Shown piece after piece: positions 1 to 64,000 of a DNA stretch of 64,000 nt. The stretch comes from Tunturibacter psychrotolerans. GTDB lineage: Bacteria > Acidobacteriota > Terriglobia > Terriglobales > Acidobacteriaceae. The DNA lies in NCBI RefSeq assembly GCF_040359615.1, contig NZ_CP132942.1:2666001-2730000 (forward strand), written 5' to 3'. Numbering within the stretch: the first letter of the stretch is position 1; each line of letters starts with the position of its first letter. The position numbers and the translations under genes are program-made. The notes under the pieces were generated by a model. That model was not told the origin of the DNA. It was given only the letters and a program-made list of their open reading frames with translations, and did no database searches.

Positions 1-22
1 ATAGAGGACAAACGACGGATGC

Positions 23-274
23 CTATCGAACCGTGGATTTAGTGATCTGGTTGTTACCGTTTTTGTGTTGGGTGGGAAGGATCCAGGGATAGAGAACCGC
101 AAGGTTTGGTGGAACGATGGTGAGGAAGAGCAGGAAGACGCCGACCATCTCTGGGATGTGAAACATGTTTCGGCTCTCAAGAAAGAGCGATAGGCCGATC
201 AGCGCAACAATCGTCACGCAGATAACGGTGCGTGCAAGGGTCTTTGCCCAGGGTTTGTCGTCATTGGGAAGCAT
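23..274 (-). CDS. Small hypothetical membrane protein
   Basis: An 83-residue protein with two hydrophobic stretches (about residues 12-32 and 40-60) and polar ends, so probably an inner-membrane protein with two helices. I chose the ATG at 274 because AAAGG lies about 10 bases upstream; the longer in-frame starts at 295 and 355 have no such site, and the one at 355 would overlap larB. It is the last gene of the lar-containing minus-strand run. I do not recognise the family, and its place after larB may be simple read-through rather than shared function. Confidence 0.6.
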   Translation of the reverse strand: MLPNDDKPWAKTLARTVICVTIVALIGLSLFLESRNMFHIPEMVGVFLLFLTIVPPNLAVLYPWILPTQHKNGNNQITKSTVR

Positions 275-332
275 TTTCGAACCGCCTTTCGTCATGCGTC
301 GATAGCGATTTCTGCTAACAATGCCCGTTCTT

Positions 333-1094
333 TCAGCTACGACGGACAGACGCACGAGCGATTAATACGGCAGTGTAGGCCGCTCCGAAGCCGTTGTCTA
401 TATTTACTACGGTAACGTTGGGGGAGCAGGAGTTGAGCATTCCCAAAAGTGCAGCGGCGCCGTCGAAGCTGGCTCCGTAACCGACTGAGGTGGGGACGGC
501 GATGACGGGGACGCCGACCAATCCGCCTACGACCGACGGGAGGGCGCCTTCCATTCCGGCACAGACGATGACGACGTCTGCGTGGACGAGTTGGTCGCGG
601 ACGGAGAGGAGTCGGTGGAGTCCGGCTACGCCTACGTCGTAGAGGCGGGTGACCTTGGCGTTGAAGAGTTCGGCGGTGACGGCAGCCTCTTCGGCGGTCG
701 GCTGGTCGCTGGTTCCGGCGCTGAGGATGGCGATGTGGCCCTTTGGATCTTCGGGAGGAGATTGTTTGAGGGTGATGGCGCGGGCTGAGGGGTGGTGGGC
801 GGCTGCTGGGAAGGATGCGAGGACGAGGGCGGCGGTTTCGGCGTCGGCGCGGGTGGCGAGGACGTCGGTTCCGGCGGCGGCCATGCGGGTGAAGATGTCC
901 GTGGTTTGCTGTGGGGATTTTCCCTGGGCGTAGATGACCTCGGGGAGACCGATGCGGAGGGTGCGGTGGTGGTCGATGCGGGCGTGGCCGATGTCCTCGT
1001 AGGGCATGTCGGCGAGGCGCTGGGTGGCGGCGGTGGGGGTGATGGTTCCGGACTGGACGGCGGCGAGGAGTTCAAGGAGGGAGGCTTTGTTCAT
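333..1094 (-). CDS. larB: LarB, pyridinium-3,5-biscarboxylate mononucleotide synthase
   Basis: LarB carboxylates and hydrolyses nicotinic acid adenine dinucleotide to pyridinium-3,5-biscarboxylic acid mononucleotide, the first step to the nickel-pincer nucleotide cofactor. The 253-residue protein has the PurE-like C-terminal half: an ILSAGTSD segment, then CAGMEGALPSVVGGL and PVIAVPTSVGYG, which form the nucleotide and CO2 pocket in this family. The ATG at 1094 begins MNKASLLELL, a normal LarB N-terminus; an in-frame TTG at 1136 would add 14 residues without homology. It shares a strand with larC and larE, from which it is separated by two oxidoreductase genes. The family call is firm. Confidence 0.92.
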   Translation of the reverse strand: MNKASLLELLAAVQSGTITPTAATQRLADMPYEDIGHARIDHHRTLRIGLPEVIYAQGKSPQQTTDIFTRMAAAGTDVLATRADAETAALVLASFPAAAHHPSARAITLKQSPPEDPKGHIAILSAGTSDQPTAEEAAVTAELFNAKVTRLYDVGVAGLHRLLSVRDQLVHADVVIVCAGMEGALPSVVGGLVGVPVIAVPTSVGYGASFDGAAALLGMLNSCSPNVTVVNIDNGFGAAYTAVLIARASVRRS

Positions 1095-1171
1095 GATTGT
1101 TGCTTGAGACCTTCGTGATGTCGGTTGTGACGGCAATTCGTCATGTTAGTCGTGAGAGGGGCAATCTGACG

Positions 1172-1921
1172 CTACGCTGAAATGCCGCCGTCGGATTTTA
1201 TAAGTTGGCCGTTGATCCATGAGCCTTCAGGTGAGAGTAAGAATGCAATCAGATTCGCGGCGTCTGCAGCGGTCCCTAAACGGCCAGTTGGTTGTCGCTG
1301 CGTCAAGGAGATGCGAGTCTGGTCATCCATCCAACCCGTATCAATTGGTCCTGGGTTCACTGCATTTGACGTGATGTTCAGATGGGCAAGTTCGCGTGCT
1401 GCTGCCAACACGATTCGATCGAGCGCACCTTTGCTCGCGCCGTAGGGCAAGTTGCCGACAGTATCGTCACTCGTCAGAGCCACAATGCGGCCGCCGCTTT
1501 CTGGCGTTTGAACTGCTAGTTGTTGTATCAATTGCCAGCTTGCTCGCACGTTGACGGCGAAGTGTCGTTCGAAACTTTCAAGAGTTGTATCCATGATGCT
1601 CGATCCCACCGATTCGCAATGAGAGAGCACAAGAGCTGAGACAGGTCCTAGTTCGGCCGTGACTTTTCCGAAAAGCCCGGAAGCAGAATGTGATTGCTCC
1701 AAGTCCGAAGCGATGAATACCACGCGGGAACCTGTTGACAGGAGTTCCACCTTCAAGTTCTCCAAGTCCTCGGGATGGGCTCCCCAAGGCATACGCTCGT
1801 CGCAGGGCGCCCAGTAGGTAAGCGCGAGATCCCATCCGCCAGTCGCAAGTTTCCTGGCGACGGCAGCTCCGATACTCGCGGTGCGGCTCACGCCTGAGAT
1901 CAAAGCTACCGGTCTGACCAT
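1172..1921 (-). CDS. SDR family oxidoreductase (FabG-like)
   Basis: A 249-residue classical short-chain dehydrogenase/reductase. The Rossmann start is PVALISGVSRTASIGAAVA (residues 4-22), an extended glycine motif rather than plain TGxxxGxG. The catalytic YxxxK is YGASK near residue 160, preceded by the Ser-containing stretch ALTSDD, and the C-terminus has the usual NPGPIDTGW and SDGGISA segments. It should reduce a carbonyl or oxidise an alcohol with NAD(P)H; the substrate cannot be read. It begins 16 bases after the aldo/keto reductase stop, so the two are co-transcribed. Lying inside a lar operon, it may act on a hydroxy- or keto-acid handled by a nickel-pincer enzyme, but that is inference. 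Confidence 0.85.
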   Translation of the reverse strand: MVRPVALISGVSRTASIGAAVARKLATGGWDLALTYWAPCDERMPWGAHPEDLENLKVELLSTGSRVVFIASDLEQSHSASGLFGKVTAELGPVSALVLSHCESVGSSIMDTTLESFERHFAVNVRASWQLIQQLAVQTPESGGRIVALTSDDTVGNLPYGASKGALDRIVLAAARELAHLNITSNAVNPGPIDTGWMDDQTRISLTQRQPTGRLGTAADAANLIAFLLSPEGSWINGQLIKSDGGISA

Positions 1922-1937
1922 GCCTCTAGTTTATCGG

Positions 1938-2954
1938 TTATCCCAGCCACTTTGGGTTGGCAGCGGTCCCGTCGTAGTGGTTGGTGGTTTTGAAGAGTTC
2001 GAACTTGCCTTCGCTTGCGGCGGTGGCGGTGCGGGCCAGCAGGGAACTGATCTGGGCTTGGTCGAGGGGTTCGAAGGTGCGTGCAGCTTCGAAGGCCTGG
2101 TCGAGAGTCTGGGTGTTGTCGATGCCGGTGATGACGACCGAGACCGGTTGGGTGAGGCCGTAGTGGAGGGCTTCGATGGGTTGGACGGTGTTGCTTTTGA
2201 GAATGTAAGGATCGCCGAAGGTCTTCATGGCGAGGATGCCGATGCCCTGTTTGAGCGCGACGGGCATGACTTCTTTTTCGAAGGAGCGGAAGTGCGCATC
2301 CATGACGTTGATTGGCATCTGGACGGTGTCGAAGTGAAAGTTGTGTTTCTGCGCAGTCTCGAGCATGCGGAGATGGACGACGGGATCTTTGTGTCCGGTA
2401 AAGCCGATGTAGCGGATCTTTCCCGCGCTGCGGGCGGCGACGGCGGCTTCGATGGCTCCGCCGGGTGCGAAGATGCGGTCGGGGTCTTCCATGCGGATGA
2501 TCTCGTGGAACTGAACGAGGTCGATCATGTCGGTCTGGAGACGGCCGAGGGATTGTTCGAGTTGCTTGTTGTATTCGTCGGCGGTGCGGCCATCCATTTT
2601 GGTCATGAGGAAGACCTTTTGGCGGTAACCGTTGCGGAGGGCCTGACCCATGCGGACCTCTGAGATGCCGTCGTTATAGTCCCAGCAGTTGTCGAGGAAG
2701 GTGATGCCGCGGTCGATGCCAGAGTGGAGGAGCTGGATGCTTTCGGCGGAGTCCTTCTGTTTGCCGAGATGGTAGCCGCCCATGCCGATGGCGGAGACGC
2801 GCTCGCCTGTGGTGCCGAGTTCGCGGTAGATCATGTTGGGCGATTCGGGTCTCTTTGTGGGTTGACTGGTGGCCTGAGAGGTCTGCGCGTTGAGCGGGAT
2901 CGCTGCGCTTACGCTGGCGGCGGTTGCGGTCTTGAGGAAGTCTCTACGCTCCAT
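1938..2954 (-). CDS. Tat-exported aldo/keto reductase
   Basis: A 338-residue aldo/keto reductase with a twin-arginine signal (ERRDFLK, then an Ala-rich core ending LNAQ near residue 24), so it is probably folded with NADP(H) in the cytoplasm and exported. The TIM-barrel core starts at MIYRELGTTG (about residue 41). The AKR tetrad is visible as DNCWDYNDG (Asp and Tyr), the Lys of MTKMDGR and the His of VQFHEI. The start is supported by GAGGAG about 7 bases upstream. It lies 65 bases after larC and directly before the SDR gene. Secreted AKRs with Tat signals are frequent in acidobacteria; the substrate is unknown. Confidence 0.88.
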   Translation of the reverse strand: MERRDFLKTATAASVSAAIPLNAQTSQATSQPTKRPESPNMIYRELGTTGERVSAIGMGGYHLGKQKDSAESIQLLHSGIDRGITFLDNCWDYNDGISEVRMGQALRNGYRQKVFLMTKMDGRTADEYNKQLEQSLGRLQTDMIDLVQFHEIIRMEDPDRIFAPGGAIEAAVAARSAGKIRYIGFTGHKDPVVHLRMLETAQKHNFHFDTVQMPINVMDAHFRSFEKEVMPVALKQGIGILAMKTFGDPYILKSNTVQPIEALHYGLTQPVSVVITGIDNTQTLDQAFEAARTFEPLDQAQISSLLARTATAASEGKFELFKTTNHYDGTAANPKWLG

Positions 2955-3019
2955 GATCGATGCTCCTCGGGTTAGAGAGTTGCTCTCCGGTTTGATGCAG
3001 GTTGTGTGTTGCGGGCGAA

Positions 3020-4366
3020 TTACTTGAGGTACGCGGCGAGGGCTGCTTGTTGAACGAGCTTCAAAGGCACGTTGTGTTTTGTGGCGGCGGTGCGGCAGTC
3101 TTCAAACTCTGGGGCTATGTTGCACTCTTGTCCGTTGAGTGTGCCGATCTTTACGCGGATGTCGCCGTAGGGGGTGGTGACGTGGGCGTGGTGGCGGTCG
3201 ACGCAGACGCGGCTGTCCTGATGGATGCGAAGGCCGAGGGTGCTGGTTTCGCGAAGGATTAATTGTTGGAGAGCTTCGCTGTCGGATGGATTGCAGAGGA
3301 CGGTGAGGAGGGTGCCAGGGCGGCCCTTTTTCATGATGACCGGAGTGAGCATGACGTCGAGTGCGCCCTGCGCGAGTGCGGTTTCGGAGACGTAGGCGAG
3401 GATTTGGGGAGAGAGGTCGTCGAGCGCGGTTTCGAGGACTGTGACGGTTTGTGATTCGTGGGCGTCGTGTTTGGAGGGCGCGTGTTTCGGGGATGGAGTG
3501 GGGTGTATGGTGTCGTCGGCTTCACCTATGTTGAGGCGCAGCACGTTTGGGAAGTCTTTGGGGTTGCGGGTTCCGGCGCCGTAGCCGATGCGTTCGACAC
3601 GCATGGCGGGTTGCTGGCCGAAGGTGGGAGCAAGGGCGCGGATGAGGGCGGCGCCGGTGGGGGTGACGAGCTCTTTTTCGATGTGCGCGGAGTAGGTGGG
3701 GAGGCCGCGAAGGAGATCGGCTGTGGCGGGGGCGGGGACGGGGAAGCGGCCGTGGGCGCAGTCGACCATGCCGCCGCCGACGTTGAGGGGGGAGGAGAAC
3801 CACTTGTCGATGGCGAGGGCGTGGATGCCGGCGGAGGAGGCGACGATGTCGACGATGGCGTCGACTGCGCCTACTTCGTGGAAGTGAATTTTCTCGATGG
3901 GGACATTGTGGATCTTTGCTTCGGAGACGCCGAGGAGTTCGAAGGTGTGGATGGCTGTTTGTTTAACGGCGGGAGACAGGGATGCGGCGTTGATCAGGTC
4001 GCGGATGACGGTGAGCGAGCGGCCGTGGGTGTGGTTGTGTTCATGGGTATGGGTGTGGCCGGCTTTGTGTTGGTGCTGAGTTTTGGGGTGGTGTTGGTGC
4101 GTGTGGGAGTGTTGGTGGGTGTCGTCTTCTTCGTGTTCGTGGGTGTGTGTTTGAGTTTGCTCGGCGAGGGTTGAGCCTTCGTAAACGTGGACCTTCGTGG
4201 AGGAGATTCCGCTGCGGTCGACCTTTTCGATTTTGAGGGTTGCGTTGAGATTGAGGGCGGTTACGGCTTCGTGGAGGATGTTTGGGTCGACTCCGGCGTC
4301 GAGGAGGGCTCCGAGAAACATGTCGCCACTGATACCGGCGAAGCAGTCGAGGTAGGCGATGCGCAT
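3020..4366 (-). CDS. larC: LarC, nickel insertion cyclometallase (unsplit form)
   Basis: LarC inserts Ni(II) into the bis-thiocarboxylate nucleotide made by LarB and LarE, using CTP, to complete the nickel-pincer cofactor. The 448-residue protein starts with the family motif YLDCFAGISGDMFLGALLDAG. Residues 74-114 form a histidine-rich stretch with 17 His in 41 positions, a likely nickel store or delivery loop. FHEVGAVDAIVDIV and TPTGAAL follow, and the C-terminal CTP-binding half is in the same frame. In Lactiplantibacillus plantarum the two halves are joined by ribosomal frameshifting; here one frame encodes both. The gene follows larE by 32 bases. Confidence 0.95.
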   Translation of the reverse strand: MRIAYLDCFAGISGDMFLGALLDAGVDPNILHEAVTALNLNATLKIEKVDRSGISSTKVHVYEGSTLAEQTQTHTHEHEEDDTHQHSHTHQHHPKTQHQHKAGHTHTHEHNHTHGRSLTVIRDLINAASLSPAVKQTAIHTFELLGVSEAKIHNVPIEKIHFHEVGAVDAIVDIVASSAGIHALAIDKWFSSPLNVGGGMVDCAHGRFPVPAPATADLLRGLPTYSAHIEKELVTPTGAALIRALAPTFGQQPAMRVERIGYGAGTRNPKDFPNVLRLNIGEADDTIHPTPSPKHAPSKHDAHESQTVTVLETALDDLSPQILAYVSETALAQGALDVMLTPVIMKKGRPGTLLTVLCNPSDSEALQQLILRETSTLGLRIHQDSRVCVDRHHAHVTTPYGDIRVKIGTLNGQECNIAPEFEDCRTAATKHNVPLKLVQQAALAAYLK

Positions 4367-4398
4367 GGAGATTATTGTTTCATGTTCGGAGTGTGGCG

Positions 4399-5232
4399 TT
4401 ATCGAGCGGCCTGGATGGAGGAGGCGGAGAGGAGGGCGTCGTTCATGGAGCCGGAGCGGTAGCCTTCGGTGTCGAGGGTGACGTAGAGGAAGCCGAGGGG
4501 CTTGATGGCGGCGGTGATGGCCTGGAGAGTGAAGAGAGTGAGGGCGCGGGGAAGATCGATGCGGGCGATTTCGATGCGGGCGAGGTCGCCATGGTGACGG
4601 ACGCGGACCTGGGGGAAGCCGAGGGCGTGGAGTGCCGCTTCGGCCTGCTCGACCTGAGAGAGATTTTCGCGGGTGACGGGGCGGCCGTATTCGATGCGTG
4701 AGGAGAGGCAGGCGCTGGCGGGCTTGTCCCAGAGCTTGAGGCCAGCCTTATGGGCGAGGGTGCGGATCTCTTGTTTGGTGAGGCCGGCGGTGACCAGGGG
4801 CGCGACGGCGTGGTGTTGTGCGGCGGCTTGCTGGCCGGGGCGAAATTCGGCGCGGTCGTCGAGGTTCATGCCGTAGGCGATGTGGGTGAAGTTGCGGGTG
4901 GCTCGGGCTTGCTCCATTTGCTGGAAGAGCTCGTCTTTGCAATGGAAGCAGCGCTGGGAGTCGTTGCGCTGGTAGTCGGGGCTTTCGAGCTCGTTGGTGC
5001 GGAGGATTTGGATGGGGATGTTGTGGTCGGCGGCGAAGGCGAGGGCGGCGGCGAGTTCGGCGCGGGGGAGGGAGGGGGAGTCGGCAATGACAGCCTGCAT
5101 GTTTTCGCCGAGGGCCTGGTGGGCGGCGTAGGCGAGGTAGGCGGAATCTGTGCCGCCGGAGTAGGCGACAAGGACGCTCCCGAGTTGCTGCAGGGTCTCG
5201 TGGAGCTTTGCGGATTTGGCGGCGAGATCCAT
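4399..5232 (-). CDS. larE: LarE, sulfur transferase for the nickel-pincer cofactor
   Basis: LarE adenylates the pyridinium biscarboxylate and replaces its carboxylate oxygens with sulfur. The 277-residue protein has the ATP pyrophosphatase P-loop AYSGGTDS (residues 23-30). It keeps three cysteines: C95 and C98 in RCFHCKD and C175 in SACLSSR. C175 corresponds to the sacrificial Cys176 of L. plantarum LarE. The extra CxxC fits the LarE subgroup in which three Cys hold a [4Fe-4S] cluster that carries the sulfur catalytically; that assignment rests on my memory of the family. It is the first gene of the operon and diverges from glgX across 177 bases that should contain both promoters. Confidence 0.93.
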   Translation of the reverse strand: MDLAAKSAKLHETLQQLGSVLVAYSGGTDSAYLAYAAHQALGENMQAVIADSPSLPRAELAAALAFAADHNIPIQILRTNELESPDYQRNDSQRCFHCKDELFQQMEQARATRNFTHIAYGMNLDDRAEFRPGQQAAAQHHAVAPLVTAGLTKQEIRTLAHKAGLKLWDKPASACLSSRIEYGRPVTRENLSQVEQAEAALHALGFPQVRVRHHGDLARIEIARIDLPRALTLFTLQAITAAIKPLGFLYVTLDTEGYRSGSMNDALLSASSIQAAR

Positions 5233-5409
5233 CTGATCTGATTGTAGGCCAGGTCGCGCGGCGTGGGGAGACGGTCGCTTGGAATGAGGGGCTAGCTGTC
5301 GGGGAGATTCTGAATGGCGGCGAATTTTTAGATGGACATGTGTGAGGATGGTTTTTGATACTTCGCGGTAACTGTAGACGGCTCACTGCATCGAAGAGAG
5401 TAAGAGAAT

Positions 5410-7626
5410 ATGAATCGCACACTTTTACCTGGCCGGCCGTATCCTCTCGGCGCGACTGTGACGAGCAAAGGCACGAACTTCGCTATTTTTTCTGAGGGCG
5501 CGACCAGGGTTGAGCTGTGTTTCTTCGACGCGGAAGGCAGGCAGGTTGATTCTGTGTATTTGCGTGAGCGAACTGCCTATGTGTGGCATGGCCTTGTCCG
5601 CAATATCAAAGCGGGGCAGCTCTACGGCTATCGGATCGATGGGCCCTGGGAGCCGGAGAAGGGTCATCGCTTCAATGCACATAAGCTGCTGATCGATCCC
5701 TACGCCAAAGCTTTGTCGGGCGAGGTTGATTGGCAGAAGCCAATCTTCGGGCATGATGTCGCGTCCGGTGACGATCTGAAGATGGATGAGAACGACAGCG
5801 CGGATGGCGTGCCGAAGAGCGTTGTGGTTGACAGCCAGTTTGACTGGGGTGATGACTGTTGCCCTGAGACTCCACTGGCTGATTCTGTGATCTACGAGAT
5901 GCATGTGAAGGGCTTCAGTATCCTGAATCCTGGGGTTCCGGAAGAGCTTCGCGGCACCTATGCGGGTCTCGCATGTGCGACAAGCATCGATTATCTGAAG
6001 AAGCTTGGAGTGACTGCGGTTGAACTTATGCCGATTCATCATTTCATCGATGAACGACGCCTTGTCGGCGATGGCTTGGTGAATTACTGGGGCTACAACA
6101 CGCTGGGGTATTTTGCTCCGATGGCCCGTTACAGCTCCTGCGAAGATATTGGCGGCCAGGTGAATGAGTTCAAGCGAATGGTGAAGGCGCTTCACGCGGC
6201 GGGAATCGAGGTCATACTCGACGTGGTCTACAACCATACGTGCGAAGGCAACGAGCTTGGTCCGACGCTGTGCTGGAGGGGAGTTTGTAACACTACCTAT
6301 TACAGAGTCAAAGAGGACAATCCACGTTATTACATCGACTACACAGGCACGGGCAATACGTTGAACGTGCGGCTTCCGCAGGTTTTGAAGATGCTGATGG
6401 ACTCGCTGCGCTACTGGGTAACCGAAATGCATGTCGATGGCTTTCGTTTCGATCTGGCCGCGACGCTTGCGCGGGAGCTTCATGATGTCAGCCGGTTGTC
6501 GTCGTTCTTCGACACGATTCACCAGGACCCTACGCTTGCGGACGTGAAGCTGATCGCCGAGCCGTGGGATGTTGGTGAAGGGGGATATCAGGTCGGCCAG
6601 TTTCCTGTTCTGTGGGCGGAGTGGAATGGAAAGTATCGCGACACAGTTCGGCGCTTCTGGAAGGGGGACGGGGGACAGTTGTCCGCTCTTGCAAATCGTC
6701 TGACGGGATCGAGCGATCTCTATCAAGATGATGGGCGCAAGCCTTATGCGAGCATCAATTTTGTTACGGCGCATGACGGCTTTACGCTGTGTGACCTGGT
6801 TAGCTACAACCAGAAGCACAATGAGGCCAACGGCGAAGACAACAGAGATGGTTCGGACAGCAATGATTCGTGGAACATGGGAGCGGAGGGTCCGACCGAC
6901 GACGCAAAGATCAACGTCTTGCGAGAGAGGCAGACGCGAAATTTTCTGACGACGCTGATGCTGTCCCAGGGAGTGCCGATGTTGAGTGGCGGCGACGAGA
7001 TAGCGCGGTCACAGCGGGGCAACAATAACTGCTACTGCCAGGATAACGAGCTTACGTGGCACGACTGGAATCTCGATGAACCTCGTAAGCGAGTGCTCGA
7101 TTTTACGAGTCAGTTGATACACTTTCGCCTCGCTCATCCGAATCTGCACCGGCGGAAGTTTTTTCAGGATCGCGAGATTCGCAGGAAGGGCGAGGATATC
7201 GTGATCAAGGATGTTGCCTGGTTTAGTACCGATGGCAAGCAGGTTTCGGACGAAGCCTGGAATACGGAGTGGAACCGCTCCGTGGCTGTTCTACTCAACG
7301 GCCGGACACTGCAGGTGTCCGACGAGGACGGCAGACGTGTCATGGACGACAGCTTTTTTCTGGTTGTGAATGCGGCCGAAGGCGGAGTTGAGTATGTGCT
7401 ACCCGTGTCGCCTTCGGGAAAACCATGGTGTGAGGTGATCGATACCGAAAATATTGACAATCCCTTTGCCTGCACGGAGGTTGACGGGAAGATCATCGTT
7501 GGGGGAAGGGCCCTAAAACTGTTGAGCGATGGGGCAGTTTCATCGATCAACGGGTCGTCGGCGCCGGCTTCTTCGGTTTCTTCGGCGCCGGCTTTGCCTC
7601 CGAAGCAGGGGCCGGCGTTGGTTTAG
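5410..7626 (+). CDS. glgX: Glycogen debranching enzyme GlgX (isoamylase type, GH13)
   Basis: Hydrolyses alpha-1,6 branches of glycogen in the cytoplasm. The 738-residue protein has an N-terminal CBM48-like domain (about 8-110) and a GH13 barrel with all four regions: DVVYNH, GFRFDLAAT, IAEPWDVG and VTAHDGF. It also has the isoamylase segment HNEANGEDNRDG and a GGDE loop. The last 25 residues are a Ser/Ala/Pro tail that looks dispensable, and their DNA also encodes the C-terminus of the opposite gene. The start at 5410 gives MNRTLLPGRPYPLGA, the standard N-terminus, behind a weak AAGAGA site. Together with the adjacent GH13 protein it suggests storage alpha-glucan turnover. Confidence 0.94.
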   Translation: MNRTLLPGRPYPLGATVTSKGTNFAIFSEGATRVELCFFDAEGRQVDSVYLRERTAYVWHGLVRNIKAGQLYGYRIDGPWEPEKGHRFNAHKLLIDPYAKALSGEVDWQKPIFGHDVASGDDLKMDENDSADGVPKSVVVDSQFDWGDDCCPETPLADSVIYEMHVKGFSILNPGVPEELRGTYAGLACATSIDYLKKLGVTAVELMPIHHFIDERRLVGDGLVNYWGYNTLGYFAPMARYSSCEDIGGQVNEFKRMVKALHAAGIEVILDVVYNHTCEGNELGPTLCWRGVCNTTYYRVKEDNPRYYIDYTGTGNTLNVRLPQVLKMLMDSLRYWVTEMHVDGFRFDLAATLARELHDVSRLSSFFDTIHQDPTLADVKLIAEPWDVGEGGYQVGQFPVLWAEWNGKYRDTVRRFWKGDGGQLSALANRLTGSSDLYQDDGRKPYASINFVTAHDGFTLCDLVSYNQKHNEANGEDNRDGSDSNDSWNMGAEGPTDDAKINVLRERQTRNFLTTLMLSQGVPMLSGGDEIARSQRGNNNCYCQDNELTWHDWNLDEPRKRVLDFTSQLIHFRLAHPNLHRRKFFQDREIRRKGEDIVIKDVAWFSTDGKQVSDEAWNTEWNRSVAVLLNGRTLQVSDEDGRRVMDDSFFLVVNAAEGGVEYVLPVSPSGKPWCEVIDTENIDNPFACTEVDGKIIVGGRALKLLSDGAVSSINGSSAPASSVSSAPALPPKQGPALV

Positions 7627-10600
7627 GATGGCTGGCGACTTGCGTCGCGGGAACTTTGAGTGGTTCCGGATGGAGATAGCGATCCAGATTGTACCCGGCT
7701 GTCTGCGCTGATTTGCAGGATTCCAAGACGGCTGCTTCGAGCGTCTTGATCGAATCGAGATTGATCGGAGACTGCTGCGCGAGGTTGATGAGCGCGGGAA
7801 GCTGAAGCCAGCCTAGTAGCTCTTCGAATCCCTCTTTGTTGAAGTAAGTGACGCCGGAGGACTCGTTGATTCCTGTGAGCCAGCGAACGTCTGGGTCGGA
7901 CCAGAACTGTTCGGACTTGGTGGGAGACGTGTCGGTTTGCGATAGAAGGATTCGTACTCGAGCAGCTGCGCGCCAGGTGTTTTCTCCCTCTATCCCGATG
8001 GCGGTGAATGTCTCCGATAGTGCTGAGCGCAACTGGAGCTTGTCGAAGAGAGCTGCTTGATCGTCCTGACGCGGGAGGCTGTGGAGAGTGATCCAGGTCA
8101 GAACAGGCGCCCAGATTTGCTCTGTCGGAACGGTCGTTTTGGCACCGGGGAGGAAACGGCTTGCGGCTGGCGGCAAGGTGGTGGAGAAGTTTCGAGAGAT
8201 CGAGATGAGATGAAGGGCAGCCTTCGTCATCGTCTCGCATAGATTCTTGTAGTTCGAAATCGCTTCGGTGGCGTCGTTCGATTGCGATGTGAATTCGTCA
8301 GCTTCGGAGGGAAGATTTTGGAGCACTTTTTCGAAGAAGCGTTGACTGCACTTCACGAATGGCTGGAGTCGAGGGTGGAGCGGGAGTTGTTCAGATGGCG
8401 GGAGAGGGGTGTCTCCTGCGGGCGCTTGAACGCTGGCTGTTGGCTGTTGTGCCTTTGTTGCAGGGGCTGCCGTTGCAGTCTTGTCGTTGCCGTTCGACGC
8501 GGCGAGTTTCGTTGTGGTGGATGCGGCTCCTTTGTTTGCCAGCTCCGAAGCTACGCTTGTGAATGCCCGAATGTGATTCTCGCTGAGAGCCTGGCGGAAG
8601 GCTTCATGCAGCGGACGGAGGCGAAGTTTGGATAGCGCTTCTTCGACGCTGTAGACGCCGGCTCCGTTGAGTGCGTCGAAGAGCTGATCCCAGGGTTGAT
8701 CGACAGTGGCTCGGAGTTCTCGCCAGTTGAGCAGAACCGCATATTGATAGCCGCGCAGATCGATGGAGAGGCCGGTGTGGTGGAGATCGGTGCTGCGGCA
8801 GAGATATTCGAGACCGTGTGCGGTGTCGCGGTAGGCGAAGAAGGTGAAGTAGTTGTAGGGGAGGTCGAGTCCGTCGGAGAGACTTCTCTGGCGGAGGTGG
8901 CCGGTGGCTTTGTCGATGGAGGCCGCGGAGAAGTGAATGGTGCCGTGTGTGCTGCCGTAGCTGTTGTTGTAAAGGATGATCGCGCGCTCGCCGTGGGCGC
9001 GATTGGAATAGGCGAAGACGTTTTCGTCGACGCTGCCGAAGTCGGTCCAGAAGTCGTAGAGGACGAAGTTAGTGCTTTCGGCGAAGAGACGGCGGTTTTT
9101 GAGGAGAGGCGCGATCTCGTGTTGGTGGCGGGATACGAGGTTCTCTTTGGGCCACTCTTCCATCTTGGCTTGCTTGAACTCCATGCCGTAACGCTCGGTG
9201 TAGCCTTCGATTTGGCCGTGGCCGAACATGGGCAGGCCGGGGAGCGTGGCCAGCAGAGTGCAGACACCGAAGTATTTGTCGCCTGTGCCGAACTGGTCGA
9301 TGGCGGTGCGTTCGTCAGGGTTGCTCATGAAGCTGACATAGCGCTTGAGGATGTCGGGATCGAACTCGATGGTCTTTTTTAGGTAGGAACGGTATTTGGC
9401 GTTTTCTTCGTCGCGCAGCATGTTCATGAAGGCGCTGTTGTAGACGCGATGCATGCCGAGAGTGCGGACGAAGTAGCCTTCGAGGAGCCAGAAGGCTTCT
9501 GCGAGGAGGAGGGTGCCGGGAACTTCCGCGGCGACGCGGTCGACGACCTCGCGCCAGAACTCGTGGGGCATGAGGGCTTCGAACTCGTCCTGAGGCATGG
9601 CGTTTTCGGCGCGCGAGGGGATGGATCCGCCGGTACCGGGAAGAGGGAACCACAGGCGCTGAACGTGGCGTTTGGCGAGCACCATCGCAGCGTCGAAGCG
9701 GATGATGGGGAAGAGGCGGGCGACGTGGAGGATGACCTGGATGACGTGCTCACGGACGGCTGCTTTGGAGTAGTCGAGCTGTGCGGTGTCGTTCCAGGCG
9801 AAGGTTGTGCCGTCGTTGCCGTGGTACATGTAGCGGGTGGCTCCGTCGCGGTGGTGGCGGAGGCGGAAGACTACGGCGGCGTCGGACTGGTCGTAATAGT
9901 GGTCCTCGATTTTGATCTCGACGCGGCTGTCGGTGGAGAGATCGGGGCCTTCGAAGCGATAGACAGGGAAGGGGCTCTCCCAGCGATAGAGGAACCAGTC
10001 GGGGTTCTCGATGACCCAGTTGGAGTCGATGCCCATGTGGTTGGGGACCATGTCGCTGGCGAGGCGGATGCCGGCGCGGGCGGCGCGGTCGCGGAGGTTT
10101 TCGTAGGCGTGGTTGCCGCCTAGGTCTTCCGCGATTTGATACTCCTTGAGCGAGTAGGCGGAGGCTACGGCGTCGTGGTGGCCGCGGAGGCGCTTGATGG
10201 TGCGGGAGGCGACGCTGCGCTCCCATAGGCCGATGAGCCATAGGCCGGTGATGCCGCGGTCGGCGAGGAGATGGAGCTCTTCGTCGGGGATCTGGTCGAG
10301 ACGGTGGATGTGGCGGAGATGTTTTTTTGAGAGCTGCTCGAGCCAGACATAGGTGCTCTTGGCCATGAGGACGACGGTGGGCATCCAGGCCTGGTCGGCG
10401 CTGAAGGCTTCGTACTCGTTGAGGGGGGCCTGATAGTCGTGGCCGTAGCGTCGTTGCCTGCCGTCGGGGCCGTTGATGTACTCGTCTTCGAAGCCGATGT
10501 ACTCGTCGCCGACGAAGCCTTCGCCTCCGCGGCCGGGCGCGCCGTGGCGGTATTGGTCTGGTCCGGGTGGATGGAAGCGAAGCCAGATCGCGAGATCTTC

Positions 10601-11335
10601 TTCGCGCAGGACGTCGATGGCGAGCAGGACGCGGCGGAGGTCTTCGCCGAGATATTTGGACCAGTATTCGCGGATGTAGTCGAGCTGGCCGGTAAGGGAG
10701 TCGGGGGAGGCGAGCAGGGGAGCGCGGAGGGCGTCGAGGAGGGTTCCGGCTTCGGAGAGGGGCGGGCGGGTGACGAAGTAGTCGGGGAAGCCGGCGGTGA
10801 CGGTTTGATAGATCGTCTGCTGCTTGAGGGGGGTGTCTTCGAAGAGCTCGCGGAAGGGGGAGAAGCCGGGGTTGATGTTGGCGAGCCAGAGTAGGAGGAG
10901 CTCTTCGAGAGCGGCTTCACGGTTTGGTTGACCGTCAGTTGTACCGTTTAGCCATTCAGCTGCGGTTTGTTCGCCGCGATGTATGGCTACGTTGGGAAAC
11001 TGCTCGGTGAATTTGAGGAGGAGGCGTTGGATTTCTTCGGGTTTTGCGTGGCCGGTGAACCAGCGTACTGCGTCGGCGAAGACGGCTGGGTCGATCTCCT
11101 CACGATAGCGGGCGATCATTGCGTGATTCAGTTCGTCGATCAGGCCCATCGCGAAGAGTGCGCCGGCGTTGACGACTCCCGGTTGGCCAGTCTGCTGTTT
11201 GCGCAGCTCTTCGAGCTGTTTGGCCAGGTTTCGGCTGGCAGCGACGTTGCCGAAGACGATGTTTCCGGTGTAGCTGAAGAGCAGATCTTCAAGGTCCAGT
11301 TTTTTTCGGAGATCGCCGGAGATATGGAATTCCAT
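7547..11335 (-). CDS. Very large GH13 alpha-amylase-family protein
   Basis: A 1262-residue alpha-glucan enzyme. The first 300 residues are helical with no recognised domain. The barrel follows, with region I DMVPNHMG, region II IIRFDAAMVLAKRH, region III LLLAEAFW and a region-IV-like SNPDERTA, so the three acidic catalytic residues appear present although region IV lacks the usual NHD. After about residue 950 comes a low-complexity Ala/Thr/Lys/Pro linker, a helical domain and a basic Pro/Lys tail. I chose ATG 11335 (MEFHISGDLRKK) because GAGGAA lies 6 bases upstream; an in-frame start at 11422 has no such support. No signal peptide is seen. Its 3' end overlaps glgX by 80 bases in antisense. 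The exact reaction is not predictable. Confidence 0.85.
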   Translation of the reverse strand: MEFHISGDLRKKLDLEDLLFSYTGNIVFGNVAASRNLAKQLEELRKQQTGQPGVVNAGALFAMGLIDELNHAMIARYREEIDPAVFADAVRWFTGHAKPEEIQRLLLKFTEQFPNVAIHRGEQTAAEWLNGTTDGQPNREAALEELLLLWLANINPGFSPFRELFEDTPLKQQTIYQTVTAGFPDYFVTRPPLSEAGTLLDALRAPLLASPDSLTGQLDYIREYWSKYLGEDLRRVLLAIDVLREEDLAIWLRFHPPGPDQYRHGAPGRGGEGFVGDEYIGFEDEYINGPDGRQRRYGHDYQAPLNEYEAFSADQAWMPTVVLMAKSTYVWLEQLSKKHLRHIHRLDQIPDEELHLLADRGITGLWLIGLWERSVASRTIKRLRGHHDAVASAYSLKEYQIAEDLGGNHAYENLRDRAARAGIRLASDMVPNHMGIDSNWVIENPDWFLYRWESPFPVYRFEGPDLSTDSRVEIKIEDHYYDQSDAAVVFRLRHHRDGATRYMYHGNDGTTFAWNDTAQLDYSKAAVREHVIQVILHVARLFPIIRFDAAMVLAKRHVQRLWFPLPGTGGSIPSRAENAMPQDEFEALMPHEFWREVVDRVAAEVPGTLLLAEAFWLLEGYFVRTLGMHRVYNSAFMNMLRDEENAKYRSYLKKTIEFDPDILKRYVSFMSNPDERTAIDQFGTGDKYFGVCTLLATLPGLPMFGHGQIEGYTERYGMEFKQAKMEEWPKENLVSRHQHEIAPLLKNRRLFAESTNFVLYDFWTDFGSVDENVFAYSNRAHGERAIILYNNSYGSTHGTIHFSAASIDKATGHLRQRSLSDGLDLPYNYFTFFAYRDTAHGLEYLCRSTDLHHTGLSIDLRGYQYAVLLNWRELRATVDQPWDQLFDALNGAGVYSVEEALSKLRLRPLHEAFRQALSENHIRAFTSVASELANKGAASTTTKLAASNGNDKTATAAPATKAQQPTASVQAPAGDTPLPPSEQLPLHPRLQPFVKCSQRFFEKVLQNLPSEADEFTSQSNDATEAISNYKNLCETMTKAALHLISISRNFSTTLPPAASRFLPGAKTTVPTEQIWAPVLTWITLHSLPRQDDQAALFDKLQLRSALSETFTAIGIEGENTWRAAARVRILLSQTDTSPTKSEQFWSDPDVRWLTGINESSGVTYFNKEGFEELLGWLQLPALINLAQQSPINLDSIKTLEAAVLESCKSAQTAGYNLDRYLHPEPLKVPATQVASHPKPTPAPASEAKPAPKKPKKPAPTTR

Positions 11336-11622
11336 GCAGGGTTCCTCGTGCAGGTGGTGCCTTAGTCGCGCTCCAATCCTAATGGATTGGTTTTTGTGGT
11401 GTTTAGAGAAGACGTTGGCCACAAAGATCGGCCTGCATCGTCGGAAGCCAATTGAGACGAAATGGATGCCTCGTCAACAGTTTGGAATAAGGATGACAGG
11501 CTTCTGCGGGTGTCGCAACCGACGCACTTTACCGACGCAAACTTCAGTGTCCGTGATCATACGCGCTTCAGGTGTCAGCTTGAAGAACGTCGTCAGAGTT
11601 GGAGGTTTTTTTGGGGTTGGAG

Positions 11623-12504
11623 TCAGCTTTCCTGCGGTTTGCAGAACCAACCCAGCTCCGAGGCGTGGGCGAAGTATTCCTGAATCTTCGCCGCCTGATC
11701 TTCGGGTGAGAGGGAGCTTCCGGTGAAAGCGAGTTCAAGAGCTTCGCCGAGCAGAGTGCCGCTTTGAAGGGCGGAGAGAAGGCGGAAAGCTTCCGGATCT
11801 ATTCGCCGGTAGTAGACGGAGTTGTCGTAGCGATGGACTGCAAGGTGGATCTGAGAGCGGCGCATCTGGGGAAGAGGTGTTCGTTTAGCTTGCTTGCGCT
11901 CGGTCACGGCGTTGCTCATGATGTCGCTGGGCGCCGTCTGGCGATGCACGGCGAGGACGAGTTCGTCGACGGGGTAGCGGAGGTCGAGCAGTTGCAAGTG
12001 AGGTTGGAGGTGGAGTTTCGACGCGCCACCGAGGTCCCCGAAGTCGGCGGCAGTGAGGGGCGGGAGGTCGGCTCCGTCGAAGGCTTCGACGTAAGCCCAT
12101 TCGAGGCGGGCGACGTCGAGGAGGAGTTTGTGACGACGCGGCGAGAACTCGGGGTGTGCTTCGAGCCACGTTGGCAGCTTTGAGCCGAGATTGCGCAGGG
12201 TGAAGGAGGTTGATGGATTCTCGCGAAGGTAGGCCAGGATCATGGCGTCAAACTTCTTCGCTCCGAGGACAGCGCCGACCGCGGGGAAATCTTCTGAGAC
12301 CGCTCCGATGACGCGGAACCAGTATTGGCGGTTGTAGATTTCGAGGCGGTTGAAGGAGGAGAGGCGATCGTTGGGCTTGATGTAGCTGTTGGCAAGTTCA
12401 TCGGTCGAGCGCCCATCGGAGGATTGCGGCTGCATTTGGAAGTCCGATGTGAGGGGACGCATCACGTCTTCGGCCATACGACGTTGCAGTTCGAGGAGGT
12501 TCAT
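11623..12504 (-). CDS. bufC: BufC-like DUF2063 protein (putative MNIO partner)
   Basis: A 293-residue protein starting MNLLELQRRMAEDVMRPL, the typical N-terminus of DUF2063 ('putative DNA-binding domain', PF09836), with YNRQYWFRVIGAVSEDFPAV and HLAVHRYDNSVYYRRID following. In bufferin and other multinuclear iron oxygenase (MNIO) RiPP loci this protein is the partner that presents the precursor peptide to the DUF692 enzyme; the DNA-binding name is historical. The ATG at 12504 overlaps the bufB stop as ATGA, so the two are translationally coupled. An in-frame extension to 12633 runs inside bufB and is not used. Confidence 0.9.
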   Translation of the reverse strand: MNLLELQRRMAEDVMRPLTSDFQMQPQSSDGRSTDELANSYIKPNDRLSSFNRLEIYNRQYWFRVIGAVSEDFPAVGAVLGAKKFDAMILAYLRENPSTSFTLRNLGSKLPTWLEAHPEFSPRRHKLLLDVARLEWAYVEAFDGADLPPLTAADFGDLGGASKLHLQPHLQLLDLRYPVDELVLAVHRQTAPSDIMSNAVTERKQAKRTPLPQMRRSQIHLAVHRYDNSVYYRRIDPEAFRLLSALQSGTLLGEALELAFTGSSLSPEDQAAKIQEYFAHASELGWFCKPQES

Positions 12505-13388
12505 TGGTGGACGACCTCTCGAAGATCTTCTGCTGTCTGGTTCAGGGGAAGAGGTTCGGTTGGCGTGAGATATTGGGTCGCCTTGAGGGCTTCGGAGTGA
12601 ACTTCGTCGAAGGAGGGGATGTTGTCGTCCCATTCGAGGAGGGTTGCGGTGGGACCTATGCGTTCAATGGCTCGAGCGTAGAGATGCCATACGGGATCGA
12701 GGACGGGATGATCGTGGGTGTCGAGGATGTATTTTTCAAACTTGGAGTGACCGGCGATGTGAATCTGCGCGACGCGCTCTGCGGGAACGCTGTTGACATA
12801 GTCGAAGGGATTGAATCCGTGATTCTGCGACGAGACATAGATATTGTTGACGTCGAGCAGGATGCCGCAGTCGGCGGCTTCGACGACTTCGTTGAGAAAC
12901 TCCCACTCGGTCATCTGAGACTCGTGGAATTCAGCGTAGCTGCTGACGTTCTCGACGGCGATGGGGATCTCGAGGTAGTCCTGTACTTCGCGAATACGGG
13001 CCGCTGTAGCCTTCACGGCTTCGAAGGTGTAGGGCATGGGGAGAAGATCGTGGGTGTAACGGCCGTCGACGCTGCCCCAGCAGAGATGGTCGGAGAGCCA
13101 GGGGGTCTTGGTGCGGCGTGTGAGGGTCTTGAGGCGCTTGAGATGTTCGCGGTCTGCGGGTTGGACGGAGCCAAAGTACATGGAGACGCCGTGCTGGACG
13201 ACGCGATAACGTTCGAGGATCTGGTCGAGGACTTTGAGCGCTCGTCCGCCGTCGACCATGTAGTTTTCGGAGATGATTTCGAACCAGTCGACGACGGGTT
13301 TTTCGGCGAAGATGTGGTCGTAGTGCGGGACGCGAAGGCCGATCCCTACGCCGTAGTCGCTGAATCCGTTGAAGCGATTGGCTGGCAT
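12501..13388 (-). CDS. bufB: BufB-like DUF692 multinuclear iron oxygenase
   Basis: A 295-residue DUF692 (MNIO) enzyme with a TIM-barrel fold. In characterised systems it oxidises precursor cysteines with a mixed-valent iron centre; in bufferins it turns them into thiooxazole-type copper ligands. Metal-ligand motifs are present in order: GIGLRVPHYDHI, WFEIISENY, QHGVSMYFGS, WLSDHLCWG, VENVSSY, LDVNNIYVSSQNH, QIHIAGHS and DTHDHPV. ATG 13388 has AAGGGGAG just upstream; an upstream in-frame start at 13445 would run into the hairpin region. It sits 78 bases after bufA and is coupled to bufC. The catalytic role is known from the family; the target Cys residues are inferred from bufA. Confidence 0.93.
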   Translation of the reverse strand: MPANRFNGFSDYGVGIGLRVPHYDHIFAEKPVVDWFEIISENYMVDGGRALKVLDQILERYRVVQHGVSMYFGSVQPADREHLKRLKTLTRRTKTPWLSDHLCWGSVDGRYTHDLLPMPYTFEAVKATAARIREVQDYLEIPIAVENVSSYAEFHESQMTEWEFLNEVVEAADCGILLDVNNIYVSSQNHGFNPFDYVNSVPAERVAQIHIAGHSKFEKYILDTHDHPVLDPVWHLYARAIERIGPTATLLEWDDNIPSFDEVHSEALKATQYLTPTEPLPLNQTAEDLREVVHQ

Positions 13389-13419
13389 GACTCCCCTTTT
13401 GTTAAAAGATGAAGACAAC

Positions 13420-13453
13420 CTGGAGGCTTGAACGATGAAGACCAAGCCTCCAG
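13420..13453 (-). terminator. Intercistronic hairpin between bufA and bufB
   Basis: A perfect 11-bp inverted repeat, 13420-13430 against 13443-13453, with a 12-nt loop, lies 13 bases after the bufA stop. On the minus strand it is followed by a moderately T-rich stretch (a TTTT lies about 15 bases on), not a clean poly-U run. It may be an attenuating terminator or an RNase-blocking stem that keeps bufA mRNA in excess over bufBC. Confidence 0.6.
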
Positions 13454-13466
13454 ACAGGGGAGGTGT

Positions 13467-13751
13467 TTAGGCGAGCGAGGGCTTGGAGCCGTCGGTGGCG
13501 CATCCGCCCTTGCCTTTGCAGTCGTTCTTGCCGGGGTGCTTGCCGCCGCCCTGGCCTTTACAGTCGTTCTTGCCCTTGCAGGAGTGCTTCGGAAGATCCG
13601 GCTTGTCCTGGGCGATGAGAACGCCAGCATGCGCGGTGGTGGTGGGGGTGTTGTTGGCCGGCGCGGTCTGAGCGTTCATACGGACAGCGGTACCGCCCAA
13701 CAGACCTGCAAACGCTGCGGCCAGAGCGAGAGATTGTGCTGAATTCTTCAT
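13467..13751 (-). CDS. bufA: Bufferin-type Cys-rich metallophore precursor peptide
   Basis: A 94-residue secreted precursor. Residues 1-28 form a signal peptide (MKNSAQS, an Ala/Leu/Gly core, ending MNAQ), followed by a Thr/Ala/Pro spacer and a Lys/Gly-rich tail with exactly four cysteines (58, 64, 78, 84). The Cys fall in two copies of CKGK-x-x-C, each C-x5-C. This fits the bufferin class (BufA2-like rather than DUF2282, in my judgement), in which MNIO-modified Cys bind copper in the periplasm. ATG 13751 has AGGAAAGG 9 bases upstream; an in-frame start at 13781 would spoil the signal peptide. It is the first gene of bufABC, behind an ECF-type promoter. Confidence 0.88.
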   Translation of the reverse strand: MKNSAQSLALAAAFAGLLGGTAVRMNAQTAPANNTPTTTAHAGVLIAQDKPDLPKHSCKGKNDCKGQGGGKHPGKNDCKGKGGCATDGSKPSLA

Positions 13752-13906
13752 TGAGATGAGCCTTTCCTGGTTGAGCCGCACGCGAAAGAACGTGCCGGAC
13801 GTGGATGATGGCTACGCAGATCGTAGCAATTAGTTAACGGCGAGGGCCCGTGGTTCGGATTCAATTCGCAACGAAGATGATTCGCCGGATTTTCCTTACC
13901 GCTGCA

Positions 13907-13935
13907 TTCGACTTCGCCAAGACACAAAGGTTACA
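13907..13935 (-). promoter_or_regulatory. Predicted ECF sigma promoter for bufABC
   Basis: On the minus strand TGTAACCTTT (13935 down to 13926) is followed, 16 bases after GTAACC, by GTCGAA (13912 to 13907). The same layout occurs in mirror orientation at 13968-13996. GTAACC resembles the -35 element I recall for the Caulobacter SigF regulon, which contains bufferin genes. Transcription would start near 13900, leaving a leader of about 150 nt before bufA. Confidence 0.6.
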
Positions 13936-13967
13936 AGGACGTGGAACATCGGAAGCCTATCACTGTC

Positions 13968-13996
13968 TGTAACCTTTTGGCACGGAGCCACTCAAA
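13968..13996 (+). promoter_or_regulatory. Predicted ECF sigma promoter for redoxin-doxX-sigma operon
   Basis: TGTAACCTTT at 13968-13977, then CTCAAA at 13991-13996, exactly 16 bases after GTAACC. It is the mirror partner of the bufABC promoter and shares 10 of 10 bases in the -35 block and the same spacing. Transcription would start near 14003, about 60 bases before the redoxin GTG. Confidence 0.6.
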
Positions 13997-14062
13997 CCGG
14001 GACATGATGTTCAAATCTGAACACTACGCGCCGGATCATGGCGTGTTGACTGGAGTTGAAGA

Positions 14063-14641
14063 GTGATCGCCAGGAAATTCTGGGTATTAGCTTTAGGGAT
14101 TTTGATGATTGGTTTTTCGTCGTCAGTAACGGCAGAGGTGCCCGAAATCGGACAGAAGGCGCCGGATTTTAGGCTGTCAACACCGGATGGTCACCCTGTG
14201 AGGCTGTCGGAATTTACTGCGAAGGGAACAGTGGTGTTGGTCGTGCTTCGGGGGTTTCCTGGCTATCAGTGTCCGTATTGCCAGAAGCAGGTACATGACT
14301 TTCTGTTGAACGGCGATAAGTTTGCGGCGGCCGGGGCGGAGGTTCTTCTGGTCTATCCTGGACCGCCTGCGGATCTCGATCAGCATGCGAAGGAGTTCCT
14401 GGCGAAGCAAAATCCGCTGCCTGCTAATGTTCACCTTGTCGTCGACCCTGACTACGCATTTACGAATCAGTATGGGCTGCGCTGGGATGCCCCGCATGAA
14501 ACTGCCTATCCTTCAACCTTCCTGATCGACGGACAGGGCGCTGTTTTTTTTAGGAAGGTCAGTCGCGAGCATGGCGATCGAACGACGGCGGCAGATGTTC
14601 TCGGTGAGCTTGAGCGCGACAAGGCAGCTCACGCGCATTAG
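14063..14641 (+). CDS. Secreted redoxin / AhpC-TSA family protein
   Basis: A 192-residue thioredoxin-fold protein with an N-terminal signal peptide (hydrophobic residues about 6-22, then TAE). The domain starts IGQKAPDFRLSTPDG and carries the active-site motif CPYC at C70 and C73 after LRGFPGYQ. It is a periplasmic peroxiredoxin or thiol-disulfide reductase of the bacterioferritin-comigratory/AhpC-TSA group. Translation starts at GTG 14063, with GGAG 8 bases upstream. It is the first gene of redoxin-doxX-sigma-anti-sigma. Beside a bufferin locus it may keep precursor cysteines reduced before or after export, or protect against metal-driven oxidation; that role is inference. Confidence 0.85.
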   Translation: MIARKFWVLALGILMIGFSSSVTAEVPEIGQKAPDFRLSTPDGHPVRLSEFTAKGTVVLVVLRGFPGYQCPYCQKQVHDFLLNGDKFAAAGAEVLLVYPGPPADLDQHAKEFLAKQNPLPANVHLVVDPDYAFTNQYGLRWDAPHETAYPSTFLIDGQGAVFFRKVSREHGDRTTAADVLGELERDKAAHAH

Positions 14642-14800
14642 TTCAGTGTGGCGGGCGGTGTAACCAATTCGGTCGCCGGGATTCTAAGTATGTGCAGGCC
14701 CCACAGGCTCCTGGTCGAGTCTGCGTCAGTGCGGGGCCTGCTTAAAGACTGCATCGTTTTGATTGCGCTACCCATAGGATTGGAGTCAAGAGGATCTGTG

Positions 14801-15274
14801 ATGAAAAAACTGCTTGAGGTGTATGAAAGATTTGCGGTGCTGGTCTCTTATCTTCAGTCTCCGTTCCTTCTGGTGGTGCGCCTCTACTGGGGATGGCAGC
14901 TTATGCAGAGCGGTTGGGGGAAGCTGCATCATCTGGATAAGGTGACCGACTTCTTTGCGAGCCTGAATCTTCCGGCACCTGGTGTGACGGCTCATTTCGT
15001 CTCGGGATTGGAGTTTGTTGGTGGGCTGTTGCTGATTCTGGGGCTTGGCTCGCGGCTGATCGGGCTGATTCTTTCCGTGAATATGCTGGTGGCATATTGG
15101 ACGGCGGATCGAGACGCGCTGGTTGCCGTGTTCTCAGATCCAGGCAAGTTTTACAACGCCGATCCGTATACGTTTCTGTTTGCATCTGCGATGGTTCTGG
15201 TGTTCGGCGCAGGGGTGTTCTCCGTAGATGCGTTGTTGAAGAAGCGGTATCGAGGATGGATCGAGAAGCAATGA
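14801..15274 (+). CDS. DoxX family inner-membrane protein
   Basis: A 157-residue DoxX-family protein with four hydrophobic segments (about residues 17-37, 62-85, 86-105 and 123-142). It contains the family signatures RLYWGWQLMQSGWGKL and GLEFVGGLLLILGLGSR. ATG 14801 has AGAGGA about 7 bases upstream; the open frame extends to 14648 but lacks a plausible start there. It ends in an ATGA overlap with the sigma gene. DoxX proteins are regular members of bufferin operons (named BufD there) and may form a redox complex linking quinones to cysteine chemistry. Here it lies on the divergent arm rather than behind bufC. Confidence 0.88.
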   Translation: MKKLLEVYERFAVLVSYLQSPFLLVVRLYWGWQLMQSGWGKLHHLDKVTDFFASLNLPAPGVTAHFVSGLEFVGGLLLILGLGSRLIGLILSVNMLVAYWTADRDALVAVFSDPGKFYNADPYTFLFASAMVLVFGAGVFSVDALLKKRYRGWIEKQ

Positions 15275-15891
15275 ACGCAAGCATCGAGAACAGGAATGAA
15301 GCTCAAATGATCGCCTCCATACTTGCGGGCAATACGCATGAGTTTCATACCCTGATCCAGCCATACGAGCGGAGCGTTTATAGCATGGCGCTGTCGATGC
15401 TCCAAAACGAGGCGGATGCAGAGGATGCCGCGCAGGAGGCGTTTCTCAAGGCGTTTCGCAATCTGGACAAGTTTCGGGGCGAGGCGAAGTTCAGCACGTG
15501 GCTGATCAGCATTACGCTGAACGAGGCCCGGAGCCGGCTACGGCACAAGAAGACTGCAAAGACGGATTCGCTGGATGAGCTAACCGAGGGCGGGCATGTG
15601 TCGCCGGCGCTGCTGCGGGATTGGCGGGAGATTCCCTCCGAGGCGCTGGAGCGGCAGGAGGTGCGGCTGCTATTGCAGGACGCAATCACCGATCTCCCAG
15701 TGATCTATCGCGAGGTTTTTGTGCTGCGCGATATGGAGTATTTGAGCGTCAACCAATCGGCAGAGGCGCTGGGCATCAGTGTTGCGGCGGCAAAGGTGCG
15801 GCTGCATCGTGCGAGGCTGATGTTGCAGAAGCGGCTCGCACCGGAGTTGAAACGGGTGATGCCGAAGCGGAGGTGGTTGCCATGGTTCTAG
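15271..15891 (+). CDS. ECF RNA polymerase sigma factor (sigma-70 family)
   Basis: A 206-residue ECF sigma factor. Region 2 covers about residues 30-95 (FHTLIQPYERSVYSMALSML, DAEDAAQEAFLKAFRNL and FSTWLISITLNEARSRLR). Region 4 covers about 140-190 (ITDLPVIYREVFVLRDMEYLS, then the helix-turn-helix SAEALGISVAAAKVRLHRAR). The ATG at 15271 overlaps the doxX stop as ATGA; ATG 15256 in frame is an alternative. Its 3' end overlaps the anti-sigma gene by 10 bases. It most likely transcribes its own operon and bufABC from the two mirrored promoters at 13907-13996, a positive autoregulatory loop held by the anti-sigma. Confidence 0.93.
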   Translation: MNASIENRNEAQMIASILAGNTHEFHTLIQPYERSVYSMALSMLQNEADAEDAAQEAFLKAFRNLDKFRGEAKFSTWLISITLNEARSRLRHKKTAKTDSLDELTEGGHVSPALLRDWREIPSEALERQEVRLLLQDAITDLPVIYREVFVLRDMEYLSVNQSAEALGISVAAAKVRLHRARLMLQKRLAPELKRVMPKRRWLPWF

Positions 15892-16160
15892 AGTGCAAGC
15901 ATGTGTGGGAGCACATCTCCGGCTATCTTGATGGAAATCTGGATGCGGCAGTACTGGAAGAGGTGCAGAAGCATCTTGAACACTGCGAGATTTGCTCAGC
16001 GATTCTGGATTCGACGCGCAATATTTTGATTCTGACGGCGGATGAGCGTGTCTTCGAACTTCCGCTGGGTTTTAGCGAGCGGCTCCACGCGAGGCTGGAG
16101 GCGGAGATGCAGGGCTTTTCGTACGGAGCCGCCGCCGCGGGGGACGAGGGTGATACCTAG
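15882..16160 (+). CDS. Soluble zinc-finger anti-sigma factor
   Basis: A 92-residue protein with the zf-HC2 / ZAS signature H31-x3-C35-x2-C38 (in HLEHCEIC) plus an upstream C5, and no transmembrane helix, so it is cytoplasmic. ZAS anti-sigmas hold the sigma factor until the zinc site is oxidised or metallated. It overlaps the sigma gene by 10 bases, which couples their translation. Its stop codon lies in a CTAG palindrome that also carries the stop of the convergent gene. A metal- or thiol-sensing switch controlling bufferin production is the natural reading; the inducing signal is not visible in sequence. Confidence 0.85.
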   Translation: MVLECKHVWEHISGYLDGNLDAAVLEEVQKHLEHCEICSAILDSTRNILILTADERVFELPLGFSERLHARLEAEMQGFSYGAAAAGDEGDT

Positions 16161-16606
16161 GGGACGCGGTGAATCATGGAGTGAGTGATCCATTCGGCGG
16201 CCACAAGGATGAGAGTGAGGATGGCGAGCGCGATCTGGAGGAACTCCGAACGCCGTTGGGAGGGGGTGGCGGGCTGGGTGCGCCATTGCGAGGAGGGCCG
16301 GGCGCGCAGTGAGCGAATCCGCCAGATGACGTAAAGATTGATGAGGGAGCCGAGGGTCGCGGCGATCATCATGGGGATTCGGATTGCGTCCTGGTGAAAC
16401 CCGACGGCGGGAGCGTGGACGCCGAAGGTCGCGACGGCCAGGGCACTGAGTCCAATGGCAACACGAACCCCGCTGAGGGCGATGACGGCCGTGCAGGCGC
16501 TCTGCAGAACGATGAAGACGAAGCTGGTGGCGGTGAGGAGCCAGGTTCGTCTGTTACCTGGAGCGGTAGTCGCGGGGCGCGTCGGGGAGCTTGTCTGAAG
16601 GGCCAT
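16157..16606 (-). CDS. Hypothetical membrane protein
   Basis: A 149-residue protein with four hydrophobic stretches (about residues 21-43, 46-65, 76-97 and 122-143) and a Thr/Pro-rich N-terminus. ATG 16606 has GAGGAA 5 bases upstream. It converges on the anti-sigma gene and the two share stop-codon bases. I do not recognise the family. It resembles small integral proteins of unknown role common in acidobacteria, and nothing ties it to the sigma operon beyond position. Confidence 0.7.
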   Translation of the reverse strand: MALQTSSPTRPATTAPGNRRTWLLTATSFVFIVLQSACTAVIALSGVRVAIGLSALAVATFGVHAPAVGFHQDAIRIPMMIAATLGSLINLYVIWRIRSLRARPSSQWRTQPATPSQRRSEFLQIALAILTLILVAAEWITHSMIHRVP

Positions 16607-16657
16607 CTGTTCCTCAATTTATAGACGTATCAGGATGCGTGTTTAAAGAAAGATGAA

Positions 16658-17428
16658 TCACCACAGACGATTTAAAGGGAAGACTAGCTTTAGAGGGAAG
16701 ACTAGCTGTTTGATGGGATAGTCGGGCGACTCGAGTGCGATGGCTGCGGCTGCCTCGATGCCCAAGGTCAAGTCGCTGACGAAGAAGAGCTTTCCTTGAT
16801 CATCTGTCGATTCGCGCATAAGGATGGGGTGTTGATGGAGTGACTCGAACGATACTTCGAAGGAGGCGAGTGAAGCGATGAGGCCACGGCCGTCTGCTTT
16901 GAGAACCGCTTCCTTGCGAGTCCAGTAGCGATAGAAGGTTTTGTGGCGGGTCTGAGGGTCGGCGATCGCTTCCAGAGAACTGGTTTCGGTTTCTGTGAAG
17001 TTGTGTTTGGCGACGTCCATGATGTCAGTCGGTCGGTCGAAGTACTCTACGTCGACCCCAACGGGGCCGTTACGGCTCAGTACGATGAGGATTGTGTCCT
17101 TGGAATGAGCTACGTTGAATGCAACGCGGTGTCCGTTGAGGTTTGGGGATTCAGGTTTTCCGTGAACTCCAGTTGCGATCGCGATGGAAAGAGGATTGAG
17201 CCCTGACACGTTTCCGAGAAGGGTTCTCAGGCAGGCCCGTCCGACTGAGAAATGAATTTGCGCCTGCTCTAGCCTGTAACGGCTTGCGTGGAGTTGTTCG
17301 GAGGGGGAGAGGTGTGTGGTGAGATAGTTGTGCAGACCCGTGGCACCAGCGAGATCGATCCGCCAGAGTTGGACCTCGTCGGCCTCGAGTGGCGGAAGGA
17401 TGTCGATCTGTTTCCAGTCACTCAGCAT
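16658..17428 (-). CDS. 4'-phosphopantetheinyl transferase (Sfp type)
   Basis: Transfers phosphopantetheine from CoA to carrier-protein serines. The 256-residue length is usual for Sfp-type PPTases. Motifs are present in order: FNVAHSKD (about residue 104), VGVDVEYFDR (about 122-131, with the Mg-binding acidic pair) and FYRYWTRKEAVLKADGRGL (about 165-183, with the W-KEA helix). It diverges from the NRPS genes across 335 bases and should activate the five carrier domains they encode. Its last 12 residues, LVFPLKLVFPLN, come from a recent 18-bp tandem duplication, which leaves the catalytic core intact. Confidence 0.93.
   Translation of the reverse strand: MLSDWKQIDILPPLEADEVQLWRIDLAGATGLHNYLTTHLSPSEQLHASRYRLEQAQIHFSVGRACLRTLLGNVSGLNPLSIAIATGVHGKPESPNLNGHRVAFNVAHSKDTILIVLSRNGPVGVDVEYFDRPTDIMDVAKHNFTETETSSLEAIADPQTRHKTFYRYWTRKEAVLKADGRGLIASLASFEVSFESLHQHPILMRESTDDQGKLFFVSDLTLGIEAAAAIALESPDYPIKQLVFPLKLVFPLNRLW
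16671..16706. repeat. 18-bp tandem duplication
   Basis: Two adjacent 18-base units, 16671-16688 and 16689-16706, differ at one base. They lie near the 3' end of the PPTase gene and double the peptide LVFPLK. A replication-slippage origin is likely. Confidence 0.85.
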
Positions 17429-17763
17429 AAGAGATACGGTGGCTTCGTAAGGTGTATTGCAATCATAATCAGTTGCTCAGGTACTTTAGTTCTGCAGCAG
17501 GCTGAGGACACGATGAAATCTTGGGAAATCTACAACTTTCGGGTATCTATGTGAGCAACAGACTTCATCGATTTTTCGAATTGTGCGTACAATTAGGCAA
17601 CATGAACGAGTTGACTTCGAGCGCATCCGACGGTACCTTTCGCTGCAGCTGCATCCTTTAAGACGTTGAGCTGCGTAAGCGAAATCTGCGATCTTGTAGC
17701 CAACACGGAGAGCACGCTGAGTCAATTTTGTTCTGCTGCGTTTTTTGATCTGCGTGGGGCACG
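17429..17763. promoter_or_regulatory. Divergent promoter region between PPTase and NRPS genes
   Basis: 335 bases without a convincing gene; it must hold the promoters for the PPTase (minus) and the three-gene NRPS/PKS operon (plus). I see no clear operator dyad. Two minimal open frames exist, 13 codons at 17513 and 19 codons at 17602-17661, with weak ribosome sites. Confidence 0.5.
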
Positions 17764-19767
17764 ATGGAGAACGATGAATATGTTAAGAATTCGGCCACTG
17801 AGGGCGGGCGACTGATCGGTCGTTCCCAGCCCCCGGAGACTCCAGGGAAGAACGGCTTCATCGGGAGCACTCTGGACACGATCGTGAGTGTCTTTGAGCG
17901 AGTGGCTGCGGCAAAATCGGATCGGGTCGCGATCGTTTGTGGAGAGGTTTGCTGGACTTACGGTGAGCTAAACGCAAAGTCGAACCAACTTGCTGAACGG
18001 TTACGAGAACTTGGCGTTCGAACGGACTCCTTCGTTGCAATTTATCTGGACCGCTCGCCCGAGATGCTGGTGGGGATACTTGGCATCTTGAAGGCTGGCG
18101 GCGCCTACCTTCCCATAGACTTTGGGTATCCGGCGACCAGAGTGTTGGAGATGCTGGAGGATGCGAGGCCGGCGGCTATATTGACCGCAGCAACTCTTGC
18201 GTCGGAGTTATCTGAAAAGTTTTCCGCGTTGTCTATTCCGGTTGTCGAGATGGACAGCGTTGATGCGCTAACGGAGTCTTCGTGGCTGAAGGATTCACCG
18301 CGTGCACGCGCCAGCGAGGATTTAGCGTACCTGATGTACACCTCGGGCTCGACTGGCAAGCCGAAGGGTGTGATGGTCACGCATCGGAACGTGCTTCGTC
18401 TTCTAGAGCAGACGGAGGCGTGGTTTCACTTCGGAGTGGACGATGTCTGGACGATGTTTCACTCCATCGCATTTGATTTTTCAGTCTGGGAGATATGGGG
18501 ACCGCTGCTGACTGGAGGAAGGCTCGTGATCGTGCCTTTTGCGGTGAGCCGTTCGCCGCGTGAGTTTTACGAGCTTCTCTCGAGGGAGCGGGTGACGGTG
18601 CTTAATCAGACTCCGTCCGCATTCTTCATGCTGATTCAGGTGGAGCAGGATAGTACTCCTCTACCGCTATCCCTGCGTCTGGTGATCTTTGGGGGAGAGG
18701 CTTTGCAGTATCGCAAGCTCGCTCCGTGGTTCGAGCGTCACGGGGACACGGCGCCGCAGCTGGTGAACATGTATGGGATCACGGAGACGACTGTGCATGT
18801 GACATATCGCCCCATTGTCGCGGCGGAGGCGGAGTTGGTTCAGGAGAGCCTGATCGGGGTGCCTATTCCCGATATGCAGCTTTACCTTCTGGATGACGCG
18901 AAGAAGCCGGTGCGAGAGGGCGAGGTGGGTGAGCTTTATGTGGGCGGTGGCGGAGTTTCGCGCGGTTATCTGAATCGTCCGCAGTTGAATGCAGAGCGCT
19001 TTATTCCTGATCCTTTTGCGAGGGCGGCTGGCGCGAGGCTTTATCGCACTGGCGATCTTGCGCGGGTTCGGCCTGATGGTGAGATGGTGTATCTGGGCCG
19101 CAACGATAGCCAGGTGAAGATAAACGGTTTTCGCATCGAACTGGGCGAGGTTGAGGCGGCGTTGGCCGAGGTTCCGGGAGTGCAGCAATCTTGCGTGGTG
19201 GCGCATACGGATAAAACTGGAACGCAGCGGCTGGCAGCTTATTTTGTTGCGAGTCCGGGTGTTGAATTGTCTGCGCGTACTCTCGGGCAGTTTTTTATCG
19301 CAAGGATGCCTGCGCACATGAGGCCTTCGTCCTACACGCCTCTGAAGAAAGTTCCGCTCACGGTTAACGGCAAGCTGGACGCAGCAGCATTGCCTGCTCC
19401 TTCAATCGGCTCCGGCAACGTTGCTCCGATGGATTCCGCACCACAGTCGTTGTCTGAAACAGAGGAGCAGGTGTCGCGAGTGTTTATGGATGTTCTCGAT
19501 CTGCGGGCGATTGGCCTGGATGACAACTTCTTCGATTGCGGGGGAACATCCCTGCTGCTTATCAGCGCTCATCTGCGATTGCAGGCGCACTTCGAGAGGC
19601 TGTTTCCCGTGACGTTGATGTTCGAGTGCCCGACGGTCCGGTCGCTGGCGAGGCGCCTTTCGGACAAGGGGTCTTCTGCATCAGAGAAAAGCGCAGTCCA
19701 GCAGCAGGCACAGAGGGCGAGAGGCGCGTTCGCGCGAGCTCGGGCAACGAAGGGTGTGGCGTCATGA
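17764..19767 (+). CDS. NRPS loading protein, A(Thr)-PCP
   Basis: A 667-residue nonribosomal peptide synthetase protein with an adenylation domain (about residues 35-540) and a peptidyl carrier domain (about 560-635, attachment Ser596 in GGTSLL). Core motifs seen: LKAGGAYLPID, YTSGSTGKPKGV, FDFSVWEIW, NMYGITETT, YRTGDLARVRPDG and VKINGFRIELGE. Read by eye, the ten pocket residues are D-F-W-N-I-G-M-V-H-K, the classical threonine code. There is no condensation domain, so it should start the chain. Its stop overlaps the next start as ATGA. The start at 17764 has GTGGGG 4 bases upstream. Confidence 0.93.
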   Translation: MENDEYVKNSATEGGRLIGRSQPPETPGKNGFIGSTLDTIVSVFERVAAAKSDRVAIVCGEVCWTYGELNAKSNQLAERLRELGVRTDSFVAIYLDRSPEMLVGILGILKAGGAYLPIDFGYPATRVLEMLEDARPAAILTAATLASELSEKFSALSIPVVEMDSVDALTESSWLKDSPRARASEDLAYLMYTSGSTGKPKGVMVTHRNVLRLLEQTEAWFHFGVDDVWTMFHSIAFDFSVWEIWGPLLTGGRLVIVPFAVSRSPREFYELLSRERVTVLNQTPSAFFMLIQVEQDSTPLPLSLRLVIFGGEALQYRKLAPWFERHGDTAPQLVNMYGITETTVHVTYRPIVAAEAELVQESLIGVPIPDMQLYLLDDAKKPVREGEVGELYVGGGGVSRGYLNRPQLNAERFIPDPFARAAGARLYRTGDLARVRPDGEMVYLGRNDSQVKINGFRIELGEVEAALAEVPGVQQSCVVAHTDKTGTQRLAAYFVASPGVELSARTLGQFFIARMPAHMRPSSYTPLKKVPLTVNGKLDAAALPAPSIGSGNVAPMDSAPQSLSETEEQVSRVFMDVLDLRAIGLDDNFFDCGGTSLLLISAHLRLQAHFERLFPVTLMFECPTVRSLARRLSDKGSSASEKSAVQQQAQRARGAFARARATKGVAS

Positions 19768-22700
19768 ATGAGCTTAACGATCAAACTCGGGTAACGGGCC
19801 AAAACGGAGGCGAAGAGCAGCTGTTGGATTGCGTTGCCATTATTGGCATGTCAGGGAGGTTTCCGGGAGCTTCGGATGTGGAGGCGTTCTGGCAGAATGT
19901 TGCCGCGGGGAAGGTCACGATCTCTCACTTCTCTGCGTCCGAGCTGGAAGCTAGAAATAGTGCCGGGCTCGAGAGCGGTCCTGACTATGTGGCTGCGCGT
20001 GGAGTGCTTGAGAACCCCGGCATGTTCGATGCTGAGTTCTTTGGCATCTCGCCGCGTGATGCGGAGAGCATGGATCCGCAACATCGGATCTTTCTCGAGA
20101 CCTGTTGGAATGCATTGGAAGACGCAGGGTACGACCAATCGACCTACGCGGGACAGATTGGACTCTTTGGTGGATGCAGTCTGAATACTTATCTGCTGGC
20201 GAACTTGTGTCACGATCGAGCGTTTATCGATGAGGTGACCGGGAGCTATCAGGTAGGCGAATTCCGGTCGTTTATGGGAAACGACAAAGACTTCCTGACG
20301 ACTCGCGTTGCCTACAAGTTGAATCTGCGCGGGCCATGCATCAGTGTGGCGTCAGCATGCGCGACGTCGCTGGTGGCGATCGCTCAGGCGAGTCAGAGTC
20401 TGTTGAACTACCAGTGCGACATGGCGCTCGCTGGTGGAGTTTCGGTGACGTTTCCGCAGAAACGCGGACATCTGTACTCCGAAGGAAGTATTGGATCGAA
20501 GGATGGATTCTGCCAGCCCTTTGACGCAGCCGCGACGGGTACGGTGTTTAGTCACGGTGTGGGTGTGATTCTGTTGAAACGGTTGGAGGATGCAATCGCG
20601 GATCGCGACCATATTACGGCCGTGATTCGTGGATTTGGAGTGAATAACGACGGGTCGATGAAGGCCGGATACATGGCTCCGGGCGTGGACGGCCAATCGG
20701 GAGTGATCGCTGCGGCGCAGGCGATGGCCGGAGTGGATGCCGGCTCGATCACCTACATCGAAGCTCATGGAACCGCGACGCCGCTGGGCGATCCTATTGA
20801 AGTCGCCGCACTGACGAAAGCGTTTCGGCTGAGCACAGATGCGTCGGGATTCTGCGCGATTGGGACGGCGAAGGCGAACGTTGGGCACCTGGATGCAGCT
20901 GCGGGCGTGGCGGGAGTGATCAAGACAGCGCTCTCACTGAGCAAAGCGACGTTGCCTCCTCTGGCGAAGTTTGAAATGCCGAATCCTAATATCGACTTCG
21001 AAAACTCTCCGTTCTATGTCAATCGCGAGTTGAGTCCTTGGCGGTCTGACGGGCCACGGCGCGCCGGCGTGAGCGCATTCGGTGTTGGTGGTGTGAATGC
21101 TCATGTTGTGTTGGAGGAGGCGCCCGCTCCGTCATCCTCGATACCCTCCTTGCGTTCGGCACAGCTGCTTTGCGTGTCGGCGAGATCACAGTCTGCGCTG
21201 AAGGTTGCTAGTGAAAATCTAGCTCGGTATATCACGGAGCATCCTGAAGTTCCGCTCGAAGATGTGGCTTATACGCTCGCAGTTGGAAGAAAGCCGTTTG
21301 ATCACCGCGCGGCGTTTGTCTGCACGGGCGTTGAAGATGCCGTTGCGAAACTTTCGTCGGCAAATCCGCAATCGAATCGAGTTGTGCCTGCAAAGCGGCT
21401 AGAGGTCGCGTTTCTTTTTCCGGGTCAGGGATCGCAGTTTGCGGGCATGGGCAGTTCGTTGTACGAGAGCGAACCGTTGTACCGCCGCGAGGTAGACGAG
21501 TGCTCTGAGATTCTTCGGCCTCTGCTTGGCCTGGACCTGCGGGAGATTCTTTTTCCAGCCGATATTTCTTCGCAGGAGGCTGCGGAACGGATTCAGCAGA
21601 CGCAGTTTGCGCAGACCGGAATCTTCGTGACGGAGTTCGCGATGGCGAGACTCTGGCAGTCGTGGGGGATCGAACCGCGAACCTCTGCGGGCCATAGTAT
21701 TGGCGAATATGTGGCAGCTGAACTTGCGGGCGTCATGAGTCGTGAGGATGCTCTCAAGCTGGTGAGTATTCGCGGACGGATGATGCAGGAGATGCCTCGA
21801 GGAGGCATGGTGGGAGTGCGGCTGAGCGAGGCGGAGCTTCAGCCTTATCTCTCTGCAGACATTTCGATTGCTGCACTGAATGCTCCGAAGTTGAGTGTTC
21901 TTGCTGGTCCGCTCGAGGCTGTCGAAGAGGTGGAGAAAAGGCTTACCTCGGATGGAGCGCTCTTTCGCAGGTTGCGGACCTCGCACGCATTTCATTCGTC
22001 CATGATGGATCCGATGCTGGCGGGGTTTGAGGCGGAGGTTGCCAAGATCACGCTGCACCGACCTGCTCGCCCCTATGTTTCGAGCTTCACCGGTACATGG
22101 ATTGAGCCGAAGCAGGCGGCGAGTCCTCGGTTTTGGGCGGACCAGGTTCGCAATCCGGTTCGATTTGCCGATGCATTGAAGACGCTGATGTCGACTCCGC
22201 AGATATTGCTGGAGGTGGGGCCTGGGAACACGCTCGGCACGCTCGCGCGACAACAGCCCAATAGCAATGCGGCCGTTATCGTCTCTTCGTTATCGCAGAG
22301 GGACGAAAAATCGCCTGTTGAAACAGGATCGATCCAAGAGGCGCTTGGGCAACTCTGGCTTGCTGGAGCGACGCCGGATTGGACGAAGGTCTACGCGCAG
22401 GAGCAGCGAAGACGAGTCTCTCTGCCGACCTATCCATTTGAACGTAAGTTGTACTGGGTTGATCCGCCAGCTCACACTTCAAACTCGCAGATCGACGAAC
22501 GACCAATTGTTGTTAGAGCAGAGAAGCTCGATGCACAACGCGCAGGTGAAGACGCCCCCGACGCGAGTGAGCCGTTGAAAGAGGAACCGATGCAAGAACG
22601 CAAGCTGCGGCTGCAGCCTATTGTTTCAGAGGTATTTACTCAATTGAGCGGGATTGAAGTGACACCCGATCAAGTCGAGCATCAGTTTTTGGAGCTTGGG

Positions 22701-25700
22701 CTCGATTCGCTATTTCTCACGCAAGCTACGCAGGGTATTCAAAAGAAGTTTGGAGTGAAGCTGACCTTCCGCCAGATTATGGAGCAGTACTCAACGATTG
22801 CGAGTCTTGCCGGCTATCTTGACAGCGTGCTTCCACCCGACGCGTTTCCGGCTGCGGCGCAGGTGCAAGCTGCTCCAGTGCAGGCGTCGACATCTCCAGT
22901 GGGCTTTTCCGTTCCGGCTGCGAACTTCGGGAACTCCGGCTCGTCGATGCCGGCCGGGTCTCCAGCTGAGCGGCTCTTCAGTGAGCAGATGGCGATGATG
23001 TCGAAGGTCTTCGAACAGCAGATGGCGGCGTTGCGTGCGACGACTGGATTGCCAGCAGTGGCTGCGGCTCCAACGCCAACTGCGACACCAGCTACGGCGC
23101 CGGTGTCCTCTGCCGCGTCGACGTCCGTCGCGCCATCATCCACAGGCGATGCCGCAGAGGTCAAGCATGGCTCTTACAGACCATTGCAGCCGCGGGTTCA
23201 GCAGGATCTGGATAGCGATCAACAAGAATATCTCGACGCACTCCTAGCGAAGTACCAGAAGAAGACGCCGGGGTCGAAACGTTTGACGGACAAGGCGCGG
23301 GTTCATCTTGCAGATCCACGCGCGGTTGCCGGGTTCCGTCCGCAGTGGAAGGAGATGGTGTACCCGCTTGTTACCGAGCGCGCCAAAGGATCGAGAATTT
23401 GGGACGTCGACGGCAACGAATATATCGACATCGTGAATGGATACGGTGCGATCATGTTCGGCCACTCTCCACAGTTCGTGCTGGATGCCGTGCATAAGCA
23501 AATTGAAGAAGGGGTTGCGATTGGGCCACAGTCACCACTGGCCGGTGAGGTCGCGGCGCAGATCTGCGAGCTGACGGGAAACGAGCGTGTGACTTTTTGC
23601 AACACGGGATCCGAGGCTGTGATGGCTGCCATTCGCGTGGCTCGCACGGTTACGGGACGCGATCGGATTGTCTATTTCGCCGGTGATTATCACGGCACCT
23701 TCGATGAGGTTCTCGTTCGCAACACGCCACGTGGGACAGTACCGCTAGCGCCGGGAATTCCTCTGGCAAACACAGGAAACGTGGTCGTGCTTGAGTACGG
23801 ATCCGACGCATCGCTTGATTACATCCGTAAAAATGCTTCTGATATCGCTGCGGTTTTGATTGAACCGGTGCAGACCCGCAACCCCGGCTTGCAGCCCATT
23901 GCGTTTGTCAAAACCGTGAGGGAGATTACTGAGCAGGCCGAGATTGCTCTTATCATCGACGAAGTTGTTACTGGCTTCAGGCTTGCTCCTGGCGGTGTGC
24001 AGGAGGTGTTTGGGGTTCGCGCTGACCTTGCTACATATGGCAAGGTGATCGGCGGCGGGTATCCGATCGGCGTGCTTTCGGGCAAGGCGCAGTATATGGA
24101 TGCGCTTGATGGCGGGGCCTGGCAGTATGGGGATGCGTCGATTCCAGAGGTTGGCGTAACCTTCTTTGCCGGGACCTTCGTGAGGCATCCGCAGGCGCTC
24201 GCGGCGGCTCGTGCTGTGCTCAATCATTTGAAGGCTGCTGGGCCGCAGCTTCAGCTTGATCTGAATCGAAAGACCGCCGAGCTAGCGACGAGGCTCGATA
24301 ATTTCTTTGTTGAACACGGTGTGCCAAGCCGTATTCATCACTTCGCCTCGTGGTTTTACTTTACCTTCCATGGCGATGCCCGGTTGGGCAGTCTGCTGTA
24401 CTACGCGATGCGTGAGAAGGGAGTTCATATTCAGGAGGGGTATCCCTGTTTCCTGACCACGGCGCACTCGGATGAAGACCTGGAGAGGGTTGAAGCCGTG
24501 TTCCGCGAGACGGTGGAGGAGATGCAGCGGAGCAATGCTCTGCCTAGTCACGGGGAGCAACATGTTCCAACCGCAACGGCGCATGTGGTTGCTATGCACC
24601 CCGCTGCTTTGAAAGAGACACAGGCACAGGTTCCAATTACTGAGGCTCAGCGAGAGATTTATTTCGCCGCCGCGCTCGGCGATGAGATGAACTGCGCTTT
24701 CAACGAATCGGTGACGCTTCGTTTGCGTGGCAACGTCGATGAAAAGGAGTTGCAGCGCGCGGTCGAATCGGGGTTTGCGCGGCACGATGCATTGCGGAGC
24801 AGAATCAGCGAGGACGGTGAGTCAATCTTGATTGCGTCTGCTTTTGCGGGCGAGATCAAAAACGTCGATCTCCTTGCGTCTTTCGCAACGGCCGAATCTC
24901 GGGAGCGGGCGTTGCAAGAGGCGATTGAGCGAGAAGGGAAGACGCCGTTTTCACTGACAGAAGGACCGCTTGCGCGTGCCACGATCTTCAGGATCGCTGC
25001 GGATGAGGCGGTGTTGTTGTTTACCGGTCATCATATTGTTCTCGATGGATGGTCTGTAAACCAACTCTTCGAAGAGATCAGCAAGTTCTACAACGCGAAG
25101 AAAAGTGCGCCTGAATTGCTTCCTCTTCTTCCGTTCAGCAGTTATGCCATCGAGGAGCAGACCCGTCATAAGGCGGGTGAGTTCGCAGACAACGAAGCGT
25201 ATTGGGTCAATAAGTTTTCCGGCCTTGCGCCGGTACTCGATCTCCCAACAGACAGGTCTCGTGCGATGAACAAGACCTATCACGGGGCGACTCTGAAAGG
25301 GAGTCTTGGGACCGCACTCTACGCAGACCTGAAGGGCGCAAGCGCGCGTCTGGGCTGTACGCTCTATGTCACGTTGCTTTCGGGCTTTCAGCTTCTATTG
25401 CACCGGTTAACTCGTCAACAGGAGGTTGTGGTTGGGATTTCGACTGCAGGGCAGGCTTTGTATCAGAACGCGAGTCTCGTTGGACACTGCGTTCACTTTT
25501 TGCCGATGCTGAGCCAGTTGACCGAGGAGGAGACGGTCAAGAGCCATCTTGCTGCGACTCGCAATGCGCTCTTCGACGCGTTCGATCATCAGGAATTTAC
25601 TTATGGCAGCCTTCTTCAGAAACTTTCGATACCGAGAGATGCGGCACGGCTTCCGCTGATCGAGGTTCAGTTCAACCTCGAGAAGATTGGGGCTCGCATT

Positions 25701-27857
25701 GGCTTTGACGGTCTGGCGGCGGAGGTAAAGGCGAATCCGAAGCAGTTTGTAAACACGGATATGTTTTTGAACGTGATCGAGACAGAAGATGATCTCAAGT
25801 TCGATTGCGACTTCAACACTGACCTTTTTGACGAAGAGACCGTTCGTCGCTGGATGCACCAATATGCCATTCTGCTGCACAGTGTCGTGCGAGATGCGAC
25901 GGTGCGGGTGGATGAGCTGCAGTTGCTGGACAAGGAAGACCGGTTGGAGATAGTAGAGGGCTGGAACCGGACTGAGGTGGAGTTCGGTCGCGAGTTTATT
26001 CCGATCCACCGGTACGCGGAGATGCGAACCAAGGAACAAGCGGACGAAGTCGTCGTCGAATGCGGCGCGAAGAGATGGACGGGAAGAGAACTGGATCAGT
26101 ATGCGAATCGTGTCGCTCACAGACTACAACGCGAGGGGCTGAAGGCAGGACACCTGGTTGGGCTCTGCGTGGAGCGATCGGTGGAGATGTTGGGGGCGCT
26201 GCTTGGGGTGCTGAAGGCCGGAGGCGCCTATGTGCCACTCGATCCGCGGCATCCGAAAGAGCGGCTGGAGATGGTGCTCGATGACGCTGGCGCTCCGCTG
26301 CTGGTGGTGGGTAGTTCGTTCGCATCGGCGCAGCCCGCATTTAGAACGACTGCAAAGATTGTGGTGTTGGACGCAAAGATAGCGGAGGAGAGCGACTCGT
26401 CGCCGCAATTGTCGACTGCCGCAGATTCGCTGGCGTATGTGATTTACACCTCTGGTACGACGGGAAGGCCGAAGGGCGTCGCCATTGAGCACAGCGCACT
26501 GATGAACCTGTTGCGATCGATGGAGCGTGAGCCTGGGTTGAGTCGGGCGGATGTCCTGGTGGCGGTGACGACTCTTGCCTTTGATATTGCAGGATTGGAG
26601 CTGCTGCTGCCGTTGTTGACGGGAGCGCGGCTGGTGATTGCGAACGAAGAGCGGGTTGCGGATGGCTACCTGTTGTTGCAACTGTTGCAGAGTAGTAAAG
26701 CGACCGTACTGCAGGCCACTCCCGGCACATGGAGAATGTTGATCGATGCAGGCTGGAGCCGCGAGCTTCCGTTGAAGGTATTATGCGGTGGTGAAGCGCT
26801 GCCGCGGGATTTAGCGGATCAACTGGTGGAGAGAAGTGATCAGGTGTGGAACGTCTATGGGCCGACTGAAACGACGATCTGGTCGTCTGCTACGCGCGTT
26901 ACAGCTGGTACGGGGCCGCTGCTGATCGGACCGCCAATAGCGAATACGCAGTTTTATGTGCTCGATCATCGTTTGCAGCCCGTGCCTGTGGGAGTTGTGG
27001 GGGAGCTTTACATCGGAGGTATGGGGCTGGCGCGTGGATATTGGAAGCGCCCTGATCTAACGGCCGAACGTTTCCTGGCTAACCCATTTGCGCAGGGTCG
27101 TATGTATAAGACGGGGGACCTTGGTCGCTGGCATATCGATGCACAAGGACAGGGAAGGGTTGAGTTGCTCGGCCGCACAGACTTCCAAGTGAAGATTCGC
27201 GGCTATAGAATCGAGTTGGGGGAGATTGAGGTTGCCTTGAACAGGCACCCTGCAGTCCGCGAGGCTGTCGTCGTTGCTCACACGAGCAAGGGCGCGGGGA
27301 CGGCAATCACTCGGTTGGTGGCTTATGTCGATGCGGGCAATTCCGCAGAGCACGCCTCTGCGCTTACAGCAGATCTGCTCACGATGCTCGCTGGCTCGCT
27401 GCCCGAGTACATGATTCCTGCTACGATTCTGCCGCTGCCACAACTTCCCCGATCTCCGAATGGAAAGATAGACCGCAAGACTTTGCCGGATGCAGAGACC
27501 TTTCTCAAGGCAGGTCTTCACTTCGCGCAACGACCGTTCGCTGCCGCCACAACGCCGGAACAAAAAAAGCTTGCTGAGATTTGGGCCGAGGTGTTGATGC
27601 TCGATCGCGTTAGCATCACAGATAGTATCTTTGAGCTGGGTGCGGACTCTTTGCTCATCTTCCGAATCGCCGCACGCTCTCAGAAGGAAGGTTTGAACGT
27701 AACGGCAGCGCAGATATTCAAATATCGGACGATTTTGGCGTTGTCCGATGGATTGGGACCACATGTGGTGACGAATTCCAACATGATTAAGGTAGCGCCG
27801 CGTATTGCTGTCGCTCCACGGAAGAGCTATCGCGGTGAAGGTGGGACGCGCGGATGA
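19764..27857 (+). CDS. Hybrid PKS-NRPS, KS-AT-ACP-aminotransferase-C-A(Gly)-PCP
   Basis: A 2697-residue megasynthase. Domains: KS (about 20-450, C199 in SACATSL, His in EAHGTATP and NVGHLDAA); AT (about 550-840, S645 in GHSIGE, HAFH at 741-744, so malonyl-specific); ACP (S982 in LGLDSL); class III PLP aminotransferase (about 1170-1590, Lys1427 in YGKVIGGG); condensation (about 1620-2050, HHIVLDGW at 1756-1763); adenylation (about 2070-2560); PCP (S2629 in LGADSL). The A-domain code reads D-I-L-Q-L-G-V-I-W-K, close to the glycine codes I know. There is no KR, DH or ER, so the beta-keto group should go straight to the aminotransferase, as in MycA, ItuA and McyE. Coupled by ATGA overlaps on both sides. 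Confidence 0.95.
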   Translation: MNELNDQTRVTGQNGGEEQLLDCVAIIGMSGRFPGASDVEAFWQNVAAGKVTISHFSASELEARNSAGLESGPDYVAARGVLENPGMFDAEFFGISPRDAESMDPQHRIFLETCWNALEDAGYDQSTYAGQIGLFGGCSLNTYLLANLCHDRAFIDEVTGSYQVGEFRSFMGNDKDFLTTRVAYKLNLRGPCISVASACATSLVAIAQASQSLLNYQCDMALAGGVSVTFPQKRGHLYSEGSIGSKDGFCQPFDAAATGTVFSHGVGVILLKRLEDAIADRDHITAVIRGFGVNNDGSMKAGYMAPGVDGQSGVIAAAQAMAGVDAGSITYIEAHGTATPLGDPIEVAALTKAFRLSTDASGFCAIGTAKANVGHLDAAAGVAGVIKTALSLSKATLPPLAKFEMPNPNIDFENSPFYVNRELSPWRSDGPRRAGVSAFGVGGVNAHVVLEEAPAPSSSIPSLRSAQLLCVSARSQSALKVASENLARYITEHPEVPLEDVAYTLAVGRKPFDHRAAFVCTGVEDAVAKLSSANPQSNRVVPAKRLEVAFLFPGQGSQFAGMGSSLYESEPLYRREVDECSEILRPLLGLDLREILFPADISSQEAAERIQQTQFAQTGIFVTEFAMARLWQSWGIEPRTSAGHSIGEYVAAELAGVMSREDALKLVSIRGRMMQEMPRGGMVGVRLSEAELQPYLSADISIAALNAPKLSVLAGPLEAVEEVEKRLTSDGALFRRLRTSHAFHSSMMDPMLAGFEAEVAKITLHRPARPYVSSFTGTWIEPKQAASPRFWADQVRNPVRFADALKTLMSTPQILLEVGPGNTLGTLARQQPNSNAAVIVSSLSQRDEKSPVETGSIQEALGQLWLAGATPDWTKVYAQEQRRRVSLPTYPFERKLYWVDPPAHTSNSQIDERPIVVRAEKLDAQRAGEDAPDASEPLKEEPMQERKLRLQPIVSEVFTQLSGIEVTPDQVEHQFLELGLDSLFLTQATQGIQKKFGVKLTFRQIMEQYSTIASLAGYLDSVLPPDAFPAAAQVQAAPVQASTSPVGFSVPAANFGNSGSSMPAGSPAERLFSEQMAMMSKVFEQQMAALRATTGLPAVAAAPTPTATPATAPVSSAASTSVAPSSTGDAAEVKHGSYRPLQPRVQQDLDSDQQEYLDALLAKYQKKTPGSKRLTDKARVHLADPRAVAGFRPQWKEMVYPLVTERAKGSRIWDVDGNEYIDIVNGYGAIMFGHSPQFVLDAVHKQIEEGVAIGPQSPLAGEVAAQICELTGNERVTFCNTGSEAVMAAIRVARTVTGRDRIVYFAGDYHGTFDEVLVRNTPRGTVPLAPGIPLANTGNVVVLEYGSDASLDYIRKNASDIAAVLIEPVQTRNPGLQPIAFVKTVREITEQAEIALIIDEVVTGFRLAPGGVQEVFGVRADLATYGKVIGGGYPIGVLSGKAQYMDALDGGAWQYGDASIPEVGVTFFAGTFVRHPQALAAARAVLNHLKAAGPQLQLDLNRKTAELATRLDNFFVEHGVPSRIHHFASWFYFTFHGDARLGSLLYYAMREKGVHIQEGYPCFLTTAHSDEDLERVEAVFRETVEEMQRSNALPSHGEQHVPTATAHVVAMHPAALKETQAQVPITEAQREIYFAAALGDEMNCAFNESVTLRLRGNVDEKELQRAVESGFARHDALRSRISEDGESILIASAFAGEIKNVDLLASFATAESRERALQEAIEREGKTPFSLTEGPLARATIFRIAADEAVLLFTGHHIVLDGWSVNQLFEEISKFYNAKKSAPELLPLLPFSSYAIEEQTRHKAGEFADNEAYWVNKFSGLAPVLDLPTDRSRAMNKTYHGATLKGSLGTALYADLKGASARLGCTLYVTLLSGFQLLLHRLTRQQEVVVGISTAGQALYQNASLVGHCVHFLPMLSQLTEEETVKSHLAATRNALFDAFDHQEFTYGSLLQKLSIPRDAARLPLIEVQFNLEKIGARIGFDGLAAEVKANPKQFVNTDMFLNVIETEDDLKFDCDFNTDLFDEETVRRWMHQYAILLHSVVRDATVRVDELQLLDKEDRLEIVEGWNRTEVEFGREFIPIHRYAEMRTKEQADEVVVECGAKRWTGRELDQYANRVAHRLQREGLKAGHLVGLCVERSVEMLGALLGVLKAGGAYVPLDPRHPKERLEMVLDDAGAPLLVVGSSFASAQPAFRTTAKIVVLDAKIAEESDSSPQLSTAADSLAYVIYTSGTTGRPKGVAIEHSALMNLLRSMEREPGLSRADVLVAVTTLAFDIAGLELLLPLLTGARLVIANEERVADGYLLLQLLQSSKATVLQATPGTWRMLIDAGWSRELPLKVLCGGEALPRDLADQLVERSDQVWNVYGPTETTIWSSATRVTAGTGPLLIGPPIANTQFYVLDHRLQPVPVGVVGELYIGGMGLARGYWKRPDLTAERFLANPFAQGRMYKTGDLGRWHIDAQGQGRVELLGRTDFQVKIRGYRIELGEIEVALNRHPAVREAVVVAHTSKGAGTAITRLVAYVDAGNSAEHASALTADLLTMLAGSLPEYMIPATILPLPQLPRSPNGKIDRKTLPDAETFLKAGLHFAQRPFAAATTPEQKKLAEIWAEVLMLDRVSITDSIFELGADSLLIFRIAARSQKEGLNVTAAQIFKYRTILALSDGLGPHVVTNSNMIKVAPRIAVAPRKSYRGEGGTRG

Positions 27858-30472
27858 AGCAACAATCTCAAGCGGCGACGGGGGGCACTACGAACACTCC
27901 AGAGGAAATGCCCGTCGTAGCCTCGATGGTGCCGCCGGCGGACGAAGTGTACGTGATGGCCGCCACGCAGGGACAGATTCGCTTCTGGTCTTTGGACCAG
28001 ATGCATCCCGGGAACCCCGCGCTCAATATGCCGCTGATGTGGCAGTGCCGGGGCGAATTGAATGTAGATTTGCTGGCCAAGGCTTTTACTCTGGCGGTGC
28101 GCCGGCACGAGATGCTGCGAACGACCTTCGCGATGGTGGATGGAAAACTTTCGCAGATCATCGGAGGGCCTTACAGCGTTGCGTTACCTGTTAAAAACCT
28201 GCAGCACATACCTGATGCAGCTAACTCACCGGAGGTGGGGAAACTAATTCGCGAACATGCGGCCTATCGCATGGATCTGCATAGCGGACCGCTTCTCGTA
28301 CTTAAACTTCTGAAGTTCGCTCCACAGCATCATCTGTTATTAGTCACGATGCATCACATCATCTGTGATGGCATCTCTCTTGGCATACTTTTGCGCGATA
28401 TTGCCGTCTTCTATGAAGCTTTGATGGAAGAGAAGGAAGCTGTTCTGCCGGAGTTGCCCATCCAGTTTGCTGACTTTGCTGTATGGCAAGAGGAGTGGCG
28501 AAAAAGCGAGGCAGCAGAAACGTCGCTCAACTTCTGGCGCAAGACACTCGGGACAAACTTTGGGCGTATCGAGCTTCCGCATGATGCTACTCCTGAGGGA
28601 GTGCGAGATACTCTGACAGATTCCGAGTCAGGAGATATCGAGACGTTTCTTATCTCCCCTGAGCTCACCGCGCGAGCTCATGAGTTTTGCAAAGATCAAA
28701 ATGTGACGCTGAATATTCTATTGTTCAGCATATTTTGCGCTCTTCTTCACCGGGTAACTGGCCAGCGGGACATTGTCGTTGGGTCTCCATGTGCGAACAG
28801 GAACGAGGACACCGAAGAGCTGATCGGTCTCTTCATGAATATCCAAGTGCTTCGTGTCGGGATCGAGGCCCATGAGACCTTTCGATCTTTGCTTACGAAG
28901 GTGCAGGATTGGACCCTTGGCGCTTACGAAAATCAGGAGCTCCCATTCGAGGAGCTGATCTACGATTCTCATTTTTCTTACGACAATACTTCGTTCGAAA
29001 TTCCAATCTTCTTTCTCTACCAAAAGTCTTTCATGGTGATTCAGCGCGTTGCCGGGCTTGAAATTACGCCACTGCGATCGATGAGTCCTGGTGCTGTTTT
29101 CGAGTGGATGTTCGCCATCGTCGACCGGCCGGAGGAAGGGCCGCGGCTGCAACTTGAATACAACCCAAACTACTTTCGTCCGAAAACTATTCAACGTTAT
29201 CTGATGAGTTTCATCGCGTTACTAGAGTCTGCCGTCCGAGACTCGTCAACACATTTGGAGAAGATGGCTCCGTCAGACGATTTTCTTCCCGCGACACTTC
29301 CTGATATCCGGAGCCGAATTGTAACTCGCAGAAACGCGCAGCCGTTCCAAGAAAAGCAATTCGATGGTGGCGCCGAAATCATGGAGAAGCTGGAAGACCA
29401 GGTTGCGACCATCAGCGACCCGATCGAGGTTCAGCTGCTCGAGCTTTGGCGCTCAATGCTGGGTGTCGAAAGCATCTCCGCGGAAACCAATGTATTTACG
29501 CTTGGAGTAAGTTCGCTCTCAATTCTTCGGCTCGTCACCAGGATGAACAGCCTGTATTCCATGGGTTTCGGCCTCGCCAGCCTAATCTCTGCACCGACGA
29601 TTAAGATGGTCGCGGAGTTGGTACGCAAACGTTACGCGCCTAACACGGTGACGTCGCTCGTGCCGATCCAACCCGTGGGCACGAAGCGCCCTCTCTATAT
29701 TGTCCATGGTGCTGGAGGAAATGTAGTCAACTTCTATGGCCTCACGACAAGAATTGGCGCAGATCTACCAGTCTATGGAGTGCAGGCACAGGCGCTTGAG
29801 GTGGACCAGCCAGCGCTGCTGCGCCTCGAGGATATGGCCGCGCACTACCTGATGGAGATTCGACGAGTTCAGCCAAAGGGCCCCTATCACTTGCTCGGCT
29901 ATTCCTTTGGCGGAATTGTAGTACTCGAGATGGCCCACCAATTACTCGCTGCGGGCGAAGCGGTTGGCCTGTTGGGCATGCTGGACACGAGAGCGAGGGA
30001 CTACATCGAAGATCGGCCGACAGAATCATCCTCGAACAATGGGCGCGGGAGCCAACATGGCGCTCTTGCAGGATTTTTTCGCAGCCACCTCGGCCATGGG
30101 AGCGCAAAAGGATGGTGGGAGTTTTTTGTCAAAGACCTCCAGGAACGCAGAGTTCGTTACACAATTACGCTTGCTGCACGAATGTTCTCTACGTTGCCAG
30201 CCTTCCTGAAGAATACGCATGAAATCAACGCTGTCGCTGCGCGAAACTATAAGGTGAAACCGCTTTCACGCCGGCTGACTCTTTTTCGGGCCGCGAATCA
30301 GGCAGATAGCAGCATTCCCTCCGACAATGGCTGGTCGCCGATCTTCAAAGAGGGAGTCGAAATTCACGAAGTTCCCGGAGATCACTGGCAAGTTTTGTCT
30401 GGTCCGGGAATCGACGTGCTCGCGAAGGCGATTCATGGATGCCTCAGGCGATTTGATGAACCGACAGGGTAA
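27854..30472 (+). CDS. NRPS terminal protein, C-PCP-TE without A domain
   Basis: An 872-residue protein: condensation domain (about 35-470, HHIICDG with H167, H168 and D172), carrier domain (about 515-585, S554 in LGVSSLS) and a type I thioesterase (about 610-870, nucleophile S684 in GYSFGG, oxyanion region VHGAGGN). Only about 50 residues separate C from PCP, so an adenylation domain is absent. The PCP must be loaded in trans (the Thr-specific A-PCP protein is the only candidate seen), or the C domain passes the chain on or condenses it with a free amine. TE then releases or cyclises it. It is the last gene of the plus-strand operon and ends 21 bases from the convergent hydrolase gene. Confidence 0.93.
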   Translation: MKQQSQAATGGTTNTPEEMPVVASMVPPADEVYVMAATQGQIRFWSLDQMHPGNPALNMPLMWQCRGELNVDLLAKAFTLAVRRHEMLRTTFAMVDGKLSQIIGGPYSVALPVKNLQHIPDAANSPEVGKLIREHAAYRMDLHSGPLLVLKLLKFAPQHHLLLVTMHHIICDGISLGILLRDIAVFYEALMEEKEAVLPELPIQFADFAVWQEEWRKSEAAETSLNFWRKTLGTNFGRIELPHDATPEGVRDTLTDSESGDIETFLISPELTARAHEFCKDQNVTLNILLFSIFCALLHRVTGQRDIVVGSPCANRNEDTEELIGLFMNIQVLRVGIEAHETFRSLLTKVQDWTLGAYENQELPFEELIYDSHFSYDNTSFEIPIFFLYQKSFMVIQRVAGLEITPLRSMSPGAVFEWMFAIVDRPEEGPRLQLEYNPNYFRPKTIQRYLMSFIALLESAVRDSSTHLEKMAPSDDFLPATLPDIRSRIVTRRNAQPFQEKQFDGGAEIMEKLEDQVATISDPIEVQLLELWRSMLGVESISAETNVFTLGVSSLSILRLVTRMNSLYSMGFGLASLISAPTIKMVAELVRKRYAPNTVTSLVPIQPVGTKRPLYIVHGAGGNVVNFYGLTTRIGADLPVYGVQAQALEVDQPALLRLEDMAAHYLMEIRRVQPKGPYHLLGYSFGGIVVLEMAHQLLAAGEAVGLLGMLDTRARDYIEDRPTESSSNNGRGSQHGALAGFFRSHLGHGSAKGWWEFFVKDLQERRVRYTITLAARMFSTLPAFLKNTHEINAVAARNYKVKPLSRRLTLFRAANQADSSIPSDNGWSPIFKEGVEIHEVPGDHWQVLSGPGIDVLAKAIHGCLRRFDEPTG

Positions 30473-30493
30473 CGTTTTATTCGTAAGAACGCT

Positions 30494-31948
30494 CTATCGA
30501 GGCAGGGGCGGCTTCAGGGTTTCAATCGACGCTGCCTTGGCTTCTGAGCTCCAGTACTCTATCTGGACCTCTTGAAACGGACTCGGTGTTCCTGACTGTA
30601 GCAGGGAAGGGTTTGCGCCTCGAATTGTCTGATCGAAGAATGCAAGGACATACGCGCGAACGATGGTTTCTATCCGCGCCGGCGAAATATGACCAGGCTG
30701 CGTCCATCTGCGCCACGGGCTGACCAGGGGATGATCTGTGAAGTCCATGTGTGAGGTATTGCTGATGGACACCTTGTATCCACCAAATTGTCTGAGGCTT
30801 GCATCGACCTCGTTGCGATCGGTTGTATCCAGTTCGGCCTCGGCTCCCATGGCGTTTGGATCCTGCTGCTCAGTGCTAGTTGTTATTCCGTAGAGAAACA
30901 TGGCGGGCTGGCTTGCCGCACGCTGCCGGATATCTCCGAATGTCCAGCCATCCATATTCAGTGCAGATTGAATTCGAGGATCTACGGAGCACAACTGCAC
31001 GGCGGCTGCACCACCGAAGGAATGGCCGAGAGCGCCGGCTCGGTGTGTATCGAGTCGACCATACCATGGACTCTTTTGGTCGAGGTCGTCGCTTTGCAGC
31101 GTGTTCAGGACAAAGATCTCGTCTGCTACCCATTTACTGAGCTCTTTGTTCCAAATTGCTGTGATGTCGCTTGCCGAATGCAGGTTCGGGTCGATTGCGT
31201 CGCCACCATTGATGTCGTTGATGACACGATCTCCAGGCAGCACGACACGACTTGCGTTGTAGGTATGGTCAATCGAAGCGACGACATAACCGTGGCTTGC
31301 GAGATCCTCGGTAAGAAACGTATTCTGGGTGCGCCTTCCTCCCCATGCGTGGTTGAAGAGCAGGACCGGAAATGGACCGCCCTGAGTCGCCACGGGAGCA
31401 TCCTCTCTGGAGTTTGTCCAGAGGACGCTGCGATAGGACGTAGCTGGAATTGTTTCTGACAATCTCTCGTAGGCGGCGAGATGATTGTTCGAGGGATCAG
31501 CCGGGTACCATATCTGCACCATGAGTTCCCTGGATGTTCCGGGCTTCTCTGCTTTGTCTTCAGTGCGACTGGAATCCTTTAGATAAACGATTCGTGTTCC
31601 TATCGGATACGTTCCCGTTGGTTTGGGCAGAGAGAACATGGGCACGATTAGGAGCATTCCAAACGTAGCAATTGAAAGCACCGCGACGGCGACGGCGACA
31701 GGTTTGTTCATCGCGGCATAGCGCGAAGTTCGACGAGACACAGGTATCAGTTGCCAGGCAACCAGCAGGATGAGTCCTGCCAGGACAGGGAACATCTGCC
31801 AGTGTGTTCCCTCATGAATTACGTGCCAGAAAGCGACCAGGACTGCGAGAGTTGTAAGAGGTCTCGACCAACCGGGGAACGATTTTGTCATCTGTGCTAT
31901 TGCGGCAGCAAGCAGGATCGCAATCAAAATAACTTCGAATAATCTCAT
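30494..31948 (-). CDS. Membrane-anchored alpha/beta hydrolase (PAF-acetylhydrolase-like)
   Basis: A 484-residue protein with three N-terminal hydrophobic helices (within residues 1-110) and a C-terminal alpha/beta-hydrolase domain resembling platelet-activating-factor acetylhydrolase: FPVLLFNHAWGG (oxyanion), DLASHGYVVASIDH, and nucleophile elbow GALGHSFGG, with NTSHMDFTDHP supplying a likely catalytic His. The ATG at 31948 starts the first helix; the open frame extends to 32281 but that part has no homology-like character. It converges on the NRPS operon and lies 89 bases downstream of the JmjC-type gene, so the two are probably co-transcribed. A role in deacylating or resisting the cluster product is possible but unproven. 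Confidence 0.8.
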   Translation of the reverse strand: MRLFEVILIAILLAAAIAQMTKSFPGWSRPLTTLAVLVAFWHVIHEGTHWQMFPVLAGLILLVAWQLIPVSRRTSRYAAMNKPVAVAVAVLSIATFGMLLIVPMFSLPKPTGTYPIGTRIVYLKDSSRTEDKAEKPGTSRELMVQIWYPADPSNNHLAAYERLSETIPATSYRSVLWTNSREDAPVATQGGPFPVLLFNHAWGGRRTQNTFLTEDLASHGYVVASIDHTYNASRVVLPGDRVINDINGGDAIDPNLHSASDITAIWNKELSKWVADEIFVLNTLQSDDLDQKSPWYGRLDTHRAGALGHSFGGAAAVQLCSVDPRIQSALNMDGWTFGDIRQRAASQPAMFLYGITTSTEQQDPNAMGAEAELDTTDRNEVDASLRQFGGYKVSISNTSHMDFTDHPLVSPWRRWTQPGHISPARIETIVRAYVLAFFDQTIRGANPSLLQSGTPSPFQEVQIEYWSSEAKAASIETLKPPLPR

Positions 31949-32037
31949 AGCATTTCGAGAACGCTCATCTGGCGACACGATGCAGCGGCTCGGATGACCT
32001 CTGAATGAACGTGAGTGCCGCCCGTCGCAGAATCTCC

Positions 32038-32955
32038 CTAAGAAGGTTTTCTCAAGGAAGCAAGCTTGTGCAAGGCGGCCTTCGCAGCAACCACGGCAAC
32101 CATGGAGTGAGATTTGAGGTAGTCGATCGACGGAGACTGGCCGGGCGGACGTGGAGTCAGACCGAGTCTTCGAAGTGCGTGATTTGCGCGATAGGTATTC
32201 GCCCGAAGAGTGTCTCGAAACTGAACGTTTACATTGAGCGAAACAGAGACGTTGTCGTCGTTCTCGACCCAGTGGGGACAATTTACTGGAATATGCACGC
32301 CGTTTCCGGGGCGCAATTTATAGGAAGTAGCCCGGGCTTGAAATTGCGGCTTGTAGACAGGCGCATTGTTATCCACTGTCCAAAAACGCTCAATCTCCTC
32401 TTCAGGAAGAACCTCGCGATCGGCGCGATCAAAGATGTGAATTGTCTTTGTACCCTTGATCTGGAGCAGGAAGCTGCATTCACGATCGATGTGATACGTT
32501 GCAACGCGTTTCGGAGAAGTGACGAAGATGAGAGCATCTTCGCGAAGAATTCGAGTCTGTAGATCACGGTCAATCTTCGATTTGATCTTTTCCCATCCAC
32601 TGCCGAGAAATATCTTGTATTTGGGATCCTTCTGGACGTCTTTGAACAGGAGCCAAGCCCCACAGGTCTCGATACGTTCCATGGTTTCGAGGACCGAAAA
32701 CTGCTTTGTGGGCATCTGATCCCATCGCTGGTCGACCCGGATGTCCTTACCAGCGTCGTAGTAGATGCCGTCTGGTCTGGTCTTTTTCGTTCGATCCGCC
32801 AACTCCATGAGTTCAGGGATCTGCAGGAGTGGATGTTCCGCCAGGCTATGCGTGATCTCGAAGTGTTCGCGATCGAAGCCACTGCTCATCCGATCACTAT
32901 CGGTTGTAATCCAGCACTCTTCGAGAAGGTCGTTCGAGATGGTTTGAGTCGACAT
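32038..32955 (-). CDS. Cupin-like JmjC-type Fe(II)/2-oxoglutarate oxygenase
   Basis: A 305-residue cupin_8/JmjC-like protein. The facial triad is suggested by H155 and D157 in TYHIDREC and a distal His in HIPVNCPHWVEN (H228, or H221), with GTKTIHIFD between them on the jelly-roll. Such enzymes hydroxylate amino acids or peptides and are common tailoring enzymes of NRPS clusters. The ATG at 32955 (MSTQTISN) has GGGAG about 11 bases upstream; a start at 32979 is possible. It may hydroxylate the product of the neighbouring assembly line or a carrier-bound residue. A cupin-like transcriptional or housekeeping role cannot be excluded. Confidence 0.75.
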   Translation of the reverse strand: MSTQTISNDLLEECWITTDSDRMSSGFDREHFEITHSLAEHPLLQIPELMELADRTKKTRPDGIYYDAGKDIRVDQRWDQMPTKQFSVLETMERIETCGAWLLFKDVQKDPKYKIFLGSGWEKIKSKIDRDLQTRILREDALIFVTSPKRVATYHIDRECSFLLQIKGTKTIHIFDRADREVLPEEEIERFWTVDNNAPVYKPQFQARATSYKLRPGNGVHIPVNCPHWVENDDNVSVSLNVNVQFRDTLRANTYRANHALRRLGLTPRPPGQSPSIDYLKSHSMVAVVAAKAALHKLASLRKPS

Positions 32956-33038
32956 AACTAGCACGTGCTCCCTAGCCAAAATTTCACGCAGAGTCTATTT
33001 CTCCAGACTTGCGCACACAATTAGAAATGCAAATACGG

Positions 33039-33055
33039 CTTAGTAACTTACTAAG
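33039..33055. promoter_or_regulatory. Operator-like dyad upstream of the JmjC gene
   Basis: A perfect 7-bp inverted repeat CTTAGTA-ACT-TACTAAG, centred about 92 bases before the JmjC-type start, in an otherwise AT-rich, gene-free stretch (32956-33392). The spacing suits a dimeric winged-helix repressor, but none is encoded nearby. The rest of the stretch shows nothing I can name. Confidence 0.45.
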
Positions 33056-33392
33056 GTACTTTTGCGAGAGTTCAACTTTTCGATCGAGGCTGTTGAGATC
33101 TCCGGGGTACAGGGTATAGCTTTTTCCCAAGAGAATCACTCAAAATCTTCAATTCTTGATTAGGTTTTGTTTCGGCGACAAGGAATTCGGAAAGTAATAC
33201 AGCTGGTGAAGTTCGATTGGCATTCAGTTTCGCAATGAGCCGTCCGCATAAGAACAAACCTTCGTACACGCCAAGTGATGTTCAATCCGAAGTGAAACGC
33301 TTTTTAGTTTGCGGTCACTATAAGGAGAGGGTCGATTTGGCTCTCTGACAGACGTGCGGTATGCAAAATTGAAAAAGGCAGGGGTTGGAATA

Positions 33393-33620
33393 ATGCGAAT
33401 TGAACAAAATCAGCTATTGTCCCTTTGGACCCTTGAGATTCCTCCAGGCTGCGACGAAGGCATGGTGCATGTGCGCACATTCCTGGAGGCAGCTGGCGAG
33501 TGTGTAAATAATCTTGGTCTCGGGCGGACTAGCGGAAATCTTGCTTCTCTTTTGATCGCTCACAGGGCGATGGTGGCTCACAGTGACAGGTGTAGACAAT
33601 GCACTGAAGCCCAGCTCTGA
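33393..33620 (+). CDS. Small hypothetical protein
   Basis: A possible 75-residue protein starting MRIEQNQLLSLWTLE, with an amphipathic middle and a C-terminal Cys pair (CRQC). ATG 33393 has AGGGG about 9 bases upstream, and a hairpin follows 12 bases after the stop. Codon choice is mixed, so it may be a spurious frame. No family recognised. Confidence 0.35.
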   Translation: MRIEQNQLLSLWTLEIPPGCDEGMVHVRTFLEAAGECVNNLGLGRTSGNLASLLIAHRAMVAHSDRCRQCTEAQL

Positions 33621-33632
33621 GAGCCTGCCATG

Positions 33633-33646
33633 CCCTCTATTGAGGG
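33633..33646 (+). terminator. Small hairpin, possible terminator
   Basis: CCCTC-TATT-GAGGG with TTTT starting 5 bases later, just after the small frame ending at 33620. The stem is short, so this is tentative. Confidence 0.4.
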
Positions 33647-34039
33647 TATGTTTTCAACGACTTAGATGAGTGCAAAGGCCGGGTCAGAAAGCATATCGGA
33701 TAGCACACGGAGGCACTGATGGCCTCGACCCTCGGTGAGGGCGACGAGACGTAACGGTAAGTAAGGACTGGGTTATGCCACGAGCGGAATTAGGCTTGGC
33801 GTAGGTCGGTAGGGAAGTAGAGGGAAGCGGTCCGCACCGAGCAGAGTAATCGGGGATCTCGTTTTCCCGACGGAGTACATCCATCCAGAGAATTAAACAA
33901 AAATGGCTCCCGTACTTTGGGGCCTTTTTCGCACTTTCTACTGGCTCGTATACCGAAAAGAGCTACTTTATCGGCCAAGTTCCATCGTCGGTGTCCTTGC
34001 TCTTGCCACTCCATATGATCCTAGGTCTTTTAGGATCTG
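33647..34039. other. Gene-free stretch before tRNA-Asp
   Basis: 393 bases with no credible coding frame on either strand. A small CCCTC/GAGGG pairing near 33740 and purine-rich runs are present, but nothing that matches an RNA family I know. It includes the region downstream of tRNA-Asp. Confidence 0.4.
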
Positions 34040-34117
<78 letters not shown>

Positions 34118-34380
34118 AGAGTGTTTTCAACACTTTGGATATGTCACATAGAAGCAAGCGTTTCGCACCTTCGCTACTTTCGCCTTTTTCTACCTTGTCG
34201 CTGCGGGACTCGATTTCGGAGATGTTTGGAACTCGACGCAACGACAAGATTGAGTTTACCAGAAGATGGCGGCCTTTGGTGTCCATTCCCTCTAACCGGA
34301 CCAAAAAGTGGAACCAACTGTGGATCGCTGGCGTCGTGTTAACGACTACTCGGCCGCCGAAGGCAGTGATCCGATCTTGA

Positions 34381-34749
34381 TTAGCGTGCGTTTTTGTAGA
34401 TGAGTTCCAATAACTCGTCGTACATTGCCTGCCTCTCCTCTGTGGATCCGGTGCGAATTGCCTGAGTTGCGCAGTGAGAGAGATGGTTCCGCATCAACGC
34501 TCTGGCCACCGAACGCAATGCCTCCTGCACTGAAGAGACTTGAGTAAGAATGTCGGTGCAGTAGCGATCTTCCTCGACCATGCGCTGGAGACCCCGGATC
34601 TGCCCTTCGAGACGTCGCAGCCGACGCAGGTTGGAGGCCTTGATCTCAGGATCGACTCCAACCGCCCTGCGGTCCGATTCGCCTATCTCGCAGCCGCACG
34701 ATTCCACGATCGCGACGTTTTGCTTAGGATTTGCTTTCTTCGTCGGCAT
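34381..34749 (-). CDS. csoR: CsoR-family copper-sensing repressor
   Basis: A 122-residue CsoR/FrmR (DUF156) all-helical DNA-binding protein. The Cu(I) ligands of true CsoR are present with the right spacing: C64, H89 and C93 (C-x24-H-x3-C, as in Mycobacterium tuberculosis C36-H61-C65), within the RLRRLEGQIRGLQRMVEEDRYC and RNHLSHC segments. Copper binding would release it from the operators at 37441-37494. An unusual 40-residue N-terminal extension carries CGCE (C18, C20), a possible extra metal site. It is the last gene of copZ-copA-csoR, 8 bases after copA. Confidence 0.93.
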   Translation of the reverse strand: MPTKKANPKQNVAIVESCGCEIGESDRRAVGVDPEIKASNLRRLRRLEGQIRGLQRMVEEDRYCTDILTQVSSVQEALRSVARALMRNHLSHCATQAIRTGSTEERQAMYDELLELIYKNAR

Positions 34750-34757
34750 TTTTTTCC

Positions 34758-37184
34758 TTAGCGAAGCTGCAGCCGGCGTAATCGCAAGCTGTTTGTGACA
34801 ACACTGAAAGAGCTGAGGGCCATGGCTGCGCTGGCTATCACCGGGCTCAGCATCACTCCAAAGGCTGGATAGAGTGCACCAGCGGCAACTGGAATCCCAA
34901 TCACGTTATAAGCGAAGGCCCAAAACAGATTCTGTCGAATGACTCGCATGGTGTGGCGCGAGAGAGTCACCGCCGCCGCGACGCCATTGAGATCGCTCCG
35001 CATCAGCGTCACATCCCCAGCGTCCATCGCGATGTCAGCGCCACTGGCCATAGTCAGTCCCACGTCAGCCTGTGCGAGCGCAGGGGCATCGTTGACTCCA
35101 TCTCCTACCATGGCAACCACGCGGTGTTCTCCTTGCAAGCGCCTGATTGCTTCAACCTTACCCGCAGGAAGCACACCCGCAATCACTTCATCGATCTTGA
35201 CCTGCCGGGCAATGGCATGAGACGTGTGTTCGTTGTCGCCTGTAAGCATCACCACACGCAGCCCTTCGTCATGCATCTTGCGAATAGCTTCGATGGAACT
35301 GGGTTTGATCGTATCCGCAACAGCGAGAATGGCAGCAAGTTCTCCATCGATCGCGATCCATAACGGAGTCTTTCCTTCCTTTGACATTCGTTCTGCCGTT
35401 GCCTTCAGCGGCTCAGTGGTGACACCGCGTTTCTTCATAAGCGCAGGGTTGCCGATCAATATGATCTCGCCATCGACGACTCCTACGACGCCAAGTCCAG
35501 GGAACGACTCGAAGTCGTGCGCCTGGGGCAGGTTCAAACCACGTTCTGCTGCGTATCGAACGACCGCTTCAGCGAGAGGATGTTCACTCGCGCGCTCCAG
35601 TGCCGCGGCAGTGCGAAGGACATGGTGCCCGGCGAGGCTCGTGCTTTGGTTCGTTGCCATATCACTGCCGTTTGAAAGGAGTAAAAAGTCGGTAACCTCA
35701 GGACGGCCAGCTGTGATGGTTCCCGTCTTATCCAGCACAACGGTATCGATCTTCTCCAGTCGCTGAAGAGCCTCGCCACCCTTAATGAGAATTCCATAGT
35801 TGGCTCCCTGTCCCGTTGCAACCATGACGGCTGTCGGAACCGCCAGACCCATCGCGCATGGACAGGCAATCACGAGGACTGTAACGGCAGCCACGAACGC
35901 CTGCATCACTCCTGAGTGCGTAGCCAACACACGCCATGCAGCGAAGGTGACGATCGCAATACCCAGAACCGTCGGAACAAAAACCGCGCTGATGCGGTCT
36001 GCGATGCGTTGAATCGGAGCACGAGATCCCTGAGCCTCGCGTAGGAGGCGCACGATCTGTGACAGCATGCCGTCTGCGCCCAGACTTGTCGCTCGATACT
36101 GCAGCGATCCGCGCTGGTTCAACGTTCCCCCTATTACCTTGTCGCGGGTCGCCTTCTCGACGGGTAAGGACTCGCCTGTAAGCATCGATTCATCCACACT
36201 GCTCCGACCCGAGGTCACCTCGCCATCTGTGGGTATTCGCTCGCCGGGTCGCACCACCACGTGATCTCCGTTCTGAATCGACTCAAGCGGTACGCTGGTC
36301 TCGATTCCATCACGTAGAACAGTCGCAGTCTTCGGCTGCAGCTGGACGAGCTTTCGCAGAGCGCTTGCCGTCTGCCCCTTCGCCCTGCTCTCAAGCGTAT
36401 TGCCAACCAGCACCAATCCGATGATCAGAATCGCGGCTTCAAAATAAACATCGGGAGCGATGCCGTGGGCGACAAAAAATCCCGGAGCAATCGTACTGGC
36501 TGCAGAGTAGAGATATGCGGCTCCCGTACCAAGAGCCACAAGTGTGTTCATGTCCGCCGTCTTGTGCCGGAGAGCAGACCACGCTTTGATGTAAAACCTT
36601 CGTCCTGCCCAGCTGAGGATGAACGTTGCGAGAGCAAAAAGGAACCAGCGGATCGTGTCCGCATTGAGGTCGTACATCCAGGGCAGCAAGCTACGCAACA
36701 GCGGATCAACTAATCGCATGGTCCAGTTCATCAGCGGATCTTTCATCCGCTCCGTTCCAGTACCACTGTTGATCGCCATTAGAGGCATCGACAAGAGCAT
36801 GGCGGCGCCACCGGCGATGAGGCTTACCACGGCCTTCTGTCTCAGTTGCCGATACTCCCTCAACTGCGTCTCGTCGTGCTCCTCCTGTTCGTCAAGAACC
36901 GATTGGTGCTCCAGAGGAACATCCGCGCCGTAGCCGGTGCCACGAATTGCCTCTACCAATGCGGAGATCGATGTTGCACCCGGGTCGAACCTCACCGTGG
37001 CGTTATGCAGCATCAGGCTTACCGTCGCATCCTTCACCCCAGCCTGGTTGGCAAGCTCCCGCTGGAGGAAGGACTGGCACGTCGCACACGTCATCCCGGT
37101 GACGGGAATCGTGACGTTCTTAGCCACGCCGGAAGCTACGGCATTGCCGACGGTTCCGTCTTTGATCATCAAACTGCCGGACAT
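34758..37184 (-). CDS. copA: CopA, Cu(I)-exporting P1B-type ATPase
   Basis: An 808-residue inner-membrane copper exporter. One N-terminal heavy-metal domain has GMTCATC (C33, C36). The membrane part carries the transport motif CPCAMGLA (about residue 437), with TGES in the actuator domain, the phosphorylation site DKTGT, the ATP-site HP in SEHPLAEA and the hinge [10 protein letters not shown]. The N-terminal helices are followed by an [12 protein letters not shown] helix before the actuator. ATG 37184 has GAGG 6 bases upstream; its coding start overlaps no gene, lying 13 bases after the copZ stop. It removes cytoplasmic Cu(I) delivered by CopZ. Confidence 0.96.
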
Positions 37185-37197
37185 AGCATCCTCGTTT

Positions 37198-37410
37198 TCA
37201 CTTTTCGGTGCGTGCCTCGAACCCGATCTTGTTGACCGCACCGGCGATCTTCTCCACAGTGACTTGTTCCGGATTGAACGTTACGCTGGCCGATCCGACC
37301 TCAACGAAATTCACCTGAACCCCCTCCACCTTTCCCAAAGCAGCGGTAACTCTGCGAACACAAGCACCGCAATGCATTCCTTCAATCGACAACGCAACTG
37401 CTTCCTGCAT
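37198..37410 (-). CDS. copZ: CopZ-like copper chaperone (HMA domain)
   Basis: A 70-residue single heavy-metal-associated domain with GMHCGACV as its Cu(I) site and the beta-alpha-beta pattern ending [11 protein letters not shown] 37410 has AGGAG 8 bases upstream; the longer frame to 37539 would run through the operators. It is the first gene of the copper operon and hands Cu(I) to CopA. Confidence 0.92.
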
Positions 37411-37440
37411 GAAATTTCTCCTTCTACTGAGTAGATGCAT

Positions 37441-37457
37441 ATACCCCCCAGGGGTAT
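37441..37457 (-). promoter_or_regulatory. CsoR operator-like dyad 1
   Basis: ATACCCC-CCA-GGGGTAT, a perfect 7-bp inverted repeat with the G/C tract typical of CsoR sites, 31 bases before the copZ start. Position suggests it blocks elongation or promoter clearance. Confidence 0.7.
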
Positions 37458-37476
37458 TCAGGAAATATTCTATACC

Positions 37477-37494
37477 TACCCCAAACCGGGGGTA
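37477..37494 (-). promoter_or_regulatory. CsoR operator-like dyad 2
   Basis: TACCCC-N6-GGGGTA, a second G/C-tract dyad about 36 bp from the first centre to centre. A TAGAAT hexamer read on the minus strand between the two (about 37469-37464) could be the -10 box, so the pair would bracket the promoter. Confidence 0.6.
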
Positions 37495-37570
37495 TCGCGT
37501 GCCTACGCGAGACGCATTGCATCCATGGCGCCGCTCCAATACACTGTCTTAAGTCCCACAGAACCGCAAC

Positions 37571-37647
<77 letters not shown>

Positions 37648-38228
37648 TATTTTCAATGACTTACGGTGGACCCATCCCGAAAGCTGGGAACAATAAGGAT
37701 TTGAATCGGAAGAGAAAGGGCCACCGGATCATCTCTCGTGGCCGTTTTCCTTATTTGTGGAGATCGAATCCACACCCGCCAGGGGTCGTTTCTCATCTGC
37801 CACTCGAGCGTCTCATTCCCCGCGCCATCGCGAGCCGATTGATCGCCTCAATTTGGGCTCTCCGGCGCTGTAATGGCGTTGCCGGGGCGGCGATCGTCTG
37901 CGAACGACAATAGCGTGGTCGTCGTTCGCACGCATATTCAGGATCGAGGTGTCAGTTAGCGCTGGTGCTGCGCTGGCTGTCCAGTTACCGTATCAAGTAA
38001 TGCGACTCTTTGCTGGACCATCCGGCTGGTTCGTAGGCAACTGAACTTCCAGGAGCGGCTTGGATCTGTAGGATTCGAGTTCTGTCTCTCCTCAAACGCA
38101 CGCCCTTCAGGTTGATCATCTCAAATATTGACGTACCAATATGCGCCGGTCATTAACTAAAGAATGGAGTCTCCCACGGACGTCAGGAGTTCCAACCCAC
38201 CCTCTGGGTTTACCGTTAGCTATTTGTG
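37648..38228. other. Gene-free stretch after tRNA-Val
   Basis: 581 bases with no credible gene. A hairpin at 37719-37743 is the only structure I can support. The far end is the 3' flank of the response-regulator gene. Confidence 0.5.
37719..37743 (+). terminator. Possible rho-independent terminator after tRNA-Val
   Basis: GGCCAC (37719-37724) pairs with GTGGCC (37738-37743) around a 13-nt loop, preceded by AAAG and followed by GTTTTCC. The large loop and short T run keep this tentative. Confidence 0.5.
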
Positions 38229-38987
38229 TCAGATCCTACCTGATGACAACCAGCGCTCAAGTCGATCCGCGTAGGTGCGGCTCGAGCGATGCTCCGAGCC
38301 GTCCGAAAGCTTCACCGTGAACTCGCGGTTCTCGATCGATCGCAGCTCCAGTATGCCTTTGGACTGCACAATTCGGGAGCGGTGTATGCGGATAAACTTT
38401 GCCGGGTCGAGCCGCTGTTCGAGAGACGCCATCGTCTCGCGTAACAGGTAAGAACGACCGTTGACGTGGAGTCCAGCATAATCGCCAGCAGCCCCAATCC
38501 ACTCAACATCCTCCGCAATGACGATTTGAATGCGGGATCCAGCTTGCACCGTAAACCGGGACGCGAATCCATCTGAGGTGCGGTCCAACATTTTCATGAC
38601 CCGCTGTGCCATGTCGGCCTTTGATGCGGAGTCGACCAGATCACGAGCTCGACCAACCGCTGCTGCGAAGCGTGTGTCGTCCACCGGTTTCAACAAGTAA
38701 TGCAGCGCATGAGCATCGAATGCCCGCAAAACATGCTGCTCATACGCTGTCAGAAAAATGACTGCGGGCAGGTTTTCTCGAGGCACCGCCCGCAGCACCT
38801 CAAAACCGTCCATTCCGGGCATCTGGATGTCGAGGAACACAACATCGGGAGATCGTTCCATAATTCTTTCCACTGCGGAATGCCCATCTGCGCATTCCCC
38901 AACAATCTCGACATCCCTGAATTTGCGTAGCCTGAGAACGACGCCACGACGCGCCAAGGGTTCGTCGTCGACGATTAGAGCGCGCAC
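38229..38987 (-). CDS. LytTR-family response regulator
   Basis: A 252-residue regulator with a receiver domain (about 1-120: acidic pair in VDDEP, phospho-Asp in FLDIQMPGMDG, Lys in LLKPV) and a C-terminal LytTR DNA-binding domain (about 150-250: FIRIHRSRIV and ENREFTVKLSDGS). I start it at GTG 38987, with GGAGG about 7 bases upstream, which overlaps the kinase stop by 13 bases. The in-frame extension to 39047 lies within the kinase. It should receive phosphate from that kinase. No target repeat was identified. Confidence 0.92.
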   Translation of the reverse strand: MRALIVDDEPLARRGVVLRLRKFRDVEIVGECADGHSAVERIMERSPDVVFLDIQMPGMDGFEVLRAVPRENLPAVIFLTAYEQHVLRAFDAHALHYLLKPVDDTRFAAAVGRARDLVDSASKADMAQRVMKMLDRTSDGFASRFTVQAGSRIQIVIAEDVEWIGAAGDYAGLHVNGRSYLLRETMASLEQRLDPAKFIRIHRSRIVQSKGILELRSIENREFTVKLSDGSEHRSSRTYADRLERWLSSGRI

Positions 38988-40063
38988 GGGGAAGCCTCCA
39001 GCAGGTTCCGAGTCCTGCGTAACGGCAATTCCAGCACGACCTCGCAACCGCCCGCTTCAGGCCACCCAAGCGAGAACTCAAAATTCGCCCCGTAAAGTGT
39101 TTTCAGGCGCTCCGCCGTGTTTCCGAGACCGATTCCATTTCCATTCTTCTTCTGCTCGCCCTCACCACGCCGCCCGGAGTTCCCGATGACAATTCGCAAC
39201 CTGTCGGCATCGAGCGCGCTCTTGATCGCAATCCACCCACCTTCGATCAATGGCGCCACTCCGTAGCGCACTGCGTTCTCAACGAGCGGTTGCAACAACA
39301 TATTCGGCACTAGGGCATCCCGCGTTTCCAATGGAACAGCCATATCGATTTTTAGCCGCTTCCCCAGCCTTGTTTGCTCGATCGCCAAATACCCTTCGGT
39401 AAAGGCCAGTTCCTGAGAAAGCGTCACCTCTGCTGTGACTTCGGAGTCCAGGCTTGTACGCAGAAGATCTCCGATCTGTGCCAGCATCCGTGTGGCCGCA
39501 GGCGCATTTCCATCCAGAACGAGAGTGGAGACGGCATTGAGCGAATTGAACAGGAAGTGTGGATTCAACTGATAGCGAAGTGCAAGCAAGCGCGCCTCTC
39601 TGAGTTCAGACTCGGCGCGAAGTAGCCGCTCCTTTTCCATGCTCGATTGCTGCCATTGCTTAATGCTGAAGTACAGACTGCACCACATGAAGAGCACAAA
39701 AAAAGACCACGCCCAAACTGTAACCAAAGCGTGCCAAGGCACATGGTTGAAATTCTGCAAAATGAGACCGGCTGCAGAGGCTACAGGAATGGATATGACC
39801 ATGGCCGCCGCGGCTGCTTTCAATTCAAAAGCGATCCAGGACCGCGATTGTCTCAGCAGCCAACGGCAAAAAGGCCGCAGGACAAAACTTCCCAGGAACA
39901 TGAAGAAGACAGGCACCGTCTCTTCACGGAAGAACACACGCTTAGTCAAGAACGCATGAATGGATTCCAGAAGGTGGAAAAAATAAAAGCAGCACCATCC
40001 AATGATCTGGATTTGCCAGAAAGACCGCACGTTCAGGACATTCTGTCGATTCATGCATAGCAT
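38975..40063 (-). CDS. LytS/YehU-type sensor histidine kinase
   Basis: About 362 residues: four hydrophobic helices in the first 140 residues, a short coiled linker, then the His_kinase domain with the H-box LRYQLNPHFLFNSLNAVS and an ATPase domain with LLQPLVENAVRYG (N box) and GNGIGLGNTAERL (G box). Family kinases of this kind phosphorylate LytTR regulators, and the partner gene overlaps it by 13 bases. The start is uncertain: ATGs at 40063 and 40054 or a GTG at 40105 with GAGGG upstream are all possible. The ligand sensed by the membrane part is unknown. Confidence 0.9.
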   Translation of the reverse strand: MLCMNRQNVLNVRSFWQIQIIGWCCFYFFHLLESIHAFLTKRVFFREETVPVFFMFLGSFVLRPFCRWLLRQSRSWIAFELKAAAAAMVISIPVASAAGLILQNFNHVPWHALVTVWAWSFFVLFMWCSLYFSIKQWQQSSMEKERLLRAESELREARLLALRYQLNPHFLFNSLNAVSTLVLDGNAPAATRMLAQIGDLLRTSLDSEVTAEVTLSQELAFTEGYLAIEQTRLGKRLKIDMAVPLETRDALVPNMLLQPLVENAVRYGVAPLIEGGWIAIKSALDADRLRIVIGNSGRRGEGEQKKNGNGIGLGNTAERLKTLYGANFEFSLGWPEAGGCEVVLELPLRRTRNLLEASPCAL

Positions 40064-40427
40064 TTTAGCTAAAAGTGTGAATCGGCATTCCACGGCCTGA
40101 CGCACGAAACCCTCGGCTCATCGCATTTCTCAATCGCCGGGCAGATTAGGCCTGGCTTATCAACTTCATTGAGCTAGGCTCTGAACACGATTTGAACGAG
40201 GTTGTTAGTTCGCCAGTCGTTTTCGGACTCTGAAGAGCTGGGCCTGTAGTCTCACGTAATCGTTGCGAACGTGGAACACCACATGCACTTCTCACTCAAC
40301 AGGAATCCGTGAAGTTGTGAGCCAATTCTGCTGTCAATTGCACGCTAACTGTCAGAGCGCCGACTGGTACCTGACGTAATACGCCAATCATCTCGGAAAC
40401 ACAACTTTACTGGAGGAAAAAGGAGAT
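40064..40427. other. Intergenic region before HAF-repeat gene
   Basis: 364 bases between divergent genes; it must carry the kinase and HAF-protein promoters. I see no clear dyad or RNA element. A strong AAGGAG ribosome site ends it. Confidence 0.5.
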
Positions 40428-41711
40428 ATGAACATGCTTATACAGTTGCGGAATTTCCGGACACTGTGGGTGACAACGATTGCTTTGGCTTGCTTCAGCA
40501 ATGCGTTCGCTCAACAGAGCTACAGAATCACCGACTTGGGCAATAACAAGAACACGAACAACTTCGCCATGGTCATGGGTCTCAACAATCTAGGTTGGGC
40601 GGAGAACATGGATGGAATCGTGAACCCTCCTGAGACAAGTACGTCTACGACAATTGCAAGTGGCCGCGCCGTGATCAGCATCTACGGATTCAACATCGAT
40701 CTGGGCACGCTTGGAAAACCCGACGCCAACAGTTGGACTGACTATGGCGGGATCAACGACCTCGGGGAAGCCGTTGGTCTCTCCGAAACAGCGGTGCCGG
40801 ATCCGAACGGCGAAGACATTTGCGGCTTTGGCACACATCTTCAGTGCCTTCCGTTTCTTTGGCGAGACGGCCACATGAGTGCGCTTCCCACGCTCGGCGG
40901 AATTAATGGGTGGGCTAACGCCATCAATAACCGCGAACAAATCGTCGGATTTGCCGAAGACGGTGCCCTGGACCCTACATGCGGAGACACCGTGAAGAAC
41001 AATCGAATTACGTTGCCGGCGTTGTGGGAAAGAGGCAACGTCAAAGCTCTTCCTCTGGCAAGTAAAAGCGATGTCGACGGTTTTGCGAACGGGATTAACG
41101 AACGAGGCCACGCCGTAGGCTATTCAGGAAACTGCAGCGAGGCTCACGCCGTAGTTTGGAAAGACAAGACTGTCTTCCCGCTTAAGGATTACGGAGTTTT
41201 CAGTTCCGCATACGCCATTAACAACAGCGGTCAGATCGTCGGGCAAATCGGCAGTGCTGCGGGCTACTTTGCCGCATTTTGGCCGCAGGGCGCAGATGGG
41301 GAAGTCGTAAGCCTCAAACTTCTGCCGGGAGATTCTGCCGCCTTTGCCACCGGCATCAACAACCGGGGTCAGGTGGTGGGAAGCACCTTTGACTCGAAAG
41401 GAGACTGGTCCCACGGCTTCGTCTGGCAGGACGATGTGATCACCGACCTTAATACGGTAATTCCCGACGATTCCAACCTCCTCATAATCGCGGCTAGCAA
41501 TATCAATGAGCTCGGACAAATCTCAGGCATGGCAACGGTGCAAAACGGTCCCCATAAGGGCGAAGTCCATGCCTTCCTTTTGACCCCGACAGGCATACAC
41601 TTCGGCGCCTCGATGGCAGATTACGCACGTACACACCCGCATTCCGCTCTACCCGCGAATGCTTGCAATCACTCCTCGCAGAGATTCGGACCTGCCCGAC
41701 TCCAGCGATAA
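40428..41711 (+). CDS. Secreted HAF-repeat protein
   Basis: A 427-residue protein with a signal peptide (residues 1-29, ending NAFAQ) and about seven repeats of the HAF type. Each holds a G-INxxGQ/EIVG or AxGINxRGxxVG core followed by an HAF/AFLW strand (for example GWANAINNREQIVG, SAYAINNSGQIVG and FATGINNRGQVVG). HAF repeats form a beta-propeller-like extracellular module of unknown role. AAGGAG lies 5 bases before ATG 40428. After LLTPTG the last 40 residues lose repeat character, so the C-terminus may be altered or simply divergent. Confidence 0.85.
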   Translation: MNMLIQLRNFRTLWVTTIALACFSNAFAQQSYRITDLGNNKNTNNFAMVMGLNNLGWAENMDGIVNPPETSTSTTIASGRAVISIYGFNIDLGTLGKPDANSWTDYGGINDLGEAVGLSETAVPDPNGEDICGFGTHLQCLPFLWRDGHMSALPTLGGINGWANAINNREQIVGFAEDGALDPTCGDTVKNNRITLPALWERGNVKALPLASKSDVDGFANGINERGHAVGYSGNCSEAHAVVWKDKTVFPLKDYGVFSSAYAINNSGQIVGQIGSAAGYFAAFWPQGADGEVVSLKLLPGDSAAFATGINNRGQVVGSTFDSKGDWSHGFVWQDDVITDLNTVIPDDSNLLIIAASNINELGQISGMATVQNGPHKGEVHAFLLTPTGIHFGASMADYARTHPHSALPANACNHSSQRFGPARLQR

Positions 41712-42262
41712 AGGCATTCTTTCCCTTGCGTATGTGTCTGAACTCTCCCAGGTTTACCCCCAGACGCGACGGCACGCAGGGGTGGGAACACGAGCCCGTG
41801 AGACGTGTCAAACGGCACGCCTCACGGCTTTTCAATGACCGCACCGACGATGCCCGCGAATGCTCGCCAGCAGCTGTTGTCGAGGAACGTCGGACTCCGC
41901 CAACCACGGGCTAAAGACACCTTCGGACCTTGCATTTCAACTGTATGCCGCGCGAAGGCGCAAGGCCGGAGAATGTGCGGGACAAGATGGGTCACGTCGA
42001 ATATCGACCTAACCCTGAATCGCCAACAACCGAACGTCGGGTCATGCGTGGCGCAATATCTGGTGCAAATCCGACATACGACATAAATCTATGTCTCGTC
42101 CAAGTTCTCGACCACGCCTATATTTCGGTTCACAGCTCCTAGATAAGCCAGAACCGATGGATCTTCGTCATTCTCACCGGCGCGTCGTGGGATGGAACGC
42201 CGCATCAGATTTAAGGATGGCCATTTGAGAACAACCTCAAAATCATTGAGTGAAGCAAGAGC
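41712..42262. other. Gene-poor stretch, possible decayed DNA
   Basis: 551 bases without a convincing gene. One frame around 41950-42060 has a faint resemblance to a tyrosine-recombinase C-terminus (PENVRDKMGH), too weak to call. The stretch ends at the epoxide hydrolase start, which has no strong ribosome site. Confidence 0.4.
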
Positions 42263-43525
42263 ATGATGAAAACTGGATTCGAGAAAACGAAAAGGACAGG
42301 TTGGCAGTGTGAGAAGCTACTGCTGGCCGCGTTGCTTTTACACTCAGTAATCGCACTTGGACAAATTCAAGCGACGAAGAAGCTTGAACCTTCTCCAATC
42401 CGGCCGTTTAAGATGCATGTTCCCGACCGTGTTCTAATCGATCTTCGCCGCCGTTTGGCGGAAACCAAATGGCCCGATCAACTTCCGGGCACGACGTGGG
42501 AGTACGGCGTCGACATCAAGAAGGTTCGGGAACTCGCGGACTATTGGCAGAACGGCTACGACTGGCGTGCGCAAGAATCGAAGATCAATCAGTTTGACCA
42601 GTTCACAACTGAAATTGATGGACAGCAGATTTATTTTATCCATCAGCGCTCCCCCCGCGCGGACGCCGTACCCTTGATGCTGATTCACGGATGGCCCGGC
42701 TCGATTTTGGAATTTGAGAAGCTCATTGCGCCGCTCACCCATCCCAAGGACATAAATAGTCCGGCATTTGACGTCATTATTCCCTCGCTTCCTGGCTTTG
42801 GATATTCCGGGCCCACCATAACCCGTGGCTGGGGCCCACAGCGTATGGCGAAGGCTTTAGTTGTTCTGATGGATCGTCTGGGCTATTCCAGATACGGCAT
42901 ACAGGGTGGTGACTGGGGTTCGGCAATAGCCCAGGACATGGCTTACCTGGCGCCCACGCACGTAATCGGGTTGCATCTGAACCTGATTTACCTGCCACCG
43001 CCGAACCAGGAAGCTGTTGCGAAAATGAGCGATGTTGAGCGGAAACGGTATTCCTACTTTGACCGGGAAGAGAGCAGCTTCTTTTTTCTCCAAGCCAGTG
43101 AACCGCAGACTCTTGCCTACGCCCTTACTGACTCCCCAGTGGGGTGGCTGGCCTGGATGATTGGCAAATTCCAACTACTTACAGACAACAACGGCGATTT
43201 TCTTACGGCCGTGGATCGCGACACCTTCTTAACCGATGTCACCCTCTATTGGGCCACCGGCACCATCGGCTCCGCCATGCGAATTTATCGTGAGAACCGG
43301 CTCACCATAGAGGAAATGGTGCCAACGCCACGCCTGGAGACTCCTGTGGGGTATGCGGATTTTCCGAAGGAGGTGGCTGTCCCGCCGTTCAGCTGGATTA
43401 CTCAAACATACAACATAGTACAAAAAACTGGCATGCCGAAGGGCGGACACTTCGCTGCTCTGGAGCAGCCCGATCTCTTGGTTGCCGATATACGGAAGTT
43501 CTTTGCGAAGATTGATCAGAAGTAA
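42263..43525 (+). CDS. Epoxide hydrolase (EHN domain, alpha/beta hydrolase)
   Basis: A 420-residue protein with a signal-peptide-like N-terminus (hydrophobic residues 19-34), so probably periplasmic. The EHN N-terminal domain (about 45-150: PFKMHVPDRVLIDLRRRLAETKWPD) precedes the hydrolase core: HGWPGS oxyanion motif, nucleophile Asp in GGDWGS, and the catalytic His in KGGHFAALEQP. It opens epoxides to diols through an ester intermediate. Full length and intact. Neighbours give no substrate; ATG 42263 is followed by a second in-frame ATG. Confidence 0.92.
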   Translation: MMKTGFEKTKRTGWQCEKLLLAALLLHSVIALGQIQATKKLEPSPIRPFKMHVPDRVLIDLRRRLAETKWPDQLPGTTWEYGVDIKKVRELADYWQNGYDWRAQESKINQFDQFTTEIDGQQIYFIHQRSPRADAVPLMLIHGWPGSILEFEKLIAPLTHPKDINSPAFDVIIPSLPGFGYSGPTITRGWGPQRMAKALVVLMDRLGYSRYGIQGGDWGSAIAQDMAYLAPTHVIGLHLNLIYLPPPNQEAVAKMSDVERKRYSYFDREESSFFFLQASEPQTLAYALTDSPVGWLAWMIGKFQLLTDNNGDFLTAVDRDTFLTDVTLYWATGTIGSAMRIYRENRLTIEEMVPTPRLETPVGYADFPKEVAVPPFSWITQTYNIVQKTGMPKGGHFAALEQPDLLVADIRKFFAKIDQK

Positions 43526-43602
43526 CGCGTTGTCCTGCGAGCCCTACTTTTACAGGCAGCACTTCTTGAACTTCAGACGACTTCCACAACTGCAAGGGTC
43601 AG

Positions 43603-43899
43603 GTGCGGAATCGCCATTTGCTCTATGCGTCTGTGGAGGCCGCAACCATCGAAGGCGCTGTCCATCGTCTGCGGCCAAAGCTGATGACCGTCTGCGCTGT
43701 GCTTGCCAGTCTCGTTCCGATCCTCTGGGAGTCTGGCATCGCCTCGGATGTGATGAAGCCGATTGCCGCGCCTATCGCCGGCGGCATGATTACCTCCACT
43801 ATCCACGTTCTGATCCTGGTGCCCGTCTTCTTCGTGATGATGAAAGAACGATCATTGCGGAGGGGGCATCTGCAGCCACGGACTTCAGAGAGCAGTTAG
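43603..43899 (+). pseudogene. C-terminal fragment of a CusA/CzcA-type RND efflux pump
   Basis: About 90 codons match the last helices of heavy-metal RND pumps: GAVHRLRPKLMTV, LASLVPILWESG, SDVMKPIAAPIAGGMITST and VLILVPVFFVMMKER, then a short tail. Intact CusA proteins exceed 1000 residues; the rest is missing, since the sequence immediately upstream (43526-43602) has no RND character in any frame. The fragment shows few disabling changes, so the deletion may be recent. It implies that a copper/silver efflux operon once stood here. Confidence 0.85.
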
Positions 43900-43900
43900 A

Positions 43901-43922
43901 AGAGGGGAGAAGGTTCCCCTCT
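43901..43922 (+). terminator. Hairpin after the CusA fragment
   Basis: AGAGGGGA (43901-43908) and TCCCCTCT (43915-43922) form a perfect 8-bp stem with a 6-nt loop, starting one base after the fragment's stop. No T run follows. It is probably the old operon's terminator or 3' stem. Confidence 0.55.
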
Positions 43923-44285
43923 CCCTTCGCGCTCCTCGACATCTCCGTCAGGCTGGAGGTCACCGAATGCACCTTACTCTCCAGCGCCTGACTCCGACTA
44001 CGTCCCTGTGGTCCGAAACGCCTAAAACATCTAACTTGCCGAAGACGAGACTTTCAGGGGGTTCGGCTTCACCTTTCCTAATAGCCGGTCATTTCGTCCA
44101 TGTGGACGGGATTTGTAAACACTGGCCGAAAATATCGGGACTAATCGGGTCTCGATGAGTGTTGGCGATTTTTCGCCGATACCTAAAAACACGTGACGCG
44201 CGTCTGTACGGCGACCACAGGCCCACGGCTGGGGGCGAGTGCAGAGTTCGCTCTCCTTGACAACTTAGGAGAGAGTGGATTAGTT
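43923..44285. other. Intergenic region before padR
   Basis: 363 bases without a gene. TTGACA at 44257-44262 may be the -35 box of the padR-permease operon, and a TTAGGA hexamer at 44265-44270 repeats one arm of the dyad at 44286-44302. Confidence 0.5.
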
Positions 44286-44302
44286 TCCTAATCATCTTAG
44301 GA
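44286..44302 (+). promoter_or_regulatory. PadR operator candidate overlapping the ribosome site
   Basis: TCCTAA-N5-TTAGGA, a perfect 6-bp dyad whose right arm overlaps the AGGAGG ribosome site (44299-44304) of padR; another TTAGGA lies at 44265-44270. It suits autorepression by the PadR protein. Confidence 0.5.
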
Positions 44303-44312
44303 GGGCGACGCC

Positions 44313-44654
44313 GTGTCCGACCAAGCCCAGCTTCTTCCTGGCACTCTCGATCTGCTCATCTTGAAAACAGTCTCTCTCGGCCCGCTCCATGGCTACGGTG
44401 TTCTTCTGCGCATCGGACAGATCTCCGACAGCGCTTTGATCATTGAACAGGGGGCCCTTTATCCTGCGTTGTTTCGCCTTGTGCGCCAGGGGCGTCTGAA
44501 GGCGAGCTGGGGGATATCGGAGAACAATCGCCGGGCCAAATTTTACGAACTCACCGCGGCGGGCCGAAGAGGTCTCCAGGAAGAGACGGAGGGTTGGAAC
44601 CGTCTCGCGGCAGCCATGGCCTCCGCCCTCGCCGCTCGACCGGAGGAAATATGA
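44313..44654 (+). CDS. PadR-family transcriptional regulator
   Basis: A 113-residue winged-helix protein with PadR signatures GTLDLLILKTVSLGPLHGYG, IEQGALYPALFRLVRQG and RAKFYELTAAGRRGL. It starts at GTG 44313, with AGGAGG 8 bases upstream. Its stop overlaps the permease start (ATGA), the standard acidobacterial pairing in which the PadR protein represses its own permease. The effector is unknown. Confidence 0.93.
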   Translation: MSDQAQLLPGTLDLLILKTVSLGPLHGYGVLLRIGQISDSALIIEQGALYPALFRLVRQGRLKASWGISENNRRAKFYELTAAGRRGLQEETEGWNRLAAAMASALAARPEEI

Positions 44655-47305
44655 GCCTATTAGTCTCTCTTCGCTCTTTCGTTTCAACGCTCTTCCCACG
44701 CTCCCGGATCGGCGCCGAAATGGACGAGGAGCTTCGCTCACACATAGAGCATCGCGCCGACGACCTCGAACGCTCAGGCCTTTCTCGTCTAGAGGCCGAG
44801 CGCCGCGCACGCGTGGAGTTCGGCAGCTATGAGCGGTACAAGCAGGAGAGCTACGAAGCTGTCGGCGGGCAATTCTTTGAAACCCTTCATCAGGACATCC
44901 GCTTCGGCCTTCGGATGCTGTACAAATCTCCGGCCTTCACCGCAGTCGCCGTCATTACGCTCGCACTTGGAATCAGCGCCAATGCAGTTGTCTTCAGTGT
45001 GTTGAATGGGTTGATTCTTCGTCCGCTCAATGTGCCGCAGTCGCAAAGGCTGTTTACCATCCAGCACGGCCAGGATCCTTCTCCACTCCAGTCGTATCCG
45101 GATTATCTCGATCTGCGCGATCGGAACCGGTCCTTCGATGGTGTCATCGCATATGCTTTCTCTCGGGTGGGCCTCAACACTAGTGGCGAGGCATCTACCG
45201 CGTGGCTGTATGAGGCCAGCGGAAACTACTTTGATGTGCTGCAAATTCGACCATATCTCGGTCGGTTCTTCCACGCATCGGATGAGCACGGACCCGACAG
45301 CAGTCCTTATCTTGTGCTCAGCTACGCCTATTGGATGAGCCACTTCCAGGGGGATCGCAACCTTGTAGGGCGAACAGTCGAAGTGAACAAGCATCCCTTT
45401 ACCGTTCTTGGCGTCGCGCCGCCAAACTTCCGCGGCACTGAACTGTACTTCACGCCCGACTTCTGGGTGCCACTCGTGAACGAGGAGCAAGTCGGAGGCG
45501 GAAATGATCTAAACACACGCGGAGGCCGCGAGCTGTCGCTGATAGGCCGTTTGAAGCCAGGAGTCAGCACGGCGCAGGCCGATGCAGATCTGAACTCCAT
45601 CGCGGCATATCTCGCGAAGAGCTACCCGAAGGACGACGAAAAGATGGTCTTCTCTCTTGCTCGTCCAGGTTTGATGGGCGACTTTCTTGGCCGTCCCGTC
45701 CGCGCGTTTCTTTCGGGAATGATGCTGCTGGCCGGGCTGATTTTGTTGGCAGCATGCGCGAACCTGGGCAATCTCTCGGCAGCTCGGGCGGCGGATCGGT
45801 CCAGGGAGATCGCTCTTCGGCTGGCCTTGGGATCGAGCCGCAAACGCATTCTGCGCCAGTTGCTCACGGAGGCAGTTCTGGTCTCATTGATGGGAGGCTC
45901 TGCCGGGCTTTTGGGAGCCGTCGTGTTGCTCCGGTGGCTCAGCGTATGGCGGCCCATATCGAGCTTCCCTGCGAATGTTCCAGTGAATCCAGACGCAAAG
46001 GTGTATGCAGTCGCTCTCCTGCTCGCACTCATAAGCGGATTGCTCTTTGGGATTGTGCCGGTGCGGCAGGTGTTACGGACGAATCCGTGGCAGACCGTCA
46101 AGGCGGGCCCTGCCGACATGATTGGGCGGCGGCTCAACCTCCGCGACCTTCTGCTTGTTCTGCAGATAGCGGTCTGCGCTGTGCTTGTCACATCGTCGCT
46201 CGTGGCTGTACGCGGCTTGCTGCGTTCGCTGCACAGCAACTTCGGCTTCGTCCCACAGAATGCCATGCTCGTCGAGACCGATGTGGATATGGCCGGCTAC
46301 AGCGGCGACCAGGTACCTATCATGCAGAAGCGCCTGATCGACATCGTTGGAGCGATTCCAGGAGTAACGGCCGCGGCCGCCTCCGATATGCTCCCTCTCG
46401 GTGGACAGGATTTCAGCAACGTCGCCGTCTTCAAAGACAGCGAGACTGATCTTCGTCCGTCGAATGCCGTCCTGAACACGTATACGCAGAACATATCTTC
46501 GGAATACTTTGGCGCCGCCGGCACGTCTTTATTGGCCGGACGAACCTTTACCGTGCATGACGATAAACATGCGCCGCAGGTGGCAGTCGTCAACCGTGAG
46601 TTTGCGCGCAGAGTCTTTGGCTCCGAGGCCGCGGCGGTCGGCAGATTCTACAAGTCAATGGACGGAACCCGAATACAGGTGGTCGGTGTGGTCGAGGACG
46701 GAAGATACAGAATGCTCACCGAAGATCAACAGCCGGCGGCGTTTCTGCCTATTCTGCAATCACCATCAAGTTCAACGTGGCTTATCGTTCGCTCGGACCG
46801 CGACCCACAGGAACTAACTGCTGCAATCGAGGGAAGCCTGCGAAGTCTGGATGCCGGGCTGCCTTTCTCAATCAGGACGTGGGACAAAGAGATGGACAGC
46901 GCTCTGTTCGCTTCGCGCGTCGCCACGATATCTCTCGGGGTGTTGGGCGGATTAGGTGCAATGCTGGCGATGACGGGAATCTTCGGCATGGCCTCCTACT
47001 CGGTAAGCAAACGAATGCGAGAGCTGGGAATTCGCATCGCACTAGGTGCGCAACGCAAGGAAGTGTTGCACTCCGCGTTGGGAAGAGCCTGGCGCTTACT
47101 GGTTTTCGGCTCCGCGGTTGGCCTGCTTCTGGGGATTGCTGCGACCAGGGTATTGTCTTCGATCGTCTATCAGGCAACTCCTCGCGACCCGCTGGTATTG
47201 GTTGGTGTTGTTCTGGCCATGATGCTGCTTGGCCTGGTGGCCACCTGGATTCCAGCGCAACGCGCGTTAGGAGCCGATCCTTTGATGCTGCTACGTGAGG
47301 AGTGA
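44651..47305 (+). CDS. ADOP-type duplicated MacB/FtsX permease
   Basis: An 884-residue membrane protein of the acidobacterial duplicated orphan permease type. It has a soluble N-terminal stretch (EEMDEELRSHIEHRADDL-like, about 20-65), then two copies of the MacB periplasmic core plus FtsX helices. The first copy runs about 80-470 with helices near 95-115, 350-375 and 400-440; the second about 480-880 with helices near 770-800, 820-845 and 855-880. No ATPase is encoded beside it, hence 'orphan'. It ends LREE, usual for the group. It probably acts in efflux or in lipid or peptide handling with an ATPase supplied in trans. Confidence 0.9.
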   Translation: MSLLVSLRSFVSTLFPRSRIGAEMDEELRSHIEHRADDLERSGLSRLEAERRARVEFGSYERYKQESYEAVGGQFFETLHQDIRFGLRMLYKSPAFTAVAVITLALGISANAVVFSVLNGLILRPLNVPQSQRLFTIQHGQDPSPLQSYPDYLDLRDRNRSFDGVIAYAFSRVGLNTSGEASTAWLYEASGNYFDVLQIRPYLGRFFHASDEHGPDSSPYLVLSYAYWMSHFQGDRNLVGRTVEVNKHPFTVLGVAPPNFRGTELYFTPDFWVPLVNEEQVGGGNDLNTRGGRELSLIGRLKPGVSTAQADADLNSIAAYLAKSYPKDDEKMVFSLARPGLMGDFLGRPVRAFLSGMMLLAGLILLAACANLGNLSAARAADRSREIALRLALGSSRKRILRQLLTEAVLVSLMGGSAGLLGAVVLLRWLSVWRPISSFPANVPVNPDAKVYAVALLLALISGLLFGIVPVRQVLRTNPWQTVKAGPADMIGRRLNLRDLLLVLQIAVCAVLVTSSLVAVRGLLRSLHSNFGFVPQNAMLVETDVDMAGYSGDQVPIMQKRLIDIVGAIPGVTAAAASDMLPLGGQDFSNVAVFKDSETDLRPSNAVLNTYTQNISSEYFGAAGTSLLAGRTFTVHDDKHAPQVAVVNREFARRVFGSEAAAVGRFYKSMDGTRIQVVGVVEDGRYRMLTEDQQPAAFLPILQSPSSSTWLIVRSDRDPQELTAAIEGSLRSLDAGLPFSIRTWDKEMDSALFASRVATISLGVLGGLGAMLAMTGIFGMASYSVSKRMRELGIRIALGAQRKEVLHSALGRAWRLLVFGSAVGLLLGIAATRVLSSIVYQATPRDPLVLVGVVLAMMLLGLVATWIPAQRALGADPLMLLREE

Positions 47306-47601
47306 AGCTCGGGCTGCGAGTCGAAAAATACAGGAACATTTGACATCTTCCACCAAATCTTTGAAACAGACGGGTTAACCGGCGATAACAGGGCAATGCA
47401 CCCATCTAGCTTCAGTGTGGCGCTTCCGGGTAGATCAGTAACCAAAAACGCCGTAGTGTTCATTGATCCGATGGCGTTGAGCTGTCACTTTGCCGAATAG
47501 TCGGCTTGTCGGACAAGTGACGTCCCGTATTTCTTTGGAAACGGAGTTTTCGGAAACTTTGAGGCGACCTTGCCGAAAACGTGACTTTGAGGAAGGTGTC
47601 A

Positions 47602-48429
47602 TCAATGAGTCTGAGAGCTCGGCTGGCTTGGCGGTTTCGTCGGGTCAGTGTAACCAGTCGGAACTTGAAAGAGAGCAGGGCTAGGTTCTACCTCGTGAAG
47701 ATCACTGATGGTGGTGATTTGCTCTGTCCCGTCTAACTCCTTTGTCGTTATCAAGAGGTTCATCTGCAGGTCCGGGGAGTTCCAAATCTCGGTGACAGAG
47801 GTCCCTGACCAGACAGTTTCCGATCTCTTAGGAACGATGCGGGTGATACGGCAGCCGACAGCATCGAGCCCGTACATGTCGCGCCTTCCAAGATATTCAA
47901 ACCTCACTTGATCGCGGTCGGGATCGTCGCTCGAAGACTCAGCATTTCCGGTCCGCATGCGCTGACTGCATTCGGGAACAGGACTCTCCTGTGTGTGCGT
48001 GGGGTTGGCAGCAATGTTTGAGACAAGAACAGTTTTCGTGTCCTCATTCCATTGGGTGTCGCGCATGCTGATCGGGTCCAATATGTGAACTGTGCCCTGG
48101 GTGAAAGCACCCTGCGCATCAGGCGTAGATGCAAGCTGCTCGTCGCGTATACGCCCTGCGAAATCTCTCATGCGTATGTTGAGGGCTTCGCGCAGGACTC
48201 TGACTCCAGCTCTTGTCGTCTCGACGCTCTGCACTCGCACTGTAGCGATATAAGGTCTGTTCTGAATCACTGGGAAGGCTGCGCCAAACCCAAGGCTCGA
48301 GCCCATAGTCAGGGCCCCGGGTGTTCGCTGAGGTTTGCTTTCCTGTGCTGCGAGGTCGGGTGCAACCAAGAGAGGACACAGCAGAACCATTGAATAAATG
48401 ACGGAAGGCCGCTTTAAACGACCGCTCAT
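47602..48429 (-). CDS. Secreted protein of unknown function
   Basis: A 275-residue protein with a clear signal peptide (residues 1-29, ending LAAQ). The mature part contains VQSVETTRAGVRVLREALNIRMRD, ITRIVPKRSETVWSGTS and TEIWNSPDLQMNLLI, a pattern of lineage-specific acidobacterial secreted proteins I cannot name. ATG 48429 has GAGAGG about 9 bases upstream; a GTG at 48438 is closer than normal to the site. No neighbouring gene shares its direction closely, so it is probably monocistronic. Confidence 0.75.
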   Translation of the reverse strand: MSGRLKRPSVIYSMVLLCPLLVAPDLAAQESKPQRTPGALTMGSSLGFGAAFPVIQNRPYIATVRVQSVETTRAGVRVLREALNIRMRDFAGRIRDEQLASTPDAQGAFTQGTVHILDPISMRDTQWNEDTKTVLVSNIAANPTHTQESPVPECSQRMRTGNAESSSDDPDRDQVRFEYLGRRDMYGLDAVGCRITRIVPKRSETVWSGTSVTEIWNSPDLQMNLLITTKELDGTEQITTISDLHEVEPSPALFQVPTGYTDPTKPPSQPSSQTH

Positions 48430-48600
48430 CGACGTCACCTCTCCCTGTTAGACACCGACAAAGAGCGGTGTGTCGCCAGCTTGATCTGCCTTCGTCATCA
48501 AAACGGGGCTTTCGGTAACTTGATCCGTTAACTTACCAAGAACTACCCAGGGATTCCTGCTCTTCATACGTTTCGCCACTTCCATCCGTCTAAACGGCAC

Positions 48601-49026
48601 ATGATGACACCAGAAACCCTCTACAGACTCGCCCCGCCGTTGATCGGCCTACAATTTTTGGCCCTCGGATGGAAAGTGAACCGTGAGATCAATGTCCCAA
48701 ATACCGAGAGGCAAACTGTTATCCCTCTTCCGGATGTGATCAACATCATGAGCCTGTTCGCAACGGTCGGCTGTCTAGTTGTACTGCCTATGGTGACCGA
48801 GTCGTACTATTGGCTCTCGAGGATCGTCTTGGGGAGCGGCTACGTCTTGATCGCTTTCTACCCATTTACAGTTGCGGCGCACTATCGACTGTGGACGAGA
48901 GAAGTTCCAAGCCGGAAAACCAGAGACGGCGCAAACTCTCCCTATGTAAACCGCGAGGAGCTTCTTACGTCGATCCTCTCCGTCTTGATTGCCGGGGTGG
49001 CCGCGACGTGTATGGGGAAGTATTGA
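48601..49026 (+). CDS. Hypothetical membrane protein
   Basis: A 141-residue protein with four hydrophobic stretches (about 10-24, 46-63, 68-90 and 122-138). Two ATGs begin the frame with no clear ribosome site. Family not recognised; the helix pattern and sensible codon use argue that it is real. Confidence 0.65.
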   Translation: MMTPETLYRLAPPLIGLQFLALGWKVNREINVPNTERQTVIPLPDVINIMSLFATVGCLVVLPMVTESYYWLSRIVLGSGYVLIAFYPFTVAAHYRLWTREVPSRKTRDGANSPYVNREELLTSILSVLIAGVAATCMGKY

Positions 49027-49310
49027 ACGGAATAACGCTGGCAAAGATTCTGTCCGGACAGCCACGTTGTAGCCGGTAGGCTGGAAAACGGGGTTATGAG
49101 AAAGTTCGGCCTTGAACTTGCCGCTGCAGGCGTTCCAGACCCCTTTCACGCCCTGCACTCTCTTGGTCTGCCGTAGTAGCCAGCTTCTCAGTGTTAAATA
49201 TTTTCACATGATTTTGAACTCAAGAAACTGCTTTAGCGCTCAACCGGTCTTTAGGGTGTCCTCGGAGTTTATCAAGGTCGCCGCTTCGCACCCTGGCCAG
49301 CAATTAGATC

Positions 49311-50066
49311 TCAATCTCCGGGTACGTTTAGAAGAGTCTGAGCAAAGGTGGGTGTAGGCTTCTCTTCGTATGCAGCGACATTCATGCGGGATTGGAACCA
49401 CGGATACGCGGGACTCGGCCCGAGTTCTTCATAGTGCTTATTGAAATAAGCCTCCACATGCTCACCGACGGGAACGGGGTTGGGTGCATTGGCAAGCACA
49501 TTTTGGAAGATTGGCATCATCGCACCGACAACGCTTGGATTGACCTCGCGCCAGTAAGCCAGCGAGATCCGATCTGCTCCGTACTCCACCTGGTAATGGT
49601 CACGACTGAAAGAAACGTTCCGGCAGGCCTGCCGCCAGTGGCCCAGCTCGTGTATGAAAATCCAACCATGAGCACCCTGTTCGAACTTGGCACGGACGTC
49701 GGCTTCCTTAGCGCCGGGACCTGCAAGGTGAAAGAAAAAAGCCCTCTCTTGGAGATTAAGCAAGGTCCAATCAGAGGTGCGAATGATATTCGTCTTGTCG
49801 TCGTACTGCCCGAACGATGGGACATCCTCGACCAGAATAGTAGGAACGGGAATTGGACAATTTAAACCGTTTGCGTGAATGCGTGCGACGAAGTCATCAC
49901 GCACGGCTGTGGCTCTGGCTAAAGTTGCAGCCTGTTCTCTGTCCTGGGTATGGGAAGCCGGGACTTGAGCGAAGAGTGCTGTAGCCACAAGCATGTAATA
50001 GATCGAGGCAAAGAGGACAAGGGCCAAAGCGCTGGAGAAGTGGTGAGAATTCCTACAGGACTGCAT
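49311..50066 (-). CDS. Secreted zinc metalloprotease-like protein (HELGH)
   Basis: A 251-residue protein with a signal peptide (about residues 1-34, ending LFAQ). The zinc site HELGH is at 139-143, with a candidate third ligand E161 in VEYGADRIS, 18 residues further on, the gluzincin layout. The residues around it (GWIFIHELGHWRQAC) are otherwise not from a family I can name. It probably acts in the periplasm or outside. It lies 33 bases after the small membrane gene, at the end of a run of five minus-strand genes. Confidence 0.72.
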   Translation of the reverse strand: MQSCRNSHHFSSALALVLFASIYYMLVATALFAQVPASHTQDREQAATLARATAVRDDFVARIHANGLNCPIPVPTILVEDVPSFGQYDDKTNIIRTSDWTLLNLQERAFFFHLAGPGAKEADVRAKFEQGAHGWIFIHELGHWRQACRNVSFSRDHYQVEYGADRISLAYWREVNPSVVGAMMPIFQNVLANAPNPVPVGEHVEAYFNKHYEELGPSPAYPWFQSRMNVAAYEEKPTPTFAQTLLNVPGD

Positions 50067-50099
50067 AGGTTGGGCCTCATTATTTTGGTTATAGAAGGT

Positions 50100-50312
50100 T
50101 TAGTGACTATGCGACAAGAGCGTGTGGATCAGCGGAGCGGTGGTCCGCTCTGTTGCGTAGAGTCCCCACGCCAACGGCAGTACGACGATGGACCAAGCCA
50201 AGAGCAACTTTAAGCGAGATGTTCGATTTGCCTGCAGTAAGGAGGAGGACTTTTCTTCTGTGCCAGAGACGGCTCGTTTGCTGAGCATCGGAGTACCGAT
50301 TTCCTTAATCAT
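50100..50312 (-). CDS. Small single-helix membrane protein (MFS small-subunit-like)
   Basis: A 70-residue protein with one helix, LLLAWSIVVLPLAWGLYAT (about 36-54). The pattern W-x5-PLAWG resembles the small partner peptides annotated beside some MFS (oxalate/formate-type) carriers. No MFS carrier is encoded here, so the name is only a resemblance. It starts 3 bases after the outer-membrane-protein stop, clearly co-transcribed. Confidence 0.5.
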   Translation of the reverse strand: MIKEIGTPMLSKRAVSGTEEKSSSLLQANRTSRLKLLLAWSIVVLPLAWGLYATERTTAPLIHTLLSHSH

Positions 50313-50315
50313 GGG

Positions 50316-50891
50316 TCACCGCTTTCCGAAGTGATAGGCTGCACCCGTGCTGATCCGAAGGTTGTTTTGGTGGTCGTCTACCTTGTTGTCAAAGGTAGTC
50401 ACGAAGTAGTCGACCTGCGCAACGCGAAGAGTGATTGTGCGGCTTATGTTGAACTCAACGCCTCCGCCCAGGGTCGAGCCAAAGACCGTCGACGACGAGG
50501 CTCCGCCCGAGTTCGCCGGAGCCAGTCCTCCAGTTGCGCGCACTGCACCCAGCAATATCTGACCGTAAGGAACAAAGCGAGCATGAGGCCTGCGGTAGAA
50601 GAAGCGCGGGCCGGCGAGATAGGACGTCAGCGTCAGGTCGAGAGCGCTGGCATCTATCTTCGAGGCATGCACGGCTCCAACCTCGATCACCGCGGCGAAC
50701 TGGGGACCCAGATGATACGCATACGATCCGCTGCCGCCATTCATCGAAAAGCATCCGCAGCCGCCCGGTGGCGCGTTGGTGTGTACGTAGGTGTAGTCCA
50801 ACGCGATCTCGTTGGATGGCTGAGTCTGCGCCATCAAGTTGACGGACGCAATCGACAAGAGCAATAGGGAAAGGAGTGAACGCATGGTCAT
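50316..50891 (-). CDS. Outer-membrane beta-barrel protein
   Basis: A 191-residue protein with a signal peptide (1-21, ending LMAQ) and an eight-strand OmpA/OmpX-like barrel pattern: alternating residues, a FVPYGQILLGAVRA strand, GGGVEFNISRTITLRVAQVDYF and a final AYHFGKR strand. GAGG lies 5 bases before ATG 50891. It follows the NHL protein stop by 10 bases. Probably a structural or receptor barrel. The CGC near residue 45 is unusual for a barrel loop. Confidence 0.78.
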   Translation of the reverse strand: MTMRSLLSLLLLSIASVNLMAQTQPSNEIALDYTYVHTNAPPGGCGCFSMNGGSGSYAYHLGPQFAAVIEVGAVHASKIDASALDLTLTSYLAGPRFFYRRPHARFVPYGQILLGAVRATGGLAPANSGGASSSTVFGSTLGGGVEFNISRTITLRVAQVDYFVTTFDNKVDDHQNNLRISTGAAYHFGKR

Positions 50892-50901
50892 AGGTCCTCG
50901 T

Positions 50902-53900
50902 TTACTGCACGGTCAGCGTGACTGTGGTGGAGTGGGTGTCCGATCCGCTGGTACCGGTCACGGTGATGGTGTAAGTTTTGGCCGACGATGGCAGCGCGAA
51001 GCCGGCACCGCAGCCTATCGTTGACGCCGTGATACCGAGCAAGGCTACGAAGCACGCAAGACTCGTAAAGACTCCCCAGCCTCTCTTCCCCGACCGGAAT
51101 CTTCTGCCTGGGAAGAGCAACAGCAACGCTGCGAATACAGGCGCTGTGAAAGGCCATGGCGAAAGGTCACCTCTTCCTGCCGCCTGTTGAATTGTTGTCT
51201 GGACGATCATCGTCGCCTGAGCGCCAGAGCTTCCGGGTGTGACTGAAGCGGGGGAAAAGGTGACAGTCGCTCCCGGTTGAAGACCGTTGGCGGAGAGCGC
51301 TACCGCCTGGGCAAAGGTGCCACCTGTCGAGGCAACCGACACGCTGTAAGTGGCGCTGCTTCCCGAGACGACGCTTTGGGAAGCTGGCGTCGCGGTTACG
51401 GTGAAGTCTGCAGGCGCTACTGCGGCACCCGTGCCGGTCAGGGAACTGGTCTGCGTTCCCAGCGCGTCGGTCACCGCAAGGCTGGCGGCGAAGCTGCCCG
51501 TAGAAGTGGGCGAGAATGTAACCGCGATGGTGCAGGACCCTCCAGCGGCGAGCGTGGTCCCGCAGGTGTCGGCCCCAAGCAGGAAGGAAGAAGCGTTTGC
51601 GCCGGTGATGCTTACGGACGCGATCGACAGCGCTGCGTTGCCTGCATTGGCGAGCGTGAACGTCTGGGCTGCGCTGCTGCTTCCAGTTGTGACGGTGTTG
51701 AAGTTCGCGGAGGCGGCGGTGAGTGCGGCCTGCGGAGCTGTTGTGACAGAGGCGACGCCGGTACCGGTAAGCGCTGAGGTCTGCGTTCCCACCTGATCGA
51801 CGATGGTGAGCGTCGCCGAAGATGGGCCTGCGGTGGTGGGCGAGAAGACGATGAGGATCTGGCAGGTACTTCCTGGCGGCAGTTCGGGGAGGTCGCGTGG
51901 GCTCGATCCGCCGCGTTTAGTCGCTCGGCTACGCGCCGGTCTTGCGTCTTCTGTGCCGCCGCTGGAACAGCTGTCGTTGACAATGATGAAGCTGTCCGGG
52001 TTCGCCCCGCTGAGCGAGATAGATGTAATCCCCAGCGATGCATTGCCTGTATTCGAGAGGGTGAAGGTTTGCGCAGAGCTTGCGGCGCTTGTCGTTATGC
52101 TGCCGAAGTCGGCGGTTGCGGGGGACAAGGACGCCTGCGGTGCAGAGGTTGTTACGGCATTGCCGATGGCGGAGAGCGCTACGGTCAAAGGCGATGCAGG
52201 ATGGTTGAGGTCGTGAATCGAGTAAGTGGAGGTGAGTGGACCTGCGCTCTGCGGCGTAAAGGTAAAGGTGACGGTGCAGCTGCCTCCGTTGGCTGAGAGG
52301 ATGCCACTGCAGTTGGTCGTCTGGGTGAAGTCGGTCGTGTCGGTCAGCGAGCCGCTGCTGAGATAGATTGCCTGATTGGTGGTGTTGGTGATGGTGGAGG
52401 TAAGTGCCGAGCTGGTGCTTCCCACGAGAATCGCTGGAAATGTCTGCGTGGTGGGTGCGATGGTGAGCGCTCCCGTGCTAACAGCGGCTATTGCCGTGCC
52501 GACGAGCGAGATCGTCTGTGAGGCATAGGGGCTGGCCGCATTCAGACTGTTGTCGGTCAGCACAATCGAGCCGGTGATGCTACCTACACTGACTGGTTCG
52601 AATTCCACCGAGAGTCCGCAGCTACTTCCTTGCGCCAACGTTCCGGCTGAAGAAGACGGACCCTCAAAGGGGCACGGCCCGCTGTTGCCGATGAAGAACG
52701 TGAAGCCCGCGGAGACACTCGCGTTTGACCCAGTCGCAGGTGGGGGCAGAGCCAGTGGCGCGTTGCCGATGTTTGAAACGATCGCTTGCAGCGGGCCGTC
52801 TGTCGTGTCGGTCGAGTCGACAGGAGTGGGCGTGGCAAAGGTCAACGTAGGGTTGCTGACATCGGTCTTGCGAACAAGATTGTTCTTGGTGTCGGCGACG
52901 TAGAAATTGCCCTCGCCATCTAACGCAACCTTCTGCGGGCCATTCAAAGAGACCTGCGTTGCCAGCCCGCTACCAGCAGAGCCTTGCGTGCCATTGCCAG
53001 CGACGGTAGTGATGGTTTGGGTGGCTGCGTCCACTTTTCGGATGAGGTTGTTGGAAAAGTCTGCGATATACAGATCGCCGGCGGGGTCCACTGCAACGCC
53101 CATCGGCCAATTCAATTGCGCGCTGGTTGCAGCTCCGCCATCGCCGCTGAACCCAGCGCCTAGTGTGTTATTTCCTGCAACAGTGTGAATGATGCCGTCC
53201 GTTGTTACTTCTCGTACGACGTGGTGGCCGGAATCCCCGATGAACAGATTGCCCGTAGAGTCCACGGTGATGGAATCGTAGGACGCATAGACGCCCTCGC
53301 AGCAGAGAGCCAGGTTCGCCTGGGTAGCCGGGCCACCATCACCGCTGTAGGTAGGAGAGCCTTGACCGATAGTCGCCGGATTACCCGCAACCGTTGTAAT
53401 GATGCCCGAAGTATCCACCTTGCGGATGAGGTTATTGTCCTGATCTTCGATATATAGATTGCCCTGCAAATCGAGCGCGATGCCTTCTGGACGGTTCAGG
53501 CTCGCCTGGGTAGCCGGGCCATTGTCTCCGCTGTAACCTTGTGTTCCATTACCCGCAACGCTGGTGAGTATCTGCGTGATGGCATCTATCTTGAAGATCT
53601 GCTCGGCAGTCTCAGCTCCAAAATAGACGTTGCCCGCCGGATCGACAATCACGTCGCTGGGACGATCGAAAGTTGCACTGGTCGCAGGACCGCCAACGCC
53701 GCTCAAACCGCCGGCACCGGTCCCGGCGATCACAGTGATGTTGCCACTCGTATCAATTTTGCTGACGGTGTTGCTGTAGAAGGAAGCAACATATACGTTC
53801 CCCGCGAAGTCCACTGCCCCCGCGGATGGATTGCAAATTGGGCCAAGCGTTGCGGGCCCATTGTAAGCATTGCAATTTGGCCCATTGACCTCGCCAGCCA

Positions 53901-54423
53901 GCGTTGACATGGTTCCCGGGGTCAGCACTGCAAGCGGACTGATACCCATGCCGTTCAACCCGACATTGACCTTGCCGGCGCTGGTGACTACCTGCAGGGG
54001 TACGGCACGCTGGCCGGGGTATGCAGGGCTGAAAGTGATAGGGACCGTGCAGACCGTGCCGACTGGGTTTGAAGTCACGCCATCGACCGCGCAACCGCTA
54101 ACTGAACCGACCGTATACTCCTGCTTGTTTCCTTGAGACAAAGGTACGGTGAAGCCGCTGATGGTCTCGGCCGAGGTTGTCTTCAGAAGGACATTCTGCG
54201 GTGTGCTGCTGCTGGCGACATTCGTAGCAGGTAACGCGATAGGGCCGTTCACCGATACCAACTGAGCAGGCAATGTCTTCCATGACACCAGGAGCAAAAC
54301 CATCAGCCCGAGAAGGGGCAAAGGTTTATATGCTTTCATGGAGCCGTGACGGAGAGAACGGAAGTAGTGGGGCAGTATCCAGCGCGAGACCAACTGCGAG
54401 ATTCCGGGAATAGGCGATAGCAT
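50902..54423 (-). CDS. NHL-repeat and choice-of-anchor-D surface protein
   Basis: A 1173-residue protein. A signal-anchor (about residues 30-53) is followed by an anchor-D-like strand region, then at least five NHL propeller repeats (about 170-530: cores such as PAGNVYFGA, QGNLYIEDQDNNLIRKVD and NGTQGYSGDNGPATQASLNRPEGIALD). Three to four choice-of-anchor D (ASH/HYDIN) beta-sandwich domains follow (about 540-970), then an Ig-like region and a C-terminal transmembrane helix with basic flank (about 1090-1140). The start 54423 has AGGAG 9 bases upstream and forms TGATG with the upstream gene. It is probably an anchored extracellular scaffold or adhesin. Confidence 0.85.
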   Translation of the reverse strand: MLSPIPGISQLVSRWILPHYFRSLRHGSMKAYKPLPLLGLMVLLLVSWKTLPAQLVSVNGPIALPATNVASSSTPQNVLLKTTSAETISGFTVPLSQGNKQEYTVGSVSGCAVDGVTSNPVGTVCTVPITFSPAYPGQRAVPLQVVTSAGKVNVGLNGMGISPLAVLTPGTMSTLAGEVNGPNCNAYNGPATLGPICNPSAGAVDFAGNVYVASFYSNTVSKIDTSGNITVIAGTGAGGLSGVGGPATSATFDRPSDVIVDPAGNVYFGAETAEQIFKIDAITQILTSVAGNGTQGYSGDNGPATQASLNRPEGIALDLQGNLYIEDQDNNLIRKVDTSGIITTVAGNPATIGQGSPTYSGDGGPATQANLALCCEGVYASYDSITVDSTGNLFIGDSGHHVVREVTTDGIIHTVAGNNTLGAGFSGDGGAATSAQLNWPMGVAVDPAGDLYIADFSNNLIRKVDAATQTITTVAGNGTQGSAGSGLATQVSLNGPQKVALDGEGNFYVADTKNNLVRKTDVSNPTLTFATPTPVDSTDTTDGPLQAIVSNIGNAPLALPPPATGSNASVSAGFTFFIGNSGPCPFEGPSSSAGTLAQGSSCGLSVEFEPVSVGSITGSIVLTDNSLNAASPYASQTISLVGTAIAAVSTGALTIAPTTQTFPAILVGSTSSALTSTITNTTNQAIYLSSGSLTDTTDFTQTTNCSGILSANGGSCTVTFTFTPQSAGPLTSTYSIHDLNHPASPLTVALSAIGNAVTTSAPQASLSPATADFGSITTSAASSAQTFTLSNTGNASLGITSISLSGANPDSFIIVNDSCSSGGTEDARPARSRATKRGGSSPRDLPELPPGSTCQILIVFSPTTAGPSSATLTIVDQVGTQTSALTGTGVASVTTAPQAALTAASANFNTVTTGSSSAAQTFTLANAGNAALSIASVSITGANASSFLLGADTCGTTLAAGGSCTIAVTFSPTSTGSFAASLAVTDALGTQTSSLTGTGAAVAPADFTVTATPASQSVVSGSSATYSVSVASTGGTFAQAVALSANGLQPGATVTFSPASVTPGSSGAQATMIVQTTIQQAAGRGDLSPWPFTAPVFAALLLLFPGRRFRSGKRGWGVFTSLACFVALLGITASTIGCGAGFALPSSAKTYTITVTGTSGSDTHSTTVTLTVQ

Positions 54424-54722
54424 CAGAATTTCTCCTTGAGTTCTTCAAATGACCTTTGGCAGATCCGTAGCTGACCGGCTGTTGAAACTTCCAGGTGCAG
54501 GCCGGATTGCTCGAGCGCGCGGTGGATACGGTCTGTGGTGGCAGGGGTATCTCCGTCAACCCGCGCAACGATGGTGATCCAGGGGCTACCGCAGGCGGGA
54601 CAAACCTTCGGTGCGTTCGGAGTGTCCGGTTCGCTACCCTGAACGTGGAGCGCTGGACCCGTAACCGTGATGGTGACCTCACGGTGCTGGAACTCAATCG
54701 AGAGCCGCTTCGTTCTTTTCAT
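54423..54722 (-). CDS. Small CPxCG-motif protein upstream of the NHL gene
   Basis: A 99-residue protein starting MKRTKRLSIEFQHREVTITV, with VCPACGSPW (C46 and C49 by eye) that resembles half of a zinc ribbon, and a C-terminal helix ICQRSFEELKEKF. ATG 54722 has AAGGA about 7 bases upstream. Its stop overlaps the next start as TGATG, so the two are translated together. The family is not known to me. A regulatory or assembly role for the surface protein is only a guess. Confidence 0.7.
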   Translation of the reverse strand: MKRTKRLSIEFQHREVTITVTGPALHVQGSEPDTPNAPKVCPACGSPWITIVARVDGDTPATTDRIHRALEQSGLHLEVSTAGQLRICQRSFEELKEKF

Positions 54723-54894
54723 GGCGTCCTTGGTGAAGCGCAATGGAGCGGGATTATCGTTTCCGGTCCTAAGAGTCGGCATTGCTATACTTGGCTCGTC
54801 TGGACTTCGTAGAGTTTTCCGAGTCCGCTTCGCTCGGCACAACCTGTTTTCCCACGGCTGCCGAAGGGGCGTCCTCAAGTCCAGCTCAATCACC

Positions 54895-54906
54895 CCTCAA
54901 TTGAGG
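54895..54906. promoter_or_regulatory. Palindromic operator candidate
   Basis: A perfect 12-bp palindrome, CCTCAATTGAGG, 13 bases before the winged-helix gene and within the 196-base gap to the divergent five-gene group. It is a candidate binding site for the adjacent CadC-like regulator. Confidence 0.5.
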
Positions 54907-54918
54907 CTCAATCGGTCT

Positions 54919-57288
54919 ATGTCCTTTGTTGCGAATCGTTTAGTCAAGTTTGAGGAGTATGAGATTGATCGCGCACGATGGCAATTGAGCTGGCGTGACG
55001 AGGCCCTGCCGCTCAATCGGAAGACATTTGACCTGCTTCTTTACCTGGTGGACCATGCCGACAGGGTGGTGGGGAAGGAAGAGTTGCTGCGTACGCTCTG
55101 GCCGGAGTCATTCGTCGAAGAGAGCAATCTGACCCAGCACATCTTTCTGCTCCGCAAGGCGCTATCCCGGCACGACTCCGGCTTGAAGTTCATCGAGACC
55201 GTGCCCGGACGCGGCTACCGCTTTACCGCCATCATCACGGAGCAGCTCCCTGTGGATCGCATGGTGATCAGCGCCAGCGAATCCATCACCCGGATCACCC
55301 TTGAAGAAGAAGTGGACACATCGGAGTCGGCGTCCCAGAGATTCGAAGTCACCCAGCCGCTGCTCTCCGCTCCCCTTGGAAAGCGTCATATCTATTGGAT
55401 AGCCGGTGGATCCGTTGTTGCGGTGGCGCTTTGCGTCGCAGTCTGGTTTGGCTGGCAGCGCTGGCTGGATCGTTCGGGCGGTGCGCCAGTGCAGTTAGTG
55501 CTGACCCCGATGGAAGGCACGACTGGCGACGCCATCCTAGACAAATCGCTCACTCAAGCTCTCCGCATGGATCTGGCGCAGAGTCCTTATGTCTCGGTGG
55601 TTCCGGGCTCAATCGTCGGGGCGACCCTGACCCAGATGATGCATAAGCCGGACGAGGCAATGACTCCAGCGATGGCCCGCGAGGTCTGCGAGCGCACCAA
55701 TAGCCAGGGTGTCTTGTCAGGCAATATCGCGAAGGTCGGGCAGCACTTTCTCATCACGGAGGAAGCCAGTAACTGCGTCGATGGCTCTGTCATCGGGGCC
55801 GCCAAACGCGAGGTCGAAAGCACCGAACATCTCCCCCGCGAGATCGATGGCCTGGCCGAAACCTTGCGGCAGACGCTGGGCGAGTCCCGCAGAAGCATCG
55901 CCCGCTTCAGCACTCCGCTCTTCTCCGCCGACACCGCCTCGCTCGATGCTCTCAAAGCCTACAGCCGCGCCTCTTACGACTCCGAACGCGGAAAGCGGGC
56001 CGAGGCCATCGAACTGCTCAAGCAGGCCATCGCCTTCGATCCCAACTTCGCCACGGCCTACTTCGATCTCTCAACCAACTATCGCGGCTCGGGCGATCAT
56101 GAGGCCGAGCTAGCCGCCATTCAGAAGGCGTATAACCTCCGCAGCTACGTCAGCCAGGCCGTGCAATTCGCCATCGTGGCCCGCTACAACACCCTGGTCA
56201 CCGGAGACCTCTTTGCGGCGGAGCGCAACCTGCAGAGCTGGACCGAGATCTATCCCCGCAACGCCACTGCATGGAACAATCTCTCCAGCGTACAACACGA
56301 GATCGGCCGCGTCTCCGAAGCCGTCTCCTCCAGCGAGAGAGCTTTGGAACTCATGCCGTCCAACCAGGCGATGTACGTCAACCTCGCGGTCAGGCAGTTG
56401 CACGCCAACAATCCAACCGCGGCCCGCGCAACCCTCGATCGCGCTATCGCCAAAGGCCTCGATGGAGACCGCGTGCGCAACTTCTATATGGAGCTCGCCT
56501 ACTACCAGCGCGACGACGTGCTCATGCAGACCCAGATCGCCTGGAGCGCGGCCCACACCAACTCCCCGTTCTTCTTCCTTACCCAGGCTCAGATCGCGGC
56601 AGCCGAGGGCAGGCTGGCAGATGAACAAAGGCTCTTGGGCAAAGCAGCCGCTCTCTTCCGCACCCAGGGTCTGGCCGATGTCGCCGACAGCAACTCCAGA
56701 ATCGTGGTGGTCGGGCTCATCGAATCAGGACAAAAGGAGGCCGGCGAAAAGCTCTTTCACAGCGTGCCCCCAGATCCCGCGGACCCCTGGTATCTGCTCG
56801 GTCTCGCCTACACCGGCGATCCTCAGGGCGCGCTCGCCGGCGTCAAGGCGATGCAGGCCAAGTACCCAAAGGGAGCTCTGGTCAACCTCTTCTGGACTCC
56901 CTATATTGAGGCCGAGATCGATCTGGCCAGCCACAAGCCGAAGGACGCCGTCGCCGTCCTCGAGCCTACTCGCGCCCTCGATGGCAGAGACCTCTTTCTG
57001 CCCGAGCTTCGCGGCGACACCTTCCTTGCCGCCGGTGAGCCTCTGCGTGCGGAGAAAGAGTATCGTGAGGTTCTCGCTCATCCATCCCTCGAGCCCATCT
57101 CCGCAAACATCCCGCTCGCCTGGCTTGGCCTCGGCCGCGCCCTTGCCGCTGAAGGCAATCGCGCTGCGGCTACTAATGCCTATCAGCACTTCTTTAGCCT
57201 ATGGGCTCACGCCGACCCCGATGCGATGTATCTCAAGCAAGCCAAACAAGAGTTCGCTACCCTGCAAACAGTTAGCTTGGCCAAATAG
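54919..57288 (+). CDS. CadC-like winged-helix/TPR membrane regulator
   Basis: A 789-residue protein. An OmpR/PhoB winged-helix domain (about 8-105: LVKFEEYEIDRARWQLSWRD, RTLWPESFVEESNLTQHI and ETVPGRGYRF) is followed by a transmembrane helix (about 160-180), a periplasmic region and a long array of TPR helices (about 350-780). This is the transmembrane one-component type, common and expanded in acidobacteria. ATG 54919 is the first start giving the standard N-terminus. It diverges from the NHL/outer-membrane gene group and probably controls it or itself from the palindrome at 54895. Confidence 0.88.
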   Translation: MSFVANRLVKFEEYEIDRARWQLSWRDEALPLNRKTFDLLLYLVDHADRVVGKEELLRTLWPESFVEESNLTQHIFLLRKALSRHDSGLKFIETVPGRGYRFTAIITEQLPVDRMVISASESITRITLEEEVDTSESASQRFEVTQPLLSAPLGKRHIYWIAGGSVVAVALCVAVWFGWQRWLDRSGGAPVQLVLTPMEGTTGDAILDKSLTQALRMDLAQSPYVSVVPGSIVGATLTQMMHKPDEAMTPAMAREVCERTNSQGVLSGNIAKVGQHFLITEEASNCVDGSVIGAAKREVESTEHLPREIDGLAETLRQTLGESRRSIARFSTPLFSADTASLDALKAYSRASYDSERGKRAEAIELLKQAIAFDPNFATAYFDLSTNYRGSGDHEAELAAIQKAYNLRSYVSQAVQFAIVARYNTLVTGDLFAAERNLQSWTEIYPRNATAWNNLSSVQHEIGRVSEAVSSSERALELMPSNQAMYVNLAVRQLHANNPTAARATLDRAIAKGLDGDRVRNFYMELAYYQRDDVLMQTQIAWSAAHTNSPFFFLTQAQIAAAEGRLADEQRLLGKAAALFRTQGLADVADSNSRIVVVGLIESGQKEAGEKLFHSVPPDPADPWYLLGLAYTGDPQGALAGVKAMQAKYPKGALVNLFWTPYIEAEIDLASHKPKDAVAVLEPTRALDGRDLFLPELRGDTFLAAGEPLRAEKEYREVLAHPSLEPISANIPLAWLGLGRALAAEGNRAAATNAYQHFFSLWAHADPDAMYLKQAKQEFATLQTVSLAK

Positions 57289-57575
57289 GTGGGCCAAAAG
57301 GGCAAAACTGAATATCTTTCCTGTTTTGAGGGATAGTTCTTCGCCGAAGGGGATAGTCTCGTGAACTGTGTCGGAGTAGCTGGGAGGGATCTGTCACTCG
57401 AGAAAGTATCCGAGCGGCGCAAGACATTGGCCGATGCCCGCTCTGCGCGTCTTTGCAAGCGCTCACCTATGATTGTGACGAATGACGAAGGGCCTTCCTC
57501 GCCATCCTCGAATGGATGCGTGAAGGCAAGGATACGAACAATCTTGGAAAGGTCACTGACGTTTTAGGCTTACTC

Positions 57576-57803
57576 ATGTCAAACCAGGAATGTTACAGAG
57601 TCGAACGGCACTATGAAGAAGCTACCAAAACACTTCTCGCCGCCGAGAACGATCTAGATAGTACTTCTCCAAACGCATCACCGCGTCTAGTCCGCGAGGC
57701 AAGGTTGCAGACGGTAAAGCGCGAACACGTCGAAGCCAGGGAGCTTCTTATAGAGCACCGTCGCAGCTGCTCCATCTGCAAAGCTAAAGGCATACCGGAC
57801 TAG
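57576..57803 (+). CDS. Small hypothetical protein
   Basis: A 75-residue, mostly helical protein with charged heptads (ERHYEEATKTLLAAENDL and LQTVKREHVEARELLIEHR) and a C-terminal CSICKAKG. The ribosome site is weak. Sensible composition suggests a real gene. The 287 bases before it (57289-57575) hold no gene I can support. Confidence 0.5.
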   Translation: MSNQECYRVERHYEEATKTLLAAENDLDSTSPNASPRLVREARLQTVKREHVEARELLIEHRRSCSICKAKGIPD

Positions 57804-57855
57804 CATCCAAGGTCGATTCAACCCGCATCGATCCGTGTCGCATGTGACCAGAAGT

Positions 57856-58602
57856 TCATGAACTACGCAGGTTCCCGATCATGGTCCGCACATCGCCGGC
57901 GTCCACCACGAAGCGCGAGGTGCCGTCGAGCGAATCTGGGTCTTCCAGCACCCAGCGGCGCTCGTGTTGCATCTTGCTGGCTTCGCTCCGCCGCAGAGAA
58001 CCATGGAAATGGTTGGCACCGGTAGCCCGCGCGAGGGCTGCAGCGTCCTTGATTCGCAGACCTCCACCAACAGCTATATCAATTCTTCCGTCAGCGATCT
58101 CGACCAATCGCGCAAGCTTGTCTGCTCCCGCCAGCACATCGGGTTCGCCGCCGGAGGTAAGAACGCGCCTGCAGCCAGTGGCAATGACGTCTTCGAGAGC
58201 CTGCTCCAGTGAGATGGTGTAGTCGAAGGCACGATGAAAGGTGATCTCGAGTGGCGCGGCGAGTTCGACGAGTTGGCGTGTGCGTTCCATGTCCACCGTA
58301 CCGTCGGTTCGCAGGATCCCAAGGACAAAGCCGCTGGCTCCAAGGCTGTGCGCGTGAAGGAGATCCTCCCGCATCAGGGAAAACTCATCGTCCGTGTAGT
58401 GGAAGTCACCACTTCGCGGTCGCAACAGGACGTGAACGGGGAGGCCGCTATGAAGAATCGCAGCACGCGTCAGACCATGACTCGGCGTAAGCCCCCCTTC
58501 GCTGAGGGCGGTGCAAAGCTCAATGCGATCGGCACCGCCTTCGCGCGCGGCGAGGCAGGCCTGAAGACTCTCTGCACAGAGTTCGAAGATGATTTTGCGC
58601 AT
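57856..58602 (-). CDS. cutC: CutC family protein
   Basis: A 248-residue TIM-barrel CutC protein: FELCAESLQACLAAREGGADRIELC at the N-terminus, then PVHVLLRPRSGDFHYTDDE, GFVLGILRTDGTVDMERTRQLV, TFHRAFDYTISLEQALEDVIATG and GGGLRIKDAAAL. It was named for copper tolerance in Escherichia coli, but that role has been questioned and the biochemical function is open; a (beta/alpha)8 sugar-phosphate-type role is possible. ATG 58602 fits the family N-terminus, although the frame is open to 58710. Its neighbours are sugar genes, which favours a carbohydrate context over copper. Confidence 0.92.
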   Translation of the reverse strand: MRKIIFELCAESLQACLAAREGGADRIELCTALSEGGLTPSHGLTRAAILHSGLPVHVLLRPRSGDFHYTDDEFSLMREDLLHAHSLGASGFVLGILRTDGTVDMERTRQLVELAAPLEITFHRAFDYTISLEQALEDVIATGCRRVLTSGGEPDVLAGADKLARLVEIADGRIDIAVGGGLRIKDAAALARATGANHFHGSLRRSEASKMQHERRWVLEDPDSLDGTSRFVVDAGDVRTMIGNLRSS

Positions 58603-58844
58603 CCGAATTACACAAACCCCCAAAAGCTTTCCGATCCTTGGAAATAGTCGACGCGACGACCCGAAGCAAACGACGGGTAGAAGCTCTAACGATATACAGG
58701 ATAACTTCAAAAAGTGAAAATTTGAACTTCAAATAATCACATTTATGAGAATATCAACGACAAGGAAAACGCATTACCTAGTTTCGCAGCCAGGAGCGAG
58801 CAGCGAGCCGGTCACGATCCGTATCCCCCACGTTCCTTCCTAAC

Positions 58845-59801
58845 TCAGCCTGCCACGGGAAGCGAGCCGGTACGCGCGCGCCAGAGCGCACCGAGTATGG
58901 GATCGACAGTACCTGGCAAAACCTTCAGGGATGGGTGGTCGCGTCGCAGGGCAGAAACGATTCCTTCACGGATTGGGGCTACATGTTCGAGGATGCTGCC
59001 GGTAAACGCAAGCTCAGGAACCCACTCTGGACGATGGTTGGATGGGTCCCGCCGCAGGCGCTCGATGACAAGATGCGCAAGGTAAGCCAGTTCTTCTGCT
59101 TCGCGGTGAAGAACGTTCTGCGCAACAGCATCTCCTTCTGCGGCACACCTCACGACCAGGGGAGCAAGGCGGGTAAAGTCAGGGGAAGGGATCTGGTTGG
59201 CATAACCTATCAGCGATTCGAGATCGGGAAGCTGCCACAGCTCAAGAATCGCCGGCAGCAGTGCAGTCGTGCGATCTTCGTCGATGGCAAAAAAGGTATC
59301 GCGTAACGCCTGATGGCCGATTCTGCTGCCTGAACCCTGGTCAGCCAACGCGGGGCCCCATCCGCCGGCCGTGGTCAGTTCGCCTTGGATGGTGCGCCCA
59401 GCGACGTTGGAGCCTGTGCCAGCCATCACCAACACACCGGGTCCGCCGAAGAAGCCGGCATCGAGCGCAATCTCCACATCCCCCACGAGGATCAGCGAAC
59501 CGCCGACGCGCTCGGCGAAGGCTTCCCGTATCCAATCGGTCACCAGTGCGACCGTTATGCCAGCGGCACCGACACAGCTGCGTGTGACCGACTTCATTGA
59601 AACTCCAGTCAACGCGGTCAACTCGGCAAGCGCCTTCTCGAGATTCTGCGTCGCAGAGTGTGCATCGGTGCGCATGCGTTTGATGGTGCCCCCACGGACT
59701 CGCGCGAGTTCACGGGTGTCATCTGCCAATACATATTCTGTCTTTGTGCCGCCTACATCCAGTGCAAGATAGAACGCCAAGCCGATTCCTCTTCTTTCCA
59801 T
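58845..59801 (-). CDS. BadF/BcrA-type ATPase family kinase (N-acetylglucosamine kinase-like)
   Basis: A 318-residue actin-fold sugar kinase: phosphate-1 loop DVGGTKTEYVLAD, GAAGITVALV, phosphate-2 segment VLVMAGTGSNVAGR, and GGWGPALADQGSGSRIG, characteristic of GlcNAc/MurNAc-type kinases of the BadF/BcrA fold. It should phosphorylate an amino sugar with ATP. The start is ambiguous: ATG 59801 lacks a ribosome site, whereas a TTG at 59780 has AGAGGA 6 bases upstream. It lies between cutC and a TonB receptor on the same strand, suggesting an amino-sugar use locus. Confidence 0.85.
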   Translation of the reverse strand: MERRGIGLAFYLALDVGGTKTEYVLADDTRELARVRGGTIKRMRTDAHSATQNLEKALAELTALTGVSMKSVTRSCVGAAGITVALVTDWIREAFAERVGGSLILVGDVEIALDAGFFGGPGVLVMAGTGSNVAGRTIQGELTTAGGWGPALADQGSGSRIGHQALRDTFFAIDEDRTTALLPAILELWQLPDLESLIGYANQIPSPDFTRLAPLVVRCAAEGDAVAQNVLHREAEELAYLAHLVIERLRRDPSNHRPEWVPELAFTGSILEHVAPIREGIVSALRRDHPSLKVLPGTVDPILGALWRARTGSLPVAG

Positions 59802-60039
59802 AACTTCAAAAAGATAGCAGCAACGAAGACAGGATATTTGTTTCTAATCGCGATAGTGTTGCCACATCGTGTGCAGCAACCTTTGTACAGTTTCTGCAAG
59901 CCGATTGGGCAAGTTCGTCAAGACATCGTCGGTATTTTTGAAAACACCAGCCAGCAAGTGACAGGGGCAGAGCCGAAGCCCTGCCCCTGTGATGTTGATA
60001 CTGCGGTTGGTCGATATTCGAGGACTGTTTCACGCCGTC

Positions 60040-63000
60040 CTAGAACCGATAGTTGGCGGAAAACTGCAGCCGGCGTTCCGTAGAACGAACGGCCTGTTGG
60101 ATTCCGTTAGCAGTTCCCTGGTTTGAGATATTGCCGAAGTTGGCGTCGCCGATGTTTGTATCTGGATTGCCATAGCTGGCGATGTTGAAGGCATTGAAGG
60201 CATCGAACCGGAAGCCCAGGGTCTGCTCACGGATAATAGTGAAGTCCTTGAAGGCCGACATATCGACGTTTAGATAGCGAGGCCCGCGCGTGTTGCCGTT
60301 CCTCGCGTCACCAAAGGTGTTGGGGGCAGGCGCTCCGAAGGCGCACAGACCGTTGTCAACACCGGGAGTGGTGCAGGGAATAGCAGAAGGATCGGTGCCG
60401 TACCAGTTGTCGATAGTACGATTCACGATCTTCAATGCGCGGTACTGGTTCGGCCGCGCATTGCCGAAGCTGTTGGAGTTGTTCCCGGGTCCGTTGATGG
60501 TCTCCGGAAATCCGCTATAGACCACTGCGGCGGTCGAGACCTTCCATCCTCCAATCGCCTCGTCCACCGCGCGGTTGACGCCGGAGAGATACTGCTTGCC
60601 GTGGCCGAAGGGCAGGGAATAGACGCCGGTGCCGCTGAAGTTGTGACGTACATCGTAGGCAGCGGGACCCCAATCGGCAGCGCTGTCGTAGTAGTTCTGG
60701 AAGGCACCCTGACCGAAGTTGCTGGCACCTGAGGTATTCACCGCATAGTTGCCCGCGCTGTTGGTCAAAGCCTTCCCATAGGAATAGTTCACGGTGAACT
60801 CCAACCCATGATTCGTCCGCTGACGCAGGATCGTCTGCAGGGCCTGGTAGTTCGACGCTGCACGAGACTCCGTGATGAGCAGGCTATTGGAGCCGATGCT
60901 TACCGAAGGATCGATCGCATTTATACCAATGAACTGATTGTTGTAGTAGGGCGCCGAGGTGGGGTCGCCATTGACCCGCCACTGATTGAGGTTGCCGTAG
61001 TCTTCGATATGCTGGCCAATTTCACCGACGTAACCGACCTGTAGCGACAAGGACCGAGTGACCGCATACTCCGTCGTGAGATTGAACTCCTGAACATAGG
61101 CCGGCTGAATGTTCTGCGGATATACGTTGAAGGTGCCACCAGAGCTTACAGTTCCGCCGGTAAATCCCTGCTGCGCAGTCCGCGGAACTCCTGGGTTGCC
61201 AGGTGTGGGCGTGACGACGTTGACGTTAACCGCCTGAATGAACGGAGTGATCGAGGTCAGACGTTGGTTGGAGGAATTGCCTTCAAAGAAGCTGGTTGCA
61301 CCATAACCGCCACGAATAACAAAGCGATCCGTTGCCTGATAGGCGAAGCCGAGACGTGGCGTGAATTGGCGGTAGTTGGCGTCGTAGCATGCACGATTGC
61401 TGCATAGGCCGGACCCAACGGGCGCACCGACGGGAATCTTGCTCGCGTAAATTACCTGACCCGTAGCGATGTCGATGTTGCCGGTCTTGTTGTTGGACTC
61501 CACCCAGGGTTGGTCATACTCGTAGCGGAGACCGGCGTTCAAGGTTAGGCGAGACGTGGCTTTGTAGTCGTCGCTGAAGAACCCAGCTACACGCCATTGC
61601 CGCTGCCCGACGTTCACGCTCGCCAACGTGGCGGCTGCTCCACTGACACGATCAAGCACAAAGTCCGCGCCTCCATAGCCGCCTGCATTAGCCAGCGAAG
61701 GATTGCCAGTAAACGCGCCGGTGTAGTTCAGCGATCCAAGAAAGCCGTTATTGTTGCTGGTCGGATAGTTGTTCTGGTAGCGAAGTGCCTGCACGCCCAT
61801 GCTGAACGTACTCTTGCCGCGCTGCCATGTGAGGTTATCGATATAGCTGTAGGTGTTGTCTGTCAGGCTGCCATTATTCTGTGCACTGTTGCCGAGGCCG
61901 TTCAAGCCACCGCTTATATTTTGGAACGTAAAACCCTGAAAGGCCTGGTTGGGGAAAGTGATACCGACAACCGCGTTTCCGTTGTTGCCGAACACACCAG
62001 TTTGATCGATCGGCAGTCCCTGGTTCCAATTGATGCGCGTGAAACCGATGCGCGCCGAGTTGACGATCGACGGCGAGAAGATGCGAACCCAGGTCAGGCC
62101 GCCCAGCTGCGACGGGAAGGTGCTGCCATTCGGAAATGAGACAGGCAGAACCGAGGTAGCACCATCGTAGGCATCCGATTTCGAAAAGAACCCGCTGATC
62201 TTATCGGCGTTGTTCGGTGTGTACTCGATTTTGATATCGCCCTGGTTGTTCGCTCTAAAGGTTCGTTGTGGTCCCTGAAAATCGTTGTTCGCGATGCCGT
62301 CCGAAGGGGTGGCATTGGGCAATGGGTAGAGCTCCGGATGAGCAAAAAGATACTGCGCAACCGGGTTGTTGATCGGTACACCCTTATTGCCGACGTAAGG
62401 CGCGAAGCCATTCAATGGGTCGTACAGTTGAATCGGATTCGAACCAGTGAGAAGCGCCGAGAAATCTCCGTTGCGCATCGCCTGCGTAAAGACGCTTGCG
62501 GAATGAGTCCCACCCTGGTGGAAGCGCGATCCTAAATAGTCGGCGAAGAAGAAAAGTTTGTCGCGCTTGATCGGACCACCAATGGTGCCTCCAAACTGAG
62601 ACTGAGAGAAGGGGTTGGTGGGGATGATGGGACTCTGGTGGTTATTGGTCCACGAGTTGGCATTGAGCTTGTAGTCCTGCACGTAGCCGTACGCCGAACC
62701 GTGAAACTGGTTGGTTCCGCTCTTGAGAACGGCGACCACACCGGCACCGTTGACGTTGCCATAGTCTGCCGGCGAGTTAGACGTCAGTACCTTGATCTCC
62801 TGCAAAGCCTCGGGCGCGGGGCTGTACGCGATCAGGTTATTGAATGTTTCGTTCAGATCGATCCCATCGAGCGTGTAGTTGTTCGCCTGAGCGCGGTTGC
62901 CATTCAGATTGATTGAATCGGTGGACTGAGTGCTGCGTTCAATGCTGGTCGTGCCCGATGTGCCCACGGTGCTTACCGAGCCCGGGACATAGAGGGTCAG

Positions 63001-63492
63001 AGCAGAGAAATCGAGACCATTCAAAGGGAAATTCTGAATCGTATTCGCCGTAAAGGTCCCGCTCAAAGTGGCGTCGCTGGTATTCAAAATCGGCGCCGCT
63101 TCGGATACGTTCACCACCTCCGCCGAGGATCCAACCGTAAGCGTGACATTGAACGTCGTAATCTGCAGCACCTCGAGTTGAAACGCTGGGATCGTCTCCT
63201 TATCAAATCCCTTCGCTTCCACCGTCACCTCATAGCGGCCGATGGGCAGAAACTGAATTCGATAGAGTCCCGACGCATTGGTTGTCACCCTTGAGTCCAC
63301 GTTGGTATCGGTATTGTGGGCAACTACGCTCGCTCCCCCAACCACAGCACCACTCGGGTCGGTTATCACGCCGGTGATTGTTCCGGTTACGGTCTGCGCA
63401 AGCAGGCCCGACGTAAAGAACAGTGCTGCCAGGGCAATCACAATCCCGGAGATACGTTTGAGAAACTTTGTGCTTCGCGTTGCTTTATTCAT
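60040..63492 (-). CDS. Oar-like TonB-dependent outer-membrane receptor
   Basis: A 1150-residue receptor with a signal peptide (about 1-32, ending GLLAQ), a carboxypeptidase-regulatory-like beta-sandwich (about 33-120: GTITGVITDPSGAVVGGASV and RIQFLPIGRYEVTVEAKGF), a plug domain (about 130-260) and a large barrel ending NYRF with a terminal Phe for BAM recognition. Acidobacterial relatives import oligosaccharides, peptides or other large ligands. GGAG lies about 10 bases before ATG 63492. It is divergent from a DeoR-type regulator and upstream of a sugar kinase gene, so it probably imports the sugar those genes handle. Confidence 0.92.
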   Translation of the reverse strand: MNKATRSTKFLKRISGIVIALAALFFTSGLLAQTVTGTITGVITDPSGAVVGGASVVAHNTDTNVDSRVTTNASGLYRIQFLPIGRYEVTVEAKGFDKETIPAFQLEVLQITTFNVTLTVGSSAEVVNVSEAAPILNTSDATLSGTFTANTIQNFPLNGLDFSALTLYVPGSVSTVGTSGTTSIERSTQSTDSINLNGNRAQANNYTLDGIDLNETFNNLIAYSPAPEALQEIKVLTSNSPADYGNVNGAGVVAVLKSGTNQFHGSAYGYVQDYKLNANSWTNNHQSPIIPTNPFSQSQFGGTIGGPIKRDKLFFFADYLGSRFHQGGTHSASVFTQAMRNGDFSALLTGSNPIQLYDPLNGFAPYVGNKGVPINNPVAQYLFAHPELYPLPNATPSDGIANNDFQGPQRTFRANNQGDIKIEYTPNNADKISGFFSKSDAYDGATSVLPVSFPNGSTFPSQLGGLTWVRIFSPSIVNSARIGFTRINWNQGLPIDQTGVFGNNGNAVVGITFPNQAFQGFTFQNISGGLNGLGNSAQNNGSLTDNTYSYIDNLTWQRGKSTFSMGVQALRYQNNYPTSNNNGFLGSLNYTGAFTGNPSLANAGGYGGADFVLDRVSGAAATLASVNVGQRQWRVAGFFSDDYKATSRLTLNAGLRYEYDQPWVESNNKTGNIDIATGQVIYASKIPVGAPVGSGLCSNRACYDANYRQFTPRLGFAYQATDRFVIRGGYGATSFFEGNSSNQRLTSITPFIQAVNVNVVTPTPGNPGVPRTAQQGFTGGTVSSGGTFNVYPQNIQPAYVQEFNLTTEYAVTRSLSLQVGYVGEIGQHIEDYGNLNQWRVNGDPTSAPYYNNQFIGINAIDPSVSIGSNSLLITESRAASNYQALQTILRQRTNHGLEFTVNYSYGKALTNSAGNYAVNTSGASNFGQGAFQNYYDSAADWGPAAYDVRHNFSGTGVYSLPFGHGKQYLSGVNRAVDEAIGGWKVSTAAVVYSGFPETINGPGNNSNSFGNARPNQYRALKIVNRTIDNWYGTDPSAIPCTTPGVDNGLCAFGAPAPNTFGDARNGNTRGPRYLNVDMSAFKDFTIIREQTLGFRFDAFNAFNIASYGNPDTNIGDANFGNISNQGTANGIQQAVRSTERRLQFSANYRF

Positions 63493-63746
63493 CTTTGAAC
63501 AACTCCAGGGTGTCTTGTGGGAGATAGGAAGATCCGCTTCACGCATTACGGCTGGCCTCTGCCGAACATCCGCTTGTGCGGTCAGAAAAATCAAATTGTG
63601 GGTTGAGGATAGAAATCTGTGTCAACATTTGTCAACAGACTTTTCACAATTGTGAAGAAAATTAGTTCAAATACTCAAAATGGAACCGCCGGTCTGCCAA
63701 TAAATCAATTATTTGCAGATTTGTGCGTGATTAGAATGGACAGGAC

Positions 63747-64000
63747 ATGGCCCAGAAGACCCAGGATCGCGCGAACCAGATACTTCATCTCCTGCTACAG
63801 AAAGGCCAGAGCTGCGTTGAAGATCTGGCGACAACCATTGACGCCTCCCCGGCGAGCGTTCGACGCGACCTGATCAAACTCGCACAGCGCGGTCTGGTAA
63901 ACCGCACCCACGGCAGCGTCGAACTGGCCGGCAAGATGACCTACGAGCCGTTCCGCTTTGACGCCGCCTTTCCGCTGCGCGAAGAGCGCTTTTCGAACGA
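63747..64000 (+). CDS. DeoR-family transcriptional regulator (partial, runs off the window)
   Basis: The first 84 codons of a DeoR/GlpR-type repressor. The N-terminal winged helix is clear: DRANQILHLLLQKGQ, EDLATTIDASPASVRRDLIKL and AQRGLVNRTHGSVEL, matching the DeoR pattern SxxTIRRDLxxLxxxGLxxRxHGG. The ATG at 63747 precedes it with a weak ribosome site. The effector domain lies beyond the window. It diverges from the TonB receptor gene and likely controls it together with the kinase and cutC genes. Confidence 0.88.
   Translation, partial: MAQKTQDRANQILHLLLQKGQSCVEDLATTIDASPASVRRDLIKLAQRGLVNRTHGSVELAGKMTYEPFRFDAAFPLREERFSN

Follow-up and report, generated by a model that had tools for sequence, protein, structure and literature searches.

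The SigF regulon of Caulobacter contains DUF2282/DUF692 genes, DoxX and YedY (PMC3511200), and the published alphaproteobacterial control relies on the membrane anti-sigma factor NrsF. Control of an MNIO-DoxX cluster together with methionine-sulfoxide repair by an ECF sigma factor and a zinc anti-sigma (ZAS) protein is already known from Haemophilus and Neisseria; the Haemophilus RpoE2-HrsE type has been called ECF group 13 (PMC7907618). Nor is it new that sigma and MNIO genes are linked: an ECF gene has been named in N. gonorrhoeae among those linked to DUF692, DUF2063 and DoxX. Sigma and anti-sigma genes are reported in Buf1 clusters and not in Buf2 clusters (PMC12452194). On how bufferins are controlled in the phylum Acidobacteria, whose members abound in many soils, no published work was found in the literature searched.

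In the present study, we analyzed a 64,000-nt stretch of DNA from the soil acidobacterium Tunturibacter psychrotolerans (GCF_040359615.1, NZ_CP132942.1, positions 2,666,001-2,730,000 of the forward strand), hereafter the window. All coordinates are window positions, and the locus under study occupies 11623..16160. Our sequence comparisons indicate that a dedicated sigma factor switches on genes for a small exported, probably copper-binding peptide and for envelope repair enzymes. We assign a probability of about 0.72 to the whole explanation, namely that an ECF sigma factor, itself restrained by a soluble zinc anti-sigma factor, drives a bufferin-type (Cys-Lys captophorin) locus.

Gene content and the precursor peptide

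The reading frames bear out the seven genes that an earlier note had placed in this locus. An additional gene, not listed there, adjoins them. The features are as follows.

11623..12504, minus strand: bufC, DUF2063 partner of the MNIO (PME type 1; PF09836)
12501..13388, minus strand: bufB, MNIO (DUF692) bufferin maturase (NF050167)
13467..13751, minus strand: bufA, precursor with a hydrophobic N-terminus, a CKGKNDC..NDCKGKGGC core and 4 Cys
13907..13934, minus strand: predicted ECF promoter of bufABC, GTAACC-N17-TCGAA (exact match; aligned sites in relatives)
13969..13996, plus strand: predicted ECF promoter of the redoxin gene, GTAACC-N17-TCAAA
14063..14641, plus strand: AhpC/TSA-type redoxin with CPYC (Cys70, Cys73), GTG start, probably exported
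14660..14687, plus strand: predicted ECF promoter of doxX-ecf-antisigma, GTAACC-N17-TCTAA
14801..15274, plus strand: doxX, HvfX-like membrane protein (PF07681)
15271..15891, plus strand: ECF sigma factor (Sigma70_r2, r4_2), start overlapping the doxX stop
15882..16160, plus strand: soluble ZAS-type anti-sigma factor (zf-HC2), start overlapping the ecf end
16157..16606, minus strand: unnamed 149-aa protein, convergent with the anti-sigma gene

The proposed DUF692 enzyme matched the BufB model NF050167 with 355.7 bits (cut-off 310) and PF05114 with 364.5 bits, and its E252-W-D254-D255 was kept in 34 of 34 aligned sequences. The residue after the catalytic Asp is Asp in the window BufB and Phe in 3BWW; Asp at the same place has been published for Cys-Lys MNIOs (PMC13097082), and D255 would be that specificity residue if our mapping of the numbering holds. 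Both marks of the Cys-Lys captophorins, Cys-Lys motifs (here CKG) in the precursor and Asp beyond the catalytic Asp of the MNIO, are thus present. BufC also proved to be the DUF2063 partner (PF09836, 58 bits, cut-off 27.2), encoded after the MNIO gene here and in relatives, although its score with the HvfC model NF050145 (43.7 bits) is below the cut-off of 142.

The bufA product has four Cys, as first described, and an alternative GTG start lies at 13781. Judged by its hydrophobic N-terminus (maximum 19-residue hydropathy 1.51), the precursor may be secreted, and the redoxin is probably exported on the same kind of indication. The bufA gene, which encodes this Cys-rich precursor, lies directly before the MNIO gene, as in bufferin and captophorin clusters. 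The earlier note would have given up its proposal if the precursor were not conserved beside bufB; a recognizable precursor gene was found upstream of bufB in 36 of 37 neighborhoods (36 relatives and the window), far above chance, and the proposal stands on this point. In locus L050 the precursor gene lies about 0.9 kb upstream of bufB. Locus L064 has no recognizable bufA and is outside the set of 36 precursors.

The precursor matched no Pfam family at E <= 0.1, so the DUF2282 domain is absent and membership of Buf1 is ruled out. Comparison with bufferin precursor models, which the earlier note had recommended, gave BufA2 as the nearest, but with only 18 bits for NF050166 (cut-off 60), and every precursor model tested scored bufA under its cut-off. 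Among the precursors of ten relatives, the two with four Cys scored 18-22 bits with NF050166 and the eight others 31-48. Buf2/BufA2 precursors have six (or twelve) Cys, against four in the window. Since six Cys were counted in 26 of the 36 precursors compared (four in 6/36), the lineage of the window's precursor has probably lost two.

The redoxin matched AhpC-TSA (83.3 bits) and Redoxin (75.6 bits). DoxX belongs to the general DoxX family (PF07681, 73.1 bits); its score with the HvfX model NF050144 was 61.3 bits, below the cut-off of 80. We surveyed 80 loci, defined as the neighborhoods of anti-sigma relatives and limited in extent to the sequence stretch taken for each. The exact seven-gene layout does recur, but in only 4/80 loci. 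The position of doxX on the sigma arm, which had seemed exceptional, is not unusual: doxX-ecf-antisigma is divergent from bufABC in 18/80 loci, and bufABC-doxX-ecf-antisigma forms a single run in 12/80. The redoxin was thought unusual as well, and this holds for its place between bufA and doxX (only 4/80); redoxin relatives near the anti-sigma gene were found in 9/80 loci, with a motif site (see below) within 250 nt upstream in seven of the nine and within 300 nt in eight.

A shared promoter-like motif and its range

GTAACC-N17-TCNAA occurs exactly three times in the window, before bufA, the redoxin gene and doxX-ecf-antisigma, where 0.05 sites per window are expected. Counting the window, 27 of 36 loci have a close variant before bufA. 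When the spacing of GTAACY-N-TC was varied over the 36 bufA upstream regions, N17 gave 22 matches (shuffle mean 0.34), N18 gave 5 and the others 0-3. In the 80 loci, the GTAACY-N17/18-TC form was present before all 30 doxX-headed ecf operons; upstream counts were 34/42 for bufA, 0/43 for bufC and 0/79 for the anti-sigma gene, and matches numbered 58 against 7 with a reversed -35 as control. For scoring these sites, upstream sequence was sufficient at 79/80 operon heads. A spacing profile over the operon heads of the 80 loci gave N17 in 36, N18 in 10 and also N15 in 10. The strict pattern is missing from 20 of 37 ecf-headed operons, L041 has ecf with a bufA site only at two mismatches, and 8 of 36 bufA upstream regions have neither motif nor local ecf. 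All these loci are relatives and thus not independent observations.

The bufferin and sigma genes might stand together merely by descent, the motif belonging to another sigma factor. The motif precedes bufA in 9 of 17 loci in which no nearby ecf was detected, although short contigs account for five of these nine. However, where the full context was available, the motif was present in 17/18 loci with ecf and 3/11 without (the window, the short-contig loci L042, L055, L060, L062 and L065, and L066, in which the anti-sigma gene but not ecf was found, were left out), and two of these three motif-without-ecf loci have an anti-sigma relative (78% and 56%) elsewhere in the genome. Furthermore, the ecf operon itself bears the motif at every doxX head, and the linkage survives at least four arrangements that differ in gene order. 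We consider this explanation very improbable; the conserved linkage and shared motif uphold the earlier proposal of a bufferin-type locus with its own ECF and zinc anti-sigma factors.

The same proposal called the locus self-contained, which is not supported, because the motif or a relaxed form of it also precedes unlinked genes of the same genome. One site starts 76 nt before the start codon of a cytochrome b561 gene; next to this gene, a protein related to an Oxidored_molyb protein is encoded, the similarity falling into two pieces (69% and 46%). A second Oxidored_molyb gene has a relaxed site that starts 65 nt upstream of it. As both molybdopterin oxidoreductase loci detected in the genome are preceded in this way, the predicted output of the sigma factor is probably a regulon extending beyond the locus. 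In Terriglobus roseus, four of five TGTAACC-N17-TCNMW sites cluster at ecf-antisigma, preceding ecf, cytochrome b561-Oxidored_molyb, DUF1223 and redoxin genes, and in one E. lichenicola the motif-bearing genes also include one for an MsrB-domain protein.

Motif counts in the window's own genome were not enriched (10 sites, compared with 11 when the pattern was reversed; 7 and 7, respectively, for a second pattern), and being equal to these controls they were rejected as evidence for a regulon. The ten relatives pooled gave 85 sites against 57 reversed, and many of these motif sites precede nothing recurrent. Other sites in the own genome (S4/FtsJ methyltransferase, EamA transporter and others) are likely due to chance. 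One small protein, which we take to be 'ABM-like', gave no family in Pfam.

The anti-sigma factor, the signal and a companion protein

The sigma factor is above the cut-off for both Sigma70_r2 and r4_2. Its partner matched zf-HC2 with 41.3 bits (cut-off 22.2), residues C5, H31, C35 and C38 were invariant in 20/20 aligned sequences, as expected of the zinc anti-sigma factor first proposed, and C5-X25-H31-X3-C35-X2-C38 follows the ZAS pattern C/H-X23-26-H-X3-C-X2-C. It has no hydrophobic segment of the membrane kind, and by its sequence it is a soluble ZAS protein, not NrsF. In two genomes without the motif, the anti-sigma relative contains a stop. NrsF was not found in the own genome, which rules it out as a missing anti-sigma factor; matches were obtained in 5 of 120 genomes of the family, four over the cut-off. 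A family member encodes an ECF next to NrsF; with this ECF the window's own shares just 25% identity, and membership of ECF16 was rejected.

The top NCBIfam model for the anti-sigma factor was TIGR03988 (RsrA), and Cys is the distal zinc ligand, as in RsrA. Both would suit a switch that senses mainly oxidants or disulfides for envelope repair, its bufferin arm keeping copper from making radicals; likewise, under HOCl the ZAS system RpoE2-HrsE of Haemophilus governs both MsrAB and an MNIO-DoxX cluster (PMC7907618). However, the RsrA score of 33.5 bits is below the cut-off of 62.5, which places the protein outside that equivalog, and the distal residue alone is not decisive because the redox-sensitive ZAS RslA has His there (PMC2877774). 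We put this possibility slightly below an even chance. More tentatively, the switch may sense mainly copper or another thiophilic metal, Cu(I) displacing the anti-sigma zinc and the bufferin being what the switch mainly produces, as with the proteobacterial bufferins related to copper. Chelation of excess copper has been reported for bufferins (PMC12452194), and in Caulobacter the SigF regulon responds to chromium and cadmium but not to agents generating reactive oxygen (PMC3511200). Nevertheless, the motif-bearing molybdopterin oxidoreductases, MsrB-domain protein and redoxins resemble oxidative repair rather than metal export, and bufB is missing from the stretch examined in 37/80 anti-sigma loci.

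The explanation we prefer, a bufferin-type locus as the output of the ECF factor, leaves room for either stimulus. When an oxidant or a thiophilic metal (copper, for example) exerts thiol-reactive stress within the envelope or close to it, the anti-sigma zinc site would be oxidized or stripped of zinc, and the ECF factor would thereby be freed. The latter would recognize the GTAACC-N17-TCNAA sites that precede bufABC, the redoxin gene and doxX-ecf-antisigma, as well as the sites before the unlinked molybdopterin oxidoreductase genes; activation of doxX-ecf-antisigma would give positive feedback plus fresh anti-sigma factor. BufBC would convert precursor Cys before export, probably to 5-thiooxazoles, and the periplasmic peptide would bind copper. 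Oxidized thiols or methionines would be dealt with by DoxX, the redoxin and the molybdenum enzymes.

The 149-aa protein has a relative in 74/80 anti-sigma loci. It had no Pfam match at E <= 0.01, and Pfam gives no support to the database name 'cytochrome b561' on one relative. Invariant residues include Q35, C38, H71, R76, M79, E138 and H142. The predicted model has three long helices (pLDDT 80.1, pTM only 0.51), with which Foldseek found no match at E <= 0.001; the protein is helical and probably membrane-located. Its gene is not counted as an output because the motif is mostly missing upstream (present in just 2/72 regions). We entertain as a long shot that it is a third regulatory part, a membrane sensor of copper or redox state that signals to the soluble ZAS factor. 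If true, this would be a relay of membrane protein, soluble ZAS and ECF, of which no description for bufferin control was found in the literature consulted; in any case, the large uncharacterized family, to which 3096 of 3315 candidates belong as homologues at E <= 0.001, is a candidate partner of the switch.

Comparison with known systems

Streptomyces SigR-RsrA likewise has a soluble ZAS factor with Cys as distal ligand, but the window anti-sigma factor falls under the cut-off of the RsrA model. SigR-RsrA also has other targets and a different promoter motif.

Caulobacter SigF-NrsF and Sinorhizobium RpoE7 (ECF16) share with this locus the autoregulated ECF control of DUF692-DUF2063 genes and a GTAAC -35 (PMC3511200, PMC8315932, PMC6180224), and in Sinorhizobium these genes are also divergent from the sigma genes. 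However, their anti-sigma factor is the six-helix membrane protein NrsF and here it is a soluble ZAS protein. The -10 and spacing may differ as well; beside the ECF16 promoter (T/C)GTAAC-N17-CGAA, the -35 is the same and the downstream part here is TCNAA after N17. Caulobacter precursors have DUF2282 (Buf1), unlike that of the window.

Haemophilus RpoE2-HrsE and Neisseria SigE have a cytoplasmic ZAS of the same pattern and control an MNIO-DUF2063-DoxX cluster together with periplasmic Met-sulfoxide repair by MsrAB (PMC7907618, PMC2954202). Their precursor is taken as the EGKCG (Lys-Cys) type, whereas that of the window is Cys-Lys; by locus tags, the Haemophilus MNIO cluster is in a different gene region; and the redoxin, the molybdopterin oxidoreductases and the 149-aa protein are added here. 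BufA2/Buf2 clusters share the precursor-MNIO-DUF2063-DoxX core, the CKG motifs and the MNIO Asp specificity residue (PMC12452194, PMC13097082), although the window precursor has 4 of the 6 Cys and scores below the BufA2 cut-off.

What is new here is the promoter-like motif, its occurrence at molybdopterin oxidoreductase loci, the soluble ZAS factor in place of NrsF and the 149-aa companion. For the control of copper peptides, the findings supply a promoter code that can be put to the test and predict a regulon. Since another ECF factor with a soluble zinc anti-sigma factor is apparently wired to similar outputs, the comparison suggests that the combination of ECF factor with bufferin, DoxX and molybdopterin oxidoreductase genes may have been assembled more than once.

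Genes of the locus and the putative precursor

Reading frames and domain matches bore out all seven genes of the bufferin locus at the positions proposed from the sequence alone. In Pfam and NCBIfam profile searches, the MNIO (DUF692), the product of the only MNIO gene in the T. psychrotolerans genome (GCF_040359615.1), lies above the BufB equivalog cut-off and the adjoining gene (bufC) encodes a DUF2063 protein; the redoxin, DoxX, ECF and anti-sigma of the divergent arm all exceed Pfam cut-offs. Judged from sequence, this is a real and conserved bufferin-type locus linked to an ECF and a soluble zinc anti-sigma (ZAS), with a predicted promoter code and a predicted regulon; its signal, Cys modification, export and copper binding are putative.

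The precursor gene (bufA) matched no family in the Pfam profile search, and its product scored 18 bits against the NCBIfam model BufA2, the cut-off of which is 60. BufA2 was the best NCBIfam model for all ten precursor relatives tested, with 18-22 bits in two four-Cys relatives and 31-48 bits in the eight others, all below the cut-off. Among the 36 precursors, window included, the common core is CKGxNxCKGxGGC..NGCKGKNSCKGKGGC; six Cys were counted in 26 of them, four in six, five in three and seven in a single one. Because the third and fourth Cys are missing alike in five four-Cys precursors (window, L032, L033, L035 and L067; alignment read by eye), the four-Cys form is probably derived.

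BufB has the motif EWDD in all 34 aligned sequences. In the MNIOs of the Cys-Lys group, according to an excerpt of PMC13097082, the catalytic Asp is followed by a further Asp, and the residue at this place is Phe in the solved MNIO 3BWW. We infer that the published residue number maps to this EWDD motif.

Conservation, layouts and an eighth gene

A BufB match was found in 45 of the 120 Acidobacteriaceae genomes surveyed, own genome included. Outside the own genome, BufB matched with at least 70% identity at 36 places, and the neighbourhoods of these 36 were compared. Together with the window, bufB was present in 37 of 37 neighbourhoods and a recognisable bufA upstream of it in 36 of 37 (about 0.9 kb distant in L050); thus, the precursor is conserved beside bufB, the lack of which the earlier note had named as evidence against its reading.

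For the layouts, titled genomes were searched with the anti-sigma alignment and the best 80 of 126 loci were taken, in which own-genome records are possibly absent and some stretches end at contig ends. Their titles name Acidobacteria or its genera, except for one MAG titled Rhodanobacteraceae. The highest-ranked relatives are Edaphobacter lichenicola strains (anti-sigma 90% identical); a Tunturiibacter lichenicola is listed in the family Acidobacteriaceae and would be E. lichenicola under a newer name. The ecf gene was found in 80 loci, doxX in 50, bufB in 43 (including L116, with a distant MNIO of 30% identity) and bufA in 42.

Layouts among the best 80 of 126 anti-sigma loci
bufABC divergent from doxX-ecf-antisigma: 18 of 80
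divergent, plain: 12 of the 18
divergent, redoxin between both arms as in the window: 4 of the 18
divergent, redoxin after bufC: 2 of the 18
bufABC-doxX-ecf-antisigma as a single run: 12 of 80
ecf-antisigma ahead of bufABC-doxX: 7 of 80
ecf-antisigma alone: 25 of 80

Since several layouts recur across these loci, the linkage between sigma factor and bufferin genes is, on this comparison, old and reshuffled, and DoxX on the sigma arm, previously thought unusual, is an ordinary placement, as in the 18 divergent loci. The survey of acidobacterial genomes proposed for the same layout gave four with redoxin between the arms among the best 80 of 126 loci.

Some copies deviate. L067, a second bufferin locus in genome G119, has a BufB match over the first part alone and a shortened bufC match, and its sigma arm looks full-length; it is perhaps a decaying copy. 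In L032 (genome G072), ecf was matched in separate pieces, which suggests a broken gene, and a further anti-sigma relative lies elsewhere in G072.

Beyond the seven genes, an eighth was recognised:
16157-16606, - strand, 149-aa helical protein, convergent with the anti-sigma gene

The protein has no Pfam match, and among its 3096 homologues a Pfam domain was found in 0 of the 120 listed. A relative is present in 74 of the 80 anti-sigma loci (best 80 of 126) and in 34 of the 120 family genomes; in at least 26 of these 34, an anti-sigma match lies no more than 2 kb away (by eye, among the matches listed). In an alignment of 63 relatives and the window (64 offered, out of 68 relatives of fitting length plus the window), the residues invariant in the 64 sequences include Q35, C38, H71, R76, M79, E138 and H142. 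The AlphaFold model has three long helices (pLDDT 80.1, pTM 0.51), and a Foldseek comparison with the PDB gave nothing at E <= 0.001; from its long hydrophobic helices, the protein is probably a membrane protein. Next in window coordinates, at 16658-19767, are two further genes, which we take to be a phosphopantetheinyl-transferase-like gene and an adenylation-domain gene; a peptide synthetase cluster may begin here.

Predicted promoter and candidate regulon

The predicted ECF promoter, GTAACC-N17-TCNAA, occurs twice between bufA and the redoxin gene, once per strand, and once in the gap before doxX. These are three exact matches in 64 kb versus 0.05 expected, and three matches occurred in 0 of 100 shuffles. 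The looser GTAACY-N17-TC was found in 22 of 36 bufA upstream regions, with N18 in 5 of 36; the N17 background was a shuffle mean of 0.34 for these 36 regions, and 1.8% of random 300-mers. Among the best 80 of 126 loci, the N17/N18 form lies upstream of bufA in 34 of 42, of doxX heading an ecf operon in 30 of 30, and of ecf-headed operons in 17 of 37, with control upstreams at 2/43 (bufB), 0/43 (bufC) and 0/79 (anti-sigma). Where bufA heads one long operon, it was found in 5 of 12, the remaining seven having GTTAC-N17-TC (by eye). A reversed -35 control gave 7 matches versus 58 for the motif, and the spacers of all operon heads, before the heads were re-sorted, were N17 in 36 and N18 in 10, with a smaller peak at N15 (10). 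The motif precedes the 149-aa gene in 2 of 72 cases; because this gene is usually without it, a role as a constant sensor would suit better than one as an output.

In full-context loci, the motif was present in 17 of 18 with a local ecf versus 3 of 11 without (p = 0.0003, uncorrected for kinship). For these three, an anti-sigma relative lies elsewhere in two genomes (78% and 56%), and none was seen in the third, 85% complete. Eight genomes lack the motif: no anti-sigma relative above 30% was seen in four of them, whereas the relatives in the other four are at 38-52%, with an internal stop in two cases. The agreement between motif and anti-sigma or ecf, as far as sequence tells, is good, not perfect. 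Many of the ecf-antisigma pairs without bufferin genes in gp2 and other Acidobacteria MAGs (L110-L163) lack the strict motif; these pairs adjoin further conserved genes, and the N-terminus of some of the products is export-like.

In the own genome, the exact pattern gave 10 sites versus 11 for the reversed control, and a second, relaxed pattern gave 7 versus 7; by count alone, the number is that of chance. However, the placement of the sites speaks otherwise and points to a candidate regulon. Three exact sites are at the bufferin locus; another site starts 76 nt upstream of a cytochrome b561 start codon, with a relative of an Oxidored_molyb protein next in line, and a relaxed one (TCCCA instead of TCNAA) starts 65 nt upstream of another Oxidored_molyb gene. 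A search of this genome with one query found these two molybdopterin oxidoreductase loci and no others. In Terriglobus roseus, four of its five sites lie around ecf-antisigma, where they precede the ecf gene, the cytochrome b561-Oxidored_molyb genes, DUF1223 and a redoxin gene; bufABC is absent from that stretch (L125, 5758-10520). Furthermore, DUF1223, lactonase-like genes and small genes that we take to be "ABM-like" are preceded by the motif in relatives, one motif-preceded MsrB-domain (SelR) protein has an export-like N-terminus, and an ATP-grasp (RimK-like) gene is preceded by it in the own genome and Granulicella S190 (L174, L198), with diverged spacers. In ten relatives, the relaxed pattern gave 85 sites versus 57 for the control, many upstream of nothing recurrent.

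The regulator and known systems

The anti-sigma has no membrane-like segment by hydropathy, and its ligand set C-X25-H-X3-C-X2-C is invariant in 20 aligned sequences; the distal Cys is common to RsrA. The sigma-bearing bufferin clusters described in excerpts of PMC12452194 and PMC3511200 carry NrsF, a membrane anti-sigma. A profile search found no NrsF in the own genome and a match in 5 of the 120 family genomes; the window ECF is 25% identical to the ECF of one relative's NrsF-ECF pair. One such pair (L078) has GTAACC-N16-CGAA sites, and its genome (G056) also has a ZAS-type bufferin locus. The -35 of the window motif is that given for ECF16 in excerpts of PMC3511200, PMC8315932 and PMC6180224.

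In Haemophilus, as an excerpt of PMC7907618 reports, the ZAS anti-sigma of RpoE2-HrsE controls, under HOCl, both MsrAB and a cluster of MNIO, DUF2063 and DoxX genes; for Neisseria, the genes described as linked to DUF692, DUF2063 and DoxX include one for an ECF (PMC2954202, in part). By analogy, these two systems are the nearest functional precedents, and because they exist, the window locus would be a variant of a known arrangement and less new.
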